This document shows, one piece after another, positions 1 through 64,000 of a DNA stretch of 64,000 nucleotides. The position numbers and the translations under genes are program-made. The notes beneath the pieces were generated by a model. It did not search any database and was not told the origin of the DNA. It saw nothing but the letters and a program-made list of their open reading frames with translations. The stretch's first letter is position 1. Each line of letters opens with the position of its first letter. The DNA lies in NCBI GenBank assembly GCA_028713915.1, contig JAQTNK010000011.1:35426-99425 (forward strand). Reading direction: 5' to 3'. The DNA is from Rhodocyclaceae bacterium. GTDB taxonomy: Bacteria > Pseudomonadota > Gammaproteobacteria > Burkholderiales > Rhodocyclaceae.

Positions 1-65
1 CGTTCGGCCCGGCGCTGCGGGCCGCGCGCCGCGTGGCGCTGGCGCAGCGGCGCCGGCTGAAATAA
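1..65 (+). CDS. C-terminal tail of an unidentified protein (partial)
   Basis: The frame ending in TAA at 63-65 reads through the left edge and encodes about 20 residues rich in Ala, Arg and Leu, ending RRRLK. The composition suits the end of a real gene, and the next gene starts 10 bases later in the same direction. No family can be assigned from so little. A competing frame ends at TGA 58-60 but reads as an Arg/Trp-rich shadow. Confidence 0.35.
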   Translation, partial: FGPALRAARRVALAQRRRLK

Positions 66-75
66 ACTCGGGACC

Positions 76-1416
76 ATGAATCTCGGCGGTTTCTTCAGGC
101 GTCTCCTCGGCGGACAGTCCGCGCCGAAATCTGCTCCCGCGGCTGGCGTTCGGCCGGCGGCTTCGAGCCCGCCGGCGGCGGCGGACGCGCCGCGGACGAC
201 CGCCGCCATGCTGCAGCGCGAAGAAATGCTCGATGCGCGCGGCCGCCTTTCCGGCTATCGCTTCAGCTGCAAAGTCATCGATGCGCGCGCCCCGCTTGCC
301 CCCGGTGCCTATCTGGCGGCGCTGCGCGCGGCCAACGTGCGGGCTTTCGCCGAGCGGCGCCTGGCGGTGATCGCCGTGCACCTCAACGAATGGCTGAGCG
401 AGGATTTTGCCTCGCTGACCGGACCGCATACGGTGTTCCAGGTCGATGTGGCGCCGACGCTGGCGGTCACCGCCGACTGGCTCGCCGGCCTGCAGCGCAT
501 CCGGCAATGCGGCGCCGGGCTGGCGCTGTCGCGGCTCGAACACACGCCGGCGTTCGCCTCCGCGCTGGCGCTGGCGACGCTCGGCATCATCGATTTCTCC
601 GCCTACACGTTCGAGAATTTCGAGCGCACGCTGAAGCAGCTGCGCGCGGCTTTTCCGGGCCTCGCGCTGGCGGCGGAAAACGTCCGCTCCTGGCCCGAGC
701 GGCGGCTATGCGTGGCGCTCGGCGCCGAGTACGCGCTCGGCGACTTCCTGTCGTCGCCCGATCTGGAAGAACAAGGCGACAAGCTCAACGAAGGTCGGCT
801 GGTGCTGATCGAGATGCTGAATTTGCTGCGCAAGGACGCCGATCCCAACGCCCTGGCGCAGATGGCGAAGCGCGACCCGGGCATTGCCGTGCATCTGCTG
901 TCGATGGCCAACTCGCCGGTCTCCGGCCTGGCCAACCCGGTCGCCGGCATCGACCAGGCCATCATGGTGCTGGGACGCGAGATGCTCTACCGCTGGCTCG
1001 CCGTCTCGGTGTTCCGCGCCGGCAGCGGCAGCGACCGCGACGAAGCGCTGCTCGAAGTGGCGCTGGCGCGCGGTCGTTTCCTCGAACTGGTGGCGCTCGC
1101 CGTGGTGTCGAAGGAAGAAGCCGACGAACTGTTCCTGGTCGGCCTGCTGTCCTTCGCCGACGTCCTGCTCGGCGTGCCGATGGCCGAACTCGTCGCCAGG
1201 ATCAATCTGCCCGCGGCGGTCGAAGACGTCCTGCTGCGCAGCGAAGGCCGCTACGGCCGCTACCTGATGCTGACGCTGATGGTCGAGAAGGGCATTGCCG
1301 ACAAGGCGGCCGGCCTGGCGCTGGCGCTCGGCCTCGATCCGGAAACGCTCGACGCCTACCGCGGCGTCGCCGTCCTCTGGGCGGAAGAGGCGCTGCGCCA
1401 GGACAAGCGTCAGTAG
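76..1416 (+). CDS. EAL/HDOD domain signalling protein (YuxH-like)
   Basis: The 446-residue protein has a low-complexity Ala/Pro N-terminus (about 15-45), an EAL-like region (about 45-235) and an HDOD domain (about 240-420, with the typical MAKRDPGIAVHLLSMANS stretch). EAL/HDOD fusions are regulators linked to c-di-GMP signalling. The canonical EAL signature and the acidic metal-binding residues of active phosphodiesterases are not visible, so the EAL part is probably a binding or scaffold module. The start follows a CGGGA sequence by a few bases. It is convergent with the B12 operon that ends at 1463. Its target is unknown. Confidence 0.85.
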   Translation: MNLGGFFRRLLGGQSAPKSAPAAGVRPAASSPPAAADAPRTTAAMLQREEMLDARGRLSGYRFSCKVIDARAPLAPGAYLAALRAANVRAFAERRLAVIAVHLNEWLSEDFASLTGPHTVFQVDVAPTLAVTADWLAGLQRIRQCGAGLALSRLEHTPAFASALALATLGIIDFSAYTFENFERTLKQLRAAFPGLALAAENVRSWPERRLCVALGAEYALGDFLSSPDLEEQGDKLNEGRLVLIEMLNLLRKDADPNALAQMAKRDPGIAVHLLSMANSPVSGLANPVAGIDQAIMVLGREMLYRWLAVSVFRAGSGSDRDEALLEVALARGRFLELVALAVVSKEEADELFLVGLLSFADVLLGVPMAELVARINLPAAVEDVLLRSEGRYGRYLMLTLMVEKGIADKAAGLALALGLDPETLDAYRGVAVLWAEEALRQDKRQ

Positions 1417-1462
1417 GCCTTCGGCGCGGCGGCGCGGCCGGCGGCCGCAGGGCGATGGCGAG

Positions 1463-2746
1463 TCATGGCAGGAAGAGTTGCGCGGCGGCGGCGGGAGCGG
1501 AAGGAAAATAGAAATGCACGTAGGACGCGGTCAGGCGTGCGCGGCGATACACGGCTTCGCCGGCATGGCCGTCCGGCGTGACGGCGCGCACCAGCGGCGC
1601 GAGCGGCGTCTCGCTGCGCGAGAAATGGAACGTGTGGCCGCGCAAGCGTCCTTCCGGCAACGCCGCCTGCTGCAGGCCGAGCGCGGCGAGGCGCGGCTGC
1701 ATGGCGACGCGGCCCGGCAGCAGGCCGGCCAGGCGGTGGGCGCGGCCGTCGGCGTCGGCGAGGGTTTCGAACAGCGCCATCATGCCGCCGCACTCGGCGA
1801 GCAACGGCTTGCCGGCCTCGACGTGGGCGGCCAGCGCCTGCCAGAGATCGCGCCGCTCCGCCAGCCGCGCGGCGTGGAGTTCCGGATAGCCGCCGGGCAG
1901 CCAGGCGGCGTCGCACGCCGGCAGCGGCTCGCCGGCGAGCGGCGAGAAGAACGCGAGTGCGGCGCCGAGCTGCGCCAGGCATTCGAGATTGGCGGCGTAG
2001 AGGAAAGCAAAGGCGGCGTCGCGGGCGATGGCGATGCGGCGGCCGGCGAGGAGCTGCGGCAGGGCCGGCGGCGGCGCGGCGGCGAACTCCACCGCCGCCG
2101 GCAATTCCGCCAGGGGCGTCGTCGCCAGCGCGTCGGCGATGCGGTCGAGCCGCGCCGCGAGGTCGGGCAGTTCTTCGGCCAGCAGCAGGCCGAGATGGCG
2201 TTCGGGCAGCGCCAGCGCGTCGTCGCGCACCAGGTGGCCGCACCACATGAGGTCCGCCGGCAGGCCGTCGCGCAACATCGCGGCGTGGGCGGCGCCGCCG
2301 ACGCGGTTGGCGAAGGCGCCGCGGAACGGCAGTTGCGGCCGGTAGTGGGCGAGGCCGTAGGCGACGGCGCCGAAAGTGGCGGCCATCGCCGCGGCGTCGA
2401 TCACCGCCATCACCGGCAGCTTGAAACGCATGGCGATGTCGGCGGCGGCGGGCGCACCGTCGAAGAGGCCCATCACGCCTTCGACGATGACGAGGTCGGC
2501 CGCCGGCGCGGCGCGGGCGAGGCGCTGCGCGGCGTCGGTGTCGCCGCACATCCAGAGGTCGAGGTTCTCGCACGGCGCGCCGCTGGCGACGGCGTGGATC
2601 AGCGGATCGATGAAATCGGGGCCGCACTTGAAGACGCGCACGCGCCGGCCTTGCCGCGCATGCAGCCGGGCGAGGCCGGCGACGATGCTGGTCTTGCCCT
2701 GGCCCGAAGCCGGGGCGGCGACGAGGATGGCCGGACAGGCGGCCAC
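1463..2746 (-). CDS. cobB: Cobyrinate a,c-diamide synthase (CbiA/CobB)
   Basis: CbiA/CobB enzymes amidate the a and c side chains of cobyrinate using glutamine and ATP. The 427-residue protein has an N-terminal P-loop (APASGQGKTS, residues 11-20), the CGPDFIDP segment of the family and a C-terminal class I glutaminase domain. The likely nucleophile is Cys319 in LAECGGM, and HTFHFS lies further on. The start is GTG, sharing one base with the btuF stop (TAGTG), which implies translational coupling. It is the last gene of the riboswitch-led operon. No other corrin-ring genes are in the window, so it may serve de novo synthesis encoded elsewhere or corrinoid salvage. Confidence 0.93.
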   Translation of the reverse strand: MAACPAILVAAPASGQGKTSIVAGLARLHARQGRRVRVFKCGPDFIDPLIHAVASGAPCENLDLWMCGDTDAAQRLARAAPAADLVIVEGVMGLFDGAPAAADIAMRFKLPVMAVIDAAAMAATFGAVAYGLAHYRPQLPFRGAFANRVGGAAHAAMLRDGLPADLMWCGHLVRDDALALPERHLGLLLAEELPDLAARLDRIADALATTPLAELPAAVEFAAAPPPALPQLLAGRRIAIARDAAFAFLYAANLECLAQLGAALAFFSPLAGEPLPACDAAWLPGGYPELHAARLAERRDLWQALAAHVEAGKPLLAECGGMMALFETLADADGRAHRLAGLLPGRVAMQPRLAALGLQQAALPEGRLRGHTFHFSRSETPLAPLVRAVTPDGHAGEAVYRRARLTASYVHFYFPSAPAAAAQLFLP

Positions 2747-3594
2747 TAGAACGCCACGCCCGGCGTCGCCTTCACGCCCGCGGCGAAGGCCTGGATCGCC
2801 GCGCGCAAGTCGCGCAGCCCCATCAGGAGATCCGGACCGGGATGGATGAAGTGCTCGCCGTCGAGCGGCACGATGGCGATGCCGGGGCGCACGATGGCTG
2901 CGTTGCAGGCTTCGTCGCGACGGCTCTTGAGGACGAAGATGATGTCCGGGTGCAGGGCATCGAGCCAGCGCGGCAGCTCGCCGGGCGGGCCGTCGACGCC
3001 GAAGTTGCGGATGCTGTCGTGGTCGGCGACGACGTCGAAGCCGGCGCGGCTGAAGAGTTCATACAGCGTGGTGCCGCGGCCGAAGGAATACGGCGCGCCG
3101 CTGCAGGCCGACAGCACCAGCACGCGCCGGCCCTGGCCGCCGACTTGGGCGACGGCGGCGCGCCAAGCGACGGCGTAGCGGTCGACGCGGGCGTCGATGT
3201 CGGCGAGCCCGGCGGCGCGGCCGATGTCGCGCAGCATGGCTTCGACTTCGGCCATGCCGCGAAAGCCGCCGACGCGCAGCGCGACGGCGCCCTTCGGCGC
3301 GGCGGCTTGCCAGACGTCGGCCGCGGTCCAGTCCGGCGCGATCATCAGCTCGGGTTCCAGCAGCGCGATGCTGTCGGCATCGGGGTCGATGACGCCGCCG
3401 GTCTGCGGCAGCTCGCGCGCGTCGTAGCGGCTGACGCCGACGATGCACTGGCCCAGGCCCAGCCACTCGAGCGCGTGCGTGATGTAGGGCGACTGGCTGA
3501 CGATGCGCGGGCAGCCGGCGGCAGCCGCTGGCGCGGGCCGCGCCGCCAGCGCCAGCAGGCAGGCGACGAGAACGGCGTAAAGCGCGCGCGGCAT
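2746..3594 (-). CDS. btuF: Periplasmic cobalamin-binding protein (BtuF-like)
   Basis: This is the periplasmic binding protein of a B12 ABC importer, of the helical-backbone class used for B12 and siderophores. I moved the start from 3708 to the ATG at 3594: it gives a clean signal peptide (MPRALYAVLV... ending in APAAAA) and sits next to the end of the ATPase gene at 3597. The mature part has the family pattern RIVSQSPYITHALEWLG and a second lobe with DIIFVLKSRRDEA. About 282 residues is normal for the family. B12 rather than haem or siderophore is inferred from the riboswitch, btuB and cobB in the same operon. Confidence 0.9.
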   Translation of the reverse strand: MPRALYAVLVACLLALAARPAPAAAAGCPRIVSQSPYITHALEWLGLGQCIVGVSRYDARELPQTGGVIDPDADSIALLEPELMIAPDWTAADVWQAAAPKGAVALRVGGFRGMAEVEAMLRDIGRAAGLADIDARVDRYAVAWRAAVAQVGGQGRRVLVLSACSGAPYSFGRGTTLYELFSRAGFDVVADHDSIRNFGVDGPPGELPRWLDALHPDIIFVLKSRRDEACNAAIVRPGIAIVPLDGEHFIHPGPDLLMGLRDLRAAIQAFAAGVKATPGVAF

Positions 3595-3596
3595 GT

Positions 3597-4367
3597 TCAC
3601 TCCGGTATGAAAACGGGATAGGGCGCGCCGTCGAGCCGGCGCAGCGGGTGGCCATAGAGGCGCGAAAGATTGGGCGCCGTGACGATCTGCGCCACCGGGC
3701 CGGCGCACCAGTCGCCGTCGCCGTAGAGCAGCAGCGCCTGGCGGCAGTAGCGCGCGGCGAAGCCCGGGTCGTGCAGCACGGCGACGACGCCGGCGCCGGC
3801 CGCGGCACGCCGCGCCAAGAGTTCCATCTGCGCCACCTGGTGGTTGAGGTCAAGGTGCGCGAGCGGCTCGTCGAGCAGGTACAGGCGCGGCTCCTGCGCC
3901 AGCAGCGCGGCGATGCCGAGGCGCTGGCGTTCGCCGCCGGAGAGCGTCTGCACGTCGCGCGTGGCGAAGCCGGCCAGGCCGACGTCGGCCAGCGCGTTCT
4001 CGGCGATGCGCCGGTCGGCAGCGGACTCCCAGTCCCAGCGACCGAGGTGCGGATGGCGGCCGACGAGCACGGTTTCGAGCACGGTCGAGGCGAACGGGTC
4101 GTGGCTTTGCTGCGGCAGGTAGCCGCGCACCAGCGCCAGTTCGCGCGCCTTCGTTGCGGCGACGGCGCGGCCGCCGACGGCGACGCTGCCGGCCGTCGGC
4201 GGCAGCAGGCCGGCAACGGTGGCGAGCAGCGTCGACTTGCCGGCGCCGTTCTTGCCGAGAATCGCCCAGGACTCGCCCGGCATCACGCGCCAGTCGAGGC
4301 CGCGGCAGAGCATGCGCCCGCCGATGGCGACGTCGAGGCCGCTGGCCTCGAGCAATGCCGTCGTCAT
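3597..4367 (-). CDS. btuD: Cobalamin ABC transporter ATP-binding protein (BtuD-like)
   Basis: The 256-residue ABC ATPase energises the BtuC/BtuF importer from the cytoplasm. Visible motifs are Walker A GKNGAGKST (about 38-46), the signature LSGGERQRLGIA (about 142) and Walker B LYLLDEPLAHLD, followed by the switch His in VLHDPG. It overlaps the btuC stop by ATGA (4364-4367). Siderophore importers of the FecE type look the same, so the substrate is assigned from operon context. Confidence 0.92.
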   Translation of the reverse strand: MTTALLEASGLDVAIGGRMLCRGLDWRVMPGESWAILGKNGAGKSTLLATVAGLLPPTAGSVAVGGRAVAATKARELALVRGYLPQQSHDPFASTVLETVLVGRHPHLGRWDWESAADRRIAENALADVGLAGFATRDVQTLSGGERQRLGIAALLAQEPRLYLLDEPLAHLDLNHQVAQMELLARRAAAGAGVVAVLHDPGFAARYCRQALLLYGDGDWCAGPVAQIVTAPNLSRLYGHPLRRLDGAPYPVFIPE

Positions 4368-5362
4368 GATCGCGCGCCGGGCTGGCGGCCGAGCAAGAAC
4401 AGGAACACCGGCACGCCGAGCAGCGCGGTGAGCACGCCGACCGGCAGCTGCGTCGGTGCGACCACCGTGCGCGCCAGCGTGTCGGCGAGCACCAGCAGGC
4501 TGCCGCCGGCGAGCGCCGCGGCGGGCAGCAGCAGGCGCTGGTCGTTGCCGACGGCGAGCCGCACCAGGTGCGGCACCACCAGGCCGATGAAGCCGATGCT
4601 GCCGGCGGTGGTGACGGCCACGGCGGTGAACAGCGAGGCCAACACATAGGCGATGCGCTTCAGGCGCGGCACGACGACGCCGAGCGATGCGGCCAGCGCT
4701 TCGCCGCGCGCCAGCAGGTTGAGCTCGCGCGCCACCGGCAGCGTGGCGATGAGCCCGAGCGCCAGCACGGCCAGCGCCGGGCGCGCATCGACGATCTGGC
4801 CGGCGTCGCCCATCAGCCAGTAGAGCATGCCGTGAAGTTGCCGCTCGGGCGCCACCGAAAGGATCAGCGCGACGACGGCGCCGCAGCCGGCGGCGACGAT
4901 GACGCCGGTGAGCAGCAGGCGCGTGCGCGTCCAGCTGCTGTCGCCGTGGGCGAGGCCGAACACCAGCAGCGTGGCGAGAAAACTGCCGGCGAAAGCGCCG
5001 AGATTCACGAAGGCGAGCGCCAGCCCGGCCAGCATCGCGGTCAACGCGCCGACGGCGGCGCCGCCGGAGATGCCGAGGATGTAGGGATCGGCGAGCGGGT
5101 TGCGCAGCAGCACCTGCATCAGCGCGCCGGCCAGCGCCAGCAGGCCGCCGCAGGCGAAGGCGCCGAGCGTGCGCGGCAGGCGCAGGTGGCGCACGACTTC
5201 GGCGCCCATGGCGCCCTGGCCGCCGTCGCCGCCGGCGAGCGCCGCGAGCACGTCCGCCAGGCTGAGGGAAAGGCTGCCCACCGCCAGGCTCAGCAGCATG
5301 CTCGCCGCCGCCAGCAAGGCGAGCGCGGCGATGACGGCAAGCGCGCGGCGGCGGTTGGGCAT
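4364..5362 (-). CDS. btuC: Cobalamin ABC transporter permease (BtuC/FecCD family)
   Basis: The 332-residue membrane protein has the pattern of the FecCD/BtuC permeases, with about ten predicted hydrophobic segments. Family stretches include LRLPRTLGAFACGGLLALAG, ADPYILGISGGAAVGA and the C-terminal GSIGFIGLVVPHLVR. Two copies would form the inner-membrane channel. It starts 6 bases after the btuB stop and overlaps btuD by ATGA. Confidence 0.94.
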   Translation of the reverse strand: MPNRRRALAVIAALALLAAASMLLSLAVGSLSLSLADVLAALAGGDGGQGAMGAEVVRHLRLPRTLGAFACGGLLALAGALMQVLLRNPLADPYILGISGGAAVGALTAMLAGLALAFVNLGAFAGSFLATLLVFGLAHGDSSWTRTRLLLTGVIVAAGCGAVVALILSVAPERQLHGMLYWLMGDAGQIVDARPALAVLALGLIATLPVARELNLLARGEALAASLGVVVPRLKRIAYVLASLFTAVAVTTAGSIGFIGLVVPHLVRLAVGNDQRLLLPAAALAGGSLLVLADTLARTVVAPTQLPVGVLTALLGVPVFLFLLGRQPGARS

Positions 5363-5368
5363 GGCGGG

Positions 5369-7255
5369 TTATTTCGGCAGGTAGCGGAAGCCGACGAAGA
5401 GGTTGGCGCCCGGCGTGTTGAAGCCCTGCACCAGTTCGTAGCGTCGGTTGAACAGGTTATTGATTCGACCCACGAGGGACCAATCGCGCCCCAGCGCATG
5501 CCTGCCGTCGATATTCACCAGGCCGAAGCCGGCCATGGTTCGCGTATTGGCCGCGTCGTCGAAGCGCGGCCCCGTGGCGACCAATTGCGCGCCGGCGTCC
5601 CAATTGCCGCCATCGTAGCGCAGCTCGGCCGTGCCGTGCTGCTTGGCGCGGCGCATCAGGTAGAGATTGGTATCCATGTCCCGGGCGCTCAAGGCATCGT
5701 AGGCGATGCGCGTTTTCCAGCGGCCGAAGGCGTCGCTGTAGGCGACGGTGTCGCCCTTGAGCATGGCGCGACCGACATTGACGGTGGTGATGAAGAAGGC
5801 CGGCGCGGCGGCGTCGCCGAAGGTGATCAGGTCGCTGACGCGGTTCTCGAAGTGGGTCAGGCTGACGCGTCGATCGCCCTCTTCGTAGACGATGCCCGCC
5901 TCGCGGTTGCGGGCGCGTTCGGGTCGCAGGTTGGGATTGCCGACGTAGAACGTCGAGAAATCGACGGGCCAATAGAGGTCGTCGAAGGTCGGGGCGCGAT
6001 AGGCCGTGCCGGTTGCCAGCGATGCACGCCAGGCGGACGTGAGCTGGTAGCCGTAGGCGAACGATCCGGAACTATGGGCGCCGAATTGGGAGATGTCGTC
6101 GCGGCGGGCGCCGACCTGCAGCGAGTGCTTGCCGAACCAGGCCTGGTAGCCGGCCAGGAAGGAGTTGGTGGTGCGTTCGCCGACGGTGAAGGCGACGGCA
6201 TTCGAGTCGACTCTTTCGGCGCGCCGCTCGGTCGCCAGCATGATCTTGCCGGCATCGGTGACGATGTCGTTCTGCCAGGAGAACTGGTCCTGGACGGTGC
6301 GGAAGCTTTGCCCGCCGACCGTGCCGGCGAGCGGATCGAGGCTGTAGCTGGTCATGCTGTCTTCGCTGCGGCCGATCCGCAACTGGCTGGTCCAATGCGG
6401 CAGGAAGCGATCGCGCGCATGGACCGAATAAGAACTGAGGGTCTGCGTCTGATGGTTGTCGAAAGCGTTGGTGCAGACCGTGAACGTCGGATCGCAGTTG
6501 GCGGCATCGTAATGGGTCTTGCCGTCGCTGTAGAAGACGTCGGCGCCGATCTCGTGATCGCTGGCGATGCGTTGCGCGACGCGCGCACTGAAATTGCGGT
6601 TGTCATAGCCGTCGCGGTCGGGATTGAAGCCGTACGCGCCGGGCTTGGTGGCCGAGAAGCCGCCGCTATGGAGGTAGCCGGCGTCGAGGTTGAAATTCGT
6701 GTCGCCGACGGCGCCGCCGTAATTGACGCTGCCGCTGTCGGTGCGATAGCTGCCGACGCCGAAGTCCGCGGCGACGCGCGGCGCGCCGGTGCTCTTGCGG
6801 GTGAAGATCTGGATGACGCCGCCGATGGCGTCGGCCCCATAAAGCGCGCTGGCCGGGCCGCGCAGGATTTCGATGCGCTCGACCTGGTTCAGCGGCAAGT
6901 GCTCGAAGGCGGTGGTGCCGACCGTGGCCGACGACAGGCGCTGGCCGTCGAGGAGGACCACCGTATGTTGCGGACTGCTGCCGCGGATGCTGACGGACGC
7001 CACCGCGCCGGGTCCGCCGTTGGTCCAGATCTGGACGCCGGGCTGGGCCTGCAGCACCTCGGCCAGCGTGGACTGGCCGGACCGTTCGATATCGTCGCGC
7101 GTGATGACACTGACGTCGCTGAGAATTTCGCTGGCGCGCGTCGGGGTGCGCGTCGCCGTGACGACGACGGCGGCATCGTCGGCGGCCTGTGCGGTGGCGA
7201 TGAAGGCATTGGCAAGAGCGACCGCGAGCGCGGTGCGGAAAAGAGGGCAAGGCAT
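5369..7255 (-). CDS. btuB: TonB-dependent cobalamin receptor BtuB
   Basis: This outer-membrane receptor imports cobalamin using TonB energy. A signal peptide ending ATAQA is followed by a TonB box-like stretch (DDAAVVVTATRTP), the plug domain (about 40-150, with EILRGPASALYGADAIGGVIQI) and a 22-strand barrel ending in the aromatic-rich LFVGFRYLPK. The ORF track opens at a TTG (7264); I prefer the ATG at 7255, with GGGAG about 11 bases upstream and a standard signal sequence. About 628 residues matches BtuB. The cobalamin riboswitch in its leader supports the substrate strongly. Confidence 0.93.
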   Translation of the reverse strand: MPCPLFRTALAVALANAFIATAQAADDAAVVVTATRTPTRASEILSDVSVITRDDIERSGQSTLAEVLQAQPGVQIWTNGGPGAVASVSIRGSSPQHTVVLLDGQRLSSATVGTTAFEHLPLNQVERIEILRGPASALYGADAIGGVIQIFTRKSTGAPRVAADFGVGSYRTDSGSVNYGGAVGDTNFNLDAGYLHSGGFSATKPGAYGFNPDRDGYDNRNFSARVAQRIASDHEIGADVFYSDGKTHYDAANCDPTFTVCTNAFDNHQTQTLSSYSVHARDRFLPHWTSQLRIGRSEDSMTSYSLDPLAGTVGGQSFRTVQDQFSWQNDIVTDAGKIMLATERRAERVDSNAVAFTVGERTTNSFLAGYQAWFGKHSLQVGARRDDISQFGAHSSGSFAYGYQLTSAWRASLATGTAYRAPTFDDLYWPVDFSTFYVGNPNLRPERARNREAGIVYEEGDRRVSLTHFENRVSDLITFGDAAAPAFFITTVNVGRAMLKGDTVAYSDAFGRWKTRIAYDALSARDMDTNLYLMRRAKQHGTAELRYDGGNWDAGAQLVATGPRFDDAANTRTMAGFGLVNIDGRHALGRDWSLVGRINNLFNRRYELVQGFNTPGANLFVGFRYLPK

Positions 7256-7389
7256 GATGGACAAGACTCCCGTGGCGGCGAACGTCCCCGTACGCCGGTA
7301 TTGCGGAACGGCTGCGGGCGGGGAGGAACGCGAAGGCGGCGCAAGGCCGCCGGCGCATCGCCACCCCGCGACACATCCACTGTTTTGTC

Positions 7390-7570
7390 CACGGCCGGTC
7401 TCCGGGCTCGCAAGTCTTGAACCGCCGCCTTCCCGGGATTATCCCAGTGGCATAATGGCGATTCCACACTCGCTTACCGTTGCGGGGGCAGCGCCGGAAT
7501 TGCGCGAAGTTCGCGCGCACCGGCTTCCCGTTTCACCCTTGCGCCTGAGAGGCGGATTAGGCACCGTGGA
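7390..7570 (-). ncRNA. Cobalamin (B12) riboswitch
   Basis: Read on the minus strand, the leader of btuB carries the conserved elements of the cobalamin riboswitch in order: GGTGCC at the 5' end (7560-7565), AACGGGAAGCCGGTG, then CTGCCCCCGCAACGGTAAG, the B12 box GCCACTGGG (7443-7451) and the closing GAGCCCGGAGACCGGCC (about 7393-7409). It lies about 135 bases before the btuB start. B12 binding is expected to lower expression of btuB-btuC-btuD-btuF-cobB. A GGCGGC-CTTGC-GCCGCC hairpin lies between it and the gene but lacks a strong U-run, so the control mode (translation or termination) is unclear. The rest of 7265-7702 shows no gene. Confidence 0.95.
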
Positions 7571-7702
7571 CAGCGCGCGCAGTCTAGCACGGGCGCTTCA
7601 TGCCGCTGCCGGCGGCGCCGCCGGGCTGTTGCTGCGCCACCTTCACATCGCCGCCTTATTGCTTGACCGAAAACGCTTTTTCTCGCACACTTGCGACCCA
7701 TC

Positions 7703-7897
7703 ATGGATGCCGATCTCACCAAGCTCGAAGCGAAAATCGAGGCCGTCGTGGCGTTCTGCCAAAGCATGCGCGAGGAAAATCGCGAGCTGCGCAGTCGCGT
7801 CACCGAGCTCGAAGGCGAGAAGCAGGTGCTCGCGGCCAAGATCGACACGACGCTCGAGCGCCTCGAAGCGCTGATGGATCGGTTGCCCAATCAATGA
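7703..7897 (+). CDS. Small coiled-coil protein, TIGR02449-like, upstream of zapA
   Basis: The 64-residue protein is almost entirely heptad-patterned (EENRELRSRVTELEGEKQVL), so a helical coiled coil is likely. Small proteins of this kind (TIGR02449, ZapB-like in appearance) commonly precede zapA in beta- and gammaproteobacteria. I start at the ATG at 7703 rather than the track start at 7691, because that gives the usual MDADL-type N-terminus. Its stop overlaps the zapA start by ATGA. A role with ZapA in division is inference from context. Confidence 0.8.
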   Translation: MDADLTKLEAKIEAVVAFCQSMREENRELRSRVTELEGEKQVLAAKIDTTLERLEALMDRLPNQ

Positions 7898-8202
7898 GCA
7901 CGCCCACGCTCGACGTCACGCTGCAGGGACGTCCCTACAGCATCGCCTGCGCCGCCGAGGAGCGCGAGGGGCTGCTCGAAGCCGTGGCGCTGCTCGACGC
8001 CAAGATGGCGGACATCGCGAAGAAGACGAAGAGCAGTGGCGAACGCCTGGCCGTGATGGCCGCGCTGAATCTTGCGCACGAATTGACTTCGCTCAAGAAA
8101 TCGCCGGCCGCGCCTCTTGATACCGCCGACGTGAAGCGTAGAATCCAGGCCATGGAGGCGCGCTTGGAAGCCGCTCTGGCGCAACAGGAAGACCTGTTCT
8201 AG
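7894..8202 (+). CDS. zapA: Cell division protein ZapA
   Basis: ZapA binds and bundles FtsZ filaments at mid-cell. The 102-residue protein has the N-terminal beta strand pattern (LDVTLQGRPYSIACAAEE), the helix with LLDAKMADI and the conserved ERLAVMAALNLAHEL core, followed by a C-terminal coiled coil. The ORF track merges it into a longer frame starting at 7600; the ATG at 7894 overlaps the previous stop and gives the normal ZapA length. The gene lies directly before 6S RNA, the classic arrangement. Confidence 0.95.
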   Translation: MSTPTLDVTLQGRPYSIACAAEEREGLLEAVALLDAKMADIAKKTKSSGERLAVMAALNLAHELTSLKKSPAAPLDTADVKRRIQAMEARLEAALAQQEDLF

Positions 8203-8226
8203 AGCATCCCGGCGTCGCCCGAGGAA

Positions 8227-8401
8227 TCCCCTGCGGTGTTTGTTACGGCCATATATTCCTTGAACCAATGCTAATTGGCATCGGCTGCGGACCAAGACAC
8301 TGCTGTTGTGAGCGCCCCTCGTGGGCGCACCTGATGCGGTAGGAAAGCGGCCACTCTGGACCCAGGTTCAGGATGCCGGCCGAAGCGGCACACGCGGGGG
8401 A
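8227..8401 (+). ncRNA. ssrS: 6S RNA
   Basis: The roughly 175-base segment after zapA has the 6S layout: complementary ends (CCCCTGCGGTG at 8228-8238 and CACGCGGGGG at 8391-8400) closing a long, internally bulged hairpin. The 5' half contains the CTTGAACCAATG segment and the 3' half GGACCCAGGTTCAGG. 6S RNA mimics an open promoter and sequesters the housekeeping sigma-70 holoenzyme in stationary phase. The position after zapA is conserved, and a rho-independent terminator follows. Exact ends are estimated from the pairing. Confidence 0.88.
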
Positions 8402-8411
8402 CCTGATTCGA

Positions 8412-8439
8412 AGCGCGGCACATACCGCGCTTTCTTTTT
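8412..8439 (+). terminator. Rho-independent terminator after 6S RNA
   Basis: The 7-bp stem AGCGCGG/CCGCGCT has a 6-base loop (CACATA) and is followed by TTCTTTTT. It ends 12 bases before the next gene and should terminate the zapA/6S transcript. Confidence 0.9.
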
Positions 8440-8451
8440 GGGCCGCAGAGC

Positions 8452-9186
8452 ATGCAGGAAGCGCCATCCATCGATCATAGTTTTGGCCGCCATCGCGTCA
8501 GCGTGGACGAGCGCAAGGGCCGCATCCGCCGCGTCTTCGAAGCGGTCGCGCCGCGCTACGACCTCATGAACGACCTCTTGAGCTTCGGCATCCATCGGCT
8601 GTGGAAGCGCCGCCTGGCGCGCCGCTGCGCCGCGCTGCGCGGCCGCATCGTCGATCTCGCCGGCGGCACCGGCGACGTGGCGCGCCTGCTGCTCGGCGCC
8701 GGCCGCGACGTGCTGGTCTGCGATCCGAGCCTGGCGATGATGGCGCAGGGCCGCCATCGCGGCGGCGCGAGGGAGGACATCATGTGGCTCGCCGGCGAAG
8801 CCGAGGCCTTGCCGTTTGCCGCTGCCAGCGTCGACCTGCTGACCATTTCCTTCGGCTTGCGCAACGCCACCCGGCTCGAGGCGGCGCTGGCCGAAATCCG
8901 CCGCGTGCTCAAGCCCGGCGGCCGCTTCGTCTGCCTCGAATTCTCGCGGCCCTACCGCTGGTTCGCGCCGCTGTACGACCTCTACTCCTATCTCGTGATT
9001 CCGCGCCTGGGCGCGGCCGTGGCGCGCAATCCCGAAGCCTACGAATATCTCGTCGATTCGATTCGGCGCTTTCCCGACCAGCGCGGCTTCGGCACGCTGA
9101 TGGAGAAGGCGGGATTCGACGCGGTGCGCTGGGAAAATGTTTCCTTGGGCATCGCGTGCCTGCATTTCGGCGAGGTGCCGCAATGA
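8452..9186 (+). CDS. UbiE/MenG-type quinone C-methyltransferase
   Basis: This SAM-dependent enzyme adds the ring methyl group in ubiquinone or menaquinone synthesis. The 244 residues show the family N-terminus (VFEAVAPRYDLMNDLLSFGIHRLWK), SAM motif I DLAGGTGD (about 68-75) and the later motifs FGLRNATR and VLKPGGRFVCLEFSRP. The stop overlaps menA by ATGA. That coupling suggests this copy acts on demethylmenaquinone (MenG), while a general ubiE may lie elsewhere. Confidence 0.9.
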   Translation: MQEAPSIDHSFGRHRVSVDERKGRIRRVFEAVAPRYDLMNDLLSFGIHRLWKRRLARRCAALRGRIVDLAGGTGDVARLLLGAGRDVLVCDPSLAMMAQGRHRGGAREDIMWLAGEAEALPFAAASVDLLTISFGLRNATRLEAALAEIRRVLKPGGRFVCLEFSRPYRWFAPLYDLYSYLVIPRLGAAVARNPEAYEYLVDSIRRFPDQRGFGTLMEKAGFDAVRWENVSLGIACLHFGEVPQ

Positions 9187-10097
9187 CGCCCGAACTGCCG
9201 TCGGCCGTCGTCACCGCGCCGCCGCAGGGCTGGCGCGTCTGGTGGACGGCGGCACGCCCGCGCACGCTGACCATCGCCACGACGCCCGTGCTGCTCGGCA
9301 CCGCCATCGCCTGGGCCGAAGGCGCGCCGCATTTGTGGCCGGCGGCGCTGGCGGCGCTCGCCTGCGCGCTGCTGATCCAGGCCGGCACCAACATGCACAA
9401 CGACGCCGCCGATTTCGAGCGCGGCAACGACACGGCCGAGCGCGTCGGCCCGCTGCGCGTCACGGCGGCCGGCTGGGCGCCGCCGGGCGAAGTCCGCAGC
9501 GCCGCCTTCGCTGCCTTCGTCGCCGCCTTCGCGCTCGGCATCTATCTCGTCGGCATCGGCGGCTGGCCGATCCTCGCCGTCGGCCTGACCTCGCTCGCCG
9601 CCGGCTGGGCCTACTCGGGCGGGCCGCGGCCGATTTCGCACACGCCGCTGGGCGAGATCTTCGTCTGGATTTTCTTCGGCGTGAATGCCGTCGCCGGCAG
9701 CCACTGGCTGCAGGCCGGCCGCCTCTCGTCCGCCGCCGTGCTCGGCGGCGCCGCGCTCGGCTCGCTGGCCGCCGCGGTGCTGATGATGAACAACTACCGC
9801 GACCTCGCCGGCGACCTCAAGGCCGGGCGCCGCACGCTGGCCGCCGTGCTCGGCCCCGCCGGCGCGCGCCGCGCCTACGGCGCGATGATGCTGGCGCCGT
9901 TCGCCGTGCCGCCGGTCCTGGCGGCGCAAGGACACCCGGGTGCCTTGCTGGCACTGGGCGCGCTGCCCCTGTGCCTGTCGCTGGCGCGGCGCATCGCCGC
10001 GAGCGAACCCGGTCCGGGGCTCAACCTGCTGCTCGCCGGCACGGCGCGGGCCGAGTTCGTCTTCGGCCTGCTGCTCGCCATCGGCGCGCTGCTGTGA
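9183..10097 (+). CDS. menA: 1,4-dihydroxy-2-naphthoate polyprenyltransferase (MenA)
   Basis: MenA attaches the isoprenoid tail to DHNA in menaquinone synthesis. The 304-residue UbiA-superfamily membrane protein has the two polyprenyl-diphosphate/Mg motifs in MenA form: NMHNDAADFERGNDT (about 72-86) and MMNNYRDLAGDLKAGRRTLA (about 202-221). Eight to nine hydrophobic segments are visible. The start ATG overlaps the methyltransferase stop; the ORF track fuses it to an upstream shadow. No other men genes are nearby. Close UbiA paralogues cannot be fully excluded, but the second motif is characteristic of MenA. Confidence 0.87.
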   Translation: MTPELPSAVVTAPPQGWRVWWTAARPRTLTIATTPVLLGTAIAWAEGAPHLWPAALAALACALLIQAGTNMHNDAADFERGNDTAERVGPLRVTAAGWAPPGEVRSAAFAAFVAAFALGIYLVGIGGWPILAVGLTSLAAGWAYSGGPRPISHTPLGEIFVWIFFGVNAVAGSHWLQAGRLSSAAVLGGAALGSLAAAVLMMNNYRDLAGDLKAGRRTLAAVLGPAGARRAYGAMMLAPFAVPPVLAAQGHPGALLALGALPLCLSLARRIAASEPGPGLNLLLAGTARAEFVFGLLLAIGALL

Positions 10098-10115
10098 GGC
10101 GACGGGGATAACGCG

Positions 10116-10582
<467 letters not shown>

Positions 10583-10586
<4 letters not shown>

Positions 10587-11386
10587 CGCTGTGGTGGCTG
10601 AGCTATCCGTTGCTGGGAATCTTCGCCGGCTTCGTCGCCGGCCTGTTCGGCGTCGGCGGCGGCCTGACCATCGTGCCTTTGCTGTTCATGCTGTTCTCGG
10701 CGCAGGCGTTTCCGGTCGAGCACACCATGCACCTGGCGCTGGGCACGTCGATGGCGACCATCGTGTTCACCTCGATTTCCAGCACGCGCGCCCACCACCG
10801 CCACGGCGCGGTGCGCTGGGACGTCGTCAAGGCGTTCGCGCCCGGCCTGATGCTGGGCACCTTTTCCGGCTCCTTCGTCGCCGCCTGGGTGCCGACGCGG
10901 CCGCTGGCGATGATTTTCACCGTCATCGTCTATTACGCCTCGCTGCAGATGATCCTCGACTTCAAGCCCAAGGCGCATCGCAGCCTGCCCGGCGGCTTCG
11001 GCATGTTCGTCGCCGGCGCGGCCATCGGCGGCATCTCCAGCCTCGTCGCCGCGGGCGGCGGCTTCCTGTCGATTCCCTTCATGGTGTTCTGCAACGTCGT
11101 CATCCACCATGCCGTCGGCACGTCGGCGGCGCTCGGCTTTCCCATCGCGCTGGCCGGCTCCGTCGGCTACATCGTCAGCGGCCTGAAGGCCACCGGCCTG
11201 CCCGACTACTCGCTCGGCTACATCTATCTGCCGGCCTTCCTCGGCGTCGTCGCCTTCAGTTTCGCCACCGCGCCGGTGGGGGCGAAGCTCGCGCACAAGC
11301 TGCCGGTCAAGCAGTTGAAGCGCGCCTTCGGCGGCTTCCTCGCGCTGCTGGCGACGAAGATGCTGTACGGCCTGCTGGCGGGCTGA
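10583..11386 (+). CDS. TauE/SafE family anion exporter
   Basis: The 267-residue membrane protein has the two repeated TauE/SafE halves, each with a Gly-rich hairpin (GLFGVGGGLTIVPLL near residue 20; SSLVAAGGGFLSIPF near 150) and about eight hydrophobic segments. Family members are proposed to export sulfite, sulfoacetate or related sulfur anions. The ATG at 10583 overlaps the EVE stop; the track extends the frame upstream artificially. The substrate cannot be told from sequence. Confidence 0.87.
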
Positions 11387-11387
11387 A

Positions 11388-12089
11388 TCAGCGCCGGCGC
11401 ACGCTGTTCGCGTCCTGGCCGAAAAGGATGCGCCGGGCTTCCTCGCTCATGGTGCTGTCGGTGTTGATCTCGTCGGCGCGCGCATAGGCGCGCCGCGTCG
11501 CCGGACGCTCGCGCACGGCGGCGAACCAGCGCGCCAGCTGCGGAAAGTCGGCCATCTTCTGGCCCTGGCGTTCGCAGGGCACGATCCACGGATAGCAGGC
11601 CATGTCGGCGATCGAGTAGTCGCCGGCGATGAACGCGCGCCCGGCCAGCCGCTGGTCGAGCACGGCGTAGAGCCGCGAGGTTTCCTTGACGTAGCGGTCG
11701 ATGGCGTAGGGAATCTTCTCGGCCGCGTAGTGCGCGAAATGGTGGTTCTGGCCGGCCATCGGGCCGAGCCCGCCCATCTGCCAGAACAGCCAGGCGAGGG
11801 TCTCGTTGCGCCCGCGCAAGTCGGCGGGAATGAAGCGGCCGATCTTGTCGGCGAGATAGAGCAGGATGGCGCCCGATTCGAACAACGCCAGCGGCTCGCC
11901 GCCATCGGCCGGGGCGTGGTCGACGATGGCCGGAATCTTGTTGTTGGGCGAAATGCGCAGGAAATCCGGCGCGAACTGCTCGCCCTTGCCGATGTTGATG
12001 GGCACGATGCGGTAGGGCAGGCCGGCCTCTTCGAGGAACAGCGTGATCTTGTGGCCGTTGGGGGTGGTCCAGTAGTAGAAGTCGATCAT
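11388..12089 (-). CDS. Glutathione S-transferase-like disulfide oxidoreductase (YfcG/YghU type)
   Basis: The 233-residue protein has an N-terminal thioredoxin-like GST domain (DFYYWTTPNGHKITLFLEE, cis-Pro region NNKIPAIVDH, and ALFESGAILLYLADK) and a helical C-terminal domain (DYSIADMACYPWI). The TTPNG start is typical of the Nu-class YfcG/YghU enzymes, which reduce disulfides with bound glutathione. I use the ATG at 12089 rather than the track's 12413, since the extra 108 residues are low-complexity shadow. It is convergent with the TauE gene, with 1 base between the stops. Confidence 0.88.
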   Translation of the reverse strand: MIDFYYWTTPNGHKITLFLEEAGLPYRIVPINIGKGEQFAPDFLRISPNNKIPAIVDHAPADGGEPLALFESGAILLYLADKIGRFIPADLRGRNETLAWLFWQMGGLGPMAGQNHHFAHYAAEKIPYAIDRYVKETSRLYAVLDQRLAGRAFIAGDYSIADMACYPWIVPCERQGQKMADFPQLARWFAAVRERPATRRAYARADEINTDSTMSEEARRILFGQDANSVRRR

Positions 12090-12156
12090 GGCGCGCTCCT
12101 TGGCGGCGAAAGCTCTATCGACTGGCGCCGCGCGTGCGCAGTTCCCGCCGCGCCGC

Positions 12157-12516
12157 TCAGACCCAGGCCCGGGCTTCGGCCAGGGTCGCGAAGACCCGCG
12201 TCGGGTAGGCGTGCAAGGGCGACGCGATATAGAGTTCGGCCAGCGCCGCGGCTTGCGGATCGGTGGTGACGACGGCGATCTTGATGTTGGCGTTGGAGCG
12301 CGCGGCGGCGTGATCGATGGCCGCGATGTACAGCACGGTGTCTGCGGCAATGGCGAAACTGTCGATGGGGAGAAAGTCGTTGATGACGTAGCGGACGTCG
12401 TCGAAGCGGGCATCGCCGTGCAGTTCCCTGACCGACTGCAGGAGCTCGTCGTCGGCGACGTGGCCGCAAAACTTCTTGTACGCCCCGCGCGCTTCCCAGA
12501 CGATGTCGAATGCCAT
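12157..12516 (-). CDS. STAS/SpoIIAA-like small protein
   Basis: The 119-residue protein alternates strands and helices in the STAS/SpoIIAA-like pattern: WEARGAYKKFCGHV, then VRYVINDFLPIDSF, then NIKIAVVTTDPQAAALAEL, and a C-terminal VFATLAEARAWV helix typical of this group. Its function is unknown; proteins of this type are often stand-alone cytoplasmic domains. I start at the ATG at 12516. It lies 67 bases upstream of the GST gene on the same strand. Confidence 0.65.
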   Translation of the reverse strand: MAFDIVWEARGAYKKFCGHVADDELLQSVRELHGDARFDDVRYVINDFLPIDSFAIAADTVLYIAAIDHAAARSNANIKIAVVTTDPQAAALAELYIASPLHAYPTRVFATLAEARAWV

Positions 12517-12625
12517 GCCGCCGCCTATTCCCTTCGTATCGTGGCGCCAATGTAGCCAAAGCGCCGGCGCTTGGCAACAGCGAAAGCCCCATGGCGCGCC
12601 CGCCGCGGGATAACATGGGGCCGCC

Positions 12626-13846
12626 GTGAAAGCGCCGACAAACCCACCCGCTGCGCCGCGCCGCGCGGAAACCTCCGCCGCAGCAAAGATCCCCGCCGGT
12701 GTCTGGGTGCTGGGCTTCGTCAGCATGCTGATGGACATCTCCTCGGAAATGATCCATAGCCTGCTGCCCCTCTTCATGGTCGCCACGCTCGGCGCGAGTT
12801 CCGTCGCCGTCGGCGCGGTCGAAGGACTGGCCGAGTCGACGGCCCTGATCGTCAAGGTCTTTTCCGGCGTGCTGAGCGACTGGCTCGGCAAGCGCAAGAG
12901 CCTCGCCGTGTTCGGCTATGCGCTGGGTGCGCTGACCAAGCCCTTGTTCGCCGCCGCCGCCACCATCGACCTGGTGCTCGCCGCGCGCCTGCTCGACCGC
13001 GTCGGCAAGGGCGTGCGCGGCGCGCCGCGCGATGCCATGGTCGCCGACATGGCGCCGCCAGCCCTGCGCGGCGCCGCCTTCGGCCTGCGCCAGTCGCTCG
13101 ATACGGTCGGCGCCTTCGTCGGCCCGCTGATCGGCGCCGGCCTCATGCTGCTGTGGGTCGACGATTTTCGCGCCGTCTTTGCGGTCGCGGTGATTCCCGG
13201 CCTGATGGCCGTGGCGCTGCTGCTGGCCGGCGTGCGCGAGCCCGCGCCAAGCGCGGCGCAACGCCGCGGCAACCCGATCCGCGCGGCGAACCTGAAGCGT
13301 CTCGACGCTGCCTACTGGCGGGTCGTCGGCCTCGGCGCCGGCGCCACGCTGGCGCGCTTCAGCGAAGCTTTCCTGGTCCTGCGCGCGCACCAGAGCGGCG
13401 TCCCGATCGCCCTGGTGCCGCTGGTGATGGTGGCGATGAATCTGGTCTATGCCGCCTCGGCCTATCCGGCCGGCCGGCTCGCCGACCGCATCAGCCATCG
13501 CCGGCTTCTCGCCGGCGGCCTCGTCGTCCTGCTCGCGGCGGACCTGGTGCTGGCCGTCGACGGCGGCTGGGGCGTCGTCGTTGCCGGCGTCGTGCTCTGG
13601 GGCGTGCACCTGGGCATGACGCAGGGCCTTTTGGCGACGATGGTCGCCGACACCGCGCCGGCCGACTTGCGCGGCACGGCCTTCGGCTTCTTCAACCTCG
13701 TCAGCGGCGTCGCCATGCTCGCGGCGAGCCTCCTCGCCGGCCTGCTGTGGGACCGCCTCGGCGCGCCGGCCACGTTCTACGCCGGCGCCGTTTTCTGCCT
13801 GCTCACGCTTGGCGGCCTGGCCTGGCGGCGACGCCTTCCGGCCTAG
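12626..13846 (+). CDS. MFS transporter
   Basis: The 406-residue protein has about 12 hydrophobic segments after a 20-residue polar Pro/Ala N-terminus. The early segment MDISSEMIHSLLPLFMV and the loop RLLDRVGKGVRGAPRDAMVAD mark a subgroup of major facilitator proteins often annotated as multidrug or fosmidomycin-type exporters. The start is GTG at 12626. The gene shares its stop region with matB on the other strand (CTAG at 13843-13846). The substrate is unknown; malonate import by proximity is possible but not supported by family. Confidence 0.88.
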   Translation: MKAPTNPPAAPRRAETSAAAKIPAGVWVLGFVSMLMDISSEMIHSLLPLFMVATLGASSVAVGAVEGLAESTALIVKVFSGVLSDWLGKRKSLAVFGYALGALTKPLFAAAATIDLVLAARLLDRVGKGVRGAPRDAMVADMAPPALRGAAFGLRQSLDTVGAFVGPLIGAGLMLLWVDDFRAVFAVAVIPGLMAVALLLAGVREPAPSAAQRRGNPIRAANLKRLDAAYWRVVGLGAGATLARFSEAFLVLRAHQSGVPIALVPLVMVAMNLVYAASAYPAGRLADRISHRRLLAGGLVVLLAADLVLAVDGGWGVVVAGVVLWGVHLGMTQGLLATMVADTAPADLRGTAFGFFNLVSGVAMLAASLLAGLLWDRLGAPATFYAGAVFCLLTLGGLAWRRRLPA

Positions 13847-15360
13847 CCAGCCGGCGAATACTGTTCGCGCAGCACGTTCTTCTGCACCTTGCCCATGGCG
13901 TTGCGCGGCAGGGCGTCGACCAGATGCACGCGCTTGGGCAGCTTGAAGGCGGCGAGTTCGCCGCGCAGCGCGGCGAGGATGGCGGCCTCGGTCAGCGCCG
14001 CGCCGGCGGGATTTTGCTGGCGCACGACGACGGCGGTCACCGCTTCGCCGAAATCGGCATGCGGCAGGCCGATGACGGCGGACTCGGCGACGCCGGGCAG
14101 CGCATCGATCATGTCCTCGATTTCCTTCGGATAGACGTTGAGGCCGCCGCTGATGACCAGGTCCTTGGCGCGGCCGCTGATGCTGAGGTAGCCGTCGGCG
14201 CTCAGCGCGCCGACGTCGCCGGTCTTGAACCAGCCGTCGGCGGTGAATTCCGCGCGCGTCTTTTCCGGCATCTGCCAGTAGCCGACGAAGACGTTGTCGC
14301 CCTTGACCTGGATGTTGCCGATTGCGCCCGCCGCGCAGGCCATGCCTTTGTCATCGACGATGCGCACCGCCGTGCCCGGCAGCGGCAAGCCGACGGTGCC
14401 GCCGCGGCGCTCGCCGGCGTAGGGATTGGAAGTGAACATGCCGCCTTCGGTCATGCCGTAGCGCTCGAGGATGGTGTGGCCGGTGCGGGCGCGGAAGGCG
14501 TCGAAGGTTTCGCGCAGCAGCGGCGCAGAGCCGGAGACAAAGAGGCGCATGTGGCGCACGGCGGCGGCGGTCAAGCCGGGCGCCTGCAGCAGGCGCACGT
14601 AGTAGGTCGGCACGCCCATGAAGACGGTCGCGTGCGGCAGCAGGGCGAGCGCGCGGCGGGCGTCGAATTTCGGCTCGAACAGCATCGCCGAGCCGTTCAG
14701 CAGCGCGCAGTGGCAGGCGACGAAGAGGCCGTGGACGTGGAAGATCGGCAGCATGTGCAGCAGCACGTCGCCGGGTTCGAAGCGCCAATAGTCGTGCAGC
14801 GTCTGCGCGTTGACCGCGAGGTTGGCGTGCGACAGCATCGCGCCCTTGGAGCGGCCGGTGGTGCCCGAGGTGTAGAGGATGGCGGCGAGGTCGTCGCCGC
14901 GGCGCGCGACCGTCTTGAAGTCATCGGCCTGCGGCGCGGCGGCATCGATCAGCGAGCCGCGTCCGGCGTCGTCGAGTTCCAGCAGGTGCGCCACGCCCGC
15001 CTGGCGCGCCGCGGCGGCGGCAAGCGCGCGCGCCTGCGGCCGGCAGACGAAAAGGCCCGGCTTGGCGTCAGCGAGGAAATAGTCGATTTCGTGGCGCCGG
15101 TAGGCCGGGTTCAGCGGCAGGAAGACCATGCCGGCGCGCAGCGCCGCAAGATAGAGCACCAGCGCTGCCGGCGTCTTCTCCACTTGCGCGGCGACGCGGT
15201 CGCCGGGGCGCAGGCCCAACGCGACGATCAGGTTGGCGAGACGGCCCGAGGCACGCTCGATGTCGCCGTAGCTCCAAGTGCCGCCGTCGGGCAGGATCAG
15301 GCAAGCGGCTTGCGAATCCTCGGGAAAGCCGGCGGCGAGCAGGGAATACAGGTTGCTCAT
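13843..15360 (-). CDS. matB: Malonyl-CoA synthetase (MatB)
   Basis: MatB activates malonate (and in some species methylmalonate) with ATP and CoA. The 505-residue protein has the adenylate-forming motifs ILYTSGTTGRSKGAMLSH (P-loop, about 163-180), the ERYGMTEGG motif, GWFKTGDVG and the C-terminal catalytic Lys region PRNAMGKVQK. The 1080-residue track ORF running to 17085 is not a fusion: the ATG at 15360 gives the normal length and lies 2 bases after the malonyl-CoA decarboxylase stop. The pair converts malonate to acetyl-CoA. Confidence 0.92.
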   Translation of the reverse strand: MSNLYSLLAAGFPEDSQAACLILPDGGTWSYGDIERASGRLANLIVALGLRPGDRVAAQVEKTPAALVLYLAALRAGMVFLPLNPAYRRHEIDYFLADAKPGLFVCRPQARALAAAAARQAGVAHLLELDDAGRGSLIDAAAPQADDFKTVARRGDDLAAILYTSGTTGRSKGAMLSHANLAVNAQTLHDYWRFEPGDVLLHMLPIFHVHGLFVACHCALLNGSAMLFEPKFDARRALALLPHATVFMGVPTYYVRLLQAPGLTAAAVRHMRLFVSGSAPLLRETFDAFRARTGHTILERYGMTEGGMFTSNPYAGERRGGTVGLPLPGTAVRIVDDKGMACAAGAIGNIQVKGDNVFVGYWQMPEKTRAEFTADGWFKTGDVGALSADGYLSISGRAKDLVISGGLNVYPKEIEDMIDALPGVAESAVIGLPHADFGEAVTAVVVRQQNPAGAALTEAAILAALRGELAAFKLPKRVHLVDALPRNAMGKVQKNVLREQYSPAG

Positions 15361-15362
15361 GC

Positions 15363-16679
15363 CTAGTCGATCTTCGCCAGCCGGCGCACGCCGGCCGACA
15401 TGGCGACGGTGCCTTCGGTGACGAAGGACTCGACGTTCTTCTCGATTTCGTCGGGATTGTAGAGATAGTTCATCATCAGGCCGTAAGACTGCTTGAAGCC
15501 CTTGAATGAGGTGTCGCCGAGCGGATTGAGGCGCTCGATGCGCGCGCCGTTGCCGAGATGGAAACGCGCCACCGGCTCGTAGGGCAAGGACCCGCTCTTG
15601 GCCTGCGCCAGGTAGCGGGCGGCCAGCCGCAGCAAGGGCTCGCGCAGATGGCGCGCGGTGTTGCGGTTCTTCGACCACTCGCCGGTGGCGAGCTGGGCGG
15701 CGTCGAGCTCGATGCCGACCTCGGCGAGCACGCCGGGGTTGCGCTTGACCCAGCCGCTGAGCTGCGGAATCGGCGACAGCGTGGCGAACGTCCTGAGCTT
15801 CGGGAAATCGCGCTTCAAGTCGTCGATGACGCGCTTCAGCAGGAAGTTGCCGAAGGAAATGCCGCGCAGCCCGGCCTGCGTGTTGGAGATCGAATAGAAG
15901 ATCGCGGTATCGGCGCGGCGGGCGTCGAACACCGGCGCATGCTCGTCGAGCAGCACCTGGATGTTGTCGGCGAGATGGTCGGTGAGCGCCACCTCGACGA
16001 AAATCAGCGGCTCCATCGGCATGCGCGGATGGAAGAAGGCATAGCAGCGGCGGTCGGAATCGAGCCGGTTCTTGAGGTCGGTCCAGGAACGAATTTCGTG
16101 CACCGCCTCGTACTCGATGAGCTTCTCCAGCAGCACGGCCGGCGAGTTCCAGGTGATGCGCCGCAGTTCGAGAAAGCCGACGTCGAACCAGGCCGTCAGC
16201 CGCGCTTCGAGCTCGCGGTCGAGCGCCGCCAGTTCGGGGTCGTCGTCGAGATAGCGCAAGAGGTCGGCGCGCAGGTCGACGAGGAACTTGACGCCCTGCG
16301 GCAGCGCATTGAACTGCGTGAGGATGCGGATGCGCCGCGAGCGCATGGCGGCGCGCAGGCCGGTTTCGGCGTCCCATTGCGCCGGCGTGCCGATGGCCGC
16401 CTGCCAGGTCTCGTGCGCCGTCGCCACCGCTTGCGGGTCGGGGCCGAACTCCATCGCGATCAGGCGCAGGAATTCGCGCCGGCCGCCGTCGCCCAGCTTG
16501 AGGTAGGTTTCGCCGAGCCGCGCCGCGCGATTGCGCGCCGAGACTTCGCCGCCGACGCGCGCCGCACATTCGTTGAGCTGTTCGCGGACGCGATTGCGCT
16601 CGCGGGCGTTCAGCGTTTCGCCGCCGCCGCCGACGATCTTCCTGATGCGCTTGAGGCTGCGCTTGACCACATTTTCCAT
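15363..16679 (-). CDS. Malonyl-CoA decarboxylase
   Basis: The enzyme decarboxylates malonyl-CoA to acetyl-CoA. The 438 residues show a helical N-terminal domain and a GNAT-like catalytic domain with YAFFHPRMPMEPLIFVEVAL, TAIFYSISNTQAGLRGISFGNFLLK and FATLSPIPQLSGW, all characteristic of MCD. The final segment GDTSFKGFKQSYGLMMNYLY is also typical. I place the start at the ATG at 16679, preceded by AGGGAG, instead of 16736. It is translated just ahead of matB in a two-gene malonate operon; no transporter is adjacent. Confidence 0.93.
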   Translation of the reverse strand: MENVVKRSLKRIRKIVGGGGETLNARERNRVREQLNECAARVGGEVSARNRAARLGETYLKLGDGGRREFLRLIAMEFGPDPQAVATAHETWQAAIGTPAQWDAETGLRAAMRSRRIRILTQFNALPQGVKFLVDLRADLLRYLDDDPELAALDRELEARLTAWFDVGFLELRRITWNSPAVLLEKLIEYEAVHEIRSWTDLKNRLDSDRRCYAFFHPRMPMEPLIFVEVALTDHLADNIQVLLDEHAPVFDARRADTAIFYSISNTQAGLRGISFGNFLLKRVIDDLKRDFPKLRTFATLSPIPQLSGWVKRNPGVLAEVGIELDAAQLATGEWSKNRNTARHLREPLLRLAARYLAQAKSGSLPYEPVARFHLGNGARIERLNPLGDTSFKGFKQSYGLMMNYLYNPDEIEKNVESFVTEGTVAMSAGVRRLAKID

Positions 16680-16784
16680 CACGCATCTCCCTGAGCCTTG
16701 GCGCTGCGCCGCCCGGCGGCGCAACGTCGAATTCACAAGCTAGCCGACTGTGCGCGGTCTGTCCAGCGACGGGCCGGCGCGGCG

Positions 16785-17543
16785 CTACAAGGCGTCGACG
16801 AGTTCCTGCAAGTCGGCGGGCGCGACGTCCGAGACGGCGCGGAACGCCATGCCCGCGCGCACCTTGCCCATGACATGGTAGCCCTGCAAGGTGTAGGGCG
16901 AAGCCGCGGCCGCGCCCGCGGCGGCGGGCCAGACGAAGACGTCGATCAGATGCCGGCCGCGCCGATAGACGACGACGGCGACGGGGTGGCGATCGAGGTA
17001 ATCGAGCCGCCCGCCGACGAGCTCGAAGCCTTGCGCCGCGAGATCGGGCACCGGCGGCGAGAAGTCGAGCTTGCCGTTGAACCACGGCTTGACCGTGTGC
17101 TGGTCGGTCGAGGCCACATCGATGACATGGTTCGTGAGCAAAGCGCGGACATGGCCGGCGACCGCTTCGTCGGCGAGCCGCGCGTCGGCCGACGGGCGCA
17201 GCGGCAGCACCACGGCGAGCACCAGCGCGGCGCAGGCGGCGGCCACCAGGCCGGCACCGTTGAGCAGGCGCCAGACGCGGCTGCCGAAAGCGACGCGGCG
17301 CGGCCGCCTGCGGCCGTTCGCCGCACCGTCCGGCAGCGCGGCTGCGATGTCGGCACGCAGCGTCGCCGGCGCGCGATGGTAGCGCGCGGCGCCGCGCACG
17401 GCGGCCGCGGCCGCCAGCCGTTGCCGGACGCTCGCGCAGGCGTCGCAGGCGGCGACATGCGCGGCGAGCGCCGCTTCCGTGCGCGCCTCCAGTTCGCGGT
17501 CGAGCGACAGCGGCAGCAGAGGCCGCGCTTCCGGGCAGTCCAT
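16785..17543 (-). CDS. Membrane anti-sigma factor with zinc-finger N-terminus
   Basis: The 252-residue protein begins MDCPEARPLLPLSLD, then HVAACDACASVRQRL: the H-x3-C-x2-C pattern of a zinc-binding anti-sigma domain (about 1-45). One transmembrane segment follows (about 94-114, AGLVAAACAALVLAVVLPL) and then a periplasmic domain. It lies 2 bases after the ECF sigma stop, so it is the likely cognate anti-sigma. The periplasmic part has paired beta strands (RLDYLDRHPVAVVVYRRGRH) and probably senses an envelope signal that is not identifiable here. Confidence 0.87.
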   Translation of the reverse strand: MDCPEARPLLPLSLDRELEARTEAALAAHVAACDACASVRQRLAAAAAVRGAARYHRAPATLRADIAAALPDGAANGRRRPRRVAFGSRVWRLLNGAGLVAAACAALVLAVVLPLRPSADARLADEAVAGHVRALLTNHVIDVASTDQHTVKPWFNGKLDFSPPVPDLAAQGFELVGGRLDYLDRHPVAVVVYRRGRHLIDVFVWPAAAGAAAASPYTLQGYHVMGKVRAGMAFRAVSDVAPADLQELVDAL

Positions 17544-17545
17544 CG

Positions 17546-18082
17546 TCAGGCTCCGCTCCGTTCGGCCGCCAGGTAGCGGGCCAGCAGGCGCCGGCCGCGC
17601 GCCAGGCGCGACATCACCGTGCCGACGGGAATCGCCAGCACGGCGGCGATGTCCTTGTAGGCCATGTCTTCGAGTTCGCGCAGGACGATCACTTCTCGAA
17701 ACTCCAGCGGCAGCCGCTCGATGGCCGCGTCGACGACGCGGTCGGCGTCGGCGCGCAGCGCCAGCGTTTCGGGATCGCCCTGTGCAGCCGTCGCACCATG
17801 TATTTCATCGTCATATTCCACCTGCGCCGAAGCGGCGCCGTTGCGCGCCAGCCACGTGAAGCACGTGTTGCGCACGATGGCCAGCAGCCACGGCCTGGCG
17901 TTGTCGCCGCGCAAGCCGTCGAATGCGGCGTAGGCGCGCAGGTACGCTTCCTGCACGATGTCGCGGGCATTCTGGTCGTCGCGCGCCAGCCAGCGCGCCA
18001 GGTTGAAGGCGGCATCCAGATGCGGCAACGCCAGCGCTTCGAAACGCGCCCGCTTGTCCGGCAAGGTCGATTCGTCAGCCAT
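17546..18082 (-). CDS. ECF RNA polymerase sigma factor
   Basis: The 178-residue protein has region 2 (FNLARWLARDDQNARDIVQEAYLRAYAAF, about 27-55) and region 4 (LPLEFREVIVLRELEDMAYKDIAAVLAIPVGTVMSRLARGRRLL, about 122-165), the extracytoplasmic-function type. The start is the ATG at 18082; upstream codons in the track are shadow. It forms a two-gene unit with the anti-sigma. The divergent phosphoesterase and YceI genes are likely targets, because the shared intergenic region holds a large dyad. Confidence 0.93.
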   Translation of the reverse strand: MADESTLPDKRARFEALALPHLDAAFNLARWLARDDQNARDIVQEAYLRAYAAFDGLRGDNARPWLLAIVRNTCFTWLARNGAASAQVEYDDEIHGATAAQGDPETLALRADADRVVDAAIERLPLEFREVIVLRELEDMAYKDIAAVLAIPVGTVMSRLARGRRLLARYLAAERSGA

Positions 18083-18093
18083 CGTCTCCTTCT

Positions 18094-18166
18094 GCAATAC
18101 CTGTTTTCGAAGCGGAATATTCCCGCGCCGCGGCGGGGAATAAACGGTGGTCCCTTCGAGTATTGC
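18094..18166. promoter_or_regulatory. Nested inverted repeats between ECF sigma and phosphoesterase genes
   Basis: Three symmetric layers share nearly one centre. The outer arms are GCAATAC (18094-18100) and GTATTGC (18160-18166). The middle arms are CGAAG (18108-18112) and CTTCG (18154-18158). The core at 18118-18142 has TATTCCC and GGGAATA flanking a self-complementary CGCCGCGGCG. It occupies the divergent intergenic region, so it could be an operator read by both transcripts or a folded leader. No known regulator motif is recognised. Confidence 0.6.
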
Positions 18167-18204
18167 ACTGTGAATACGGAGCACTGGATGATGGAGGATA
18201 GACC

Positions 18205-19110
18205 ATGAAGCACGCTCTTGATCGACGCGAATTCCTTCGCCTTGCCGCCTTCGGGGGCATGGCCTACGCTTCCGGCCTCGGCGCCGCCGGCTATGGGCCC
18301 GGCGCGGCCGCGGCCAGCGGCGCCCAGGCGGAGGACTTCTATTTCGTGCAGCTTTCCGACACGCACTGGGGCTTCGAGGGCGCGCCGAACCCGGATTCGC
18401 GCGGCACGCTGCCAAAGGCGATCGCGGCCGTCAATGCCTTGTCGCCGCCGCCCGATTTCATCGTCTTCACCGGCGACCTGACGCACCTGACGCTCGACGG
18501 CAAGGTGCGGCGCGAGCGCATGCAGCAGTTCCACGACATCGTCGCCAGGCTGAACGTGCGCAACGTGCGCTTTCTCGCCGGCGAGCACGACGCCTCGGTG
18601 GACCACGGCCAGGCGTTCCACGAAATGTTCGGCGCCAGCTACTACACGTTCAACCACAAGGGCGTGCATTTCATCGCCCTCGACAACGTCTCCGATCCCA
18701 GCGGCGCGCTCGGCGACGGCCAGCTGGACTGGCTTGCCGACGACCTGGCGAAGCTGCGCCGCGACCAGCCCATCGTCATCCTGACGCATCGGCCGCTGTT
18801 CGATCTCTACCCGGCGTGGGGCTGGGCGACGCGCGACGGCGCGCGCGCAATCGCTATGCTGATGCCCTTTCAGAACGTCACGGTCTTCTACGGCCACATC
18901 CACCAGCTCAACGAACACATGACGGGCCACATCGCCCACCATGCGGCGAAGTCGCTGATCTTTCCCTTGCCGCCGCCGGGCGAAGACGACCACCAGCCGC
19001 TGCCCTGGGATGCATCGCAGCCGTACCGCGGACTCGGCTGGCGCGAAGTCGAGGCCGAGCCGCAGCAGGCGGCCTACGACGTCCAGGAACGGCCGGTACT
19101 GGGGAGTTGA
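18205..19110 (+). CDS. Tat-exported metallophosphoesterase
   Basis: The 301-residue calcineurin-like phosphoesterase has its metal motifs in order: QLSDTHWG (Asp-x-His), FTGDLTH (Gly-Asp), GEHDAS in place of the usual GNHD, TH near 193 and the final GHIHQLN. The N-terminus DRREFLRLAAFGGMAYASG is a Tat-like signal, so the protein probably acts folded in the periplasm. Asn to Glu in the GNHD motif is unusual but occurs in some exported relatives. It precedes a yceI gene by 5 bases and is divergent from the ECF sigma gene. Confidence 0.87.
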   Translation: MKHALDRREFLRLAAFGGMAYASGLGAAGYGPGAAAASGAQAEDFYFVQLSDTHWGFEGAPNPDSRGTLPKAIAAVNALSPPPDFIVFTGDLTHLTLDGKVRRERMQQFHDIVARLNVRNVRFLAGEHDASVDHGQAFHEMFGASYYTFNHKGVHFIALDNVSDPSGALGDGQLDWLADDLAKLRRDQPIVILTHRPLFDLYPAWGWATRDGARAIAMLMPFQNVTVFYGHIHQLNEHMTGHIAHHAAKSLIFPLPPPGEDDHQPLPWDASQPYRGLGWREVEAEPQQAAYDVQERPVLGS

Positions 19111-19115
19111 GCGCC

Positions 19116-19694
19116 ATGACCGCGAGCATGAAAACGAACATCCGGCGGGCGGCGACGGCCCTCGCCGCCGGCGCGGCGGCCGCCCTCGCCGCTTCGGCCG
19201 TCGTCGCCGCGCTGGCGACGGCCGGCCAAAGCAAGATCTCATTTCGCGCGACGCAGCAGGACGTGCCGGTCGACGGCGAGTTCAAGAAGTTCTCCGCCAA
19301 CGTCGACTTCGATCCCGCCAAGCCTGCCGCCGGCCGCGTCGATCTGGCCATCGACCTGGCGTCGGTGGCCACCGGCAGCAGCGACGCCGACGAGCTGCTG
19401 AAGGGCAAGGCCTTCTTCGACGCCGCGCAGTTTCCGCAAGCGCGCTTTGCCGCAAAGACCATCACCGCGACCGGCGCCGGGAGCTTCCAGGCCAGCGGCC
19501 AGTTCAGCCTCAAAGGCCGCAGCGCGCCGCTGCGGGTGCCGTTCACGGCGCGGCCCGAAGGCGCCGGCCTGCGCATCGAGGGCAGCGTGCCGCTCTCGCG
19601 CCTGGCCTACAAGGTGGGCGAAGGCGAGTGGGCCGACACCGGCACGCTCGCCGATCAGGTGCAGATCCGCTTCAGCCTTTACCTGCCGCATTGA
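19116..19694 (+). CDS. YceI family periplasmic lipid-binding protein
   Basis: The 192-residue protein has a signal peptide (TALAAGAAAALAASAVVAALATA) and a YceI beta-barrel: SKISFRATQQDVPVDGEFKKFSANVDFDP, then GKAFFDAAQFPQARFAAKTI and SGQFSLKGRSAPLRVPF. YceI proteins bind polyisoprenoids or similar amphiphiles. I use the ATG at 19116, 5 bases after the phosphoesterase stop. The neighbourhood suggests an ECF-controlled envelope response, though that link is inference. Confidence 0.88.
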   Translation: MTASMKTNIRRAATALAAGAAAALAASAVVAALATAGQSKISFRATQQDVPVDGEFKKFSANVDFDPAKPAAGRVDLAIDLASVATGSSDADELLKGKAFFDAAQFPQARFAAKTITATGAGSFQASGQFSLKGRSAPLRVPFTARPEGAGLRIEGSVPLSRLAYKVGEGEWADTGTLADQVQIRFSLYLPH

Positions 19695-19804
19695 GGCGCG
19701 GCGGCGCTTGCCGCGCTGCCGCTGAAGCGCTCGCAAAAGCGTGATAGGCTGCGCTTCCGATCATATCCACTCGTCAATTACCCAGGCGTCAGGATAGGAA
19801 ACCC

Positions 19805-20470
19805 ATGAACGCAATTGCAAGCACGACAAGTCGCGGCCGCGGCGCCTGGCGGGTCTTCTGCACCGTGCTGTGCGTCGCGCTTGCCGGCGGCTGCCACCGC
19901 GCGCCGACGCCGGCAGCAGGCGTCGCCGCCGCGCCGCCCAACGCGTCCGCGAGGGACATCAACGTCGCGGGCGTGCACAACGCCAGCGACGCCGAGCTTT
20001 TCCGCGCCGCCGAAAGCGGCGATGCGAGCGCCGTCGCGCTGCAGATCGATCACGGCGCGAACGTGAATGCGCAGAACAACCTCGGACGAACGCCGTTGTT
20101 CGCGGCGGTGTTCTACGGCCGCGCGGACGCCGCCAGGGCCCTGCTCGGCAAAGGCGCGACGGTCGGCCTCGCCGACGCCGGCGGCCTCACGCCGCTGCAC
20201 GCCGCCGTGCTGGCCGGCAACGCCGATCTGGTGGCGATGCTGATCGCTGCCGGCGCCGACATCAACGCCCGCTCGGCCGCGGGCATGACGCCCCTGCACT
20301 TGGCGGCGGCGACGGGGCAGCCCGACTTGACGAAGTTGCTGCTCGCCGACGGCGCCGACAAGTCGATTCGCAACAATCAGGGCGAGACGGCGGCCAAGCT
20401 GGCGGAAACCAATCGGCACGCCATCACGCTGGCGACGCTGCAAGGGGCCAAGGCCCGCGCCGCGAAGTAG
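19805..20470 (+). CDS. Ankyrin-repeat lipoprotein
   Basis: The 221-residue protein has a signal peptide with a probable lipobox (VALAGGC, Cys about 30), then four ankyrin repeats: ELFRAAESGDASAV, GRTPLFAAVFYGRADAA, GLTPLHAAVLAGNADLV and GMTPLHLAAATGQPDLT, with a degenerate cap. Ankyrin domains bind proteins; here the domain would be tethered in the periplasm. The 110-base gap before it shows no obvious terminator. The partner is unknown. Confidence 0.85.
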   Translation: MNAIASTTSRGRGAWRVFCTVLCVALAGGCHRAPTPAAGVAAAPPNASARDINVAGVHNASDAELFRAAESGDASAVALQIDHGANVNAQNNLGRTPLFAAVFYGRADAARALLGKGATVGLADAGGLTPLHAAVLAGNADLVAMLIAAGADINARSAAGMTPLHLAAATGQPDLTKLLLADGADKSIRNNQGETAAKLAETNRHAITLATLQGAKARAAK

Positions 20471-20542
20471 GCCGCGGCGCGCGCCGTGCGCCGGCGTCAT
20501 GGCGACGGCGCGGCCGGCGACAGCCATGTCATAATGGCCGCG

Positions 20543-20559
20543 CGGGCCAGCCTGGCCCG
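20543..20559. repeat. Perfect 17-bp palindrome upstream of the sensor kinase
   Basis: CGGGCCAG and CTGGCCCG flank a single C. It lies in the 170-base gap between the ankyrin gene and the kinase, next to a CATAAT sequence. It may be an operator or an RNA hairpin; there is no U-run for a terminator. Confidence 0.45.
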
Positions 20560-20640
20560 GCTGGGAGGCCCTAGAGCTGTGTATCTCGATGCCAACGCGA
20601 TCCTGCCGCTGCTGCGCTCCTGCCGGTACGGGCCGATGTT

Positions 20641-22500
20641 GTGGCGATGCCCTCGTCGAGCAAGCCGTCCGCGCCCGGCACGAGCGATGACTTTGTCATT
20701 GGCGGCGCGATGCTGAAAGCCCTGCGGACCAGCTTCGCCTGGCCGGCCTGGCCGGTGGCCGGGGCGGTCATCCTCGCCAACTTGTTCGTCGCCGCCCTGG
20801 TCGACGTCTCGCTGCGCACCAGCCACGAGCACTACCTCGAGCGGGCGGCGGTGACTTCCCGCAACACCAACCAGCTGGTCGCGGAGAGCATCGCCAGCGA
20901 AATCGACCGCATCGACATGGGCCTCGCCGTGGCGCGCGACGAATACGCCGAGCTGCGCGCCGCCGCCCGCTGGCGCGACCGCCGGGAGCCGATGGAATTC
21001 CTGCAGCGCCTGCAGGAAAGGCTGCCGATGACCGACAGCCTGCGCATCGCCGATGCCGGCGGCGCCGTCCGCTACAGCACCGGCAGCCTGCCGGCGGGGA
21101 CTTCGATCGCGGACCGCGCCTACTTCATCGCGCTGCGCGCCGATGCGGCCCGCGGCCTGGTCATCTCCGAGCCGGTGCTGAGCCGCATCAGCGGCCAGTG
21201 GGTGCTGATTTTCGCCCGCCGCATCAACCGCCCCGACGGCGCGTTCGACGGCGTCGTCTTCGCGCCGGTGAACATCGAATGGTTCAATCGCAAGTTCGCC
21301 CAGCTCGAAGTCGGGCCGCGCGGCGCCGTCGTCCTGCGCGGCGACGCAAGCCGCGATTTCGACCTGCTGGCGCGCTTTCCGCAGGCCGGCTTCGTCGGCC
21401 AGACCACGGTGTCGCCGCAGTTCCGCAACACCATCGCCGCCCGTCCGCGGGGCGGCACCTACGAAGCCAACGCCGGCGCCGACAACATCCGGCGCACCTT
21501 CTCCTACCAGCCGGTCGGCGGCTATCCGCTGATCACGCTGGTCGGCCTGAGCACCGAGGACACGCTCGCCGAATGGTGGCGCGAGGCCGCCAAGTACGCG
21601 TCGCTGGCGGCGACCTTCGCCTTCCTTACGCTGCTCGGCGGCAGGTTCGTGCTGCGCGCCTGGCAGGCGCGCACCCGCAGCTACGAAGAGATTCGCGTCC
21701 TCAACGCCGAACTGGCGCGCGACAACGTCGCCCGCCGCCAGGCGGAGGAGGAAGTCGGCCGGCTCAACGCCGGGCTCGAGCAGCGGGTGCGCGAGCGCAC
21801 CGCCGAACTGGAAGCCGCCAACAAGGAGCTCGAGAGTTTTTCCTATTCCGTCTCCCACGACCTGCGCGCACCGCTGCGCGCCATCGACGGCTTCGCGCTC
21901 ATCCTGACGGAAGAGTACGACAGCAAGCTTGACGAGGACGGCCGGCACTGCCTGGACCGGATTCGCAGCAATGCCGTGCGCATGGGCACGCTGATCGACG
22001 ACATGCTCGACTTCTCGCGCATGTCGCGGCGCGAGATGGCGGTGGCGCCCGTGGACATGGCCGCCCTGGCGCGGGAGGTCTTCGACGAGGTGCGCGGCGC
22101 GGCGCCGCAGCGCAAGATCGAACTGCGCCTGGGCGACTTGCCGCCGGCGCGCGGCGACCGCGCCATGCTCCGCCAGGTGCTGGTCAACCTGATCGCCAAT
22201 GCCGTCAAATTCACCGCCGAGCGCGCCGAGGCGGTGATCGAAGTGACGGGCGCCGCCGCCGGCAAGGAGATCGTCTACAACGTCAAGGACAACGGCGTCG
22301 GCTTCGACATGCGCTACGTGGACAAGCTCTTCGGCGTCTTCCAGCGGCTGCACTCTGCGGCGGATTTCCAGGGCACCGGCATCGGCCTGGCCATCGTCAA
22401 GCGCATCGTCGAGCGCCACGGCGGCCGGGCATGGGCCGAAGGCGCGATAGGCACCGGCGCGGCCCTGCACTTCACCCTGCCGAACGCCGGCGCGGCCTAG
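20641..22500 (+). CDS. Membrane sensor histidine kinase (orphan)
   Basis: The 619-residue protein has a transmembrane segment (about 36-56), a periplasmic Cache-like sensor (about 57-310, with DSLRIADAGGAVRYSTG and ADRAYFIALRADAARG), a second membrane segment (about 318-340), a coiled coil, a HisKA domain with His406 in SYSVSHDLRAPLRAI, and a HATPase domain (NLIANAVKF, NGVGFDM, GTGIGLAIVKRIVERHGG). No response regulator is adjacent. The start is uncertain: GTG 20641, ATG 20647 and ATG 20710 are all in frame and none has a clear ribosome site. Its stop overlaps the convergent FeoB-like gene. Confidence 0.88.
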   Translation: MAMPSSSKPSAPGTSDDFVIGGAMLKALRTSFAWPAWPVAGAVILANLFVAALVDVSLRTSHEHYLERAAVTSRNTNQLVAESIASEIDRIDMGLAVARDEYAELRAAARWRDRREPMEFLQRLQERLPMTDSLRIADAGGAVRYSTGSLPAGTSIADRAYFIALRADAARGLVISEPVLSRISGQWVLIFARRINRPDGAFDGVVFAPVNIEWFNRKFAQLEVGPRGAVVLRGDASRDFDLLARFPQAGFVGQTTVSPQFRNTIAARPRGGTYEANAGADNIRRTFSYQPVGGYPLITLVGLSTEDTLAEWWREAAKYASLAATFAFLTLLGGRFVLRAWQARTRSYEEIRVLNAELARDNVARRQAEEEVGRLNAGLEQRVRERTAELEAANKELESFSYSVSHDLRAPLRAIDGFALILTEEYDSKLDEDGRHCLDRIRSNAVRMGTLIDDMLDFSRMSRREMAVAPVDMAALAREVFDEVRGAAPQRKIELRLGDLPPARGDRAMLRQVLVNLIANAVKFTAERAEAVIEVTGAAAGKEIVYNVKDNGVGFDMRYVDKLFGVFQRLHSAADFQGTGIGLAIVKRIVERHGGRAWAEGAIGTGAALHFTLPNAGAA

Positions 22501-24530
22501 CGCGCCAGCAATTCCAGGGGCAGGCGCACGGCGCCGCTGATCGCCAGCGCCGCCGCCACCGACAGCGCCACCGAGAACAGCGCTTCGCGCCGGCCCAGTG
22601 TTTTCAGCATGACGGCGAAAGTCGACAGGCAGGGCACGTAGAAGGTCAGGAACAGCAGGAACGTGGCGATCTGCACCGAGCTCATCAGCGGCACGATTTC
22701 CGTCGTGCCGAGCGCCTGGTAGATCATCAGCAGCGACAGTTCCTTCCTCAGCACGCCGAACAGGATGGGCACGCCGAGCACCACCGGCAGGCCGAGCCAC
22801 CAGACCGTGACGGGCGTCAGCAGCGTGTTGACCAGGCGGTCGGCGCCGACGTGGGAGAGCAGGGCGAGGACGATGCTGCCGGCGATCAGCAGCGGCGTGA
22901 CGATGGTGAGGATGTCGCTGGTGCGCTCCCAGGTCTTCGCCAGCACCGGGCGCAGCTGCGGGATCGCGTAGGGCGGAATCTCCGGGATCAGGCCAGGGCC
23001 GGCCTGGGCGTAGCGCCGCGCCAGGAGATTGCCCATCAGGGCGATGACGATCAGCGTCAGCATGAAGATGGCGAAGACGCCGAAGCCGCCGAGGTACTTG
23101 CCGCCGAGCGCCAGGATGATGGCGGAGCGCGCCGAGCAGGGCACGAAGGTGATGAGCACCGAGGCCAGCACGCGGTCGCGCCCGGCGGACGTGGCGGCCA
23201 CCGCGGACAGCGCCGGCACGTTGCAGCCCAGGCCGATGAGGAAGGGCACGGCGACGCCGCCGTGCAGCCCGATGTGGTGAAAGCCGCGATCGACGACGAA
23301 GGCGACGCGATGCATGATGCCCGACTCTTCGAGTGCCACCAGCAGCACCACCAGCGGAATCATGTAGGGCACGACGATGCCGACCAGCCCGACCATGGCG
23401 TCGGCGACGGCATGGCCGACGACGCCGGTGGTCGTGGTCGGCCGCCATTGCTGCACCCAGGCGCCGAGCCGCGCCGAAGTCAGGGCGTCGAGCCCGGCGG
23501 CGACTTCGAACACCACGTAGAGCACGAGGGCGAACACCGCCATGCTGCCGATCAGGCCCCAGCGCGGATGCAGGAACAGATCGTCGAGCCAGCGCTGCCA
23601 GCGGCGCGTGTCGTCGCGGCGCGCCAGCCGGGTGACGTTCTCATAGAGCAGCGCGGCGCGGTAATGGCGGTCGGCGTGCAGTTCCTCGGCGAGCGGGCGC
23701 GGCAGCTGCGCTTCCGCCGCGGCGCGCGCCGCCTTCAGTTCCGGCAGCCACTGCGGGAAATGGGCGCCGAGTTCCTCGAGGAAGTAGTCGTCGTTCTCGG
23801 CCAGCTGCATCGTCAGGAGCGGCCGCGGCACGCGGAAGGCCTCCTCGATCTCGGGCCGCGCCAGCACGGCCCGGAAGGCGGCGAGGCTGGCGACGATGTG
23901 GCGGCTGGGCGGCTGCGGCAGCGGGCAGGCGTTTTCGCGCGCGGCGGCGAGCGCCGCGGCGAACAGCGCGGTGAGGCCGACGCCCATGTGCGCCACCGTC
24001 GGCAGCACCGGCACGCCGAGCTGTTCCGCCAGCGTGCGCACGTTGATGTACAGCCCTTTTTCGCGCGCCTCGTCCATGCGGTTCAAGGCGATCACCAGCG
24101 GCCGGCCGAGCAGCGCCAGTTCGAGCGAGAGTTCGAGCTCGCGCTCGAGCGCCGTGGCGTCGACCACCTGGATCAGCACGTCGGGCGCGCGGAAAGCCGC
24201 CGCCGGCTGCTGCGACTCGTGGCCGGCAATTTCCGGCCAGCGGTCGCCCCACAGCAGGTACTTGAGGACGACGCGGTCGGGCTCCTGCAAGTGGTGGAAG
24301 GATTCGATCGACGGCAGGTCGACGAGCGAAATCTGGTCGAGACCGACTTCGACCAGGCATTCCTCGTAGGCCGGGCCGACGCCGGCGAGGCGCTCGTGGG
24401 CGACGGCCGTGCTCGAGGCCGCCTGGAAGATCGTGCTCTTGCCGATGCCGCGATGGCCGACCAGGGCGACGCGCGGACGGCGCGCGCCGCGCAGCAGCGG
24501 CTGCCGCAGGCTGACATATGCCGTGGTCAT
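22497..24530 (-). CDS. FeoB-like ferrous iron transporter with atypical GTPase motifs
   Basis: The 677-residue protein has the FeoB architecture: an N-terminal G domain (about 18-190), a helical insert, then a membrane part with two Gate domains (VPFLIGLGCNVPALSA, FVPCSARSAIILALGG, FGVLRKELSLLMI, FLTFYVPCLSTFAVMLKTLG). These Cys-containing segments are typical of FeoB. The G motifs differ from the norm: G1 is GHRGIGKST, G3 is DLPS instead of DLPG, and G4 is NRMD. No feoA or feoC is adjacent. It may transport Fe2+ with altered nucleotide use, or another divalent metal. Confidence 0.85.
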   Translation of the reverse strand: MTTAYVSLRQPLLRGARRPRVALVGHRGIGKSTIFQAASSTAVAHERLAGVGPAYEECLVEVGLDQISLVDLPSIESFHHLQEPDRVVLKYLLWGDRWPEIAGHESQQPAAAFRAPDVLIQVVDATALERELELSLELALLGRPLVIALNRMDEAREKGLYINVRTLAEQLGVPVLPTVAHMGVGLTALFAAALAAARENACPLPQPPSRHIVASLAAFRAVLARPEIEEAFRVPRPLLTMQLAENDDYFLEELGAHFPQWLPELKAARAAAEAQLPRPLAEELHADRHYRAALLYENVTRLARRDDTRRWQRWLDDLFLHPRWGLIGSMAVFALVLYVVFEVAAGLDALTSARLGAWVQQWRPTTTTGVVGHAVADAMVGLVGIVVPYMIPLVVLLVALEESGIMHRVAFVVDRGFHHIGLHGGVAVPFLIGLGCNVPALSAVAATSAGRDRVLASVLITFVPCSARSAIILALGGKYLGGFGVFAIFMLTLIVIALMGNLLARRYAQAGPGLIPEIPPYAIPQLRPVLAKTWERTSDILTIVTPLLIAGSIVLALLSHVGADRLVNTLLTPVTVWWLGLPVVLGVPILFGVLRKELSLLMIYQALGTTEIVPLMSSVQIATFLLFLTFYVPCLSTFAVMLKTLGRREALFSVALSVAAALAISGAVRLPLELLAR

Positions 24531-24570
24531 TATATGCGCCGCCTCCCGCCCGCAGCCCCGCAGGCGGCGC

Positions 24571-25221
24571 TCACGGCATCAGTGCCGCGAAGCTGGCGAT
24601 GGCGGCGTAGTCGCCGACATCCTTCGGCGGCTTTTGCGTGTCGGGCTGGAGCACGGCGACGAGATGGCGGATGCCGTAGGCGCGCGCCGAATCGAGCACC
24701 GGCAGGCTGTCGTCGACCAGCAGGCTGCGCCCGGCGTCGAACGGAAACACCGTCTGCAGGCGGCGCCAGAACTCGGGGTCTTCCTTCTCGACGCCGAGTT
24801 CGTGCGAGGTGACGAGGAAGTCGAAATAGTCCTGCAGGCCGGTGCGCGCCATCTTCAGCGTCAGGCTCTTGTGGTGGGCGTTGGTGACCAGGGCGACACG
24901 CTTGCCGGCGCCGCGCGCGGCGGCGAGAAAGGCCGTCACGTGCGGATGCACGGCGATCAGGTGGGCGACTTCCTCCTTGAGCTGCATGATGTCGAGTTCG
25001 AGTTCGGTCTCCCAGAAATCGACCGAATACCACTCCAGCGTGCCGGCCCGCGCGTGGTAGCGCGCCATGAGTTCCTCGCGCGCGGCGTCGCGCGTGACGC
25101 CCTTGATTTCCGCGTAGCGCAGCGGTACATGCACTTGCCAGAAATGGTTGTCGAAGTTGAGGTCGAGCAGGGTGCCGTCCATGTCGAGCAGGACGGTGTC
25201 GATGGCGTTCCAGGAAATCAT
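24571..25221 (-). CDS. yrfG: HAD-family nucleotidase, YrfG-like
   Basis: The 216-residue protein has HAD motif I DMDGTLLDLNFD (about 13), motif II VALVTNAHHKS and the later acidic motif LLVDDSLPVLDSA. The NFDNHFWQ and LPVLDSA segments match the YrfG group, which dephosphorylates purine nucleotides such as GMP and IMP. The start at 25221 overlaps the stop of the DsrE-like gene by ATGA, so the two are co-translated. Substrate choice is by family only. Confidence 0.86.
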   Translation of the reverse strand: MISWNAIDTVLLDMDGTLLDLNFDNHFWQVHVPLRYAEIKGVTRDAAREELMARYHARAGTLEWYSVDFWETELELDIMQLKEEVAHLIAVHPHVTAFLAAARGAGKRVALVTNAHHKSLTLKMARTGLQDYFDFLVTSHELGVEKEDPEFWRRLQTVFPFDAGRSLLVDDSLPVLDSARAYGIRHLVAVLQPDTQKPPKDVGDYAAIASFAALMP

Positions 25222-25655
25222 GGGCGTATGTAGATCCAGCCTTGCTGTTGACGCTGCATCAGGCGCACGATGCCGGCCTTGGCGTATTCGAGGCCCTTGA
25301 CCATGTCGTCGGGCGTCAGCTTCTGCGCCGCCATGGTGTTGCCGCAGGCGACGAAATGCACGCCGTCGGCCATGGCGTCCTCGACGCGATTGGCGACCGG
25401 CGTGTCCTCCTTGAGCATGCCGATGCCGGGGCCGAAGGCGACGATCTCGATGTCGACGTTGGCCTTGCCGAGATCGGCCTGCACGTTGTGCGCGTTGCTC
25501 AACGCCAGGTTCCATTTCTTTGCGTCGTCGTCGCTGACCTGCAGCACCAGGCGCGTCTTCTGCACCGCCGCGGCCGGTTCGGCGGCATGGACCGCCGGCA
25601 GGTGCACGAGGCAGGCGGCGGCAAGCAGGGCCAGGAAGCGCAGCGGTGTCTTCAT
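25218..25655 (-). CDS. Exported DsrE/DsrF-like protein
   Basis: The 145-residue protein has a signal peptide (LALLAAACLVHLPAVHA) and a DsrE-like alpha/beta domain: KTRLVLQVSDDDAKKWNLALSNAHN, then DIEIVAFGPGIGML, and the conserved Cys region HFVACGNTMAA. DsrE folds carry sulfur on a cysteine in cytoplasmic relays; exported single-Cys versions are common but uncharacterised. It is encoded just ahead of the HAD gene. Confidence 0.8.
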   Translation of the reverse strand: MKTPLRFLALLAAACLVHLPAVHAAEPAAAVQKTRLVLQVSDDDAKKWNLALSNAHNVQADLGKANVDIEIVAFGPGIGMLKEDTPVANRVEDAMADGVHFVACGNTMAAQKLTPDDMVKGLEYAKAGIVRLMQRQQQGWIYIRP

Positions 25656-25683
25656 GTCGTTCTCCTTGGTGGCAGGTGCGAGC

Positions 25684-26469
25684 TTAGCGCCCTTCGAACT
25701 GCGGGGCGCGTTTTTCGAGGAAGGCGGCGAGACCTTCGCGGTAGTCGGCGCTGTCGAGGAAGGCGAAGGAAGCGCGCTTCTCGTCGGCCGTCAGCGGCCG
25801 GCCTTCGAGCAGGCGCGCGATCCACTGCTTGTGCCAGCGCGCCACCAGCGGCGCGCCGGCGACGATGCGGGCGACGCTGTCGCGCGTCTCGCCTTCGACG
25901 TCGGCATCGGCGACGACGCGCGTGACGAGCCCTTTGGCGCAGGCCTCGGCGGCATCGAGCAGCCGCCCTTCGAGCAGGATCTCCTTGACCACCGCCGGCC
26001 CGGCCAGGCGCAAAAGGCCGGCCATTTCGCCCGGATACATCGAGAAGCCGAGCCGGGATATCGGTGCGCCGAAGCGCGCCGTGCTGCCGGCGATGCGCAA
26101 GTCGCAGGCGGCGGCGATTTCCAGTCCGCCGCCGACGCAAGGCCCGAGAATCTGCGCCACCGTCGGCACCGGGCAGCGTTCGACCGCCGCCAGCGCGGCG
26201 CCGACGGCTTCGTGGTAGGCGAGCGCGCGCTCGACGGTGTCGCGCGCCGTGCGGAACTCTTCGAGGTCGCCGCCGGCGGCGAAGACGCCGCCGTGGCCGC
26301 GCACGATCACGCAGCGCAGCTGCGCATCGGCGGCGATGTCGGCAAACACCGCCGCCAGGCGCCGCCACATCGCGGCATTGACGGCGTTGAGCTTGTCGGG
26401 ATTGAAAAGCGTGACGGCGGCGATGCGCGGATCGTCGCCGTTGCGTTCGAGCAGGATATCGGCGTTCAT
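25684..26469 (-). CDS. Enoyl-CoA hydratase/isomerase family protein
   Basis: The 261-residue crotonase-fold protein shows the oxyanion-hole segments RGHGGVFAAGGDLEEF (about 58-73) and QILGPCVGGGLEIAAACDLRIA (about 105-126). At the positions of the two hydratase glutamates I see FSMYPGEMAGLL rather than the usual GxxPGxGGTQRL, so the reaction is uncertain. It lies 28 bases upstream of the DsrE-like gene on the same strand and could be in one transcript. Confidence 0.85.
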   Translation of the reverse strand: MNADILLERNGDDPRIAAVTLFNPDKLNAVNAAMWRRLAAVFADIAADAQLRCVIVRGHGGVFAAGGDLEEFRTARDTVERALAYHEAVGAALAAVERCPVPTVAQILGPCVGGGLEIAAACDLRIAGSTARFGAPISRLGFSMYPGEMAGLLRLAGPAVVKEILLEGRLLDAAEACAKGLVTRVVADADVEGETRDSVARIVAGAPLVARWHKQWIARLLEGRPLTADEKRASFAFLDSADYREGLAAFLEKRAPQFEGR

Positions 26470-26523
26470 CAGGCGGATTCTACATGCGCCTCCACAACCG
26501 ATCGGCGCCTGGCGCGCCCGGCG

Positions 26524-26997
26524 TCACTGCACGGTGAAGCGGATCTCGGTCTCGCCCTGGCGATCGCGGTCGTCGCTGACGCGCAGGACGATGCGGTGAT
26601 TGCCGGCGGGAATGTTGGCGCTGTCCACGCTGATGCCCTCGGGCCCGACCTTGGCGCGGCCGGCCAGCCGCTCGGTGATGTCGACTTTCAGGAAGCCGTA
26701 GAGGGCGCGAAAGCTCTCCGGCTTGATGGTCGCGCCGTCCTGCGCCTTGAAGACGATGCGGATCGGGAAAGGTGCCTTGAGCGGCTCGGCCAGCGAAGCC
26801 GGCGATACCATGCTGATGTCCGGCGCGCCCGGCGCGAACGCCCGCGTCGTGAATTCGTCCGCCGCCGGATGCTGCTGCGCCCAGGCGGCGTCCTGCCGAG
26901 CTTCGTCGGGCGTCACCAGCCACGTCGGCTGCGCCAGCGCAGCGGCCGCACAGGCGATGGCGGCGAGCGCCAGCCACTTGGACGTTGTCGATTTCAT
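26524..26997 (-). CDS. Small secreted protein downstream of the CHAT protease
   Basis: I do not recognise a named family. The 157-residue protein has a Sec signal (LALAAIACAAAALAQ) and a mature part with an Ig-like pattern: an N-terminal DISMVSPASLAEPLKAPFPIRIVF motif followed by a C-terminal strand series (GNHRIVLRVSDDRDRQGETEIRFTV). It follows the CHAT gene by 60 bases on the same strand and both products are exported, so a shared function is plausible. It contains no Cys in the mature part. Confidence 0.75.
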   Translation of the reverse strand: MKSTTSKWLALAAIACAAAALAQPTWLVTPDEARQDAAWAQQHPAADEFTTRAFAPGAPDISMVSPASLAEPLKAPFPIRIVFKAQDGATIKPESFRALYGFLKVDITERLAGRAKVGPEGISVDSANIPAGNHRIVLRVSDDRDRQGETEIRFTVQ

Positions 26998-27057
26998 GCT
27001 GCCTCCCGGCGCTGGTCGTGTGGCGGAATTGAACCCGATCGGCAGCGGCCTGGCAAG

Positions 27058-30042
27058 TCAGTCGCCGACATAGACGAAGGGCGCCCAGAAGTAGGGATGG
27101 CTGCGCGAGATCTTCTGCGCGCCGTCGCCGAGCGTGCCGCCGCGGATCAGGCTGCGGGCGTCTGCGAGCGCGGCGAGATTTTCCGCGCCGCCATGCAGGC
27201 GGCGGAACATCTCGGTCACGAGCTCCTGCGTCGAGCGGCTTTCGACGCTCCAGTGGCTGACCAGCAGGCCTTGCGCGCCGGCGTACATGAAGGCGCGGGT
27301 GAGGCCGGCGAAGCCTTCGCCGTCCTTGGCGGCGGCGCCCTCGCCGGCGGTATTGCAAGCGGAGAGCACCACCAGCTGGGCATTCAGGTCCATGCTGGCG
27401 ATGACCTCGCCCATCGTCAGCAGGCCGTCCTCGCCCTGCAGGTCGCCACCGAGGGAGAGCACCAGCGCCGGCTGGCCGTGCTCGGACGCGGCGGCGACGG
27501 GCGGCTCGTCGTCGCCAAGTTCCGGCAGCGCCGCGTCCGCCGGTGCCGCGGCGACGGCGATGTTGCGCGCGCCGCCGGCAGCGCCGTCGCGTTCCATGGC
27601 CGCCAGGGCGTCATGGACCTGCACGAACTCGCCGCCGAGCAGGCCGTGGGTGGCGAAATGCAGGTAGCGCGTGGTGCGCAAGTCGAGCGTCTTGGCGGTG
27701 TGTTCCTGCGCGCGTTCGCGCAGGAAGACGTCGCTGCGGCCGCCGAGGATGGTGGCGATGGCGCGCGCCTCGTCGGCCGTCTCGGGCAGGCGCGGAATGC
27801 TGAGGCTCGCCTCGTGGCGCACGCTGCGCGCCAGCACGGCGAGCGCCGCAGCGGCGGCCGGGGCGCGGCTGGCCTTCTCGAACAGCGGGTCGGCGAAAGA
27901 CACCAGCTCCTTGTCGTAGCGCACGGCCGGCTTGCGGTAGAGGCGCACCGAGGCCAGCGCCGACAGGCTCGGCAGATAGGCGAAGCGGTAATGCTCGCCG
28001 AGGTAAGGCAAGGTCGCGTATTCGGCCAGCGCCGGCCCGTTGCGCTGCGCGCGCGCGGCGGCAAAGGCGCGCTGCTCCGGCTCGCCGTAGCGCGTCACCA
28101 ACATTTCCAGCGGCAGCGTGTGCAGCGGCCCGTCGCCGATCACCAGCAGGCGCTGGCCGTCCTTGACGTACGGCAGCACCGGCTCGAACAAGGCGCCATA
28201 GAGCCGGTGCAAGTTGGCCGGATCGAGCCGGGCGAGATTGTCGAACGATGCCGCCGCGGCTTCTTCGGGTTGGCGCGCCGCGGCGATCCAGGCGGCGATG
28301 TCCTCGCGTGCGACCGGCGTCTGCAGCATGTGGAAGTCGTTCTTGGCGACGACGAAAATCAGCGCCGACTTCGGCAGCAGGAAATAGCTGAGCAGGGTTT
28401 CATCCGGCTTGAGCAATTGCTTTTGCAGCATGTCCACCGTCACCGGCCGCGGCTGCGTCAGCTCCATGTAGCGTGGATATTTTTCCCACAGCGCCGCCTC
28501 GGTGCGGGCGAGATCGCGCGCCGCCGTTTCGGTGTCGGCGGCGATGCTGGCGCGGTGGGCGTCGATGCGCGCCTGCACCAGCGGATCGGCCGGAGCGGCG
28601 GCGGTGGGCGGCGCGTCGTCGCCGGCCGCGGGCGCTTCCTTGCCGGCGAGGACGCGCGCCTGGCGCAGTTCGGCCAAGCGCGTCTTCTGCGCCAACTGGC
28701 GCGCGTGCAAGTCGTTGAACGCGGGATCAGCGGCGAGCTTGCCGGTGTCGGCCCGGCGCAGCAGTTCGGTAAACAGCCGGCTCTGCGTGCGCGACACCAC
28801 GGCCAGCGCCTCGCGGTCGTAGCCGGCCTGCGGCTGCGACCGGTGCAGTTGCGTGAGAAGCTGCAGCGCCTCGTAGTAGAAGGCGGCGAACTGGGCGACG
28901 AAATTCTCGCGCGTCGCTTCGTCGATGCCCTGCGTCTGCGCGAACAGGCGATCGACGGCATCGAGCGCGTTGCGGTAATGGGCGAGCGCCGCGACGGGTT
29001 GCTGTTGCGCGACGAGAAAGCGTCCCAGCAGCCGTTCGAAATTGGCCGTCGGCTCGAGCGCATCGGCGGCATGCGCGCTGTCTACGGCCCGTTGCAGCAG
29101 GGCGCCGGCCTCGTCGCCGCGGCCGCGCTGGGCCAGGGCGAGGCCGAGGAACATCGCCGCCTGGCCGGTGTCCTTGTGCGCCTTGCCAAGCTTGCGCTCG
29201 CCGATGGAAAGGGCGCGGCGCAAGGCGCTTTCAGCGGCGTCGAGACGGTGCAGGTGCAGCGCGGCGGTGCCGAGCACCGTCAGGCTCTGGACGAGATCCG
29301 GATTGTCGTCGCCGCCGCGCGCGGCTTGCGCAGCGACGGCGCGCTGCGCATGCGCGGCCGCGGCCTCGTTCTTGCCCTGCTGGAGGAAGAGGCGCGCCAG
29401 CTGGTAATCGGTCTTTTCGCGGTAGCGCGCAATCCACGCTTCCTCGCTGCGGCCGTCGCGGCTGTCTGCCGCCACGGCCGGAACGGCTTCGGCGCCGTGC
29501 AGCAGCGTCTCGGCCTCGGCATAGCGGCCGAGCTGGCGTTCGACGTTCGCCAGCGCGTTGTAGGCCTGGATCGCATCCTTGTCCCGCGGCGCCGCGGCGA
29601 GTTGGCGCTCGAGGGCATCGCGCAGCACGACCTCGGCGTCCTGAAAGCGCGACTGCGCCGTCAGCAGGTTGCCGAGATTGAGCAGGACGCGGATCGCCTG
29701 GAACGAGTCGCGGCCGTTGCCGCGCTCGACCAGGACCAGCGACTTGCGCAGGATGACTTCGGCATCGGCGAACTTGCCGCGCTGGCGCAGCACGCTGCCG
29801 AGGTTGCGGTAGGCGTTGCCGAGCATCTTCGGCGGGCCGCCGTTTTCCGCCAGGGCGACGCGCGCTCGCGCCAGGTCTTCGGCCAGCGCCAGGTCGCCGT
29901 CGCGCTCGGCCGCGGCAAAGCGGTCGCCCAAGTCGCGAAACTCGGCGCCATTGCCGCGCCGCCCGCCCTGGGCGGCGGCGCCGGCGGCCAGAACAGCCAG
30001 CAGCACGGCCGCGCCCAGGCGCAGCCTATGTCCGCGGTTCAT
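27058..30042 (-). CDS. Secreted TPR-CHAT protein (caspase-clan protease)
   Basis: The 994-residue protein begins with a signal peptide (LGAAVLLAVLAAGAAA) and a long array of tetratricopeptide repeats (about 30-440), including NAYRNLGSVLRQRGKFADAE and IQAYNALANVERQLGRYAEAE. A linker follows, then a C-terminal CHAT domain (about 680-994). The predicted catalytic pair is His799 (LHFATHG) and Cys896 (VVLSACNTA); the family end HPYFWAPFVYVG is present. CHAT domains are caspase-like cysteine peptidases. I use the ATG at 30042 rather than the track's 30096. It is divergent from a CHASE2 gene and lies close to a second caspase-clan gene, so an extracytoplasmic proteolytic pathway is inferred. Confidence 0.9.
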   Translation of the reverse strand: MNRGHRLRLGAAVLLAVLAAGAAAQGGRRGNGAEFRDLGDRFAAAERDGDLALAEDLARARVALAENGGPPKMLGNAYRNLGSVLRQRGKFADAEVILRKSLVLVERGNGRDSFQAIRVLLNLGNLLTAQSRFQDAEVVLRDALERQLAAAPRDKDAIQAYNALANVERQLGRYAEAETLLHGAEAVPAVAADSRDGRSEEAWIARYREKTDYQLARLFLQQGKNEAAAAHAQRAVAAQAARGGDDNPDLVQSLTVLGTAALHLHRLDAAESALRRALSIGERKLGKAHKDTGQAAMFLGLALAQRGRGDEAGALLQRAVDSAHAADALEPTANFERLLGRFLVAQQQPVAALAHYRNALDAVDRLFAQTQGIDEATRENFVAQFAAFYYEALQLLTQLHRSQPQAGYDREALAVVSRTQSRLFTELLRRADTGKLAADPAFNDLHARQLAQKTRLAELRQARVLAGKEAPAAGDDAPPTAAAPADPLVQARIDAHRASIAADTETAARDLARTEAALWEKYPRYMELTQPRPVTVDMLQKQLLKPDETLLSYFLLPKSALIFVVAKNDFHMLQTPVAREDIAAWIAAARQPEEAAAASFDNLARLDPANLHRLYGALFEPVLPYVKDGQRLLVIGDGPLHTLPLEMLVTRYGEPEQRAFAAARAQRNGPALAEYATLPYLGEHYRFAYLPSLSALASVRLYRKPAVRYDKELVSFADPLFEKASRAPAAAAALAVLARSVRHEASLSIPRLPETADEARAIATILGGRSDVFLRERAQEHTAKTLDLRTTRYLHFATHGLLGGEFVQVHDALAAMERDGAAGGARNIAVAAAPADAALPELGDDEPPVAAASEHGQPALVLSLGGDLQGEDGLLTMGEVIASMDLNAQLVVLSACNTAGEGAAAKDGEGFAGLTRAFMYAGAQGLLVSHWSVESRSTQELVTEMFRRLHGGAENLAALADARSLIRGGTLGDGAQKISRSHPYFWAPFVYVGD

Positions 30043-30171
30043 CGTCGATCCCTCGCCGTGGCGCCCGCGCACATCCGCCAGCCATGACGGCTGCAAGCTG
30101 GTGAAGACATCCCGCCCTTTCCCGCGTCCTTATTACGTTTATCATACCGCCGTCGCCCTCGACCCTCTACC
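30043..30171. promoter_or_regulatory. Divergent promoter region of the CHAT and CHASE2/caspase genes
   Basis: These 129 bases separate the two arms of the caspase-clan cluster. An AT-richer patch (about 30131-30148, TTATTACGTTTATCAT) stands out in GC-rich surroundings. On the minus strand it contains TATGAT, a fair -10 candidate for the CHAT arm. No convincing -35 element is seen. Confidence 0.4.
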
Positions 30172-31860
30172 ATGTTCGACAAGCTCCGCAATCGCTGGGC
30201 CCGTGGCAGCGCCTGGCTGGTCCGCCGCATGGGCGCCGGCGCCTATCTGTGGCTGGCGGCGGCGGTGTCCTTGTTCGTCGTCATCGACTTCGCCGCGCTG
30301 CACCTGGTCGGCACGATGGAAAGCCGGGTGTTCGACCTGCTCATGTCGCATCGCCTGCGCGCGCCGGCGCCCGACCCCGACATCGTCATCGTCGATATCG
30401 ACGAAGCCAGCCTGGCCGCCATGGCGCCGGATTTCGGCCGCTGGCCCTGGCCGAACGAGGTGTTCGGCGAGTTCGTCGCCGGCATCGAGGCGCAGCAGCC
30501 CAAGGCCATCGTCTTCGACATCCTCTTCAGCGACGCCGACGTCCTGCGGCCCGACAGCGACGCCGCTTTCAACGCTGCCGTCGCCGCCAGCCGCCACAGC
30601 TTCTTCCCGATGCTGCGGCTGGGACCGCAGAACGACGCCTTGAGCCAGATCCGGCCAAGCATGCTGCCCGGCGTCGCGCCCCTGCCCGGCGCAACGGCGC
30701 TTGACCGGCCGCTGGCCATCGTCCTGCCGCACGTGCCGGCGGCCATCGCCAACGGCCGCCTCGGCACGCACAACGTCGAGCCCGATAAGGACGGCGTCAT
30801 ACGGCGCTACCCGTTCCGCCTCGAGCACGCCGGCTGGGGCATCCCGGCGCTGCCGAGCCGCGTCGCCGCGGCGCTCGGCGCGGCGGTGCCGGACCAGCGC
30901 AGCTTCCTCATCAACTGGCGCGGCAAGCCCTTCACCTACCCTTACGTTTCCTTCGCCGCCGTCTACCGCGACTTGCTGCGCCAGCATCGCCAGCGTCCGG
31001 CCGGCGAATTCGCCGGCAAGATCGTGGTGATCGGCGCGACGGCGGCGAGCCTCTTCGACCTCAAGGCCTCGCCGATGGCGAAAATCCATCCCGGCGTCGA
31101 AGTCCTGGCCACCGCCATCGACAACGTCCGGCGCGGCGACTGGCTGCGCGAGCAGCCGCCGTGGCTGACGCTGGCCATCAGCCTGGCGTTCATCTGGGGC
31201 ATGGCCGTCGCGCTGGCCCGCCGCGCGCCGGTGGATGCCTTCAACAGCGCCTTCACGGCGATGCAGGTGGTGTTCGCCGGCGTCTCCTACGCGACGCTGA
31301 ATCTGTCGCCGTATTACCTCGACATGTCGGCGCCGATCACGCTCGGGCTGGTCTATTTCTCGCTCGCCCGCGGCTATGCCAACCTCAGCCGGCGCTGGCT
31401 GGCGAACGGCCTGCGCTTTGCCGTCGAGGACCGCCCGCAGGGCACGTGCCGCATGACGCTGTTGAGCGTCCGCCTCGATGCGCCGCTGCGCGCCGAGCGC
31501 CGCCGCATGAAGGCGGCGCTCGACCGGCTGGTGGCCGACTCGCCGCTGCAGGCGAGCCGGATCGACCAGTTGATCGAGGATCCCGGCCTCGTGCGCAGCG
31601 TCTTCGACGACATCACGCTGATCTACTGGCTGACCGATGTGCACGAGGATGCCGCCGGCGATGCGCGGCGCATCGAGGCCGGCCTGCGGCAGGCATTGCC
31701 AAAGGCGGCGGCCGCGGGCAGACTCGCGTTTTTCGATGCCGGCGGCGAGCTGCGCTGGGAGGCGGCGCGCGGCTGGCGGAGCGCTGCCTACCGCACCATT
31801 CTGGCCGCCCTGGCGGGCATGGCGCCGGCCGCCGGGGCCATATCGAGCGGCGCGAAATAG
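30172..31860 (+). CDS. CHASE2 domain membrane protein with an unassigned cytoplasmic domain
   Basis: The 562-residue protein has one N-terminal membrane helix (about 25-45), a large periplasmic CHASE2 domain (about 50-320, with RVFDLLMSHRLRAPAPDPDIVIVDIDEASL, PKAIVFDILFSD and KIVVIGATAASLFDLKASPM) and three further helices (about 325-410). CHASE2 is a sensor domain usually joined to a cyclase, kinase or phosphodiesterase. Here the last 150 residues match none of these. They contain LLSVRLDAPLRAERRRMKAAL and DDITLIYWLTDVHED. The gene opens the plus arm of the caspase cluster, 10 bases before the metacaspase. Confidence 0.85.
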   Translation: MFDKLRNRWARGSAWLVRRMGAGAYLWLAAAVSLFVVIDFAALHLVGTMESRVFDLLMSHRLRAPAPDPDIVIVDIDEASLAAMAPDFGRWPWPNEVFGEFVAGIEAQQPKAIVFDILFSDADVLRPDSDAAFNAAVAASRHSFFPMLRLGPQNDALSQIRPSMLPGVAPLPGATALDRPLAIVLPHVPAAIANGRLGTHNVEPDKDGVIRRYPFRLEHAGWGIPALPSRVAAALGAAVPDQRSFLINWRGKPFTYPYVSFAAVYRDLLRQHRQRPAGEFAGKIVVIGATAASLFDLKASPMAKIHPGVEVLATAIDNVRRGDWLREQPPWLTLAISLAFIWGMAVALARRAPVDAFNSAFTAMQVVFAGVSYATLNLSPYYLDMSAPITLGLVYFSLARGYANLSRRWLANGLRFAVEDRPQGTCRMTLLSVRLDAPLRAERRRMKAALDRLVADSPLQASRIDQLIEDPGLVRSVFDDITLIYWLTDVHEDAAGDARRIEAGLRQALPKAAAAGRLAFFDAGGELRWEAARGWRSAAYRTILAALAGMAPAAGAISSGAK

Positions 31861-31870
31861 GGGAGACGAC

Positions 31871-33736
31871 ATGCGTTCACGGCAATACCTGGCCATTTTC
31901 GGCGCGACGCTGGCGCTCGCGCTTTGCGGCGGCGCCTGGGCGGAAACCCAGACCTTGCATCAGCGCGCCGAACTCAAGGACGCGAAGTTCATCGACGCCG
32001 CCACCGTGGCCGTGCTCGAGGCGAACACGCGCATCGACATCCTGCGGCGCGACGGCGGCTGGATTCTGGTGAAAGCGGGCGCCCGCCAGGGCTGGCTGCG
32101 CAACGAGGCGCTCGGCGCCGGCGCCGGCGGCCTGCTGGCGCTGGAGAACGGCCGCAGCGGCGGCGGCGACCTCATCGCGACCACCGGCATCCGCGGCCTC
32201 AGCAAGCCGCCGTCGGCGCAGACGCATGCCCTGATCATGGCCATCGGCGCCTACGAAAAACCCTTCGAGCTCGACGGCGTCGCCCACGACGTCGACACCG
32301 CGCGCGACGTCGCCCACCGCATGGGCGTGACCGACGCCAACCTGCACGTGCTGCGCGACGGCGAACTCACGCTGGACGGCATGCGCGCCGCCTTCGATGC
32401 GCTCGAGGCGAGCCTGGTCGACAACGACCAGGTGTTCATCTACTACTCGGGCCACGGCGGCCGCCAGCTCGTCAAGGAGGCGGATGGCGGCGAGCGCTGC
32501 GCCGAGTCGCTGATCTCGGTCGACGGCCAGGCCTTCATCGACGCCGAGCTGGAGGCGCGGCTGAAGCGCATTGCCGCCAAGGCGCAGAAGGTCGTCATGT
32601 TCATCGACGCCTGCCATTCCGGCGGCGTCACCACGCGCGGCGTGAAAGCCGCCGGCGAGTACAAAGGCAAGTCGTGGAACGGCAAGGGCGCCGGTGCCGA
32701 AGGCTGCGCCAAGCCGGTCAACGTGCTGACGCGCGGCATCGCGCTGGCCGCCAAGTCCGCCGGCAGCGGCGGCAACAACTTCGCCTACATCGCCGCGGCG
32801 CGCGACAACGAAGTGTCGCTCGACCAGGCCAGCAAGGGCGGCGTCGCCTCGCAGGCGTGGGGCGCCTGCATGGCCGGCGCCGCCAAGGATGTCGACGGCA
32901 GCGGCGGGCTGTCGGTGGAAGAAATCCGCGCCTGCGCCCAGGCGCGCATCGACAACCAGTTGCGCAACGCCACGGGCTTCCTGCCGCATCACGTCACCAT
33001 CACCGGCAATCCGGACCTGGTGTTGAACTACGCGGCGAAAGAGGCCGCGCCGGAGCCGTCGGCGCCCGTGGCGGCACCGGCGATGGCAGCGCCGGCGGCT
33101 GCCGCGACGCCGGTAGCGGCGCCGGCCGTCACAGTTCCTCCGGCGGCGGCGCCGCCCGTCGCGGCCATCGTCGCGCCGCCGGCCGCCGCGCCCAGGCCGT
33201 CGCCGTTCGCCGCGCTCAACGACATCTACCACAACCGCGACGATCGCCGCCTGGTGACGCTCACGGCGGCGCGCCCGTCGCTGCGCATCGGCCAGGACAA
33301 CCTCGATGTCAAGGTGACGTCGCGCGAAGCCGGTTATCTCTATGTCATGATGGTCGGCTCGGACGGCGAGGCCTTCGACCTGCTGTTTCCGAACCAGATC
33401 GACCGCAACAACCTGATCCAGGCCGGCGACACGCTGCGCCTGCCGCGCCCGGGCTGGCAGCTGGCGGCGCAGGGACCGGCGGGCAAGGATGCGCTGCTGG
33501 CCATCGTCACCGACGCGCCGCGCGATTTCGCGAAGGCCGGGCTGAAGCCGGCCGGGCCGTTCTCGGTGGTCGAAGCCGTCGCCGCCAAGGACATCCAGCT
33601 CGTCACCGCCACCTCGGCGCAGGCCGACAAGGACGAATGCAGCAACCGGCGGCAGACGCGCAACATCGCCGTGCAGAAGAGCTGCTCCGGCGCTTACGGC
33701 GCGGCGCTGCTGACCATCGAGGAAGTCGCGCCCTAG
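31871..33736 (+). CDS. Secreted metacaspase-like protein: SH3-like, caspase p20, EF-hand, DUF4384-like
   Basis: The 621-residue protein has a signal peptide (to about 24), an SH3-like segment (about 35-80), a caspase p20 domain (about 115-310) with His195 in YYSGHGG and Cys248 in FIDACHSGG, and an EF-hand loop at 340-351 (DVDGSGGLSVEE). An Ala/Pro-rich linker (about 392-445) leads to a C-terminal DUF4384-like domain (about 450-560). Metacaspases cleave after basic residues and are often calcium activated. The EF-hand sits just after the catalytic domain, so calcium control is plausible. I start at the ATG at 31871, not 31637. Confidence 0.9.
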   Translation: MRSRQYLAIFGATLALALCGGAWAETQTLHQRAELKDAKFIDAATVAVLEANTRIDILRRDGGWILVKAGARQGWLRNEALGAGAGGLLALENGRSGGGDLIATTGIRGLSKPPSAQTHALIMAIGAYEKPFELDGVAHDVDTARDVAHRMGVTDANLHVLRDGELTLDGMRAAFDALEASLVDNDQVFIYYSGHGGRQLVKEADGGERCAESLISVDGQAFIDAELEARLKRIAAKAQKVVMFIDACHSGGVTTRGVKAAGEYKGKSWNGKGAGAEGCAKPVNVLTRGIALAAKSAGSGGNNFAYIAAARDNEVSLDQASKGGVASQAWGACMAGAAKDVDGSGGLSVEEIRACAQARIDNQLRNATGFLPHHVTITGNPDLVLNYAAKEAAPEPSAPVAAPAMAAPAAAATPVAAPAVTVPPAAAPPVAAIVAPPAAAPRPSPFAALNDIYHNRDDRRLVTLTAARPSLRIGQDNLDVKVTSREAGYLYVMMVGSDGEAFDLLFPNQIDRNNLIQAGDTLRLPRPGWQLAAQGPAGKDALLAIVTDAPRDFAKAGLKPAGPFSVVEAVAAKDIQLVTATSAQADKDECSNRRQTRNIAVQKSCSGAYGAALLTIEEVAP

Positions 33737-33745
33737 GAGCCCGCC

Positions 33746-34588
33746 ATGAAGACTCGAACCACCGCTCGCCTCGCCGCGCTGCTGCTCGCCGCCAGCTTTG
33801 CCGTCCAGGCGCCGGCGCAGACGCCGGCCGCCGGTACGCCGAGCGCCGACGAGGAGGTCAAGCCCAAGTTCATCTGGGGCATCCTGATCAACATCGCCCT
33901 CAAGTACGCGCTGCCGGCTTTCAGCAGCTACCTGACGGGAAAGCTGACCGAACTGTTGACGCCCGAATCGCTGGCGGCGATGCTCGTGCATAGCAAGAGC
34001 GCGAACATCGTGCCGCTCGCCAGCGTCGCGCCGCGCGGCCTTGCCGCCAAGTCGGCGGGCGCTCCCGAAAACGCGGCGGCCGGCGAGCCGACCGCGCCGC
34101 TGCGGGTCGACAACGGGCACGAGAACTACCAGGCCGTGCATGTCGCGCTGTTGAACTTCGACCGCAACGGCAATGCCCGCGGCTTCCATCCCGTCAGCGC
34201 CGGCTTCGCCACCGGCGAGCGCTTCAAGCTGCGCGTGCTGCCGACCTTCGACGGCGTCCTCGTCATCGACAACATCAATCCGCGCCGCGAGCGCCGGCAG
34301 ATCTATCCGGCGCAGGCCGAGAACGTCGTGCAGATCAAGGCCGGCATCGAAATCCTGATTCCGCTCGACAAGGACCAATACTTCGAATTCACCGGCGACG
34401 GCGGCGACGAGCAGCTCGTCGTCACGGTGCGCGACCCGCGCGCCTTCGGCACCGCCGCCGCCACCGCGCCGGTGACGCGCAAGGACGAGAACAACGGCTC
34501 GAACTTCATGCAGCAAGTCACCCCCGACACCTATCCGGTGATTTCGCAGTCCTTGCACATCCGGCACGACGCCGTCGCGGGACAGTAG
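33746..34588 (+). CDS. Secreted protein with a domain resembling the metacaspase C-terminus
   Basis: No named family is certain. The 280-residue protein has a signal peptide (LAALLLAASFAVQAPAQ), a hydrophobic helical stretch (FIWGILINIALKYALPAF), and a beta-rich domain (about 130-240): GERFKLRVLPTFDGVLVIDNINPRRERRQIYP. This parallels the DUF4384-like part of the preceding protein (REAGYLYVMMVGSDGEAFDLLFP), although identity is low. It starts 9 bases after the metacaspase and is probably co-transcribed and acts with it. Confidence 0.72.
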   Translation: MKTRTTARLAALLLAASFAVQAPAQTPAAGTPSADEEVKPKFIWGILINIALKYALPAFSSYLTGKLTELLTPESLAAMLVHSKSANIVPLASVAPRGLAAKSAGAPENAAAGEPTAPLRVDNGHENYQAVHVALLNFDRNGNARGFHPVSAGFATGERFKLRVLPTFDGVLVIDNINPRRERRQIYPAQAENVVQIKAGIEILIPLDKDQYFEFTGDGGDEQLVVTVRDPRAFGTAAATAPVTRKDENNGSNFMQQVTPDTYPVISQSLHIRHDAVAGQ

Positions 34589-34712
34589 CGGCGGCGAGCC
34601 GGGCCGGCGCGGCCTGCTGGTACGTTCGGACTAGCGAGGGGCGCCGCGCCGATGACGCGTCTTGAATCCTGAAGCGACGGAACTACGGTGAACTCTCGAG
34701 GAGGAGTTCGCC

Positions 34713-35825
34713 ATGGACCGCAGGGTGTTGCTGGTGGGCACGCGCAAGGGCGCCTTCATCCTGACGGCGCAGTCGGGACGGCGACAGTGGCGGCTGTCGG
34801 ATCCGCATTTCCTCGGCTCGACCGTGCACCATGCGGTGCTCGACCCGCGCGACGGCGAGACGCTGTTGCTGAGCGCGCGGCCCGGCCACCTCGGGCCGAC
34901 GGTGTTCCGCTCGCGCGACCTGGGCCGGCATTGGCAGGAGGCGGCGCGGCCGCCGGCTTTCGCCAAGGCCGACGCGCCGCAGGCGGGCGCCAGCGTCGAC
35001 CACGTCTTCTGGCTGACGCCGGGCCATGCCGACGAACGCGGCGTCTGGTATGCCGGCACGTCGCCGCCGGGGCTGTTTCGCTCCGCCGACGGCGGCGCCA
35101 CCTGGGAGGAAGTGGCGGGCTTCAACAGCGGCTATCTCCCGACCATCCGCGCCCACGTCATGGAGGTTCCCGGCGGCGCGCGGCTGCATTCCATTTGCAT
35201 CGACCGGCGCGATGCGCGGCATCTCTACGTCGCCCTTTCCGTCGGCGGAGTGTTCGAAAGCGGCGATGCCGGCGCCACTTGGCGGCCGCTGAACCGCGGC
35301 GTCGCCGCCGACTTCCTGCCCGATCCCTCAGCCGAGCTGGGCCATGACACGCATCGGCTCGTCTGCCACCCGCTGGCGCCGGACCGCCTCTACCAGCAGA
35401 ACCACTGCGGCATCTACCGCCTCGACCGCCCGGGCGAGACCTGGCGGCGCATCGGCGCGGCGATGCCGGCGGAGGTCGGCGACATCGGCTTTCCGCTGGT
35501 CGTCCATCCGCGCGATCCCGACACGCTGTGGGTCGTGCCCATGGACGGCAGCGCCAACTGGCCGCGCACCTCGCCCGGCGGGCGGCCCGCGGTGTATTGC
35601 AGCCGCGACGGCGGCGCGCGCTGGGCGCGGCAGGACGCCGGCCTGCCGCGCGAGCAGGCCTGGTGGACGGTCAAGCGCCAGGCGTTCTGCGCCGACGGCG
35701 ACGAGCCGCTCGGGCTTTACTTCGGCACCGGCAGCGGCGAACTGTGGCGCAGCCTGGACGAGGGGAACTCCTGGCGCCGCCTCGCCGAACATCTGCCGGA
35801 GATCTTCTCCGTGGCAGCCGCTTGA
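34713..35825 (+). CDS. BNR/sialidase-like beta-propeller protein
   Basis: The 370-residue protein contains repeated Asp-box turns (SADGGATWEEV, SGDAGATWRPL, SRDGGARWARQ, SLDEGNSWRRL), the mark of BNR repeats in sialidase-like or photosystem-assembly-like propellers. There is no signal peptide, so it is cytoplasmic, unlike true sialidases, and the catalytic Arg triad and Tyr/Glu pair cannot be assigned. A strong GAGGAG site precedes the ATG. It is followed 13 bases later by a MoaD-like gene, a pairing I have seen in other bacteria. The function is unknown. Confidence 0.82.
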   Translation: MDRRVLLVGTRKGAFILTAQSGRRQWRLSDPHFLGSTVHHAVLDPRDGETLLLSARPGHLGPTVFRSRDLGRHWQEAARPPAFAKADAPQAGASVDHVFWLTPGHADERGVWYAGTSPPGLFRSADGGATWEEVAGFNSGYLPTIRAHVMEVPGGARLHSICIDRRDARHLYVALSVGGVFESGDAGATWRPLNRGVAADFLPDPSAELGHDTHRLVCHPLAPDRLYQQNHCGIYRLDRPGETWRRIGAAMPAEVGDIGFPLVVHPRDPDTLWVVPMDGSANWPRTSPGGRPAVYCSRDGGARWARQDAGLPREQAWWTVKRQAFCADGDEPLGLYFGTGSGELWRSLDEGNSWRRLAEHLPEIFSVAAA

Positions 35826-35838
35826 AGCCGGGCGCGCC

Positions 35839-36099
35839 ATGCAGGTCGTCATTCCCAGCCAGCTCCACGACTACACGGGAGGCCGCTCGCGCGTGCCGGC
35901 TGCGGGCGACAGCCTGGCGACGGTGCTCGACGATCTCGATCGCCGCTTTCCCGGCCTGCGCTTTCGGGTGGTGGACGAGCAGGGCGCCATCCGCCCGCAC
36001 ATCCGCTTCTACGTCAATCGCGCCGCGGCGACTTCGCTGGCGCAGCCGATCGCGCCGGACGACGAACTGTTGATCGTCGGCGCGCTCTCCGGCGGCTAG
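35839..36099 (+). CDS. MoaD/ThiS-like ubiquitin-fold sulfur carrier
   Basis: The 86-residue protein has the beta-grasp pattern of MoaD/ThiS: MQVVIPSQLHDYTGG, then LDDLDRRFPGLRFRVVDEQGAIRPHIRFYVN, ending in the required Gly-Gly (VGALSGG). The C-terminal Gly-Gly is the site of thiocarboxylation by an E1-like enzyme. No moa, thi or E1 gene is adjacent, so the pathway it serves (molybdopterin or another sulfur transfer) is open. The start at 35839 is the ATG 13 bases after the BNR gene. Confidence 0.85.
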   Translation: MQVVIPSQLHDYTGGRSRVPAAGDSLATVLDDLDRRFPGLRFRVVDEQGAIRPHIRFYVNRAAATSLAQPIAPDDELLIVGALSGG

Positions 36100-36137
36100 A
36101 CCCTGGCGCGGCCGCCGTCCTGACGACGAGTTCTCCC

Positions 36138-36629
36138 ATGCATCTCGAAGGTTCCTGCCACTGCGGCGCGATCAAATTCAGCCTCGAGGCGCCGTCGCCG
36201 GTGCCGTTCATGCACTGCCATTGCTCGATCTGCCGCAAGACCGCGGGCAGCGGCGGCTACGCCATCAACCTGGGCGGCGACTTCGCCAGCCTGCGCGTGC
36301 GCGGCGCCAAGCATCTGGGCGTCTACCAGGCGGTCATGCGCGAAGCCGGCAAGCGGCCGTGGCGCTCGCCGGCGAAGCGGCACTTCTGCCTGAAATGCGG
36401 CAGCCCGCTCTGGCTGTGGGATCCGCGCTGGCCCGAACTCGTGCACCCGCATGCCTCGGCGATCGATACGCCGCTGCCGAAGCCGCCCGAAGTCGTCGAA
36501 GCGGCGCTCGACTACGCCGCGCCCTGGGTCGACGTTCCCGTCGGCCGGGGCCACGTGCATTGCGGCCAGTGGCCCGCCGAATCCCTGGAGGAATGGCACC
36601 GGCGCCATGGCCTTTGGGACGGGCCCTAG
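36138..36629 (+). CDS. GFA family zinc protein
   Basis: The 163-residue protein shows the zinc-binding pattern of the glutathione-dependent formaldehyde-activating (GFA/CENP-V) family: GSCHCGAIKF (about 6-15), MHCHCSICRK (about 29-38) and FCLKCGSPLW (about 83-92). Some members react with S-hydroxymethylglutathione; most are uncharacterised. It begins 38 bases after the MoaD-like gene and may be in the same transcript. It is convergent with the metal exporter gene. Confidence 0.87.
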   Translation: MHLEGSCHCGAIKFSLEAPSPVPFMHCHCSICRKTAGSGGYAINLGGDFASLRVRGAKHLGVYQAVMREAGKRPWRSPAKRHFCLKCGSPLWLWDPRWPELVHPHASAIDTPLPKPPEVVEAALDYAAPWVDVPVGRGHVHCGQWPAESLEEWHRRHGLWDGP

Positions 36630-36675
36630 CCGCGCCCGCGACGTCGCCAGCGCGGCGCCGCCCCGCGCCGCCGCG

Positions 36676-37647
36676 TCAGGCAGCGGGCCGCGTCGCTGGC
36701 GGCTCGGCATGCAGGCGGCAGGCGTGGGCGGTGGTGCCGTGTTCGATTTGCACGGTGCTGTGATGGATCCTGAAGCGCGTGTGCAGGGTTTCCGTGATCT
36801 CATCCATGACCGTGTCGCCGGGATAGCCTTCGGGAACGACCAGATGGACGGTCAGCGCGGTCTCGGTCGTACTCATGCCCCAGACATGCAGGTCATGGAT
36901 GTCCGCGACGCCTGCTAGCGCGCGCAGATAGGCGTCGATCTCGGCGATGTCGATATGCGCCGGAACGGCGTTGAGCGCGAGTTCCATGGCTTCCCGCAGC
37001 AAGCTCCAGGTGCCGCGGACGACCACGCCGACGACGACGAGGCTGATGAGCGGGTCGAGCCAGAACCAGCCGGCCGCCATCATGGCCACGCCGCCCAGCG
37101 CCACGCCGAGGGACACCGCGGCGTCGGCGGCCAGGTGCAAATAGGCGCCGCGGATGTTCAGGTCGCCCTTGCTGCCTTGGACGAACAGCCACGCCGACAG
37201 GCCGTTGATGACGATGCCGACGGCCGCCACCGCCGCCACGGTCGCACCTGCCACGGCGGGTGCCTGGGAAAACCGCTGGACGGCTTCCCAGGCGATGGCG
37301 CCGCAGGCCACCAGCAGGAACACGGCGTTCGCCAACGCCGCCAGGATGGAGGTGCTGCGCAGCCCGTAGGTGAAGCGGCCACTCGGTGCGCGCCGGGCGA
37401 GAACCGCCGCCCCCCAGGCGAGCAGCAGGCCGAGGACGTCGGAAAGATTATGTCCGGCGTCCGCCATCAGCGCCGTGGAGTCGGCAAGCACGCCGTAGAA
37501 GAATTCGACGCCGACGAAAACGCCGTTGAGCGCGATGGCGACGAGAAAAGCCCGACCCTGCGCGCCTGGCGCGCCGGCATGGCTATGCCCGTGAGCGGCA
37601 TGGTCATGGCCGGGCGCGGCGTGATGATGGTGGTCGTGATCGGCCAT
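36676..37647 (-). CDS. Cation diffusion facilitator (zinc/cobalt-type exporter)
   Basis: The 323-residue protein has a His-rich N-terminus (MADHDHHHHAAPGHDHAAHGHSH), six hydrophobic segments and the CDF metal-site motifs DAGHNLSDVLG (about 82) and HLAADAAVSLG (about 187), with a cytoplasmic C-terminal domain including HDLHVWGMS. It would use the proton gradient to export Zn2+ or a similar divalent cation. Its upstream leader is built of 13-bp direct repeats that carry the ribosome binding site. Confidence 0.91.
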   Translation of the reverse strand: MADHDHHHHAAPGHDHAAHGHSHAGAPGAQGRAFLVAIALNGVFVGVEFFYGVLADSTALMADAGHNLSDVLGLLLAWGAAVLARRAPSGRFTYGLRSTSILAALANAVFLLVACGAIAWEAVQRFSQAPAVAGATVAAVAAVGIVINGLSAWLFVQGSKGDLNIRGAYLHLAADAAVSLGVALGGVAMMAAGWFWLDPLISLVVVGVVVRGTWSLLREAMELALNAVPAHIDIAEIDAYLRALAGVADIHDLHVWGMSTTETALTVHLVVPEGYPGDTVMDEITETLHTRFRIHHSTVQIEHGTTAHACRLHAEPPATRPAA

Positions 37648-37653
37648 GAGCCT

Positions 37654-37692
37654 GTCCTTCCCGTCAGTCCTTCCCGTCAGTCCGTCTCGTCG
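37654..37692 (-). repeat. 13-bp tandem repeats in the leader of the CDF gene
   Basis: Two perfect copies of GTCCTTCCCGTCA (37654-37666, 37667-37679) and a diverged third copy (to 37692) lie directly upstream of the CDF start on the minus strand. Each copy read on the minus strand contains GGAAGGAC, a Shine-Dalgarno-like sequence. A further CTTCCCGTCC echo follows at 37701-37710. Confidence 0.75.
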
Positions 37693-37865
37693 GTCCTGCC
37701 CTTCCCGTCCGTCGCTGGTTGCGCGCCGCAGGGGCGCGACGTCCGCTTCATATCGTATTCTCGACGCCTTCGATGCAGCGCAGTTCCGTGAGCGACGGCG
37801 CTACGGCATGGAGCGCGTCAATTGCGCCAACGACGCGGTGACCTCAGCGCCCGGGCCGATGCTGG

Positions 37866-37911
37866 AAAAGCAGAAGGGCGCGGCGCCGGAGTTCCCTCCG
37901 AGCCCGCGCCC
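37866..37911 (-). terminator. Rho-independent terminator of the SQR operon
   Basis: On the minus strand the stem GGGCGCGG...CCGCGCCC encloses an inner CGGAG-GGAA-CTCCG hairpin and is followed by TTCTGCTTTT. It begins 24 bases after the SQR stop. Confidence 0.75.
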
Positions 37912-37934
37912 CGCGGTACAGCCAGGCTTGCTGC

Positions 37935-39206
37935 TTACTTCAGCCGCTCGATGCCGAGCATCTTGAGGATGTACTTCTCGAACACCGGTTCGGTGTCGCC
38001 CTTCTTCATCTTGCGCATGAAGTACTTCTCGAAGCCGACCTTGGCCAGATGCACCCACTTGCCCTTCTTGAACCAGTTCACGTTGCGCGGCGGGATCTGC
38101 GGCAGGGCGACGAAAGCGGCGCCGGTGTCGCCGAAGTCGGCGAGGCAGATCGCGTTCCAGGTGGCCTTCTCCTCCGGCTCCTTGCCGTCGATGGCGTTGC
38201 GGATGTTATGCACCGCCGCCGTCACCATGGTCTCGATCATGTAGCCGGTCTTCGGCGCGCCGGTGGGCACCGGCGTAGCTTCGACCGGCGGAATGGCGAC
38301 GCAGACGCCGACTGAGTAGATGTTCTGGAACTTCGGATTGCGCTGGAACTGGTCGATGAGGATGAAGCCGCGCGGATTGGTCAGGCCTTCGATGCCGAAG
38401 ACGGCGTCGATGCCCTTGAATGCCGGCAGCATCATCGAGAATTTGAAGGCCAGTTCGTGCTCCTTCTTCACCGTGCCGTCGTCGTTGTGCTCGGCGACCG
38501 TCATCTTGCCGGCCTCGATCTTGGTGACCTTGGCGTTGCAGATCCACTTGATGTGCTTCTCGCGCAGCACCGACTCGAGCATGCCTTTGGAATCGCCGAC
38601 GCCGCCCAGGCCGAGATGGCCGACATAGGGTTCGGCGGTGACGTAGGTCATCGGCACCTTGCTGCGGATCTTGCGCTTGCGCAAGTCGGCATCCATGATC
38701 ATGGCGAACTCGTAGGCCGGGCCGTAGCAGGATGCGCCCTGCATGGCGCCGACGACGACATGGCCGGGGTCGTTAACGAACTCGGCCCAGGACTTCGCCG
38801 TTTCGACGGCGTGGTTGACCGTGCAGATGGAGTGCGTGTGGCCGCCGTTGGGGCCGGAGCCGGCGACTTCCTCGAAGGCGAGCTTGGGGCCGGTGGCGAT
38901 GATCAGGTAGTCGTAGTCGATGGTCTTGCCGTCGGCCAGTTCGATCTGGTTCTTGTCGGCATGCAGGCGCTTGGCCGCCGTGGCGACGAGCTGGATGTCC
39001 TTCTTCGCCAGGGCCGGGGCGAGGTCCATCGTAATGTCTTCGCGCGTGCGCCAGCCCACGGCGACCCAGGGGTTCGACGGCGTGAACTGGAAATAGGGGT
39101 TCTCCGCGATCACGGTCAGCTTGTCGCCCGGCCGCAGCTGTTCCTTCATATCATAGGCGGCTGTCAGACCGCCGATGCCCGCGCCGAGTATGACGACGTG
39201 TGCCAT
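37935..39206 (-). CDS. sqr: Sulfide:quinone oxidoreductase
   Basis: SQR oxidises sulfide to sulfur or polysulfide and reduces the quinone pool at the inner membrane. The 423-residue flavoprotein has an N-terminal FAD motif (VVILGAGIGGLTAA), YDYLIIATGP, and cysteines in GASCYGPAYEF and SVGVCVAIPPVE, which fit the redox pair of SQR. GAPKTGYMIETM and a C-terminal amphipathic region (WFKKGKWVHLAKVGFEKYFMRK) also match. The start is the ATG at 39206, preceded by AGGAGGAG; the track's 39266 is too long. The subtype is not resolved. Confidence 0.9.
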   Translation of the reverse strand: MAHVVILGAGIGGLTAAYDMKEQLRPGDKLTVIAENPYFQFTPSNPWVAVGWRTREDITMDLAPALAKKDIQLVATAAKRLHADKNQIELADGKTIDYDYLIIATGPKLAFEEVAGSGPNGGHTHSICTVNHAVETAKSWAEFVNDPGHVVVGAMQGASCYGPAYEFAMIMDADLRKRKIRSKVPMTYVTAEPYVGHLGLGGVGDSKGMLESVLREKHIKWICNAKVTKIEAGKMTVAEHNDDGTVKKEHELAFKFSMMLPAFKGIDAVFGIEGLTNPRGFILIDQFQRNPKFQNIYSVGVCVAIPPVEATPVPTGAPKTGYMIETMVTAAVHNIRNAIDGKEPEEKATWNAICLADFGDTGAAFVALPQIPPRNVNWFKKGKWVHLAKVGFEKYFMRKMKKGDTEPVFEKYILKMLGIERLK

Positions 39207-39219
39207 ATGTTTCTCCTCC

Positions 39220-39420
39220 TTACCAGACGAATATTTTGCCGATGGCCTTGACGCCGTCATCGACAATCTTTTGCAAATCAGCGGGACAGTCTTCGCGCTC
39301 GATGACGAGGCCGGCGTAAACCGAAAGGGACTTCAGCGCGCAAGCGATCTTGGCGACCTCCGCGGCGGCTTCCGGCGCGATTTGCACGCCCGGCTGCAGT
39401 TGCCAGTTGTTGTCTGCCAT
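39220..39420 (-). CDS. 66-residue protein upstream of SQR
   Basis: This short protein is unrecognised. It has two cysteines (IACALK and REDCPADL) and ends GKIFVW. It starts at the ATG at 39420, behind a strong GGAGGAG site, and ends 13 bases before the SQR start, so the two form an operon. An SQR partner or regulator role is inference. Confidence 0.75.
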   Translation of the reverse strand: MADNNWQLQPGVQIAPEAAAEVAKIACALKSLSVYAGLVIEREDCPADLQKIVDDGVKAIGKIFVW

Positions 39421-39530
39421 GGCAGATCTCCTCCTTATAGTTGAACGACGAATTCTGTCAGGCACGTCGCGGCCTGTGGTTGAAGCTTCCTAATGCTAGG
39501 ATAAATTCGGTTTTGTTTGTAAGAAATATG

Positions 39531-40211
39531 TCAGCGGCCGGACTGCAGCTTTGCCAGCGCAGCGCGCCCCGACAGCAGGTGGTCGTGCATGGCGCGGCCC
39601 GCTTTGTCGGGGTCGCGGCTGCGCAGCGCCTTGAGGATGGCGCGGTGCTCGGCCAGCGACTGCTTGAGGCGGCCGTCGAGCCGCAGCGAATCGCGGCGCG
39701 TGAGCTTGATGACCTTGCGGGTGTCGTCGATCATCTGCTTGAGCCAGCGGTTGCCGGCGATTTCCTGCAGCGCGCTGTGGAACGCCTGGTTGGCTTCGAA
39801 GAAGCGGTCGGCGTCGTTGGCGGCGGCATGGCTTTCGAGCACGTCGTGGATGGCCGCCAGGCGCTCGAGGTCGGCGGCGGTCGCCTTGGCGGCGGCCTCG
39901 AAGGCGACGCGGCCTTCGAGCAGCGCCATCACCGGGAAGATCTCGTCGAGGTCCTGCTCCGACAGTTCGGCGACATAGCAGCCGCGGCGCGGCTCCAGCC
40001 GCACCAGGCCTTCGGCGGCGAGCACCTTGAGCGCTTCGCGCATCGGCGTGCGCGAGATGCCGAAGCCGACGGCGAGCGCCTGTTCGTCGATCCACGTGCC
40101 CGGCGACAGCTCGTGCGCGTAGATGCGCTGGCGCAGCAACTCGGCGACCTCTTCGTAAAGGGCGCTGCGGGCGATGCGAGTGCCGGCGGGGGCTGCTTCT
40201 CTTGCATTCAT
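39531..40211 (-). CDS. GntR-family regulator with FCD ligand domain
   Basis: The 226-residue protein has an N-terminal winged helix (about 15-80: [53 protein letters not shown]) and a helical FCD domain with metal-ligand histidines in [17 protein letters not shown] and [12 protein letters not shown] regulators often bind organic acids. It is divergent from the methylmalonyl-CoA mutase gene, so it probably controls the propionate module. It could also control the SQR operon, which lies 110 bases downstream on its own strand. Confidence 0.9.
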
Positions 40212-40269
40212 AATTATGGATAAGTTATTATACGGCCAGGGCGCTTGTCAAGCGCGACAGCTACATAAT
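40210..40269. promoter_or_regulatory. GntR/mutase divergent operator-promoter region
   Basis: A perfect 15-bp dyad GCGCTTGTCAAGCGC (40241-40255) is a good operator candidate for the adjacent GntR protein. On the minus strand it contains TTGACA, and TATAAT lies at 40227-40232. Both hexamers are consensus but only 13 bases apart, too close for a normal sigma-70 promoter. An AT-rich patch (ATAAT and ATTAT, 40210-40231) surrounds the GntR start codon. The plus-strand start point is not clear. Confidence 0.55.
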
Positions 40270-40299
40270 GTCCGGCCAACGAGCCGCAGGAGTGGAACC

Positions 40300-42465
<2,166 letters not shown>

Positions 42466-42477
42466 GCCGGCAGCGCG

Positions 42478-43473
42478 ATGTCGCCGGAGCCGATGGCCGC
42501 GGAGGACCGCGCTCTCGTCGCGGGCGTGCGCGCCGGCAACCGCCGCGCGCTCGCCAAGGCCATCACGCTGATCGAGTCGCAGCGCAATGACCACCAGGAG
42601 CGCGCCCACGCCGTGCTCGACGCGCTGCTGCCCGACGCCGGCAAGGCGATCCGCGTCGGCATCACCGGCGTGCCGGGCGTGGGCAAGTCGACCTTCATCG
42701 AAGCCCTGGGCCTGCATCTGATCGCCGCCGGGCATCGCGTCGCGGTGCTCGCCGTCGACCCGTCGTCCAGCATCAGCGGCGGCTCCATCCTCGGCGACAA
42801 GACGCGCATGGAATTGCTGTCGCAGCGCGACGAAGCCTTCATCCGTCCCTCGCCGTCGTCGGGCTCGCTCGGCGGCGTCGCCGAAAAGACGCGCGAGGCG
42901 ATGCTGGTCTGCGAAGCCGCCGGCTTCGACGTCGTCATCGTCGAGACGGTCGGCGTCGGCCAGTCGGAAACGGCGGTGGCCGGCATGACCGACGTCTTCG
43001 TCCTGCTGCAGCTGCCCAACGCCGGCGACGACCTGCAGGCGATCAAGAAGGGCATCGTCGAACTGGCCGACATCGTCGTCTTCAACAAGGCCGATATCGA
43101 TCCGCGCGCAGCGGATGTTGCCGCCGCGCAGATGCGCTCGGCCCTGTCGATGCTGCACGCGGCCTCGCCCAACTGGCAGCCGCCGGTGCTGAAAATGAGC
43201 GCCGCGAAAAAAGAAGGCATCGCCGAATTCTGGCAGGCCATCGAGAACCATCGCCGCACCCTGTCCGCCTCCGGCGAGCTTGCCGCGCGCCGGCGCCGCC
43301 AGGCGCTGGCCTGGATGTGGCAATTGATCGACGCCGGCCTGCGCCACCGCTTCCGCAGCCATGCCGGAGTGCAATCGAGCCTGCCCGAACTGACCCGGGC
43401 GGTGGAGTCCGGCGTCACGACGCCGACCGCCGCCGCCCATCGCCTGCTGAATCTGTTGAACCGTTTTTTCTAG
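42478..43473 (+). CDS. meaB: MeaB/ArgK-type GTPase, mutase chaperone
   Basis: MeaB loads and protects the adenosylcobalamin cofactor of methylmalonyl-CoA mutase using GTP. The 331-residue protein has the P-loop [15 protein letters not shown] (about 60-74), [34 protein letters not shown] (switch region) and VFNKAD for base recognition. It lies between the mutase and carboxylase genes. Confidence 0.95.
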
Positions 43474-43486
43474 TGGAGAAATATCC

Positions 43487-45019
43487 ATGCAAGAAATCAT
43501 CAAGCAACTGGACGCCAAACGCGAACTGGCCCGCCTCGGCGGCGGCCAGCGGCGCGTCGACGCCCACCATGCCAAGGGCAAGCTGACGGCGCGCGAGCGC
43601 ATCGAACTGCTCTTCGACGAAGGCACCTTCGAAGAGTGGGATATGTTCAAGGAGCACCGCTGCAACGACTTCGGCATGGCCGACAACAAGGTGCCGGGCG
43701 ACGGCGTCGTCATCGGCTACGGCACGGTCAACGGCCGCATGGTGTTCGTCTTCTCGCAGGACTTCACGGTGTTCGGCGGCGCGCTCTCGGAAGCCCACGC
43801 CGAGAAGATCTGCAAGGTCATGGACCACGCCATGAAAGTCGGCGCCCCGGTGATCGGCTTGAACGACTCCGGCGGCGCCCGCATCCAGGAAGGCGTCGCG
43901 GCGCTCGGCGGCTACGCCGACGTCTTCCAGAGGAACGTCATGGCCTCGGGCGTAGTGCCGCAGATTTCCCTGATCATGGGCCCCTGCGCCGGCGGCGCGG
44001 TGTATAGCCCGGCGATGACCGACTTCATTTTCATGGTCAAGGACACCTCCTACATGTTCGTCACCGGCCCGGAAGTGGTGAAGACCGTGACCCACGAGGA
44101 AGTGACGGCCGAGGAGCTCGGCGGCGCGGTCTCGCACACGACGCGCTCGGGTGTGGCCGATCTCGCCTTCGAGAACGACGTCGAGGCGCTCCTGATGCTG
44201 CGCCGCTTCATCAACTACCTGCCGCTCAACAACAAGGAGAAGTCGCCGATCCGGCCGAGCGCCGATGCCGCCGACCGCATCGACCTGAGCCTCGACACCC
44301 TGGTGCCGGAGAACCCGAACAAGCCCTACGACATCAAGGAGCTCATCATCAAGGTGGTCGACGACTGCGACTTCTTCGAGCTGCAGGCCGACCACGCCAA
44401 GAACATCGTCATCGGCTTCGCGCGCATGGAAGGCCAGACCATCGGCATCGTCGCCAACCAGCCGCTGGTGATGGCCGGCTGCCTCGACATCAAGTCGTCG
44501 ATCAAGGCCGGCCGCTTCGTGCGCTTCTGCGACGCCTTCAACATACCCATCGTCACCTTCGTCGACGTGCCGGGCTTCATGCCGGGCACGGCGCAGGAAT
44601 ACGGCGGCATCATCAAGCACGGCGCGAAACTCCTCTACGCCTACGCCGAATGCACGGTGCCGAAGATCACGGTGATCACGCGCAAGGCCTACGGCGGCGC
44701 CTACGACGTGATGGCGTCGAAACATTTGCGCGGCGACGTGAATTTCGCCTGGCCGACCGCCGAGATCGCGGTGATGGGGCCGAAGGGCGCGGTGGAAATC
44801 ATTTTCCGCGAAGACAAGGGCGACCCGGCCAAGCTCGCCGCCAAGGAAGCCGAGTACAAGGCCAAGTTCGCCAATCCTTTCGTCGCCAGTGCGCGCGGCT
44901 TCATCGACGACGTCATCCAGCCGCACGAGACGAGGAAGCGCATCTGCCGCTCGCTGGTGATGCTGAGGAACAAGAAGATCGAGAACCCGTGGCGCAAGCA
45001 CGGGAATATTCCGCTTTGA
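43487..45019 (+). CDS. pccB: Propionyl-CoA carboxylase beta subunit
   Basis: The 510-residue carboxyltransferase transfers CO2 from biotin to propionyl-CoA, giving methylmalonyl-CoA. It has the N-terminal [39 protein letters not shown] and [16 protein letters not shown], then C-terminal [20 protein letters not shown] and AYGGAYDVM. The start is behind GTGGAG, 13 bases after meaB. Propionyl- rather than acetyl-CoA specificity is inferred from the operon. Confidence 0.94.
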
Positions 45020-45036
45020 CCTGACCGATATATGAA

Positions 45037-45117
45037 ACGCCGAGGCGCGGAGGCGCCGAGAAATTCATTTCCAAGGAGTCTTCCTTGCTTTTCTCGGCGC
45101 CTCGGCGTCTCGGCGGT
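45037..45117. repeat. Imperfect inverted repeat between pccB and pccA
   Basis: Left arm 45037-45063 (ACGCCGAGGCGCGGAGGCG...) and right arm 45089-45117 are near-complementary, differing by one deletion and about two mismatches. The spacer adds CCAAGGA/TCCTTG. The arm is built from GCCGAGGC-type units, like dispersed intergenic repeats seen in many GC-rich bacteria. In the mRNA it would fold between pccB and pccA. Confidence 0.75.
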
Positions 45118-45132
45118 GAAAGGGGTTTTGAT

Positions 45133-47127
45133 ATGTTCAAGAAAATACTGATTGCCAACCGCGGCGAGATCGCTTGCCGCGTCATGAGGACGGCCAAGAA
45201 GATGGGCATCCTGACCGTCGCCGTCTATTCGGAAGCCGACAAGGACGCCATGCATGTCGCCATGGCCGACGAGGCCGTCTGCATCGGGCCGGCGCCGTCG
45301 AAGGAATCCTACCTGGTGGCGGAGAAGATCATCGCCGCCTGCAAGCAGACCGGCGCCGAAGCCGTGCATCCGGGCTACGGCTTCCTCTCCGAGAATGCCG
45401 CCTTCTCGCGCACGCTGGAAGAGCAGGGCATCGTCTTCGTCGGCCCGAAGCATTACTCGGTGGCAGCGATGGGCGACAAGATCGCCTCGAAGAAGCTGGC
45501 GCTGGAAGCCAAGGTCAACGTCATACCCGGCTACAACGACGCCATCGACACGCCCGAGCAGGCCGTCGACATCGCCAAGGGCATCGGCTACCCGGTGATG
45601 ATCAAGGCCTCCGCCGGCGGCGGCGGCAAGGGCCTGCGCGTCGCCTTCAACGACAAGGAAGCGCACGAAGGCTTCGCTTCGTGCAAGACCGAGGCGAAAA
45701 ACGCTTTCGGCGACGACCGCATCTTCATCGAGAAGTACGTCGAGGAACCGCGCCACATCGAGATCCAGCTGATCGGCGACGGCCACGGCAACATGGTCTA
45801 TCTGCACGAGCGCGAATGCTCGATCCAGCGCCGCCACCAGAAGGTGATCGAGGAAGCGCCCTCGCCCTTCCTCGACGCCGCGACGCGCCGCGCCATGGGC
45901 GAGCAGGCCGTGGCGCTGGCCAAGGCGGTCAACTACCAGTCCGCCGGCACCGTCGAATTCGTCGTCGGCGGCAAGGACAAGGGCTTCTACTTCCTCGAGA
46001 TGAACACGCGCTTGCAAGTCGAGCATCCGGTGACGGAATTCATCACCGGCCTCGACCTCGTCGAGCTGATGATCCGCGTCGCCGCCGGCGAGAAGCTGCC
46101 GTTCACCCAGGAACAGATCAAGCTCGACGGCTGGGCGATGGAGTGCCGCATCAACGCCGAAGACCCGTTCCGCGGCTTTCTGCCGTCGACCGGCCGGCTG
46201 GTCAAGTACATGCCGCCAATTGGCAAGGACAGCTCGGTGCGCGTCGACACCGGCGTCTACGAGGGCGGCGAGATCTCGATGTTCTACGACTCGATGATCG
46301 CCAAGCTGATCGTGCACGGCTCGACGCGCGACCAGGCCATCGCCAAGATGCGCGACGCCCTCAATGCCTTTGTCATTCGCGGCGTGTCGTCGAACATCTC
46401 GTTCCAGGCGGCGCTGATGCAGCACCCGCGCTTCGTCTCGGGCGACTTCAACACCGGCCTCATCGCCGAGGAATACGCCAAGGGCTTCAACGCCAGCGAC
46501 GTGCCGCACGACGACCCGGCGATGCTGATCGCCGTCGCCGCCGCCATGCATCGCCAGTACCTGGAGCGCAACACGCGCATCTCCGGCCAGATGCCGGGCC
46601 ACGAGTTCGCGCCCGGCGCCGACTTCGTCGTGCGGCTCGAAGACGGCGCCGACCACGAAGTCACGGTGACCACGGCGAACGGCGGCTGGAACGTCACTTT
46701 CGCCGGCGATCCCTACGAGATCCGCAGCGACTGGCAGTTCGGCCAGCCGCTCTACCAGGGCACCATCAACGGCGAGCCTTTCTGCATGCAGGTCGAGCGC
46801 CGCAATCTCAAGTACCGGCTGTTCCATTGGGGCAAGCAGGCCGACATCATGGTGATGACGGCGCGCGCCGCCCACCTGCAGGCGCTGATGCCGCACAAGG
46901 CGCCGCCCGACACTTCGAAGTTCCTGCTCTCGCCGATGCCGGGCCTGCTGACCGCCGTCGCCGTGGCGCCGGGCCAGGAAGTCAAGGCCGGCGAAGTGCT
47001 GGCGAAGATCGAGGCCATGAAAATGGAGAACGTGCTCAAGGCCGAGCGCGACTGCATCGTCGACAAGCTGCTGGCGAGTCCGGGCGAGAGCCTGGCGGTG
47101 GATCAGGCGATCATCGCCTTCAAGTAG
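45133..47127 (+). CDS. pccA: Propionyl-CoA carboxylase alpha subunit (biotin carboxylase + BCCP)
   Basis: The 664-residue protein has the biotin carboxylase domain (KKILIANRGEIACRVMRTAKKMGI at the N-terminus; ATP-grasp loop KASAGGGGKGLRV; EMNTRLQVEHPVTE) and a C-terminal biotin carrier domain with Lys630 in EAMKMEN. A linking BT-like domain (about 460-570) fits the PCC type. The ATG at 45133 is preferred to the track's 45085, which lies inside the inverted repeat. It completes the propionyl-CoA to succinyl-CoA route with PccB and the mutase. Confidence 0.94.
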   Translation: MFKKILIANRGEIACRVMRTAKKMGILTVAVYSEADKDAMHVAMADEAVCIGPAPSKESYLVAEKIIAACKQTGAEAVHPGYGFLSENAAFSRTLEEQGIVFVGPKHYSVAAMGDKIASKKLALEAKVNVIPGYNDAIDTPEQAVDIAKGIGYPVMIKASAGGGGKGLRVAFNDKEAHEGFASCKTEAKNAFGDDRIFIEKYVEEPRHIEIQLIGDGHGNMVYLHERECSIQRRHQKVIEEAPSPFLDAATRRAMGEQAVALAKAVNYQSAGTVEFVVGGKDKGFYFLEMNTRLQVEHPVTEFITGLDLVELMIRVAAGEKLPFTQEQIKLDGWAMECRINAEDPFRGFLPSTGRLVKYMPPIGKDSSVRVDTGVYEGGEISMFYDSMIAKLIVHGSTRDQAIAKMRDALNAFVIRGVSSNISFQAALMQHPRFVSGDFNTGLIAEEYAKGFNASDVPHDDPAMLIAVAAAMHRQYLERNTRISGQMPGHEFAPGADFVVRLEDGADHEVTVTTANGGWNVTFAGDPYEIRSDWQFGQPLYQGTINGEPFCMQVERRNLKYRLFHWGKQADIMVMTARAAHLQALMPHKAPPDTSKFLLSPMPGLLTAVAVAPGQEVKAGEVLAKIEAMKMENVLKAERDCIVDKLLASPGESLAVDQAIIAFK

Positions 47128-47145
47128 GCTTCCTTGCCGGCACTC

Positions 47146-47176
47146 GGAAACGGCGGGCTGCGGCTCGCCGTTTTCC
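47146..47176 (+). terminator. Possible terminator after pccA
   Basis: GGAAACGGCG and CGCCGTTTTCC pair around a short loop 19 bases after the pccA stop. The T-run is inside the descending stem rather than after it, so strength is uncertain. The rest of the 236-base gap before the aldehyde dehydrogenase shows no gene I trust. Confidence 0.5.
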
Positions 47177-47363
47177 GTTGCGTCGGCTGGAATTGCGGCG
47201 TGTCTTTCCCGCTGGGGCGCAGGCAATTCGCCACACTGCCAACGCGGGAGCCGCCAGGCCGCTTCCTGCGACTGGCGCAAAGTTGGCGGCTATCCTTTAC
47301 TAAGGAAGAGGCCGGCGTTAGATACGCCTGCCACGATGTCCTGCCGTAGAAGTGGGGTGTGCA

Positions 47364-48899
47364 ATGTCGCATCAAGCGCTCGTAGAATCCGTATTGTCGC
47401 GCCTCGGCCTGAGCGAGGCGAATGCCGCCGCCGCGACGGGCGACGGGCGCTGGCTGCCCGGCAGCGGCAGTTTCGCGGACGAGGATCCGAGCACGGCGCA
47501 GCCACTGGCAAGGGTCGCGCGCGGTACCGCGGCGGACTACGAAGCCGTGCTGGCGGCGGCCGCTGCCGCCTTCAGGCGCTGGCGCGAAGTGCCGGCGCCG
47601 CGGCGCGGCTTGTTCGTCCGCGAACTCGGCGACGAACTGCGTCGCCGCAAGGACGAGCTCGGCACGCTGGTGGCGCTCGAAGTCGGCAAGATCAAGGCCG
47701 AAGGCGACGGCGAAATCCAGGAAATGATCGACGTCGCCGACTTCGCCGTCGGGCTGTCGCGCCAGCTTTATGGCCTGACGCTGGCGTCCGAGCGACCGCA
47801 GCACCGCATGATGGAGCAATGGCATCCGCTCGGCGTCGTCGGCGTGATTTCCTCCTTCAACTTCCCCGCCGCGGTCTGGTCGTGGAATGCCTTCATCGCT
47901 GCCGTCTGCGGCGATACGGTGGTCTGGAAGCCGAGCCCGAAGGCGCCGCTGACCGCCATCGCCTTGCAGCGCATCGTCGATGAGGTCGCCGCGCGCCACG
48001 GCGCCGAGGGCGTGTTCACGCTGTTTCTTTCCGACGAAGCGGCGGCCGGCGCGCGCCTCGCCGCCGATCCGCGCGTCGCCCTGGTCTCCTTCACCGGGTC
48101 GTCGCACGCCGGACGCCAGGTCTCGCAGACCGTGGCGGGACGCTTCGGCCGCTGCCTGCTCGAATGTTCGGGCAACAACGCGGTGATCGTCGACGAGACG
48201 GCCGATCTCGATCTGGCGCTGCCGGCCATCGTCTTCGGCGCCGTCGGCACCGCCGGCCAGCGCTGCACCAGCACGCGGCGGCTGATCGTGCATGAGTCGC
48301 GCTTCGAGGCGCTGGCGGCGCGCCTCATCGACGCCTACGCGCAACTCAGGATCGGCGATCCCCTCGATGCCGCCACGCTCATGGGCCCGCTGATCGACCA
48401 GCGCGCGGTGGAGGCCTTCACGCTCGCCGTGGCGGAGACGCGCGCCCTCGGCGGGCAGGTCGTGGCGGGCGGCAGCCGCCTGACGCAGCCCGGCCATTTC
48501 GTCGCGCCGACCCTGATGCGCGCCGACAATGCCTGGCCGGCCGTGCAGCGCGAAACTTTCGCGCCCATCCTCTACCTGATGCGCTACCGCGATTTCGACG
48601 AAGCGCTGGCGCTGCACAACGCCGCGCGCCACGGCCTGTCGTCGGCGTTATTCACTCTGGATATGCGCCATGCCGAGCGCTTCCTCTCGGCGGTCGGCAG
48701 CGATTGCGGCATCGCCAACGTCAACCTCGGCACCTCGGGCGCGGAAATCGGTGGCGCGTTCGGCGGCGAGAAGGAAACCGGCGGCGGCCGCGAAGCCGGC
48801 TCCGATACCTGGAAGAACTACATGCGCCGCCAGACCAATACGGTGAATTGGGGCACGACGCTGCCGTTCGCTCAAGGCATCCGCTTCGGCCTGCATTGA
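47364..48899 (+). CDS. ALDH7-type aldehyde dehydrogenase (aminoadipate-semialdehyde type)
   Basis: The 511-residue NAD-dependent aldehyde dehydrogenase has catalytic Cys301 (GTAGQRCTSTRR) and general-base Glu267 (LLECSGNNA), and VSFTGSSHAGRQV for cofactor binding. The C-terminal signature GGAFGGEKETGGGREAGSDTWKNYMRRQTNTVNWG is characteristic of ALDH7/AmaB enzymes, which oxidise 2-aminoadipate 6-semialdehyde in lysine breakdown. The start at 47364 is an ATG; the track opens at a GTG at 47352. A propionate-related aldehyde is an alternative suggested only by position. Confidence 0.88.
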   Translation: MSHQALVESVLSRLGLSEANAAAATGDGRWLPGSGSFADEDPSTAQPLARVARGTAADYEAVLAAAAAAFRRWREVPAPRRGLFVRELGDELRRRKDELGTLVALEVGKIKAEGDGEIQEMIDVADFAVGLSRQLYGLTLASERPQHRMMEQWHPLGVVGVISSFNFPAAVWSWNAFIAAVCGDTVVWKPSPKAPLTAIALQRIVDEVAARHGAEGVFTLFLSDEAAAGARLAADPRVALVSFTGSSHAGRQVSQTVAGRFGRCLLECSGNNAVIVDETADLDLALPAIVFGAVGTAGQRCTSTRRLIVHESRFEALAARLIDAYAQLRIGDPLDAATLMGPLIDQRAVEAFTLAVAETRALGGQVVAGGSRLTQPGHFVAPTLMRADNAWPAVQRETFAPILYLMRYRDFDEALALHNAARHGLSSALFTLDMRHAERFLSAVGSDCGIANVNLGTSGAEIGGAFGGEKETGGGREAGSDTWKNYMRRQTNTVNWGTTLPFAQGIRFGLH

Positions 48900-48948
48900 C
48901 GTCGGCCGCGCCGTTGGTTTCTTGGTCCGGCAAAAGAAGGAACCTCCC

Positions 48949-49060
48949 CGATGGGGCCGGTGGGGCGCTCTGCTGCGCGCAAGCAAAGGAGGAGAAGGCG
49001 GCCCCGCAGGCCGCCGCCGGGGGACATGGAGCGCAGCAGAGCGCCCCGCCGGCCCCATCG
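48949..49060. repeat. 30-bp inverted repeat with 52-base spacer
   Basis: Arms at 48949-48978 (CGATGGGGCCGGTGGGGCGC...) and 49031-49060 are complementary at 29 of 30 positions. The spacer is GC-rich and purine-biased, with no ORF. It lies between convergent aldehyde dehydrogenase and enoyl-CoA hydratase genes, in a 237-base gap with nothing else recognisable. It could be a bidirectional terminator without a U-run, a MITE-like insertion or a REP-type element. Confidence 0.8.
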
Positions 49061-49136
49061 CACACCCTAAGGACCAGCGCCCCGCAGCGCACCCCGCCGT
49101 AACGATCGCGCTCCCGACGCCGAATGTCAGTGCGCT

Positions 49137-49937
49137 TCAGCGCCCGCGAAACTCAGGCTGGCGCTTGTCGACGAAGGCGCGCACGCCCGCGGCGAAATCC
49201 TCGGTCAGGGCCGAGGCGACGAAGTCGTCCTGCTCGGCGAGCAGTTGCTCGGCGAGCGTGCGGTTGACGGATTCGTTGAGCAGGCGCTTGGTCTTGGCAT
49301 AGGCGGCCGTCGGCCCGGCGGCGAGGCGCGCGGCGAACTCTCGCGTTGCCGCGTCGAGCTCGGCAACCGGCACGACGCGGTTGACGAGCCCCAGTTCGAG
49401 GGCGCGCGCGGCGTCGAAGCGGTCGCCGAGAAGCGCGATCTCCATCGCCTGCTTGAGGCCGACGAGGCGCGGCAGGCCCCAGGTGGCGCCGCCGTCGGGC
49501 GACGTGCCGAGGTGGCAATAGGCGAGCGTGAAATAGGCGTTGTCGGCGGCGAGCGCGAGGTCGCAGGCGTTCATCAGCGACAGGCCGAAGCCCGCCGCCG
49601 CGCCCTGGACCGACGCCACCACCGGCTTGCCCATGCGCCGCAGGCGCAGCACCGAGCCATGCACCTCGGCGATCAGGCGCTCGAAGCGTGCGCGGCGCTC
49701 GGCTGCCGGCGTATCGAGCATGGCGTGGAACCACTTGATGTCGCCGCCCGCCATGAAATGCGCGCCGGCGCCGCGCAGCACGACGGCGCGAACCGCGGCG
49801 TCGGACTCGATGCGCTCGGTGACGTCGCGCAGCGCCGCGCTCATCGCCAAGTCGAGCGCGTTCAAGGCCTGCGGCCGGTTCAGCGTGACCGTGGCGATGC
49901 CGTCGGCGACGTCGAGCAGGACGGTGTCGTTGCTCAC
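49137..49937 (-). CDS. Enoyl-CoA hydratase/isomerase family protein
   Basis: The 266-residue crotonase-fold protein has NRPQALNALD, the oxyanion-hole segments RGAGAHFMAGGDIKWF (about 54-69) and VQGAAAGFGLSLMNACDLALA, and LGTSPDGGATWGLPRLVG, where the Asp-Gly-Gly may carry the acid group. The start is GTG at 49937, 4 bases after the Old Yellow Enzyme stop; the track start at 50141 is inside that gene. The exact CoA substrate is unknown. Confidence 0.86.
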   Translation of the reverse strand: MSNDTVLLDVADGIATVTLNRPQALNALDLAMSAALRDVTERIESDAAVRAVVLRGAGAHFMAGGDIKWFHAMLDTPAAERRARFERLIAEVHGSVLRLRRMGKPVVASVQGAAAGFGLSLMNACDLALAADNAYFTLAYCHLGTSPDGGATWGLPRLVGLKQAMEIALLGDRFDAARALELGLVNRVVPVAELDAATREFAARLAAGPTAAYAKTKRLLNESVNRTLAEQLLAEQDDFVASALTEDFAAGVRAFVDKRQPEFRGR

Positions 49938-49941
49938 GGCG

Positions 49942-51030
49942 TCAGGCGGCCAGCGTCGGGTAGTCGAGGTAGCCCTTGTCGCCGCCGGCAAAGAAAGTGG
50001 CGGCGTCCCAGGCGTTGAGCGCGGCGCGCTGCTGCAGCCGCGCGACGAGGTCGGGATTGGCGATGAAGGGCTTGCCGATGGCGACGAGGTCGGCCTGGCC
50101 GCGTGCCAGGATGCGCTCGCCCTCATCGCGCTGGAAGCCACCGCAGGCGATCAGCGCCCCGCCGTAGGCATCGCGCAGCGCCGCCATCAGCGGATGGGCG
50201 CCGTCGTGGATCCAGGTGCAGCTCTGGTCGTAGATGTGCAGGAAGCCGATGCCGCGGCGGTCGAGCTCGCGGGCGATGTACGGGTAGGTCTTCAGCGGCT
50301 CGGGATCGGGCTGCATGTCGTTGGCGGCGCCGTAGGGCGACTGGCGCACGCAGATGCGCGCCGGATCGATCTCGGCGGCGACGGCGTCGACGACTTCGAG
50401 CAGCAGGCGGTAGCGATTTTCCAGCGCGCCACCGTAGGCATCCGTGCGGTTGTTGAGGTGGGGGCAGCGGAACTGGTCGAGCAGGTAGCCGTTGGCGCCG
50501 TGGATCTCGACGCCGTCGAAGCCGGCCTGCTTCGCCAGGCGCGCGGCGTGGGCGAATTCGGCGACGACGCCCTTGATCTCGCTGGTGGAGAGCGGCACCG
50601 GCGCTTCGCAGTCGACCTGCGTCGGCCGGCCGTTGTCGAAGATGAAGGTCTTGGCCGTGGCGGCCTTTTTCGAGACGCCGGCCGGCGCGCTGCCGTCGGC
50701 GTGCAGCTTCGAATGCGACAGGCGGCCGCAATGCCAGAGCTGGGCGAAGATGGCGCCGCCCGCGGCATGCAGCGTGTCGGTGAGCTTCTTCCAGCCGGCG
50801 GCCTGGGCGTCGTTCCACAGCGCCGGCGTGGCGATGTAGCCGCGCGCCCGGTCGGAGACCGGCACGCCTTCGGAGATGACGAGGCCGGCCGTGGCGCGCT
50901 GGCGGTAGTACTCGATCATGGCGTCGTTGGGCACGGCGGTGGCGTGGTCGCAGCGGCAGCGCGTCATCGGCGCCATGACGATGCGGTTCTTCAGGGCGAG
51001 GCTGCCGTTGGCGAACGAGGTGAAGAGCAT
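49942..51030 (-). CDS. Old Yellow Enzyme family ene-reductase
   Basis: The 362-residue FMN enzyme reduces activated C=C bonds with NAD(P)H. The barrel shows SLALKNRIVMAPMTRCRC, AQLWHCGRLSH, FDGVEIHGANGYLLDQF, NNRTDAYGGALENRYRL and the FMN phosphate region ADLVAIGKPFIANPDL. The Cys in PMTRCRC and the HxxN pair (EIHGAN) are family traits. I use the ATG at 51030. It lies 40 bases after the VOC gene and 4 bases before the enoyl-CoA hydratase. Confidence 0.91.
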   Translation of the reverse strand: MLFTSFANGSLALKNRIVMAPMTRCRCDHATAVPNDAMIEYYRQRATAGLVISEGVPVSDRARGYIATPALWNDAQAAGWKKLTDTLHAAGGAIFAQLWHCGRLSHSKLHADGSAPAGVSKKAATAKTFIFDNGRPTQVDCEAPVPLSTSEIKGVVAEFAHAARLAKQAGFDGVEIHGANGYLLDQFRCPHLNNRTDAYGGALENRYRLLLEVVDAVAAEIDPARICVRQSPYGAANDMQPDPEPLKTYPYIARELDRRGIGFLHIYDQSCTWIHDGAHPLMAALRDAYGGALIACGGFQRDEGERILARGQADLVAIGKPFIANPDLVARLQQRAALNAWDAATFFAGGDKGYLDYPTLAA

Positions 51031-51070
51031 GGCGTGATCCTCCGGATGGAAACGAGCGGGTCGCTGGCGG

Positions 51071-51547
51071 CTAGGCGCCGGCCAGTTTGGCGAAGGCCGC
51101 GACAACTTCCGGCGGCGCCTGCACCAGTTCGATGAGCACGCCTTCGCCGGCGATGGGGAATTCCTCGCTGGCCTTCGGGTGCAGGAAGCAGATGTCGAAG
51201 CCGGCCGCCCCCTTGCGGATGCCGCCGGGCGCGAAGCGCACGCCCTGCGCCGTCAGCCACGCCACGGCCGCGGGCAGGTCGTCGATCCAGAGGCCGACGT
51301 GGTTGAGCGGCGTCGCGTGCACGGCCGGCTTCTTCTCGGCGTCGAGCGGCTGCATCAGGTCGACTTCGACCTTGAACGGGCCGCTGCCGATGGCGGCGAT
51401 GTCCTCGTCGACGTTCTCGCGCTCGCTGACGAAATTGCCGGTGATGGTGAGGCCGAACATGTCGATCCACAGCTTGCGCAGGCGTTCCTTGCTCGGCCCG
51501 CCGATGGCGATCTGCTGGACGCCCAGCACCTTGAACGGTCGCGTCAT
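51071..51547 (-). CDS. VOC family metalloprotein, possible methylmalonyl-CoA epimerase
   Basis: The 158-residue protein has two glyoxalase-type halves: [23 protein letters not shown] and [23 protein letters not shown]. The end [25 protein letters not shown] resembles the FLHPK...LVELxQ stretch of methylmalonyl-CoA epimerases. The candidate metal ligands are Gln (first strand), His in LNHVG and Glu in LIELVQ; epimerases normally have His first. It overlaps lgt by ATGA. The window has a mutase and carboxylase but no other epimerase candidate. A generic lactoylglutathione-lyase-like role is the alternative. Confidence 0.75.
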
Positions 51548-52326
51548 TTCATTCTTCCCCTGGCTAAAAAGATGAGGCCGACGATGATCATCGGCAGGCT
51601 CAGCCACTGTCCCATGCTGATGACATAGGAATGACCGAAGATGCCGGCGTCCGGCTCGCGGAAATATTCGGCGGCGGAACGCGCGACGCCGTAGCCGATC
51701 AGGAACATGCCGGAGACGGCGGCGCGCGGCCGCTCTTTCGCCGAATACCACCACAGCAGCACGAACAGCAGCAGGCCTTCGCCGGCGGCCTCGTACAGCG
51801 GCGACGGATGGCGCGGCAGGTTGTCGACTTGCGGAAACACCATCGCCCACGGCAGCGACGGGTCGGCGACGCGGCCCCACAGTTCGCCGTTGATGAAGTT
51901 GCCGATGCGCCCGGCCATGAGGCCGAGCGGCACCAGCGGCGCGACGAAGTCGGCGACCTCGAAGAAGGTCTTGCCGTGCTTGCGGCCCCACCAGGCCATG
52001 GCGACGAGCACGCCGAGGAAGCCGCCGTGGAAGCTCATGCCGCCTTTCCAGACGGCGATGATTTCGAGCGGATGCGAAAAATAGTAGCCGGGCTCGTAGA
52101 ACAGCACCTGGCCGAGCCGCCCGCCGAGAATGACGCCGAACACGCCCCAGGTCAGCAGGTCGTCGACGGCTTCCGGCGTGAAGCCGTGCCAGGGCTGCGA
52201 CTGCGCGCGCTGCTTGCCAAGGACCAGGAAGGCGATGAAGCCGGCGAGGTACATGAGGCCGTACCAGCGCACGGCGAGCGGGCCGAGCTGGATGGCGATC
52301 GGGTTGAACTGCGGATGGATCAGCAT
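51544..52326 (-). CDS. lgt: Prolipoprotein diacylglyceryl transferase
   Basis: Lgt moves diacylglycerol from phosphatidylglycerol to the lipobox Cys of prolipoproteins. The 260-residue membrane protein has about seven hydrophobic segments, [13 protein letters not shown] with the essential His, and the Lgt signature [30 protein letters not shown] and [11 protein letters not shown] also match. It lies upstream of the VOC gene with overlapping ends. Confidence 0.96.
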
Positions 52327-52443
52327 CGTCGCGCGTCCTGGCCAGCAAGCGGTGCTGCGTCGCCGGCCGGCGGATGGTTGTTCGTTTTCATCGGCCGCAT
52401 TATCGCGCGAGAAATGGGGTTTTGCCGGCCGCTGCCCGCGCCG

Positions 52444-53106
52444 CTAGCCGCGTTCGCGGCGGTAATGCAGCAGGCGGCCGCGGTAGCGGCTGCCATCGTC
52501 GAGCGGCGCGTCGATCGTCGTTTCCTCGAGCGTGAAGCCCAGCTGCGCCATGGCGCGATGAAAGGCGCTGCGGTTGCCGCGGTTGGGATCGACGATCAGC
52601 ACCTCGGCCCGCAGCGCCGCATGGAGCTGGATGAAGGCCGCCAGTTGCGCCGGGTGGTTGCGCTCGTAGAGGACGTCGCTGCCGACGATCAGGTCGAATT
52701 CGCCCAACGCCGGATTGGCGCGCTGCCAGTTGCCGGTCGCGTACTTCAGATCGGGCAGGTGGTTGAGCTGCAGATTGGCGTTGAGGAACGCCTCGGTCAG
52801 CGGATGGCAATCGCTGGCCGTGATGTCGCCGTGGCGGCGATGGATGACCAGGCTGGCGAGTCCCAGGCCACAGCCGATTTCGAGGATGCGGCGGTTGCCC
52901 AGCGTCCAGCTCTGCATGAGGTCGGCGAGCTTTTGCGCCGACGGCCAGACCTGGCCGAACAGCGGCCAGCAAGCGGGCGAGATGCCCGCGGCGGCCGCGG
53001 CGCCGAGCGGGTCGGCGTATTGCTGGCGGTCGAGCAGCGAGCGGATGGCGAGGCTGGCGCCGCCGGCGACGGCGACGCGCTGGAACTTCACCGCGTAGCC
53101 GGGCAT
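52444..53106 (-). CDS. Class I SAM methyltransferase (METTL21/lysine methyltransferase-like)
   Basis: The 220-residue protein has motif I RILEIGCGLGLASLVI (about 73-88), ITASDCHPLT (motif II), and DLIVGSDVLYERNHP, the DVxY-type motif of the METTL21/MTF16 protein-lysine methyltransferase group. FGQVWPSAQKLADLM precedes motif I as expected. The substrate is unknown. It lies 19 bases after infA on the same strand. Confidence 0.82.
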   Translation of the reverse strand: MPGYAVKFQRVAVAGGASLAIRSLLDRQQYADPLGAAAAAGISPACWPLFGQVWPSAQKLADLMQSWTLGNRRILEIGCGLGLASLVIHRRHGDITASDCHPLTEAFLNANLQLNHLPDLKYATGNWQRANPALGEFDLIVGSDVLYERNHPAQLAAFIQLHAALRAEVLIVDPNRGNRSAFHRAMAQLGFTLEETTIDAPLDDGSRYRGRLLHYRRERG

Positions 53107-53125
53107 CGCCGCGAGCGGGCGGGAC

Positions 53126-53389
53126 CTAGTGCCGCGGCCGTTGGGGGGCCGCCGCCGGCGCGCCGCGGCCTTCGATGTGGCGGAAAGTGATGCGCCCCTT
53201 GCTCAGGTCGTAGGGCGAGAGCTCGAGCGAGACCTTGTCGCCGGCGAGGATGCGGATGTGGTGCTTGCGCATCTTGCCGGCGGAATAGGCGACGAGATTG
53301 TGGCCGTTTTCCAGCGTGACGCGATAGCGCGAGTCGGGCAGCACTTCCTGCACGACGCCGTTCATTTCGAGCAATTCTTCCTTAGCCAT
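53126..53389 (-). CDS. infA: Translation initiation factor IF-1
   Basis: IF-1 binds the ribosomal A site during initiation. The OB-fold is complete: [69 protein letters not shown]. The 87-residue length exceeds the usual 72 because of an Ala/Pro/Arg tail ([14 protein letters not shown]), also seen in second infA copies of betaproteobacteria. It is away from the ribosomal protein operon, which supports the view that this may be a second copy. The 296 bases upstream hold a small TTCCGGC/GCCGGAA hairpin (53425-53442) and no gene I can support. Confidence 0.95.
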
Positions 53390-53685
53390 GGCTATGCCTC
53401 CAGGGACTTGAGCGGAAACGGGAATTCCGGCGTTTGCCGGAACCTTCGATGGTCAAGACGGCGGGGAGTGAAGGAGGAATACCGACGGGACGGGGTACTA
53501 AACCAAACAGCAAACACACTACTTGAAGATCGCAGCCCGATACTATGCATCGGATGGGCCGAATATGCAATGTATACCTGCCTTCTTGCCCCCGCATCGG
53601 CGTCGACTTTGGCGGCGCGAAACGGAGTAGAGTCGAACGGCGGACGACGGGCTAGAACGGTCCTCGCCGAAGCGGGGGAGAGATC

Positions 53686-53865
53686 ATGATCGTACGTCGC
53701 CGTACCTGGTTATACCGACTCGCCGGGCAGAAATCGGTGCAGACGGTTTCCTTCGCCAAGCCCGTCACCACGGCGAGAGCGCGAGACCTGATCCGGCGCA
53801 CGGTCGGCATTCCGGTGGAACTGTGGGGCCGCAGCGCCCTCGACGTCGCCCCCATCCAGCAATAA
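53686..53865 (+). CDS. 59-residue basic protein (missed by the ORF track)
   Basis: ATG at 53686 follows GGGGGAG by 5 bases and opens a 59-codon frame ending TAA at 53863-53865. The product starts MIVRRRTWLYRLAG, contains a KPVTTARARDLIRRT helix-like segment and ends DVAPIQQ. Codon use looks genuine (GC-rich third positions), unlike the opposite strand. I do not recognise a family. It is 88 bases upstream of ilvD and separate from it. Confidence 0.65.
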   Translation: MIVRRRTWLYRLAGQKSVQTVSFAKPVTTARARDLIRRTVGIPVELWGRSALDVAPIQQ

Positions 53866-53953
53866 GCCCGGCGGTTCCTCGCGACGTTGCCGCCGGGGCT
53901 TGGGCTAGAATCCATAGCTCGTTCCAGACCGCCCGCCGCGCAGGAGATCCGCC

Positions 53954-55801
53954 ATGCCCCAATACCGTTCCCGCACTTCCACCCACGGCCGCAACATGGC
54001 CGGCGCCCGCGCGCTGTGGCGCGCCACCGGCATGAAGGACGGCGACTTCGGCAAGCCCATCATCGCCGTCGTCAATTCCTTCACCCAGTTCGTGCCGGGC
54101 CACGTGCATCTCAAGGACATGGGCCAGCTGGTGGCGCGCGAGATCGAGGCGGCCGGCGGCGTCGCCAAGGAATTCAACACCATCGCCATCGACGACGGCA
54201 TCGCCATGGGCCACGGCGGCATGCTCTATTCGCTGCCCTCGCGCGACCTCATCGCCGACTCGGTCGAGTACATGTGCAACGCCCATACGGCCGACGCCAT
54301 GGTCTGCATTTCCAATTGCGACAAGATCACGCCGGGCATGCTGATGGCGGCCTTGCGGCTCAACATCCCCGCGGTGTTCGTCTCCGGCGGGCCGATGGAA
54401 GCGGGCAAGGTCCAGTGGCACGGCGCCACGCGCGCCGTCGATCTGATCGACGCCATGATCGAGGCCGCCGACGACAAGAACAGCGACCAGGAAGTCGCCG
54501 CCATGGAGCGCAGCGCCTGCCCGACCTGCGGCTCGTGCTCGGGCATGTTCACCGCCAACTCGATGAACTGCCTGGCCGAGGCGCTCGGCCTGGCGTTGCC
54601 AGGCAACGGCTCGCTGCTGGCGACGCATGCCGACCGCAAGCATTTGTTCCTGCGCGCCGGGCGACTCATCGTCGAGCTGTGCAAGCGCTGGTATGAAGGC
54701 GACGATGCCACCGCGCTGCCGCGCTCCATCGCCAGCTTCGGCGCCTTCGAGAACGCCATGACGCTGGACATCGCCATGGGCGGCTCGACCAACACGGTGC
54801 TGCACCTGCTCGCCGCGGCGCAGGAAGCCGGCGTCGACTTCACCATGCAGGACATCGACCGCCTTTCGCGCCGCGTGCCCTGCCTCGCCAAGGTGGCGCC
54901 GGCGACGCAGAAATACCACATGGAAGACGTCCATCGCGCCGGCGGCATCATGGGCATCCTCGGCGAACTCGACCGCGCCGGCCTGATCCACCGCGACGCC
55001 CATACCGTGCACGAAAAGACGCTGGGCGGCGCGCTGCAGCGCTGGGACGTGATGCAGGCCCACGACAACTCGGTGTTCGACTTCTACCGTGCCGCCCCGG
55101 GCGGTGTGCCGACGCAGACGGCCTTCTCGCAGGACCGCCGCTATCCCGAGCTGGACCTCGACCGCAGCGCCGGCTGCATCCGCGACAAGGCCAGCGCCTA
55201 TTCGCAGGACGGCGGCCTGGCTGTGCTGTTCGGCAACATCGCCGAGCGCGGCTGCATCGTCAAGACGGCCGGCGTCGACGACAGCAATCTCACGTTCACG
55301 GGCCGCGCCCGCGTGTGCGAGTCGCAGGAAGAAGCGGTCGCGAAGATCCTCGCCGACCAGATCGTCGCCGGTGATGTCGTCGTCATACGCTACGAAGGAC
55401 CGAAGGGCGGCCCCGGCATGCAGGAAATGCTCTACCCGACGTCCTATCTCAAGTCCAAGGGCCTCGGCAAGCAGTGCGCGCTGCTGACCGACGGCCGCTT
55501 CTCCGGCGGCACTTCGGGCCTGTCCATCGGCCATGCCTCGCCCGAGGCGGCGGACGGCGGCGCCATCGCGCTGGTGGCCGAAGGCGACAGCATCGAGATC
55601 GACATCCCCGGCCGGCGCATCCATCTCGCCGTCTCCGCCGCCGAGCTCGCCGAGCGCCGCGCGGCGATGGACGCCAAGGGCAGCCAGGCCTGGAAGCCGG
55701 CGAATCGCCAGCGCGAAGTCTCGGCGGCGCTGCGCGTCTATGCGGCGATGGCGACCTCGGCGGACAAGGGCGCGGTGCGCGACCTGACGCGGCTGGGATA
55801 G
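53954..55801 (+). CDS. ilvD: Dihydroxy-acid dehydratase
   Basis: IlvD dehydrates 2,3-dihydroxyisovalerate and its homologue in branched-chain amino acid synthesis, using an iron-sulfur cluster. The 615 residues show the cluster cysteines in [14 protein letters not shown] (about 122) and [18 protein letters not shown] (about 190-200), with [10 protein letters not shown] and the C-terminal [20 protein letters not shown]. The length and N-terminus ([26 protein letters not shown]) fit the bacterial type. Confidence 0.97.
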
Positions 55802-55828
55802 CCGTCTGGCGCGTGGCATCGCGGCAGC

Positions 55829-55865
55829 GGGCGAATCGGGAAGATCCCTGATTCGCCCTTTTTTT
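55829..55865 (+). terminator. Rho-independent terminator after ilvD
   Basis: The 9-bp stem GGGCGAATC/GATTCGCCC encloses a short loop and is followed by a run of seven T (55859-55865), 28 bases after the ilvD stop. Confidence 0.93.
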
Positions 55866-55900
55866 GGTATGGTCGCTGCTTCATACCCGGGAATCATCAG

Positions 55901-56293
55901 ATGGCCGACAGAACCGCGCTGAAATTTCTCGTCGTCGACGACTTCTCGACCATGCGCCGCATCGTGCGCAACCTGCTCAAGGAATTGGGCTTTCTCCACG
56001 TCGAGGAAGCCGAGGACGGCGCCGTGGCGCTGGCTCGGCTCAAGCACGGCGGCATCGATGTCGTCGTCTCCGACTGGAACATGCCGAACATGGATGGCCT
56101 GACGCTGCTGCAAAGCGTGCGCGCCGACCCGGCGCTCAAGCATCTGCCGGTGCTGATGATCACCGCCGAAGCGAAAAAGGAAAACATCATCGCCGCCGCC
56201 CAGGCGGGCGCCTCGGGCTACATCGTCAAGCCCTTCACCGCGGCCACGCTGCACGAGAAGTTCGAAAAAATCTTCGAAAGAATGGGAGTCTGA
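55901..56293 (+). CDS. cheY: Chemotaxis response regulator CheY
   Basis: The 130-residue single receiver domain carries the phosphorylation Asp in [13 protein letters not shown] (about residue 60), the acidic pair in [12 protein letters not shown], Thr in [11 protein letters not shown] and Lys in GYIVKPF. These match CheY, which binds FliM to change flagellar rotation. It is directly followed by cheZ (adjacent start). No other chemotaxis genes are in the window. Confidence 0.93.
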
Positions 56294-56860
56294 ATGAAAA
56301 CAGCAACCAAGCCGCCCAAGCGCAGCGCCCCCGCCACCCGGCCTGCGAACCCGTCCACCACCAGGAAACCGGCAGCGAAGAAGCCCGCCGCACGTGCGGC
56401 GACGCGCCTTGCCGAACCGGCAACGGGCCATGTCTTGCTGGAGCTGAAGGCGCTCGCCAAGGAACTCAACAAGGCCGCCAAGGGGCTGGGCAAGTCCGGC
56501 GCCGGCAATCCCAAGGAAGTCTCGGCGATCCTCGGCAACGTCGAGCGCATGACCGCGGACGCCGCGACCAAGTCGCTGATCGAAGCCGAATCGGCGAAGA
56601 TGATCGTCGCCGGCACGCTCGACACGCTCAACAAGGACTGGAACCGTCGCGACATCGAGACGGCCCTGCGCGGCGTCACCGGCCATCTGACCAACATCAT
56701 GGTCGCGCAGGAGTTCCAGGACCTCGCCGGCCAGGCGCTGCGCAAGGCGACGAAGGCGCTGGTCGGCGCCATCATCGTCGTCGAAGGCGGCGGCTCCACC
56801 GACGAGCAGCGCTTGTCGCAAAAGGACGTCGATAGCCTGCTCAGGGAACTCATGCCCTGA
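56294..56860 (+). CDS. cheZ: CheY-P phosphatase CheZ
   Basis: CheZ speeds dephosphorylation of CheY. The 188-residue protein has a Lys/Pro/Ala-rich N-terminus (about 1-45), a long helical hairpin with the catalytic region MVAQEFQDLAGQALRK (about 136-151, catalytic Gln in AQEFQD), and a C-terminal CheY-binding helix QKDVDSLLRELMP. It starts right after the cheY stop. It is shorter than the enteric protein (about 214). Confidence 0.87.
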   Translation: MKTATKPPKRSAPATRPANPSTTRKPAAKKPAARAATRLAEPATGHVLLELKALAKELNKAAKGLGKSGAGNPKEVSAILGNVERMTADAATKSLIEAESAKMIVAGTLDTLNKDWNRRDIETALRGVTGHLTNIMVAQEFQDLAGQALRKATKALVGAIIVVEGGGSTDEQRLSQKDVDSLLRELMP

Positions 56861-56932
56861 TTTTCCCGGCGCGAGCCGGATAGTCGACAAAAATAATCGG
56901 GTATAGTGAAGCTTCCGCCAGCGGAGGCAGCC

Positions 56933-58927
<1,995 letters not shown>

Positions 58928-58982
58928 CTATCGCTAGACTTTCGGCGCCATTTCGCACCCATCACTCAACAGAGGTCAATAA

Positions 58983-59309
58983 ATGAAACTCATCGCTGCA
59001 AGCATCATCGCCGCGGCCGCCTTGGCCGCCATTCCCGCCTTGGCCGACGACAGCCCCGGCCTGGCCCTGGCCAAGAAGAGCAACTGCATGGCCTGCCACG
59101 CCGTCGACAAGAAGATCGTCGGCCCCGCCTACCATGACGTGGCCAAGAAGTACGCCGGCCAGAAGGACGCCGAAGCCAAGCTGGTCGCCAAGGTCAAGGC
59201 CGGCGGCAAGGGCGTCTGGGGCGAAATTCCGATGCCGCCGAACAGTCCTGCCGTCAAGGACGAAGACATCAAGACGCTGGTCAAGTGGGTCCTCGCCGGC
59301 GCCAAGTGA
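58983..59309 (+). CDS. Periplasmic monohaem cytochrome c (class I, c-551-like)
   Basis: The 108-residue protein has a signal peptide (LIAASIIAAAALAAIPALA), a CMACH haem motif (Cys35, Cys38, His39) and an axial-ligand Met in IPMPPN (about 83). The KKSNCMACHAVDKKIVGPAYHDVAKKY region is typical of cytochrome c-551/c-552 electron carriers. It would shuttle electrons to a terminal oxidase or nitrite reductase. A terminator follows. Confidence 0.93.
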   Translation: MKLIAASIIAAAALAAIPALADDSPGLALAKKSNCMACHAVDKKIVGPAYHDVAKKYAGQKDAEAKLVAKVKAGGKGVWGEIPMPPNSPAVKDEDIKTLVKWVLAGAK

Positions 59310-59330
59310 CCGCCTGCGCATGCCGCACGG

Positions 59331-59356
59331 AACCCGGCCCGGTGCCGGGTTTTTTT
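59331..59356 (+). terminator. Rho-independent terminator after the cytochrome gene
   Basis: AACCCGGC/GCCGGGTT forms an 8-bp stem with a 5-base loop and is followed by more T (to 59356), 22 bases after the stop. Confidence 0.93.
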
Positions 59357-59503
59357 ATGCCCTTTTTCATACTTGCATATTCCGTCCCAGCGTCCAGAAT
59401 AAGCAAAGTGGATTGACCCATCAGGACAATCCGCGCGGGGAAGGCAACAACAAGCAGCGCCAAGCTGCCCCCGTTCTGCAAATCGTCGCCAAGGGAGGCC
59501 ACA

Positions 59504-60892
59504 ATGACGAGCAAGGAAGTCACCATCGAAACCGGTGTACCAGTATCCGCGCGCACGGGCGCATTGAGCGATCTGTATCTGAAGGAAGACTGGTGGGCCA
59601 TCTGGCTGGGCTTGGGCACCGTCGTGCTCGCCGTCGTGCTGTTCAGCAACGGCAATTACTTTCTCAAGGCTCTCGCCGTCAATCCCGGCGGCTTGAAGTG
59701 GGTCAGCGCCGACCAGTTGCTGGCGCACTTCGCCAACAACGCCTCGATGTACCTGCTCCAGTTCGTCGCCTGGCTGGTGCTGTTTGGCGTCAGTTGCCGC
59801 GTCATGGGCATCAAGATGGCCCAGTTCGTGCCGGCTTTCGTGTTCCTCTATCTGCTGTCGCTGGCGATGTTCGGCATCTCCGGCTGGGTCGACGCCACCA
59901 AGTACAACATGGAAGCGCCGCTGCTCGCCCTGCTGATCGGCCTGTTCATTTCCAACTTCATCGGCCTGCCGGCGTGGATGGACGCCGGCTTTCGCGTCGA
60001 GTACTTCGTCAAGCTCGGCATCGTCCTGCTGGGCGCCACCTTCCCCATCAGCCTGGTGGCGACGGCGGGCCCGGTCGCCATCGGCCAGGCGATGACGATC
60101 TCCGTGGTGACCTGCCTCACCATTTTCTTCGTCGGCACCCGCGTCTTCGGCCTGGAGAAGCGGCTGTGCGCGGTGCTCGGCGTCGGCGGCTCGGTCTGCG
60201 GCGTTTCCGGCTCCATGGCCATCGCCGCCTCGGTCGGGGCGAAGAAGGAAGACCTCTATACCTCGGTCACGCTGGTCGTGGTCTGGGCGCTGGTCATGGT
60301 GGTCTTCCTGCCTTTCGTCTCGCAGGCCCTCGGCTTGTCGGCGGGCGTCGCCGGCGCCTGGATCGGCACTTCGGAGTTCGCCGACGCCGCCGGCTTTGCC
60401 GCCGCCAGCGCCTACGGCAAGATGGCCGGCAACGAGGATGCGGCGATCAAGGCCTTTACCCTGATGAAAGTCATCGGCCGCGACGTCTGGATCGGCATCT
60501 GGTCGCTGCTCTTCGCCCTGATTTCGACGATGGTGTGGGAGCGCAAGGAAGTCGGCGCCAAGCCCGATGCCGGCGAAGTCTGGCGGCGTTTCCCGAAGTT
60601 CGTGATCGGCTTCTTCGTCGCCTCCGCCTTCATGTCGCTGGTCACCAGCGGCTACAGCCCGGAAGAGTTCAACAAGGTGGTGAAGCCCTTGCTGATTCTG
60701 CCGCTCAATTCGCTGCGCACCTGGGCCTTCATTTTCTGCTTCCTCAGCATCGGCCTGACGACGCGCTTCCGCGAACTGAAGTCGGTCGGCTGGAAGCCTT
60801 TCTTTGCCTTCACCATCGGCGTCGCCGTCAACGTCACCTTGGGCTACATCCTCTCGGTCCATGTCTTCGGCGCCCACTGGAGCGCGCTGTAA
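59504..60892 (+). CDS. YeiH/UPF0324 family membrane transporter
   Basis: The 462-residue protein has ten or more hydrophobic segments and the UPF0324 traits: LLALLIGLFISNFIGLP, VKLGIVLLGATFPISL, GVGGSVCGVSGSMAIAASV and DAAGFAAASAYGKMAGNEDAAIKAFTLMKVIGRDVW. The family is annotated as putative sulfate exporter, but transport is not well shown. The N-terminal extension (about 1-80) is longer than in YeiH. A strong GGGAGG precedes the start, and a Cys-rich mini-gene follows with no gap. Confidence 0.86.
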   Translation: MTSKEVTIETGVPVSARTGALSDLYLKEDWWAIWLGLGTVVLAVVLFSNGNYFLKALAVNPGGLKWVSADQLLAHFANNASMYLLQFVAWLVLFGVSCRVMGIKMAQFVPAFVFLYLLSLAMFGISGWVDATKYNMEAPLLALLIGLFISNFIGLPAWMDAGFRVEYFVKLGIVLLGATFPISLVATAGPVAIGQAMTISVVTCLTIFFVGTRVFGLEKRLCAVLGVGGSVCGVSGSMAIAASVGAKKEDLYTSVTLVVVWALVMVVFLPFVSQALGLSAGVAGAWIGTSEFADAAGFAAASAYGKMAGNEDAAIKAFTLMKVIGRDVWIGIWSLLFALISTMVWERKEVGAKPDAGEVWRRFPKFVIGFFVASAFMSLVTSGYSPEEFNKVVKPLLILPLNSLRTWAFIFCFLSIGLTTRFRELKSVGWKPFFAFTIGVAVNVTLGYILSVHVFGAHWSAL

Positions 60893-61120
60893 ATGTCCGA
60901 CTGCACGCAATGCCTGCATTGCGAGGACGACCCCGGCAGCATCGAGCGTTTGCTGCCGGGGATGAACATCCTCAGTTCCGCCTATGGCAACACCCGCGGC
61001 ATCACGGCGATTTGCCAGCATCACGACATGTTCATATCCCCCGGTCTCGCCTGCGCCGATTTTCGGGCGCGGCCGGGCCTCGCCGCCGCCGCTGCGGCAA
61101 GCGTGCCGCAACACCGTTGA
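60893..61120 (+). CDS. Cys-rich small protein coupled to the UPF0324 transporter
   Basis: The 75-residue protein starts immediately after the transporter stop (TAAATG). Its N-terminus has CTQCLHC (Cys4, 7, 10), then ICQHH (Cys41) and LACADF (Cys54), a pattern that could bind zinc or an iron-sulfur cluster. The tail is Ala/Arg-rich low complexity. I do not recognise a family. Adjacency suggests an accessory role for the transporter. Confidence 0.65.
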   Translation: MSDCTQCLHCEDDPGSIERLLPGMNILSSAYGNTRGITAICQHHDMFISPGLACADFRARPGLAAAAAASVPQHR

Positions 61121-61213
61121 CCCGGGCCGGCGGCACGATTGACAAGGCCCAGGCTGCGCGCAACAATCGCCGCGGCTCATACCAATAAATTCGTTCTCAA
61201 CGGAGATATCCCC

Positions 61214-62476
61214 ATGAATGTGCCCGTCAAAGCGATTTCCATTTCGATAGCCGCCGCGCTGGCGGCGCTTGCCTGCAGCAAGGAAGCGCCGCCGCCGCCC
61301 GCCGTGCAGGCGCCCGCGCCGCCGCCGCCGGCGCTGGTCGTCAAGATCGGCCACGCTGCGCCGCTCACCGGCCCGCAGGCGCACCTGGGCAAGGACAACG
61401 AGAACGGCGCCGTGCTCGCCATCGAGGACGCCAATGCCGAAAAGCTCAAGTTCGGCGGCCGCGACGTCAAGTTCGAACTGATGAGCGAAGACGACCAGGC
61501 CGACCCCAAGCAGGGCACGCTGGTGGCGCAGAAGTTCGTCGACGCCAAGGTGAACGCCGTGGTCGGCCACCTGAATTCCGGCACCACCATTCCGGCCTCG
61601 AAGATCTATAACGACGCCGGCATTCCCGAGGTCTCGCCCTCGGCGACCAACCCGACCTACACCAAGCAGGGCTTCAAGACCGCCTTCCGCGTCATGGCCA
61701 ACGACGAGCAGCAGGGCAAGGTGCTCGGCAACTATGCCGCCAACCAGCTCCAGGCGAAGACTGTCGCCGTCATCGACGACAAGACGGCCTACGGCGAAGG
61801 CGTCGCCGCCGAATTCAAGAAGGCCGCCCTGGCTGCCGGCGTCAAGGTCGTCGACGAGGAACACACCGACGACAAGGCCATCGACTTCGCCGCCATCCTC
61901 ACCAAGATCAAGGGCAAGCGGCCCAACCTCGTCTTCTACGGCGGCATGGACGCGCAAGGCGGCCCGATGGCGGCGCAGATGAAGAAGCTCGGCCTCAAGA
62001 GCAAGTTCCTGATGGCCGACGGCGGCTGCACCGTCGAGTTCCACAAGCTCGCCGGCGCGGCGGGCGACGGCGCCTACTGCTCGCTGCCGGGCGTGCCGCT
62101 CGACAAGATGCCGGGCGGCCCCGCCTTCAAGGACAAGTACGCGAAGAAGTTCAACGCCGACATCCAGCTCTACGCCCCTTACGTCTATGACGCCGTCATG
62201 GTCATCGTCGAAGCCGCGAAGCGCGCCAACAGCGCCGAGCCGGCGAAGATCCTCGCCGAACTGCCGAAGACGAACTACCAGGGCGTCACCGGCAACATCA
62301 GCTTCGACGAGAACGGCGACATCAAGAACGGCGCCATCACGCTCTACACCGCCAAGGACGGCAAGTGGGAGCCGCTGGAAACCATCGGCGGCGCGCCGGC
62401 CGAGGCTGCTGCCCCAGCTGCCCCTGAAGCGGCAGCGCCGGCCGCGGCACCGGCCCAGCCGGCCGAGAAGAAATAG
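61214..62476 (+). CDS. livJ: Branched-chain amino acid ABC transporter binding lipoprotein (LivJ-like)
   Basis: The 420-residue periplasmic binding protein has a lipobox (AALACSK, Cys about 21), a Pro/Ala linker, and a Leu/Ile/Val-binding fold: VKIGHAAPLTGPQAHLGKDNENGAVLAIEDAN, VNAVVGHLNSGTTIPASKIYNDAG and SPSATNPTYTKQG. The Ala/Pro-rich tail (about 396-420) is unusual. The start is the ATG at 61214, not the track's 61139. livH and livM follow after a terminator. Confidence 0.92.
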   Translation: MNVPVKAISISIAAALAALACSKEAPPPPAVQAPAPPPPALVVKIGHAAPLTGPQAHLGKDNENGAVLAIEDANAEKLKFGGRDVKFELMSEDDQADPKQGTLVAQKFVDAKVNAVVGHLNSGTTIPASKIYNDAGIPEVSPSATNPTYTKQGFKTAFRVMANDEQQGKVLGNYAANQLQAKTVAVIDDKTAYGEGVAAEFKKAALAAGVKVVDEEHTDDKAIDFAAILTKIKGKRPNLVFYGGMDAQGGPMAAQMKKLGLKSKFLMADGGCTVEFHKLAGAAGDGAYCSLPGVPLDKMPGGPAFKDKYAKKFNADIQLYAPYVYDAVMVIVEAAKRANSAEPAKILAELPKTNYQGVTGNISFDENGDIKNGAITLYTAKDGKWEPLETIGGAPAEAAAPAAPEAAAPAAAPAQPAEKK

Positions 62477-62500
62477 GCGACGCCTGTTCGCGGCGAGGCA

Positions 62501-62527
62501 ACGGCACCCGCGGGTGCCGTTTCTTTT
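62501..62527 (+). terminator. Rho-independent terminator between livJ and livH
   Basis: ACGGCACC/GGTGCCGT pairs across CGCG and is followed by TTCTTTT. It ends 30 bases before livH, so it probably attenuates transcription to give more binding protein than permease. Confidence 0.9.
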
Positions 62528-62556
62528 GCCTGCGCTAAAGCTATATCATCGCGGCC

Positions 62557-63543
62557 GTGGATATCCTCCTCCAGCAAGTCTTCAACGGCCTCACCCTGGG
62601 CAGCATCTACGCCCTGGTGGCGCTCGGCTATACGATGGTCTACGGCATCATGGGCCTGATCAACTTCGCCCACGGCGAAGTCGTCATGATCGGTGCGCTG
62701 TCCGCGCTGGCGGCGACGAAGCCGCTGGCGGCGAGCGGCCTGCCGGGGCCGCTGGTCGCGCTGCTGGCGCTGGCCGTGGCGGTGCTGGTCTGCATGGCGC
62801 TCGGCTTCACCATCGAGCGCATCGCCTACCGGCCGCTGCGCAACGCGCCGCGGCTGGCGCCGCTGATCACCGCCATCGGCGTCTCGATCGTCCTGCAGCA
62901 GGTGGCGATGCTGATCTGGGGGCGCAACTATTTCTCGGTGCCGTCGCTGCTGCCGGCTGCGCCGCACGACGTCTTCGGCGCCGAGATCACCGATCTGCAG
63001 ATTCTCATCATGGTCGTCGCCGCGCTGACCATGGCCGGCCTGATGCTGCTGGTCAATCGCACGCGCCTGGGCCGCGCCATGCGCGCCACCGCCGAGAACC
63101 CGGCCATCGCCGGGCTCATGGGCGTCGATGCCAACCGCATCGTTTCGCTGACCTTCGTCATCGGCTCGGCGCTGGCCGCGCTCGCCGGCGTGCTGGTCTC
63201 GGCCAACTACGGCATCGCCCATTACCAGATGGGCTTCATCCTCGGCCTCAAGGCCTTCACCGCGGCAGTGCTCGGCGGCATCGGCAACCTCGCCGGCGCC
63301 ATGCTCGGCGGCGTGCTGCTCGGCGTCATCGAAGCGCTCGGCGCCGGCTACATCGGCGACGCCACCAACGTCTGCACGCTCGCGCACGTTCTGCCCGGCC
63401 TTGGCGACATGTGCGCGGCGGACCCCACGCAGAGCCTGCTGGGCAGCAACTACCAGGACGTCTTCGCCTTCTTCGTGCTGATCGTCGTGCTCATCTTCCG
63501 GCCGTCGGGCCTGATGGGCGAGAAAGTATCTGAGCGCGCATGA
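62557..63543 (+). CDS. livH: Branched-chain amino acid ABC permease LivH
   Basis: The 328-residue inner-membrane permease has the LivH/LivM fold with about eight hydrophobic segments: [39 protein letters not shown] near the N-terminus and the [32 protein letters not shown] loop that contacts the ATPases. The start is GTG at 62557. It overlaps livM by ATGA. Confidence 0.95.
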
Positions 63544-64000
63544 TCGAGCCAAAGAAGAAGGCCCTGCTCGGCACCGTCCTCATCGCCGTGGTGCTGCTGG
63601 CGGCGCCCTTCGTCGTCGGCAAGAATTTCGGCAACGCCTGGGTGCGCGTGCTCGACTTCGCCGCGCTCTACATCATGCTGGCGCTGGGCTTGAACATCGT
63701 CGTCGGTTTCGCCGGCCTGCTCGATCTCGGCTACATCGCCTTCTACGCCGTCGGCGCCTACCTCTATGCGCTGCTGGCTTCGCCGCACTTCGGCCTGCAC
63801 TGGCCGGCCTGGGCCATCCTGCCGCTGGGCGCCGGCGTCGCCGGCCTCTTCGGCGTGCTGCTCGGCGCGCCGACGCTGCGGCTGCGCGGCGACTACCTCG
63901 CCATCGTCACGCTCGGCTTCGGCGAGATCATCCGCATCTTCCTCAACAACCTGAATGCGCCGGTGAACATCACCAACGGCCCGCAGGGCATCGCCCGCAT
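63540..64000 (+). CDS. livM: Branched-chain amino acid ABC permease LivM (partial)
   Basis: The frame opens with ATG at 63540, overlapping the livH stop, and runs to the window edge without a stop, which explains its absence from the track. The 153 visible residues include [41 protein letters not shown] and [30 protein letters not shown], both standard for LivM. The remaining C-terminal half and the livG/livF ATPases should lie beyond the edge. Confidence 0.93.

Follow-up and report, generated by a model that had tools for sequence, protein, structure and literature searches.

The window analysed here is a stretch of 64,000 nucleotides from the genome of a Rhodocyclaceae bacterium (GenBank assembly GCA_028713915.1, contig JAQTNK010000011.1, positions 35,426 to 99,425), and the coordinates below are those of the window. 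An ECF sigma factor gene and a metallophosphoesterase gene are read divergently from a 122-nt intergenic region, which holds a nested palindrome at 18094-18166. The features of the locus are as follows.

16785 to 17543, minus strand: anti-sigma factor of 252 aa (Pfam zf-HC2, above cut-off), starting 2 nt past the sigma stop codon
17546 to 18082, minus strand: ECF sigma factor of 178 aa with regions 2 and 4 (Pfam Sigma70_r2 and r4_2)
18093 to 18124, minus strand: predicted sigma operon promoter (-35 GGGAATA at 18124-18118, 17-bp spacer, -10 GTATTG(CA) at 18100-18093)
18108 to 18158: middle palindrome layer, CGAAG/CTTCG, off-centre inside the promoter spacers; coincidental
18125 to 18135: G+C-rich gap of 11 bp between the -35 boxes, GCGCCGCGGCG, of varying length in relatives
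18136 to 18167, plus strand: predicted promoter of the phosphoesterase-YceI operon (-35 GGGAATA at 18136-18142, 17-bp spacer, -10 GTATTG(CA) at 18160-18167)
18205 to 19110, plus strand: metallophosphoesterase of 301 aa (Pfam Metallophos)
19116 to 19694, plus strand: YceI-family protein (Pfam YceI, 102.8 bits), starting 5 nt past the phosphoesterase stop codon

The best NCBIfam model for the sigma factor was NF009185/PRK12533, at 228.4 bits, slightly under its curated cut-off of 248; the next model scored 111.7 bits, and no published function for PRK12533/NF009185 was found. The anti-sigma factor has an N-terminal zf-HC2 domain with an H-x3-C-x2-C motif, followed by a C-terminal domain, and one predicted membrane span (a hydrophobic stretch, judged by eye). 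A tblastn match to it adjoins the sigma gene in essentially all relatives. The sigma gene itself was patchily distributed: it turned up in 14 of the 299 family genomes and in none of the four others examined from the same genus, which fits a module that is moved horizontally or often lost.

On the other side of the palindrome, the phosphoesterase carries a twin-arginine signal, DRREFLRLA, identified by eye, and the motifs DTH, GDLTH, GEHD and GHIH. The YceI gene, predicted to be the second gene of the divergent operon, is retained in the two closest relatives (loci L003 and L004, with 72% sigma identity) and in locus L007. Just past it on the same strand, at 19805-20470, lies a gene whose ankyrin-repeat product appears to have a signal peptide.

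The first-pass annotation had described three nested pairs of inverted arms with almost one centre. All three pairs were present, with the outer arms one base longer on each side than described: the outer arms are TGCAATAC at 18093-18100 and GTATTGCA at 18160-18167, the middle arms CGAAG at 18108-18112 and CTTCG at 18154-18158, and the core arms TATTCCC at 18118-18124 and GGGAATA at 18136-18142. The outer and core pairs are both centred exactly at 18130.0, whereas the centre of the middle pair, 18133, lies 3 bp away. Taken together, the outer and core arms form an asymmetric element, GGGAATA-N17-GTATTGCA, that is present twice and faces outward each time. The minus-strand copy reads GGGAATA TTCCGCTTCGAAAACAG GTATTGCA from 18124 to 18093, and the plus-strand copy GGGAATA AACGGTGGTCCCTTCGA GTATTGCA from 18136 to 18167; their spacers are equal in length (17 bp) and unrelated in sequence (18% identity). 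CTTCG falls 5 bases after GGGAATA in one spacer and 11 bases after it in the other, placing the middle layer outside the repeated element. Judged on its sequence, the element is laid out like an ECF sigma promoter, with -35 and -10 boxes, and two identical promoters of equal spacing set head to head necessarily produce inverted repeats nested about a common centre.

The suggestion that such symmetry is unlikely by chance depended on how the symmetry was described. As a bare palindrome it was only mildly unusual, since six centres in the window each have a double set of exact 7-bp arms inside 81 bp, compared with zero to two in five shuffled windows. As a repeated asymmetric element it was far from chance: GGGAATA-N17-GTATTGCA has two perfect matches in the window, compared with a shuffle mean of 0.19 even with up to three mismatches allowed. 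In the entire 3.84-Mb genome GGGAATA-N15..19-GTATTG matched twice, both times at the palindrome, and a reversed control pattern had no match. In the whole genomes of the two nearest relatives the strict pattern, searched as the element with GTAT, occurred solely as the divergent pair. A looser pattern gave three further sites in the genome of the window, one antisense within a gene, one with no nearby same-strand gene of at least 150 aa ahead of it, and one at 15342-15368 in the malonyl-CoA gene region of the window. These three look like chance matches. A wider regulon in this genome was considered and rejected, as the strict pattern gave this pair alone and the one-mismatch and loose matches look like scattered chance. 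No sigma-70-type promoter was found in 17900-18400.

To follow the element in other genomes, relative loci were gathered by sigma protein similarity, independently of the motif, giving 90 distinct loci including that of the window, and the region upstream of the sigma gene was searched for GGAATA-N15..18-GT[A/C/T]. The element was present on both strands in 52 of the 90 loci, compared with a shuffled expectation of 0.02, although such counts overstate independence, many relatives being near kin within one group of Acidobacteria. It was on the sigma strand alone in 16 loci, on the divergent strand alone in five and on neither in 17; many of these last are co-directional loci with the element upstream of the phosphoesterase gene, while for the rest either no match turned up or the contig ended. 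Pairs were also identified in Rhodocyclaceae, Paraburkholderia, Acetobacteraceae, Pseudomonas, other Gammaproteobacteria, a deltaproteobacterium and a planctomycete. Locus L042, of the cultured relative Paraburkholderia humisilvae LMG 29542, carries such a divergent pair. The spacing from GGAATA to GT was exactly 17 at 119 of 123 relative sites, with 15 to 18 permitted, and the rough consensus over these sites was CGGGAATAAA-N12..13-CGGT. The gap separating the -35 boxes, by contrast, ranged from 2 to 113 bp, which indicates two separate promoters.

The first-pass annotation had proposed that its reading would fail if relatives retaining both genes did not conserve the arms. In L003 and L004 the outer and core arms were conserved, and the long intergenic blocks shared with the window were TGCAATAC, TATTCCC, GGGAATA and GGTATTGC, whereas the spacers, the gap and the middle layer differed. 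Among 51 paired loci, the window was the only one with CTTCG in both spacers. The middle layer was thus rejected as a functional part, being unconserved in L003, L004 and the other paired loci.

Differences in gene order provided a natural control. A phosphoesterase homologue was identified in 73 of the 90 distinct loci, mostly in divergent orientation. Of the 58 loci with a divergent phosphoesterase gene, 45 had the element in front of both genes. Where the phosphoesterase gene was co-directional and upstream of the sigma gene (13 loci), the element preceded the phosphoesterase gene in 12 and the sigma gene in only one. The element therefore moves with gene order and marks the start of a transcription unit rather than the gap between the sigma and phosphoesterase genes. 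Its position upstream of the sigma operon, with fixed spacing, is that expected of an autoregulated ECF sigma promoter, as is the second expected feature, the same element upstream of the target unit in both divergent and co-directional loci. In loci without a phosphoesterase match, the candidate divergent genes (L034:1595-2908, L054:1073-2731 and L067:1549-2649) encode other domains (beta-propeller with cupredoxin, 2Fe-2S, metallo-beta-lactamase fold), and the target gene may be exchangeable.

Among characterised systems, the nearest parallel is the ECF26 promoter class of Sinorhizobium. The cross-species ECF26 consensus is a -35 GGAATA with a -10 GT, and the mapped promoter of the S. meliloti rpoE1 operon, GCCGGGAATAAATCCATAGCCCTCCGTGTCTTATCCTCG, has the layout GGGAATA-N17-GTCTT (PMC6180224). 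Both window sites fit GGAATA and GT with the same 17-bp spacing as the rpoE1-operon promoter; the mapped -10 elements there are GTC or GTT, in contrast to GTATTG here. The S. meliloti rpoE6 gene is divergent from its serine protease target, which has GGGAATA upstream (PMC6180224), and RpoE1 and RpoE4 respond to sulfite (PMC3511301). In both systems the sigma gene is followed by that of an anti-sigma factor, with an N-terminal domain, a membrane span and a periplasmic C-terminal domain in ECF26 and a similar predicted layout here, but the targets are sulfite oxidase or a serine protease there and the metallophosphoesterase and YceI protein here. The window sigma and RpoE6 share 39% identity over 130 aa, yet the two differ in their best models (for RpoE6, PRK12511 at 129 bits and PRK12533 at 101.7; for the window sigma, PRK12533 at 228 and PRK12511 at 86). 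We therefore describe the promoter pair as ECF26-like and do not file the sigma factor in ECF26.

Other known systems were less similar. SigH/SigR promoters have the form GGAAT...GTT with similar spacing. The actinobacterial SigH/SigR-RsrA system (ECF12) also shares with the window a related sigma factor (TIGR02947) and, by a weak match, an RsrA-type zinc-finger anti-sigma factor; both models fell below their cut-offs (TIGR02947 at 97.2 of 251.55 bits, TIGR03988 at 25.9 of 62.5), and the window anti-sigma differs in its predicted membrane span. The PhyR/NepR-EcfG system likewise has divergent units that are both fired by the locus-encoded sigma factor (review PMC8103513), but with another promoter consensus and partner-switching control, and neither PhyR nor NepR was seen at the window locus. 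Bradyrhizobium EcfF and Brucella BcrS were rejected as models on their differing promoter motifs, and P. syringae PSPTO_1043 as being of the RpoE-ChrR type.

The elements, their spacing, their conservation, their tracking of transcription-unit starts and their rarity can be read from the sequences directly, and together they led us to conclude, with high confidence, that the palindrome very probably consists of a divergent pair of promoters, set back to back and read by the ECF sigma factor encoded alongside. We infer the use of both promoters by this sigma factor, the transcript starts and the existence of an inducing signal. Such a signal would free the sigma factor from its membrane anti-sigma factor; the sigma would then bind RNA polymerase, and the complex would read GGGAATA as -35 and GTATTG as -10, 17 bp apart, firing both promoters. 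Leftward firing would raise the sigma/anti-sigma operon, giving positive autoregulation, a common trait of ECF sigmas (review PMC8103513), with delayed negative feedback; the two proteins rising together would make for a self-limiting burst. Rightward firing would produce the predicted Tat-exported metallophosphoesterase and the YceI protein, which are probably the response itself. With the -35 boxes only 11 bp apart, two polymerases may hinder each other.

Starts were predicted from the mapped S. meliloti ECF26 starts, which lie 11-12 nt past the GT as counted on the printed sequences (PMC6180224). On this basis transcription would begin at about 18089-18088 for the sigma operon and 18171-18172 for the phosphoesterase operon, with leaders of about 6-7 and 33 nt. 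Both predicted starts fall beyond the arms, and neither transcript would include the palindrome. The short sigma leader would also partly cut off the Shine-Dalgarno-like AGAAGGAG visible immediately before the start codon of the sigma gene. In the Acidobacteria group (L010-L030) the sigma ATG is 9-11 nt past the -10 GT, coinciding with the predicted start of what would be a leaderless mRNA; the corresponding distance in the window and its nearest relatives is 16-18 nt, for a leader of about 5-7 nt.

Three other explanations were weighed. The two sites could be ECF promoters fired mainly by another ECF sigma factor, or by several. There is precedent for such cross-regulation, as RpoE1, RpoE4 and RpoE6 of S. 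meliloti cross-activate one shared ECF26 promoter (PMC10880074), and the present genome has 12 candidate places for sigma-like proteins among the matches listed. However, the element adjoins this particular sigma gene across several phyla, and its strict pattern is absent elsewhere from this genome and those of the two nearest relatives, which indicates that it goes with this sigma factor; we consider a leading role for other sigmas very unlikely.

More improbable still is a single dimeric transcription factor that sits on the nested palindrome and regulates the divergent genes on either side. The exact common centre of the outer and core arms, at 18130, would suit such a factor, and TGCAATAC/GTATTGCA alone could form a pair of dyad half-sites. 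Against this, the half-to-half distance ranges over the 2 to 113 bp seen in relatives, the half-elements occur singly in the co-directional gene order, and in the loci examined no regulator gene other than those for the sigma and anti-sigma factors was conserved beside the site. The earlier proposal of a regulator binding both sides thus survives as a conserved element read both ways, with bidirectional regulation, and not as one regulator on one dyad.

The further proposal, an RNA hairpin made on either strand as an attenuator, terminator or small RNA, can hardly hold: the 73 nt did give better folds than shuffled sequence on either strand (z -2.4 and -3.5), but so would any inverted repeat, the full intergenic region reached only z -1.5, folding strength in paired relatives was uneven (z +0.8 to -4.5), the middle stem layer is the unconserved one, no Rfam match or terminator was found, and the starts predicted at about 18088 and 18172 leave the arms out of both transcripts.

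Back-to-back promoters activated by their own ECF sigma factor are a well-known, ordinary kind of self-reinforcing switch. What the present pair controls is less familiar. The phosphoesterase has GEHD in place of the GNHD usual in its superfamily, with glutamate replacing the metal-binding asparagine, and GEHD was present in 78 of 79 matched loci, across phyla, suggesting that these enzymes form a distinct subfamily. We found no role for this subfamily in the literature, and no relevant paper on an ECF sigma gene beside a metallophosphoesterase gene in the literature searched; the module appears to be unstudied. More tentatively, and with somewhat less than even confidence, we suggest that the sigma factor, the anti-sigma factor and the exported GEHD phosphoesterase may constitute a closed stress circuit, confined to a single locus and not previously described, that extends over Proteobacteria, Acidobacteria, Verrucomicrobiota and Planctomycetes; in it the sigma would fire only its own operon and one exported-enzyme unit, many members having a leaderless or near-leaderless sigma mRNA.

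Identical ECF promoters in divergent arrangement can be mistaken for a nested dyad, a pitfall in searches for palindromes. Read as two divergent promoters for the neighbouring sigma factor, the palindrome becomes a testable assignment of a sigma factor, its exact promoter sequence, both target operons and probably its whole regulon in this genome, and it attaches the switch to a little-known phosphoesterase module with glutamate at the usual position of a metal-binding asparagine.
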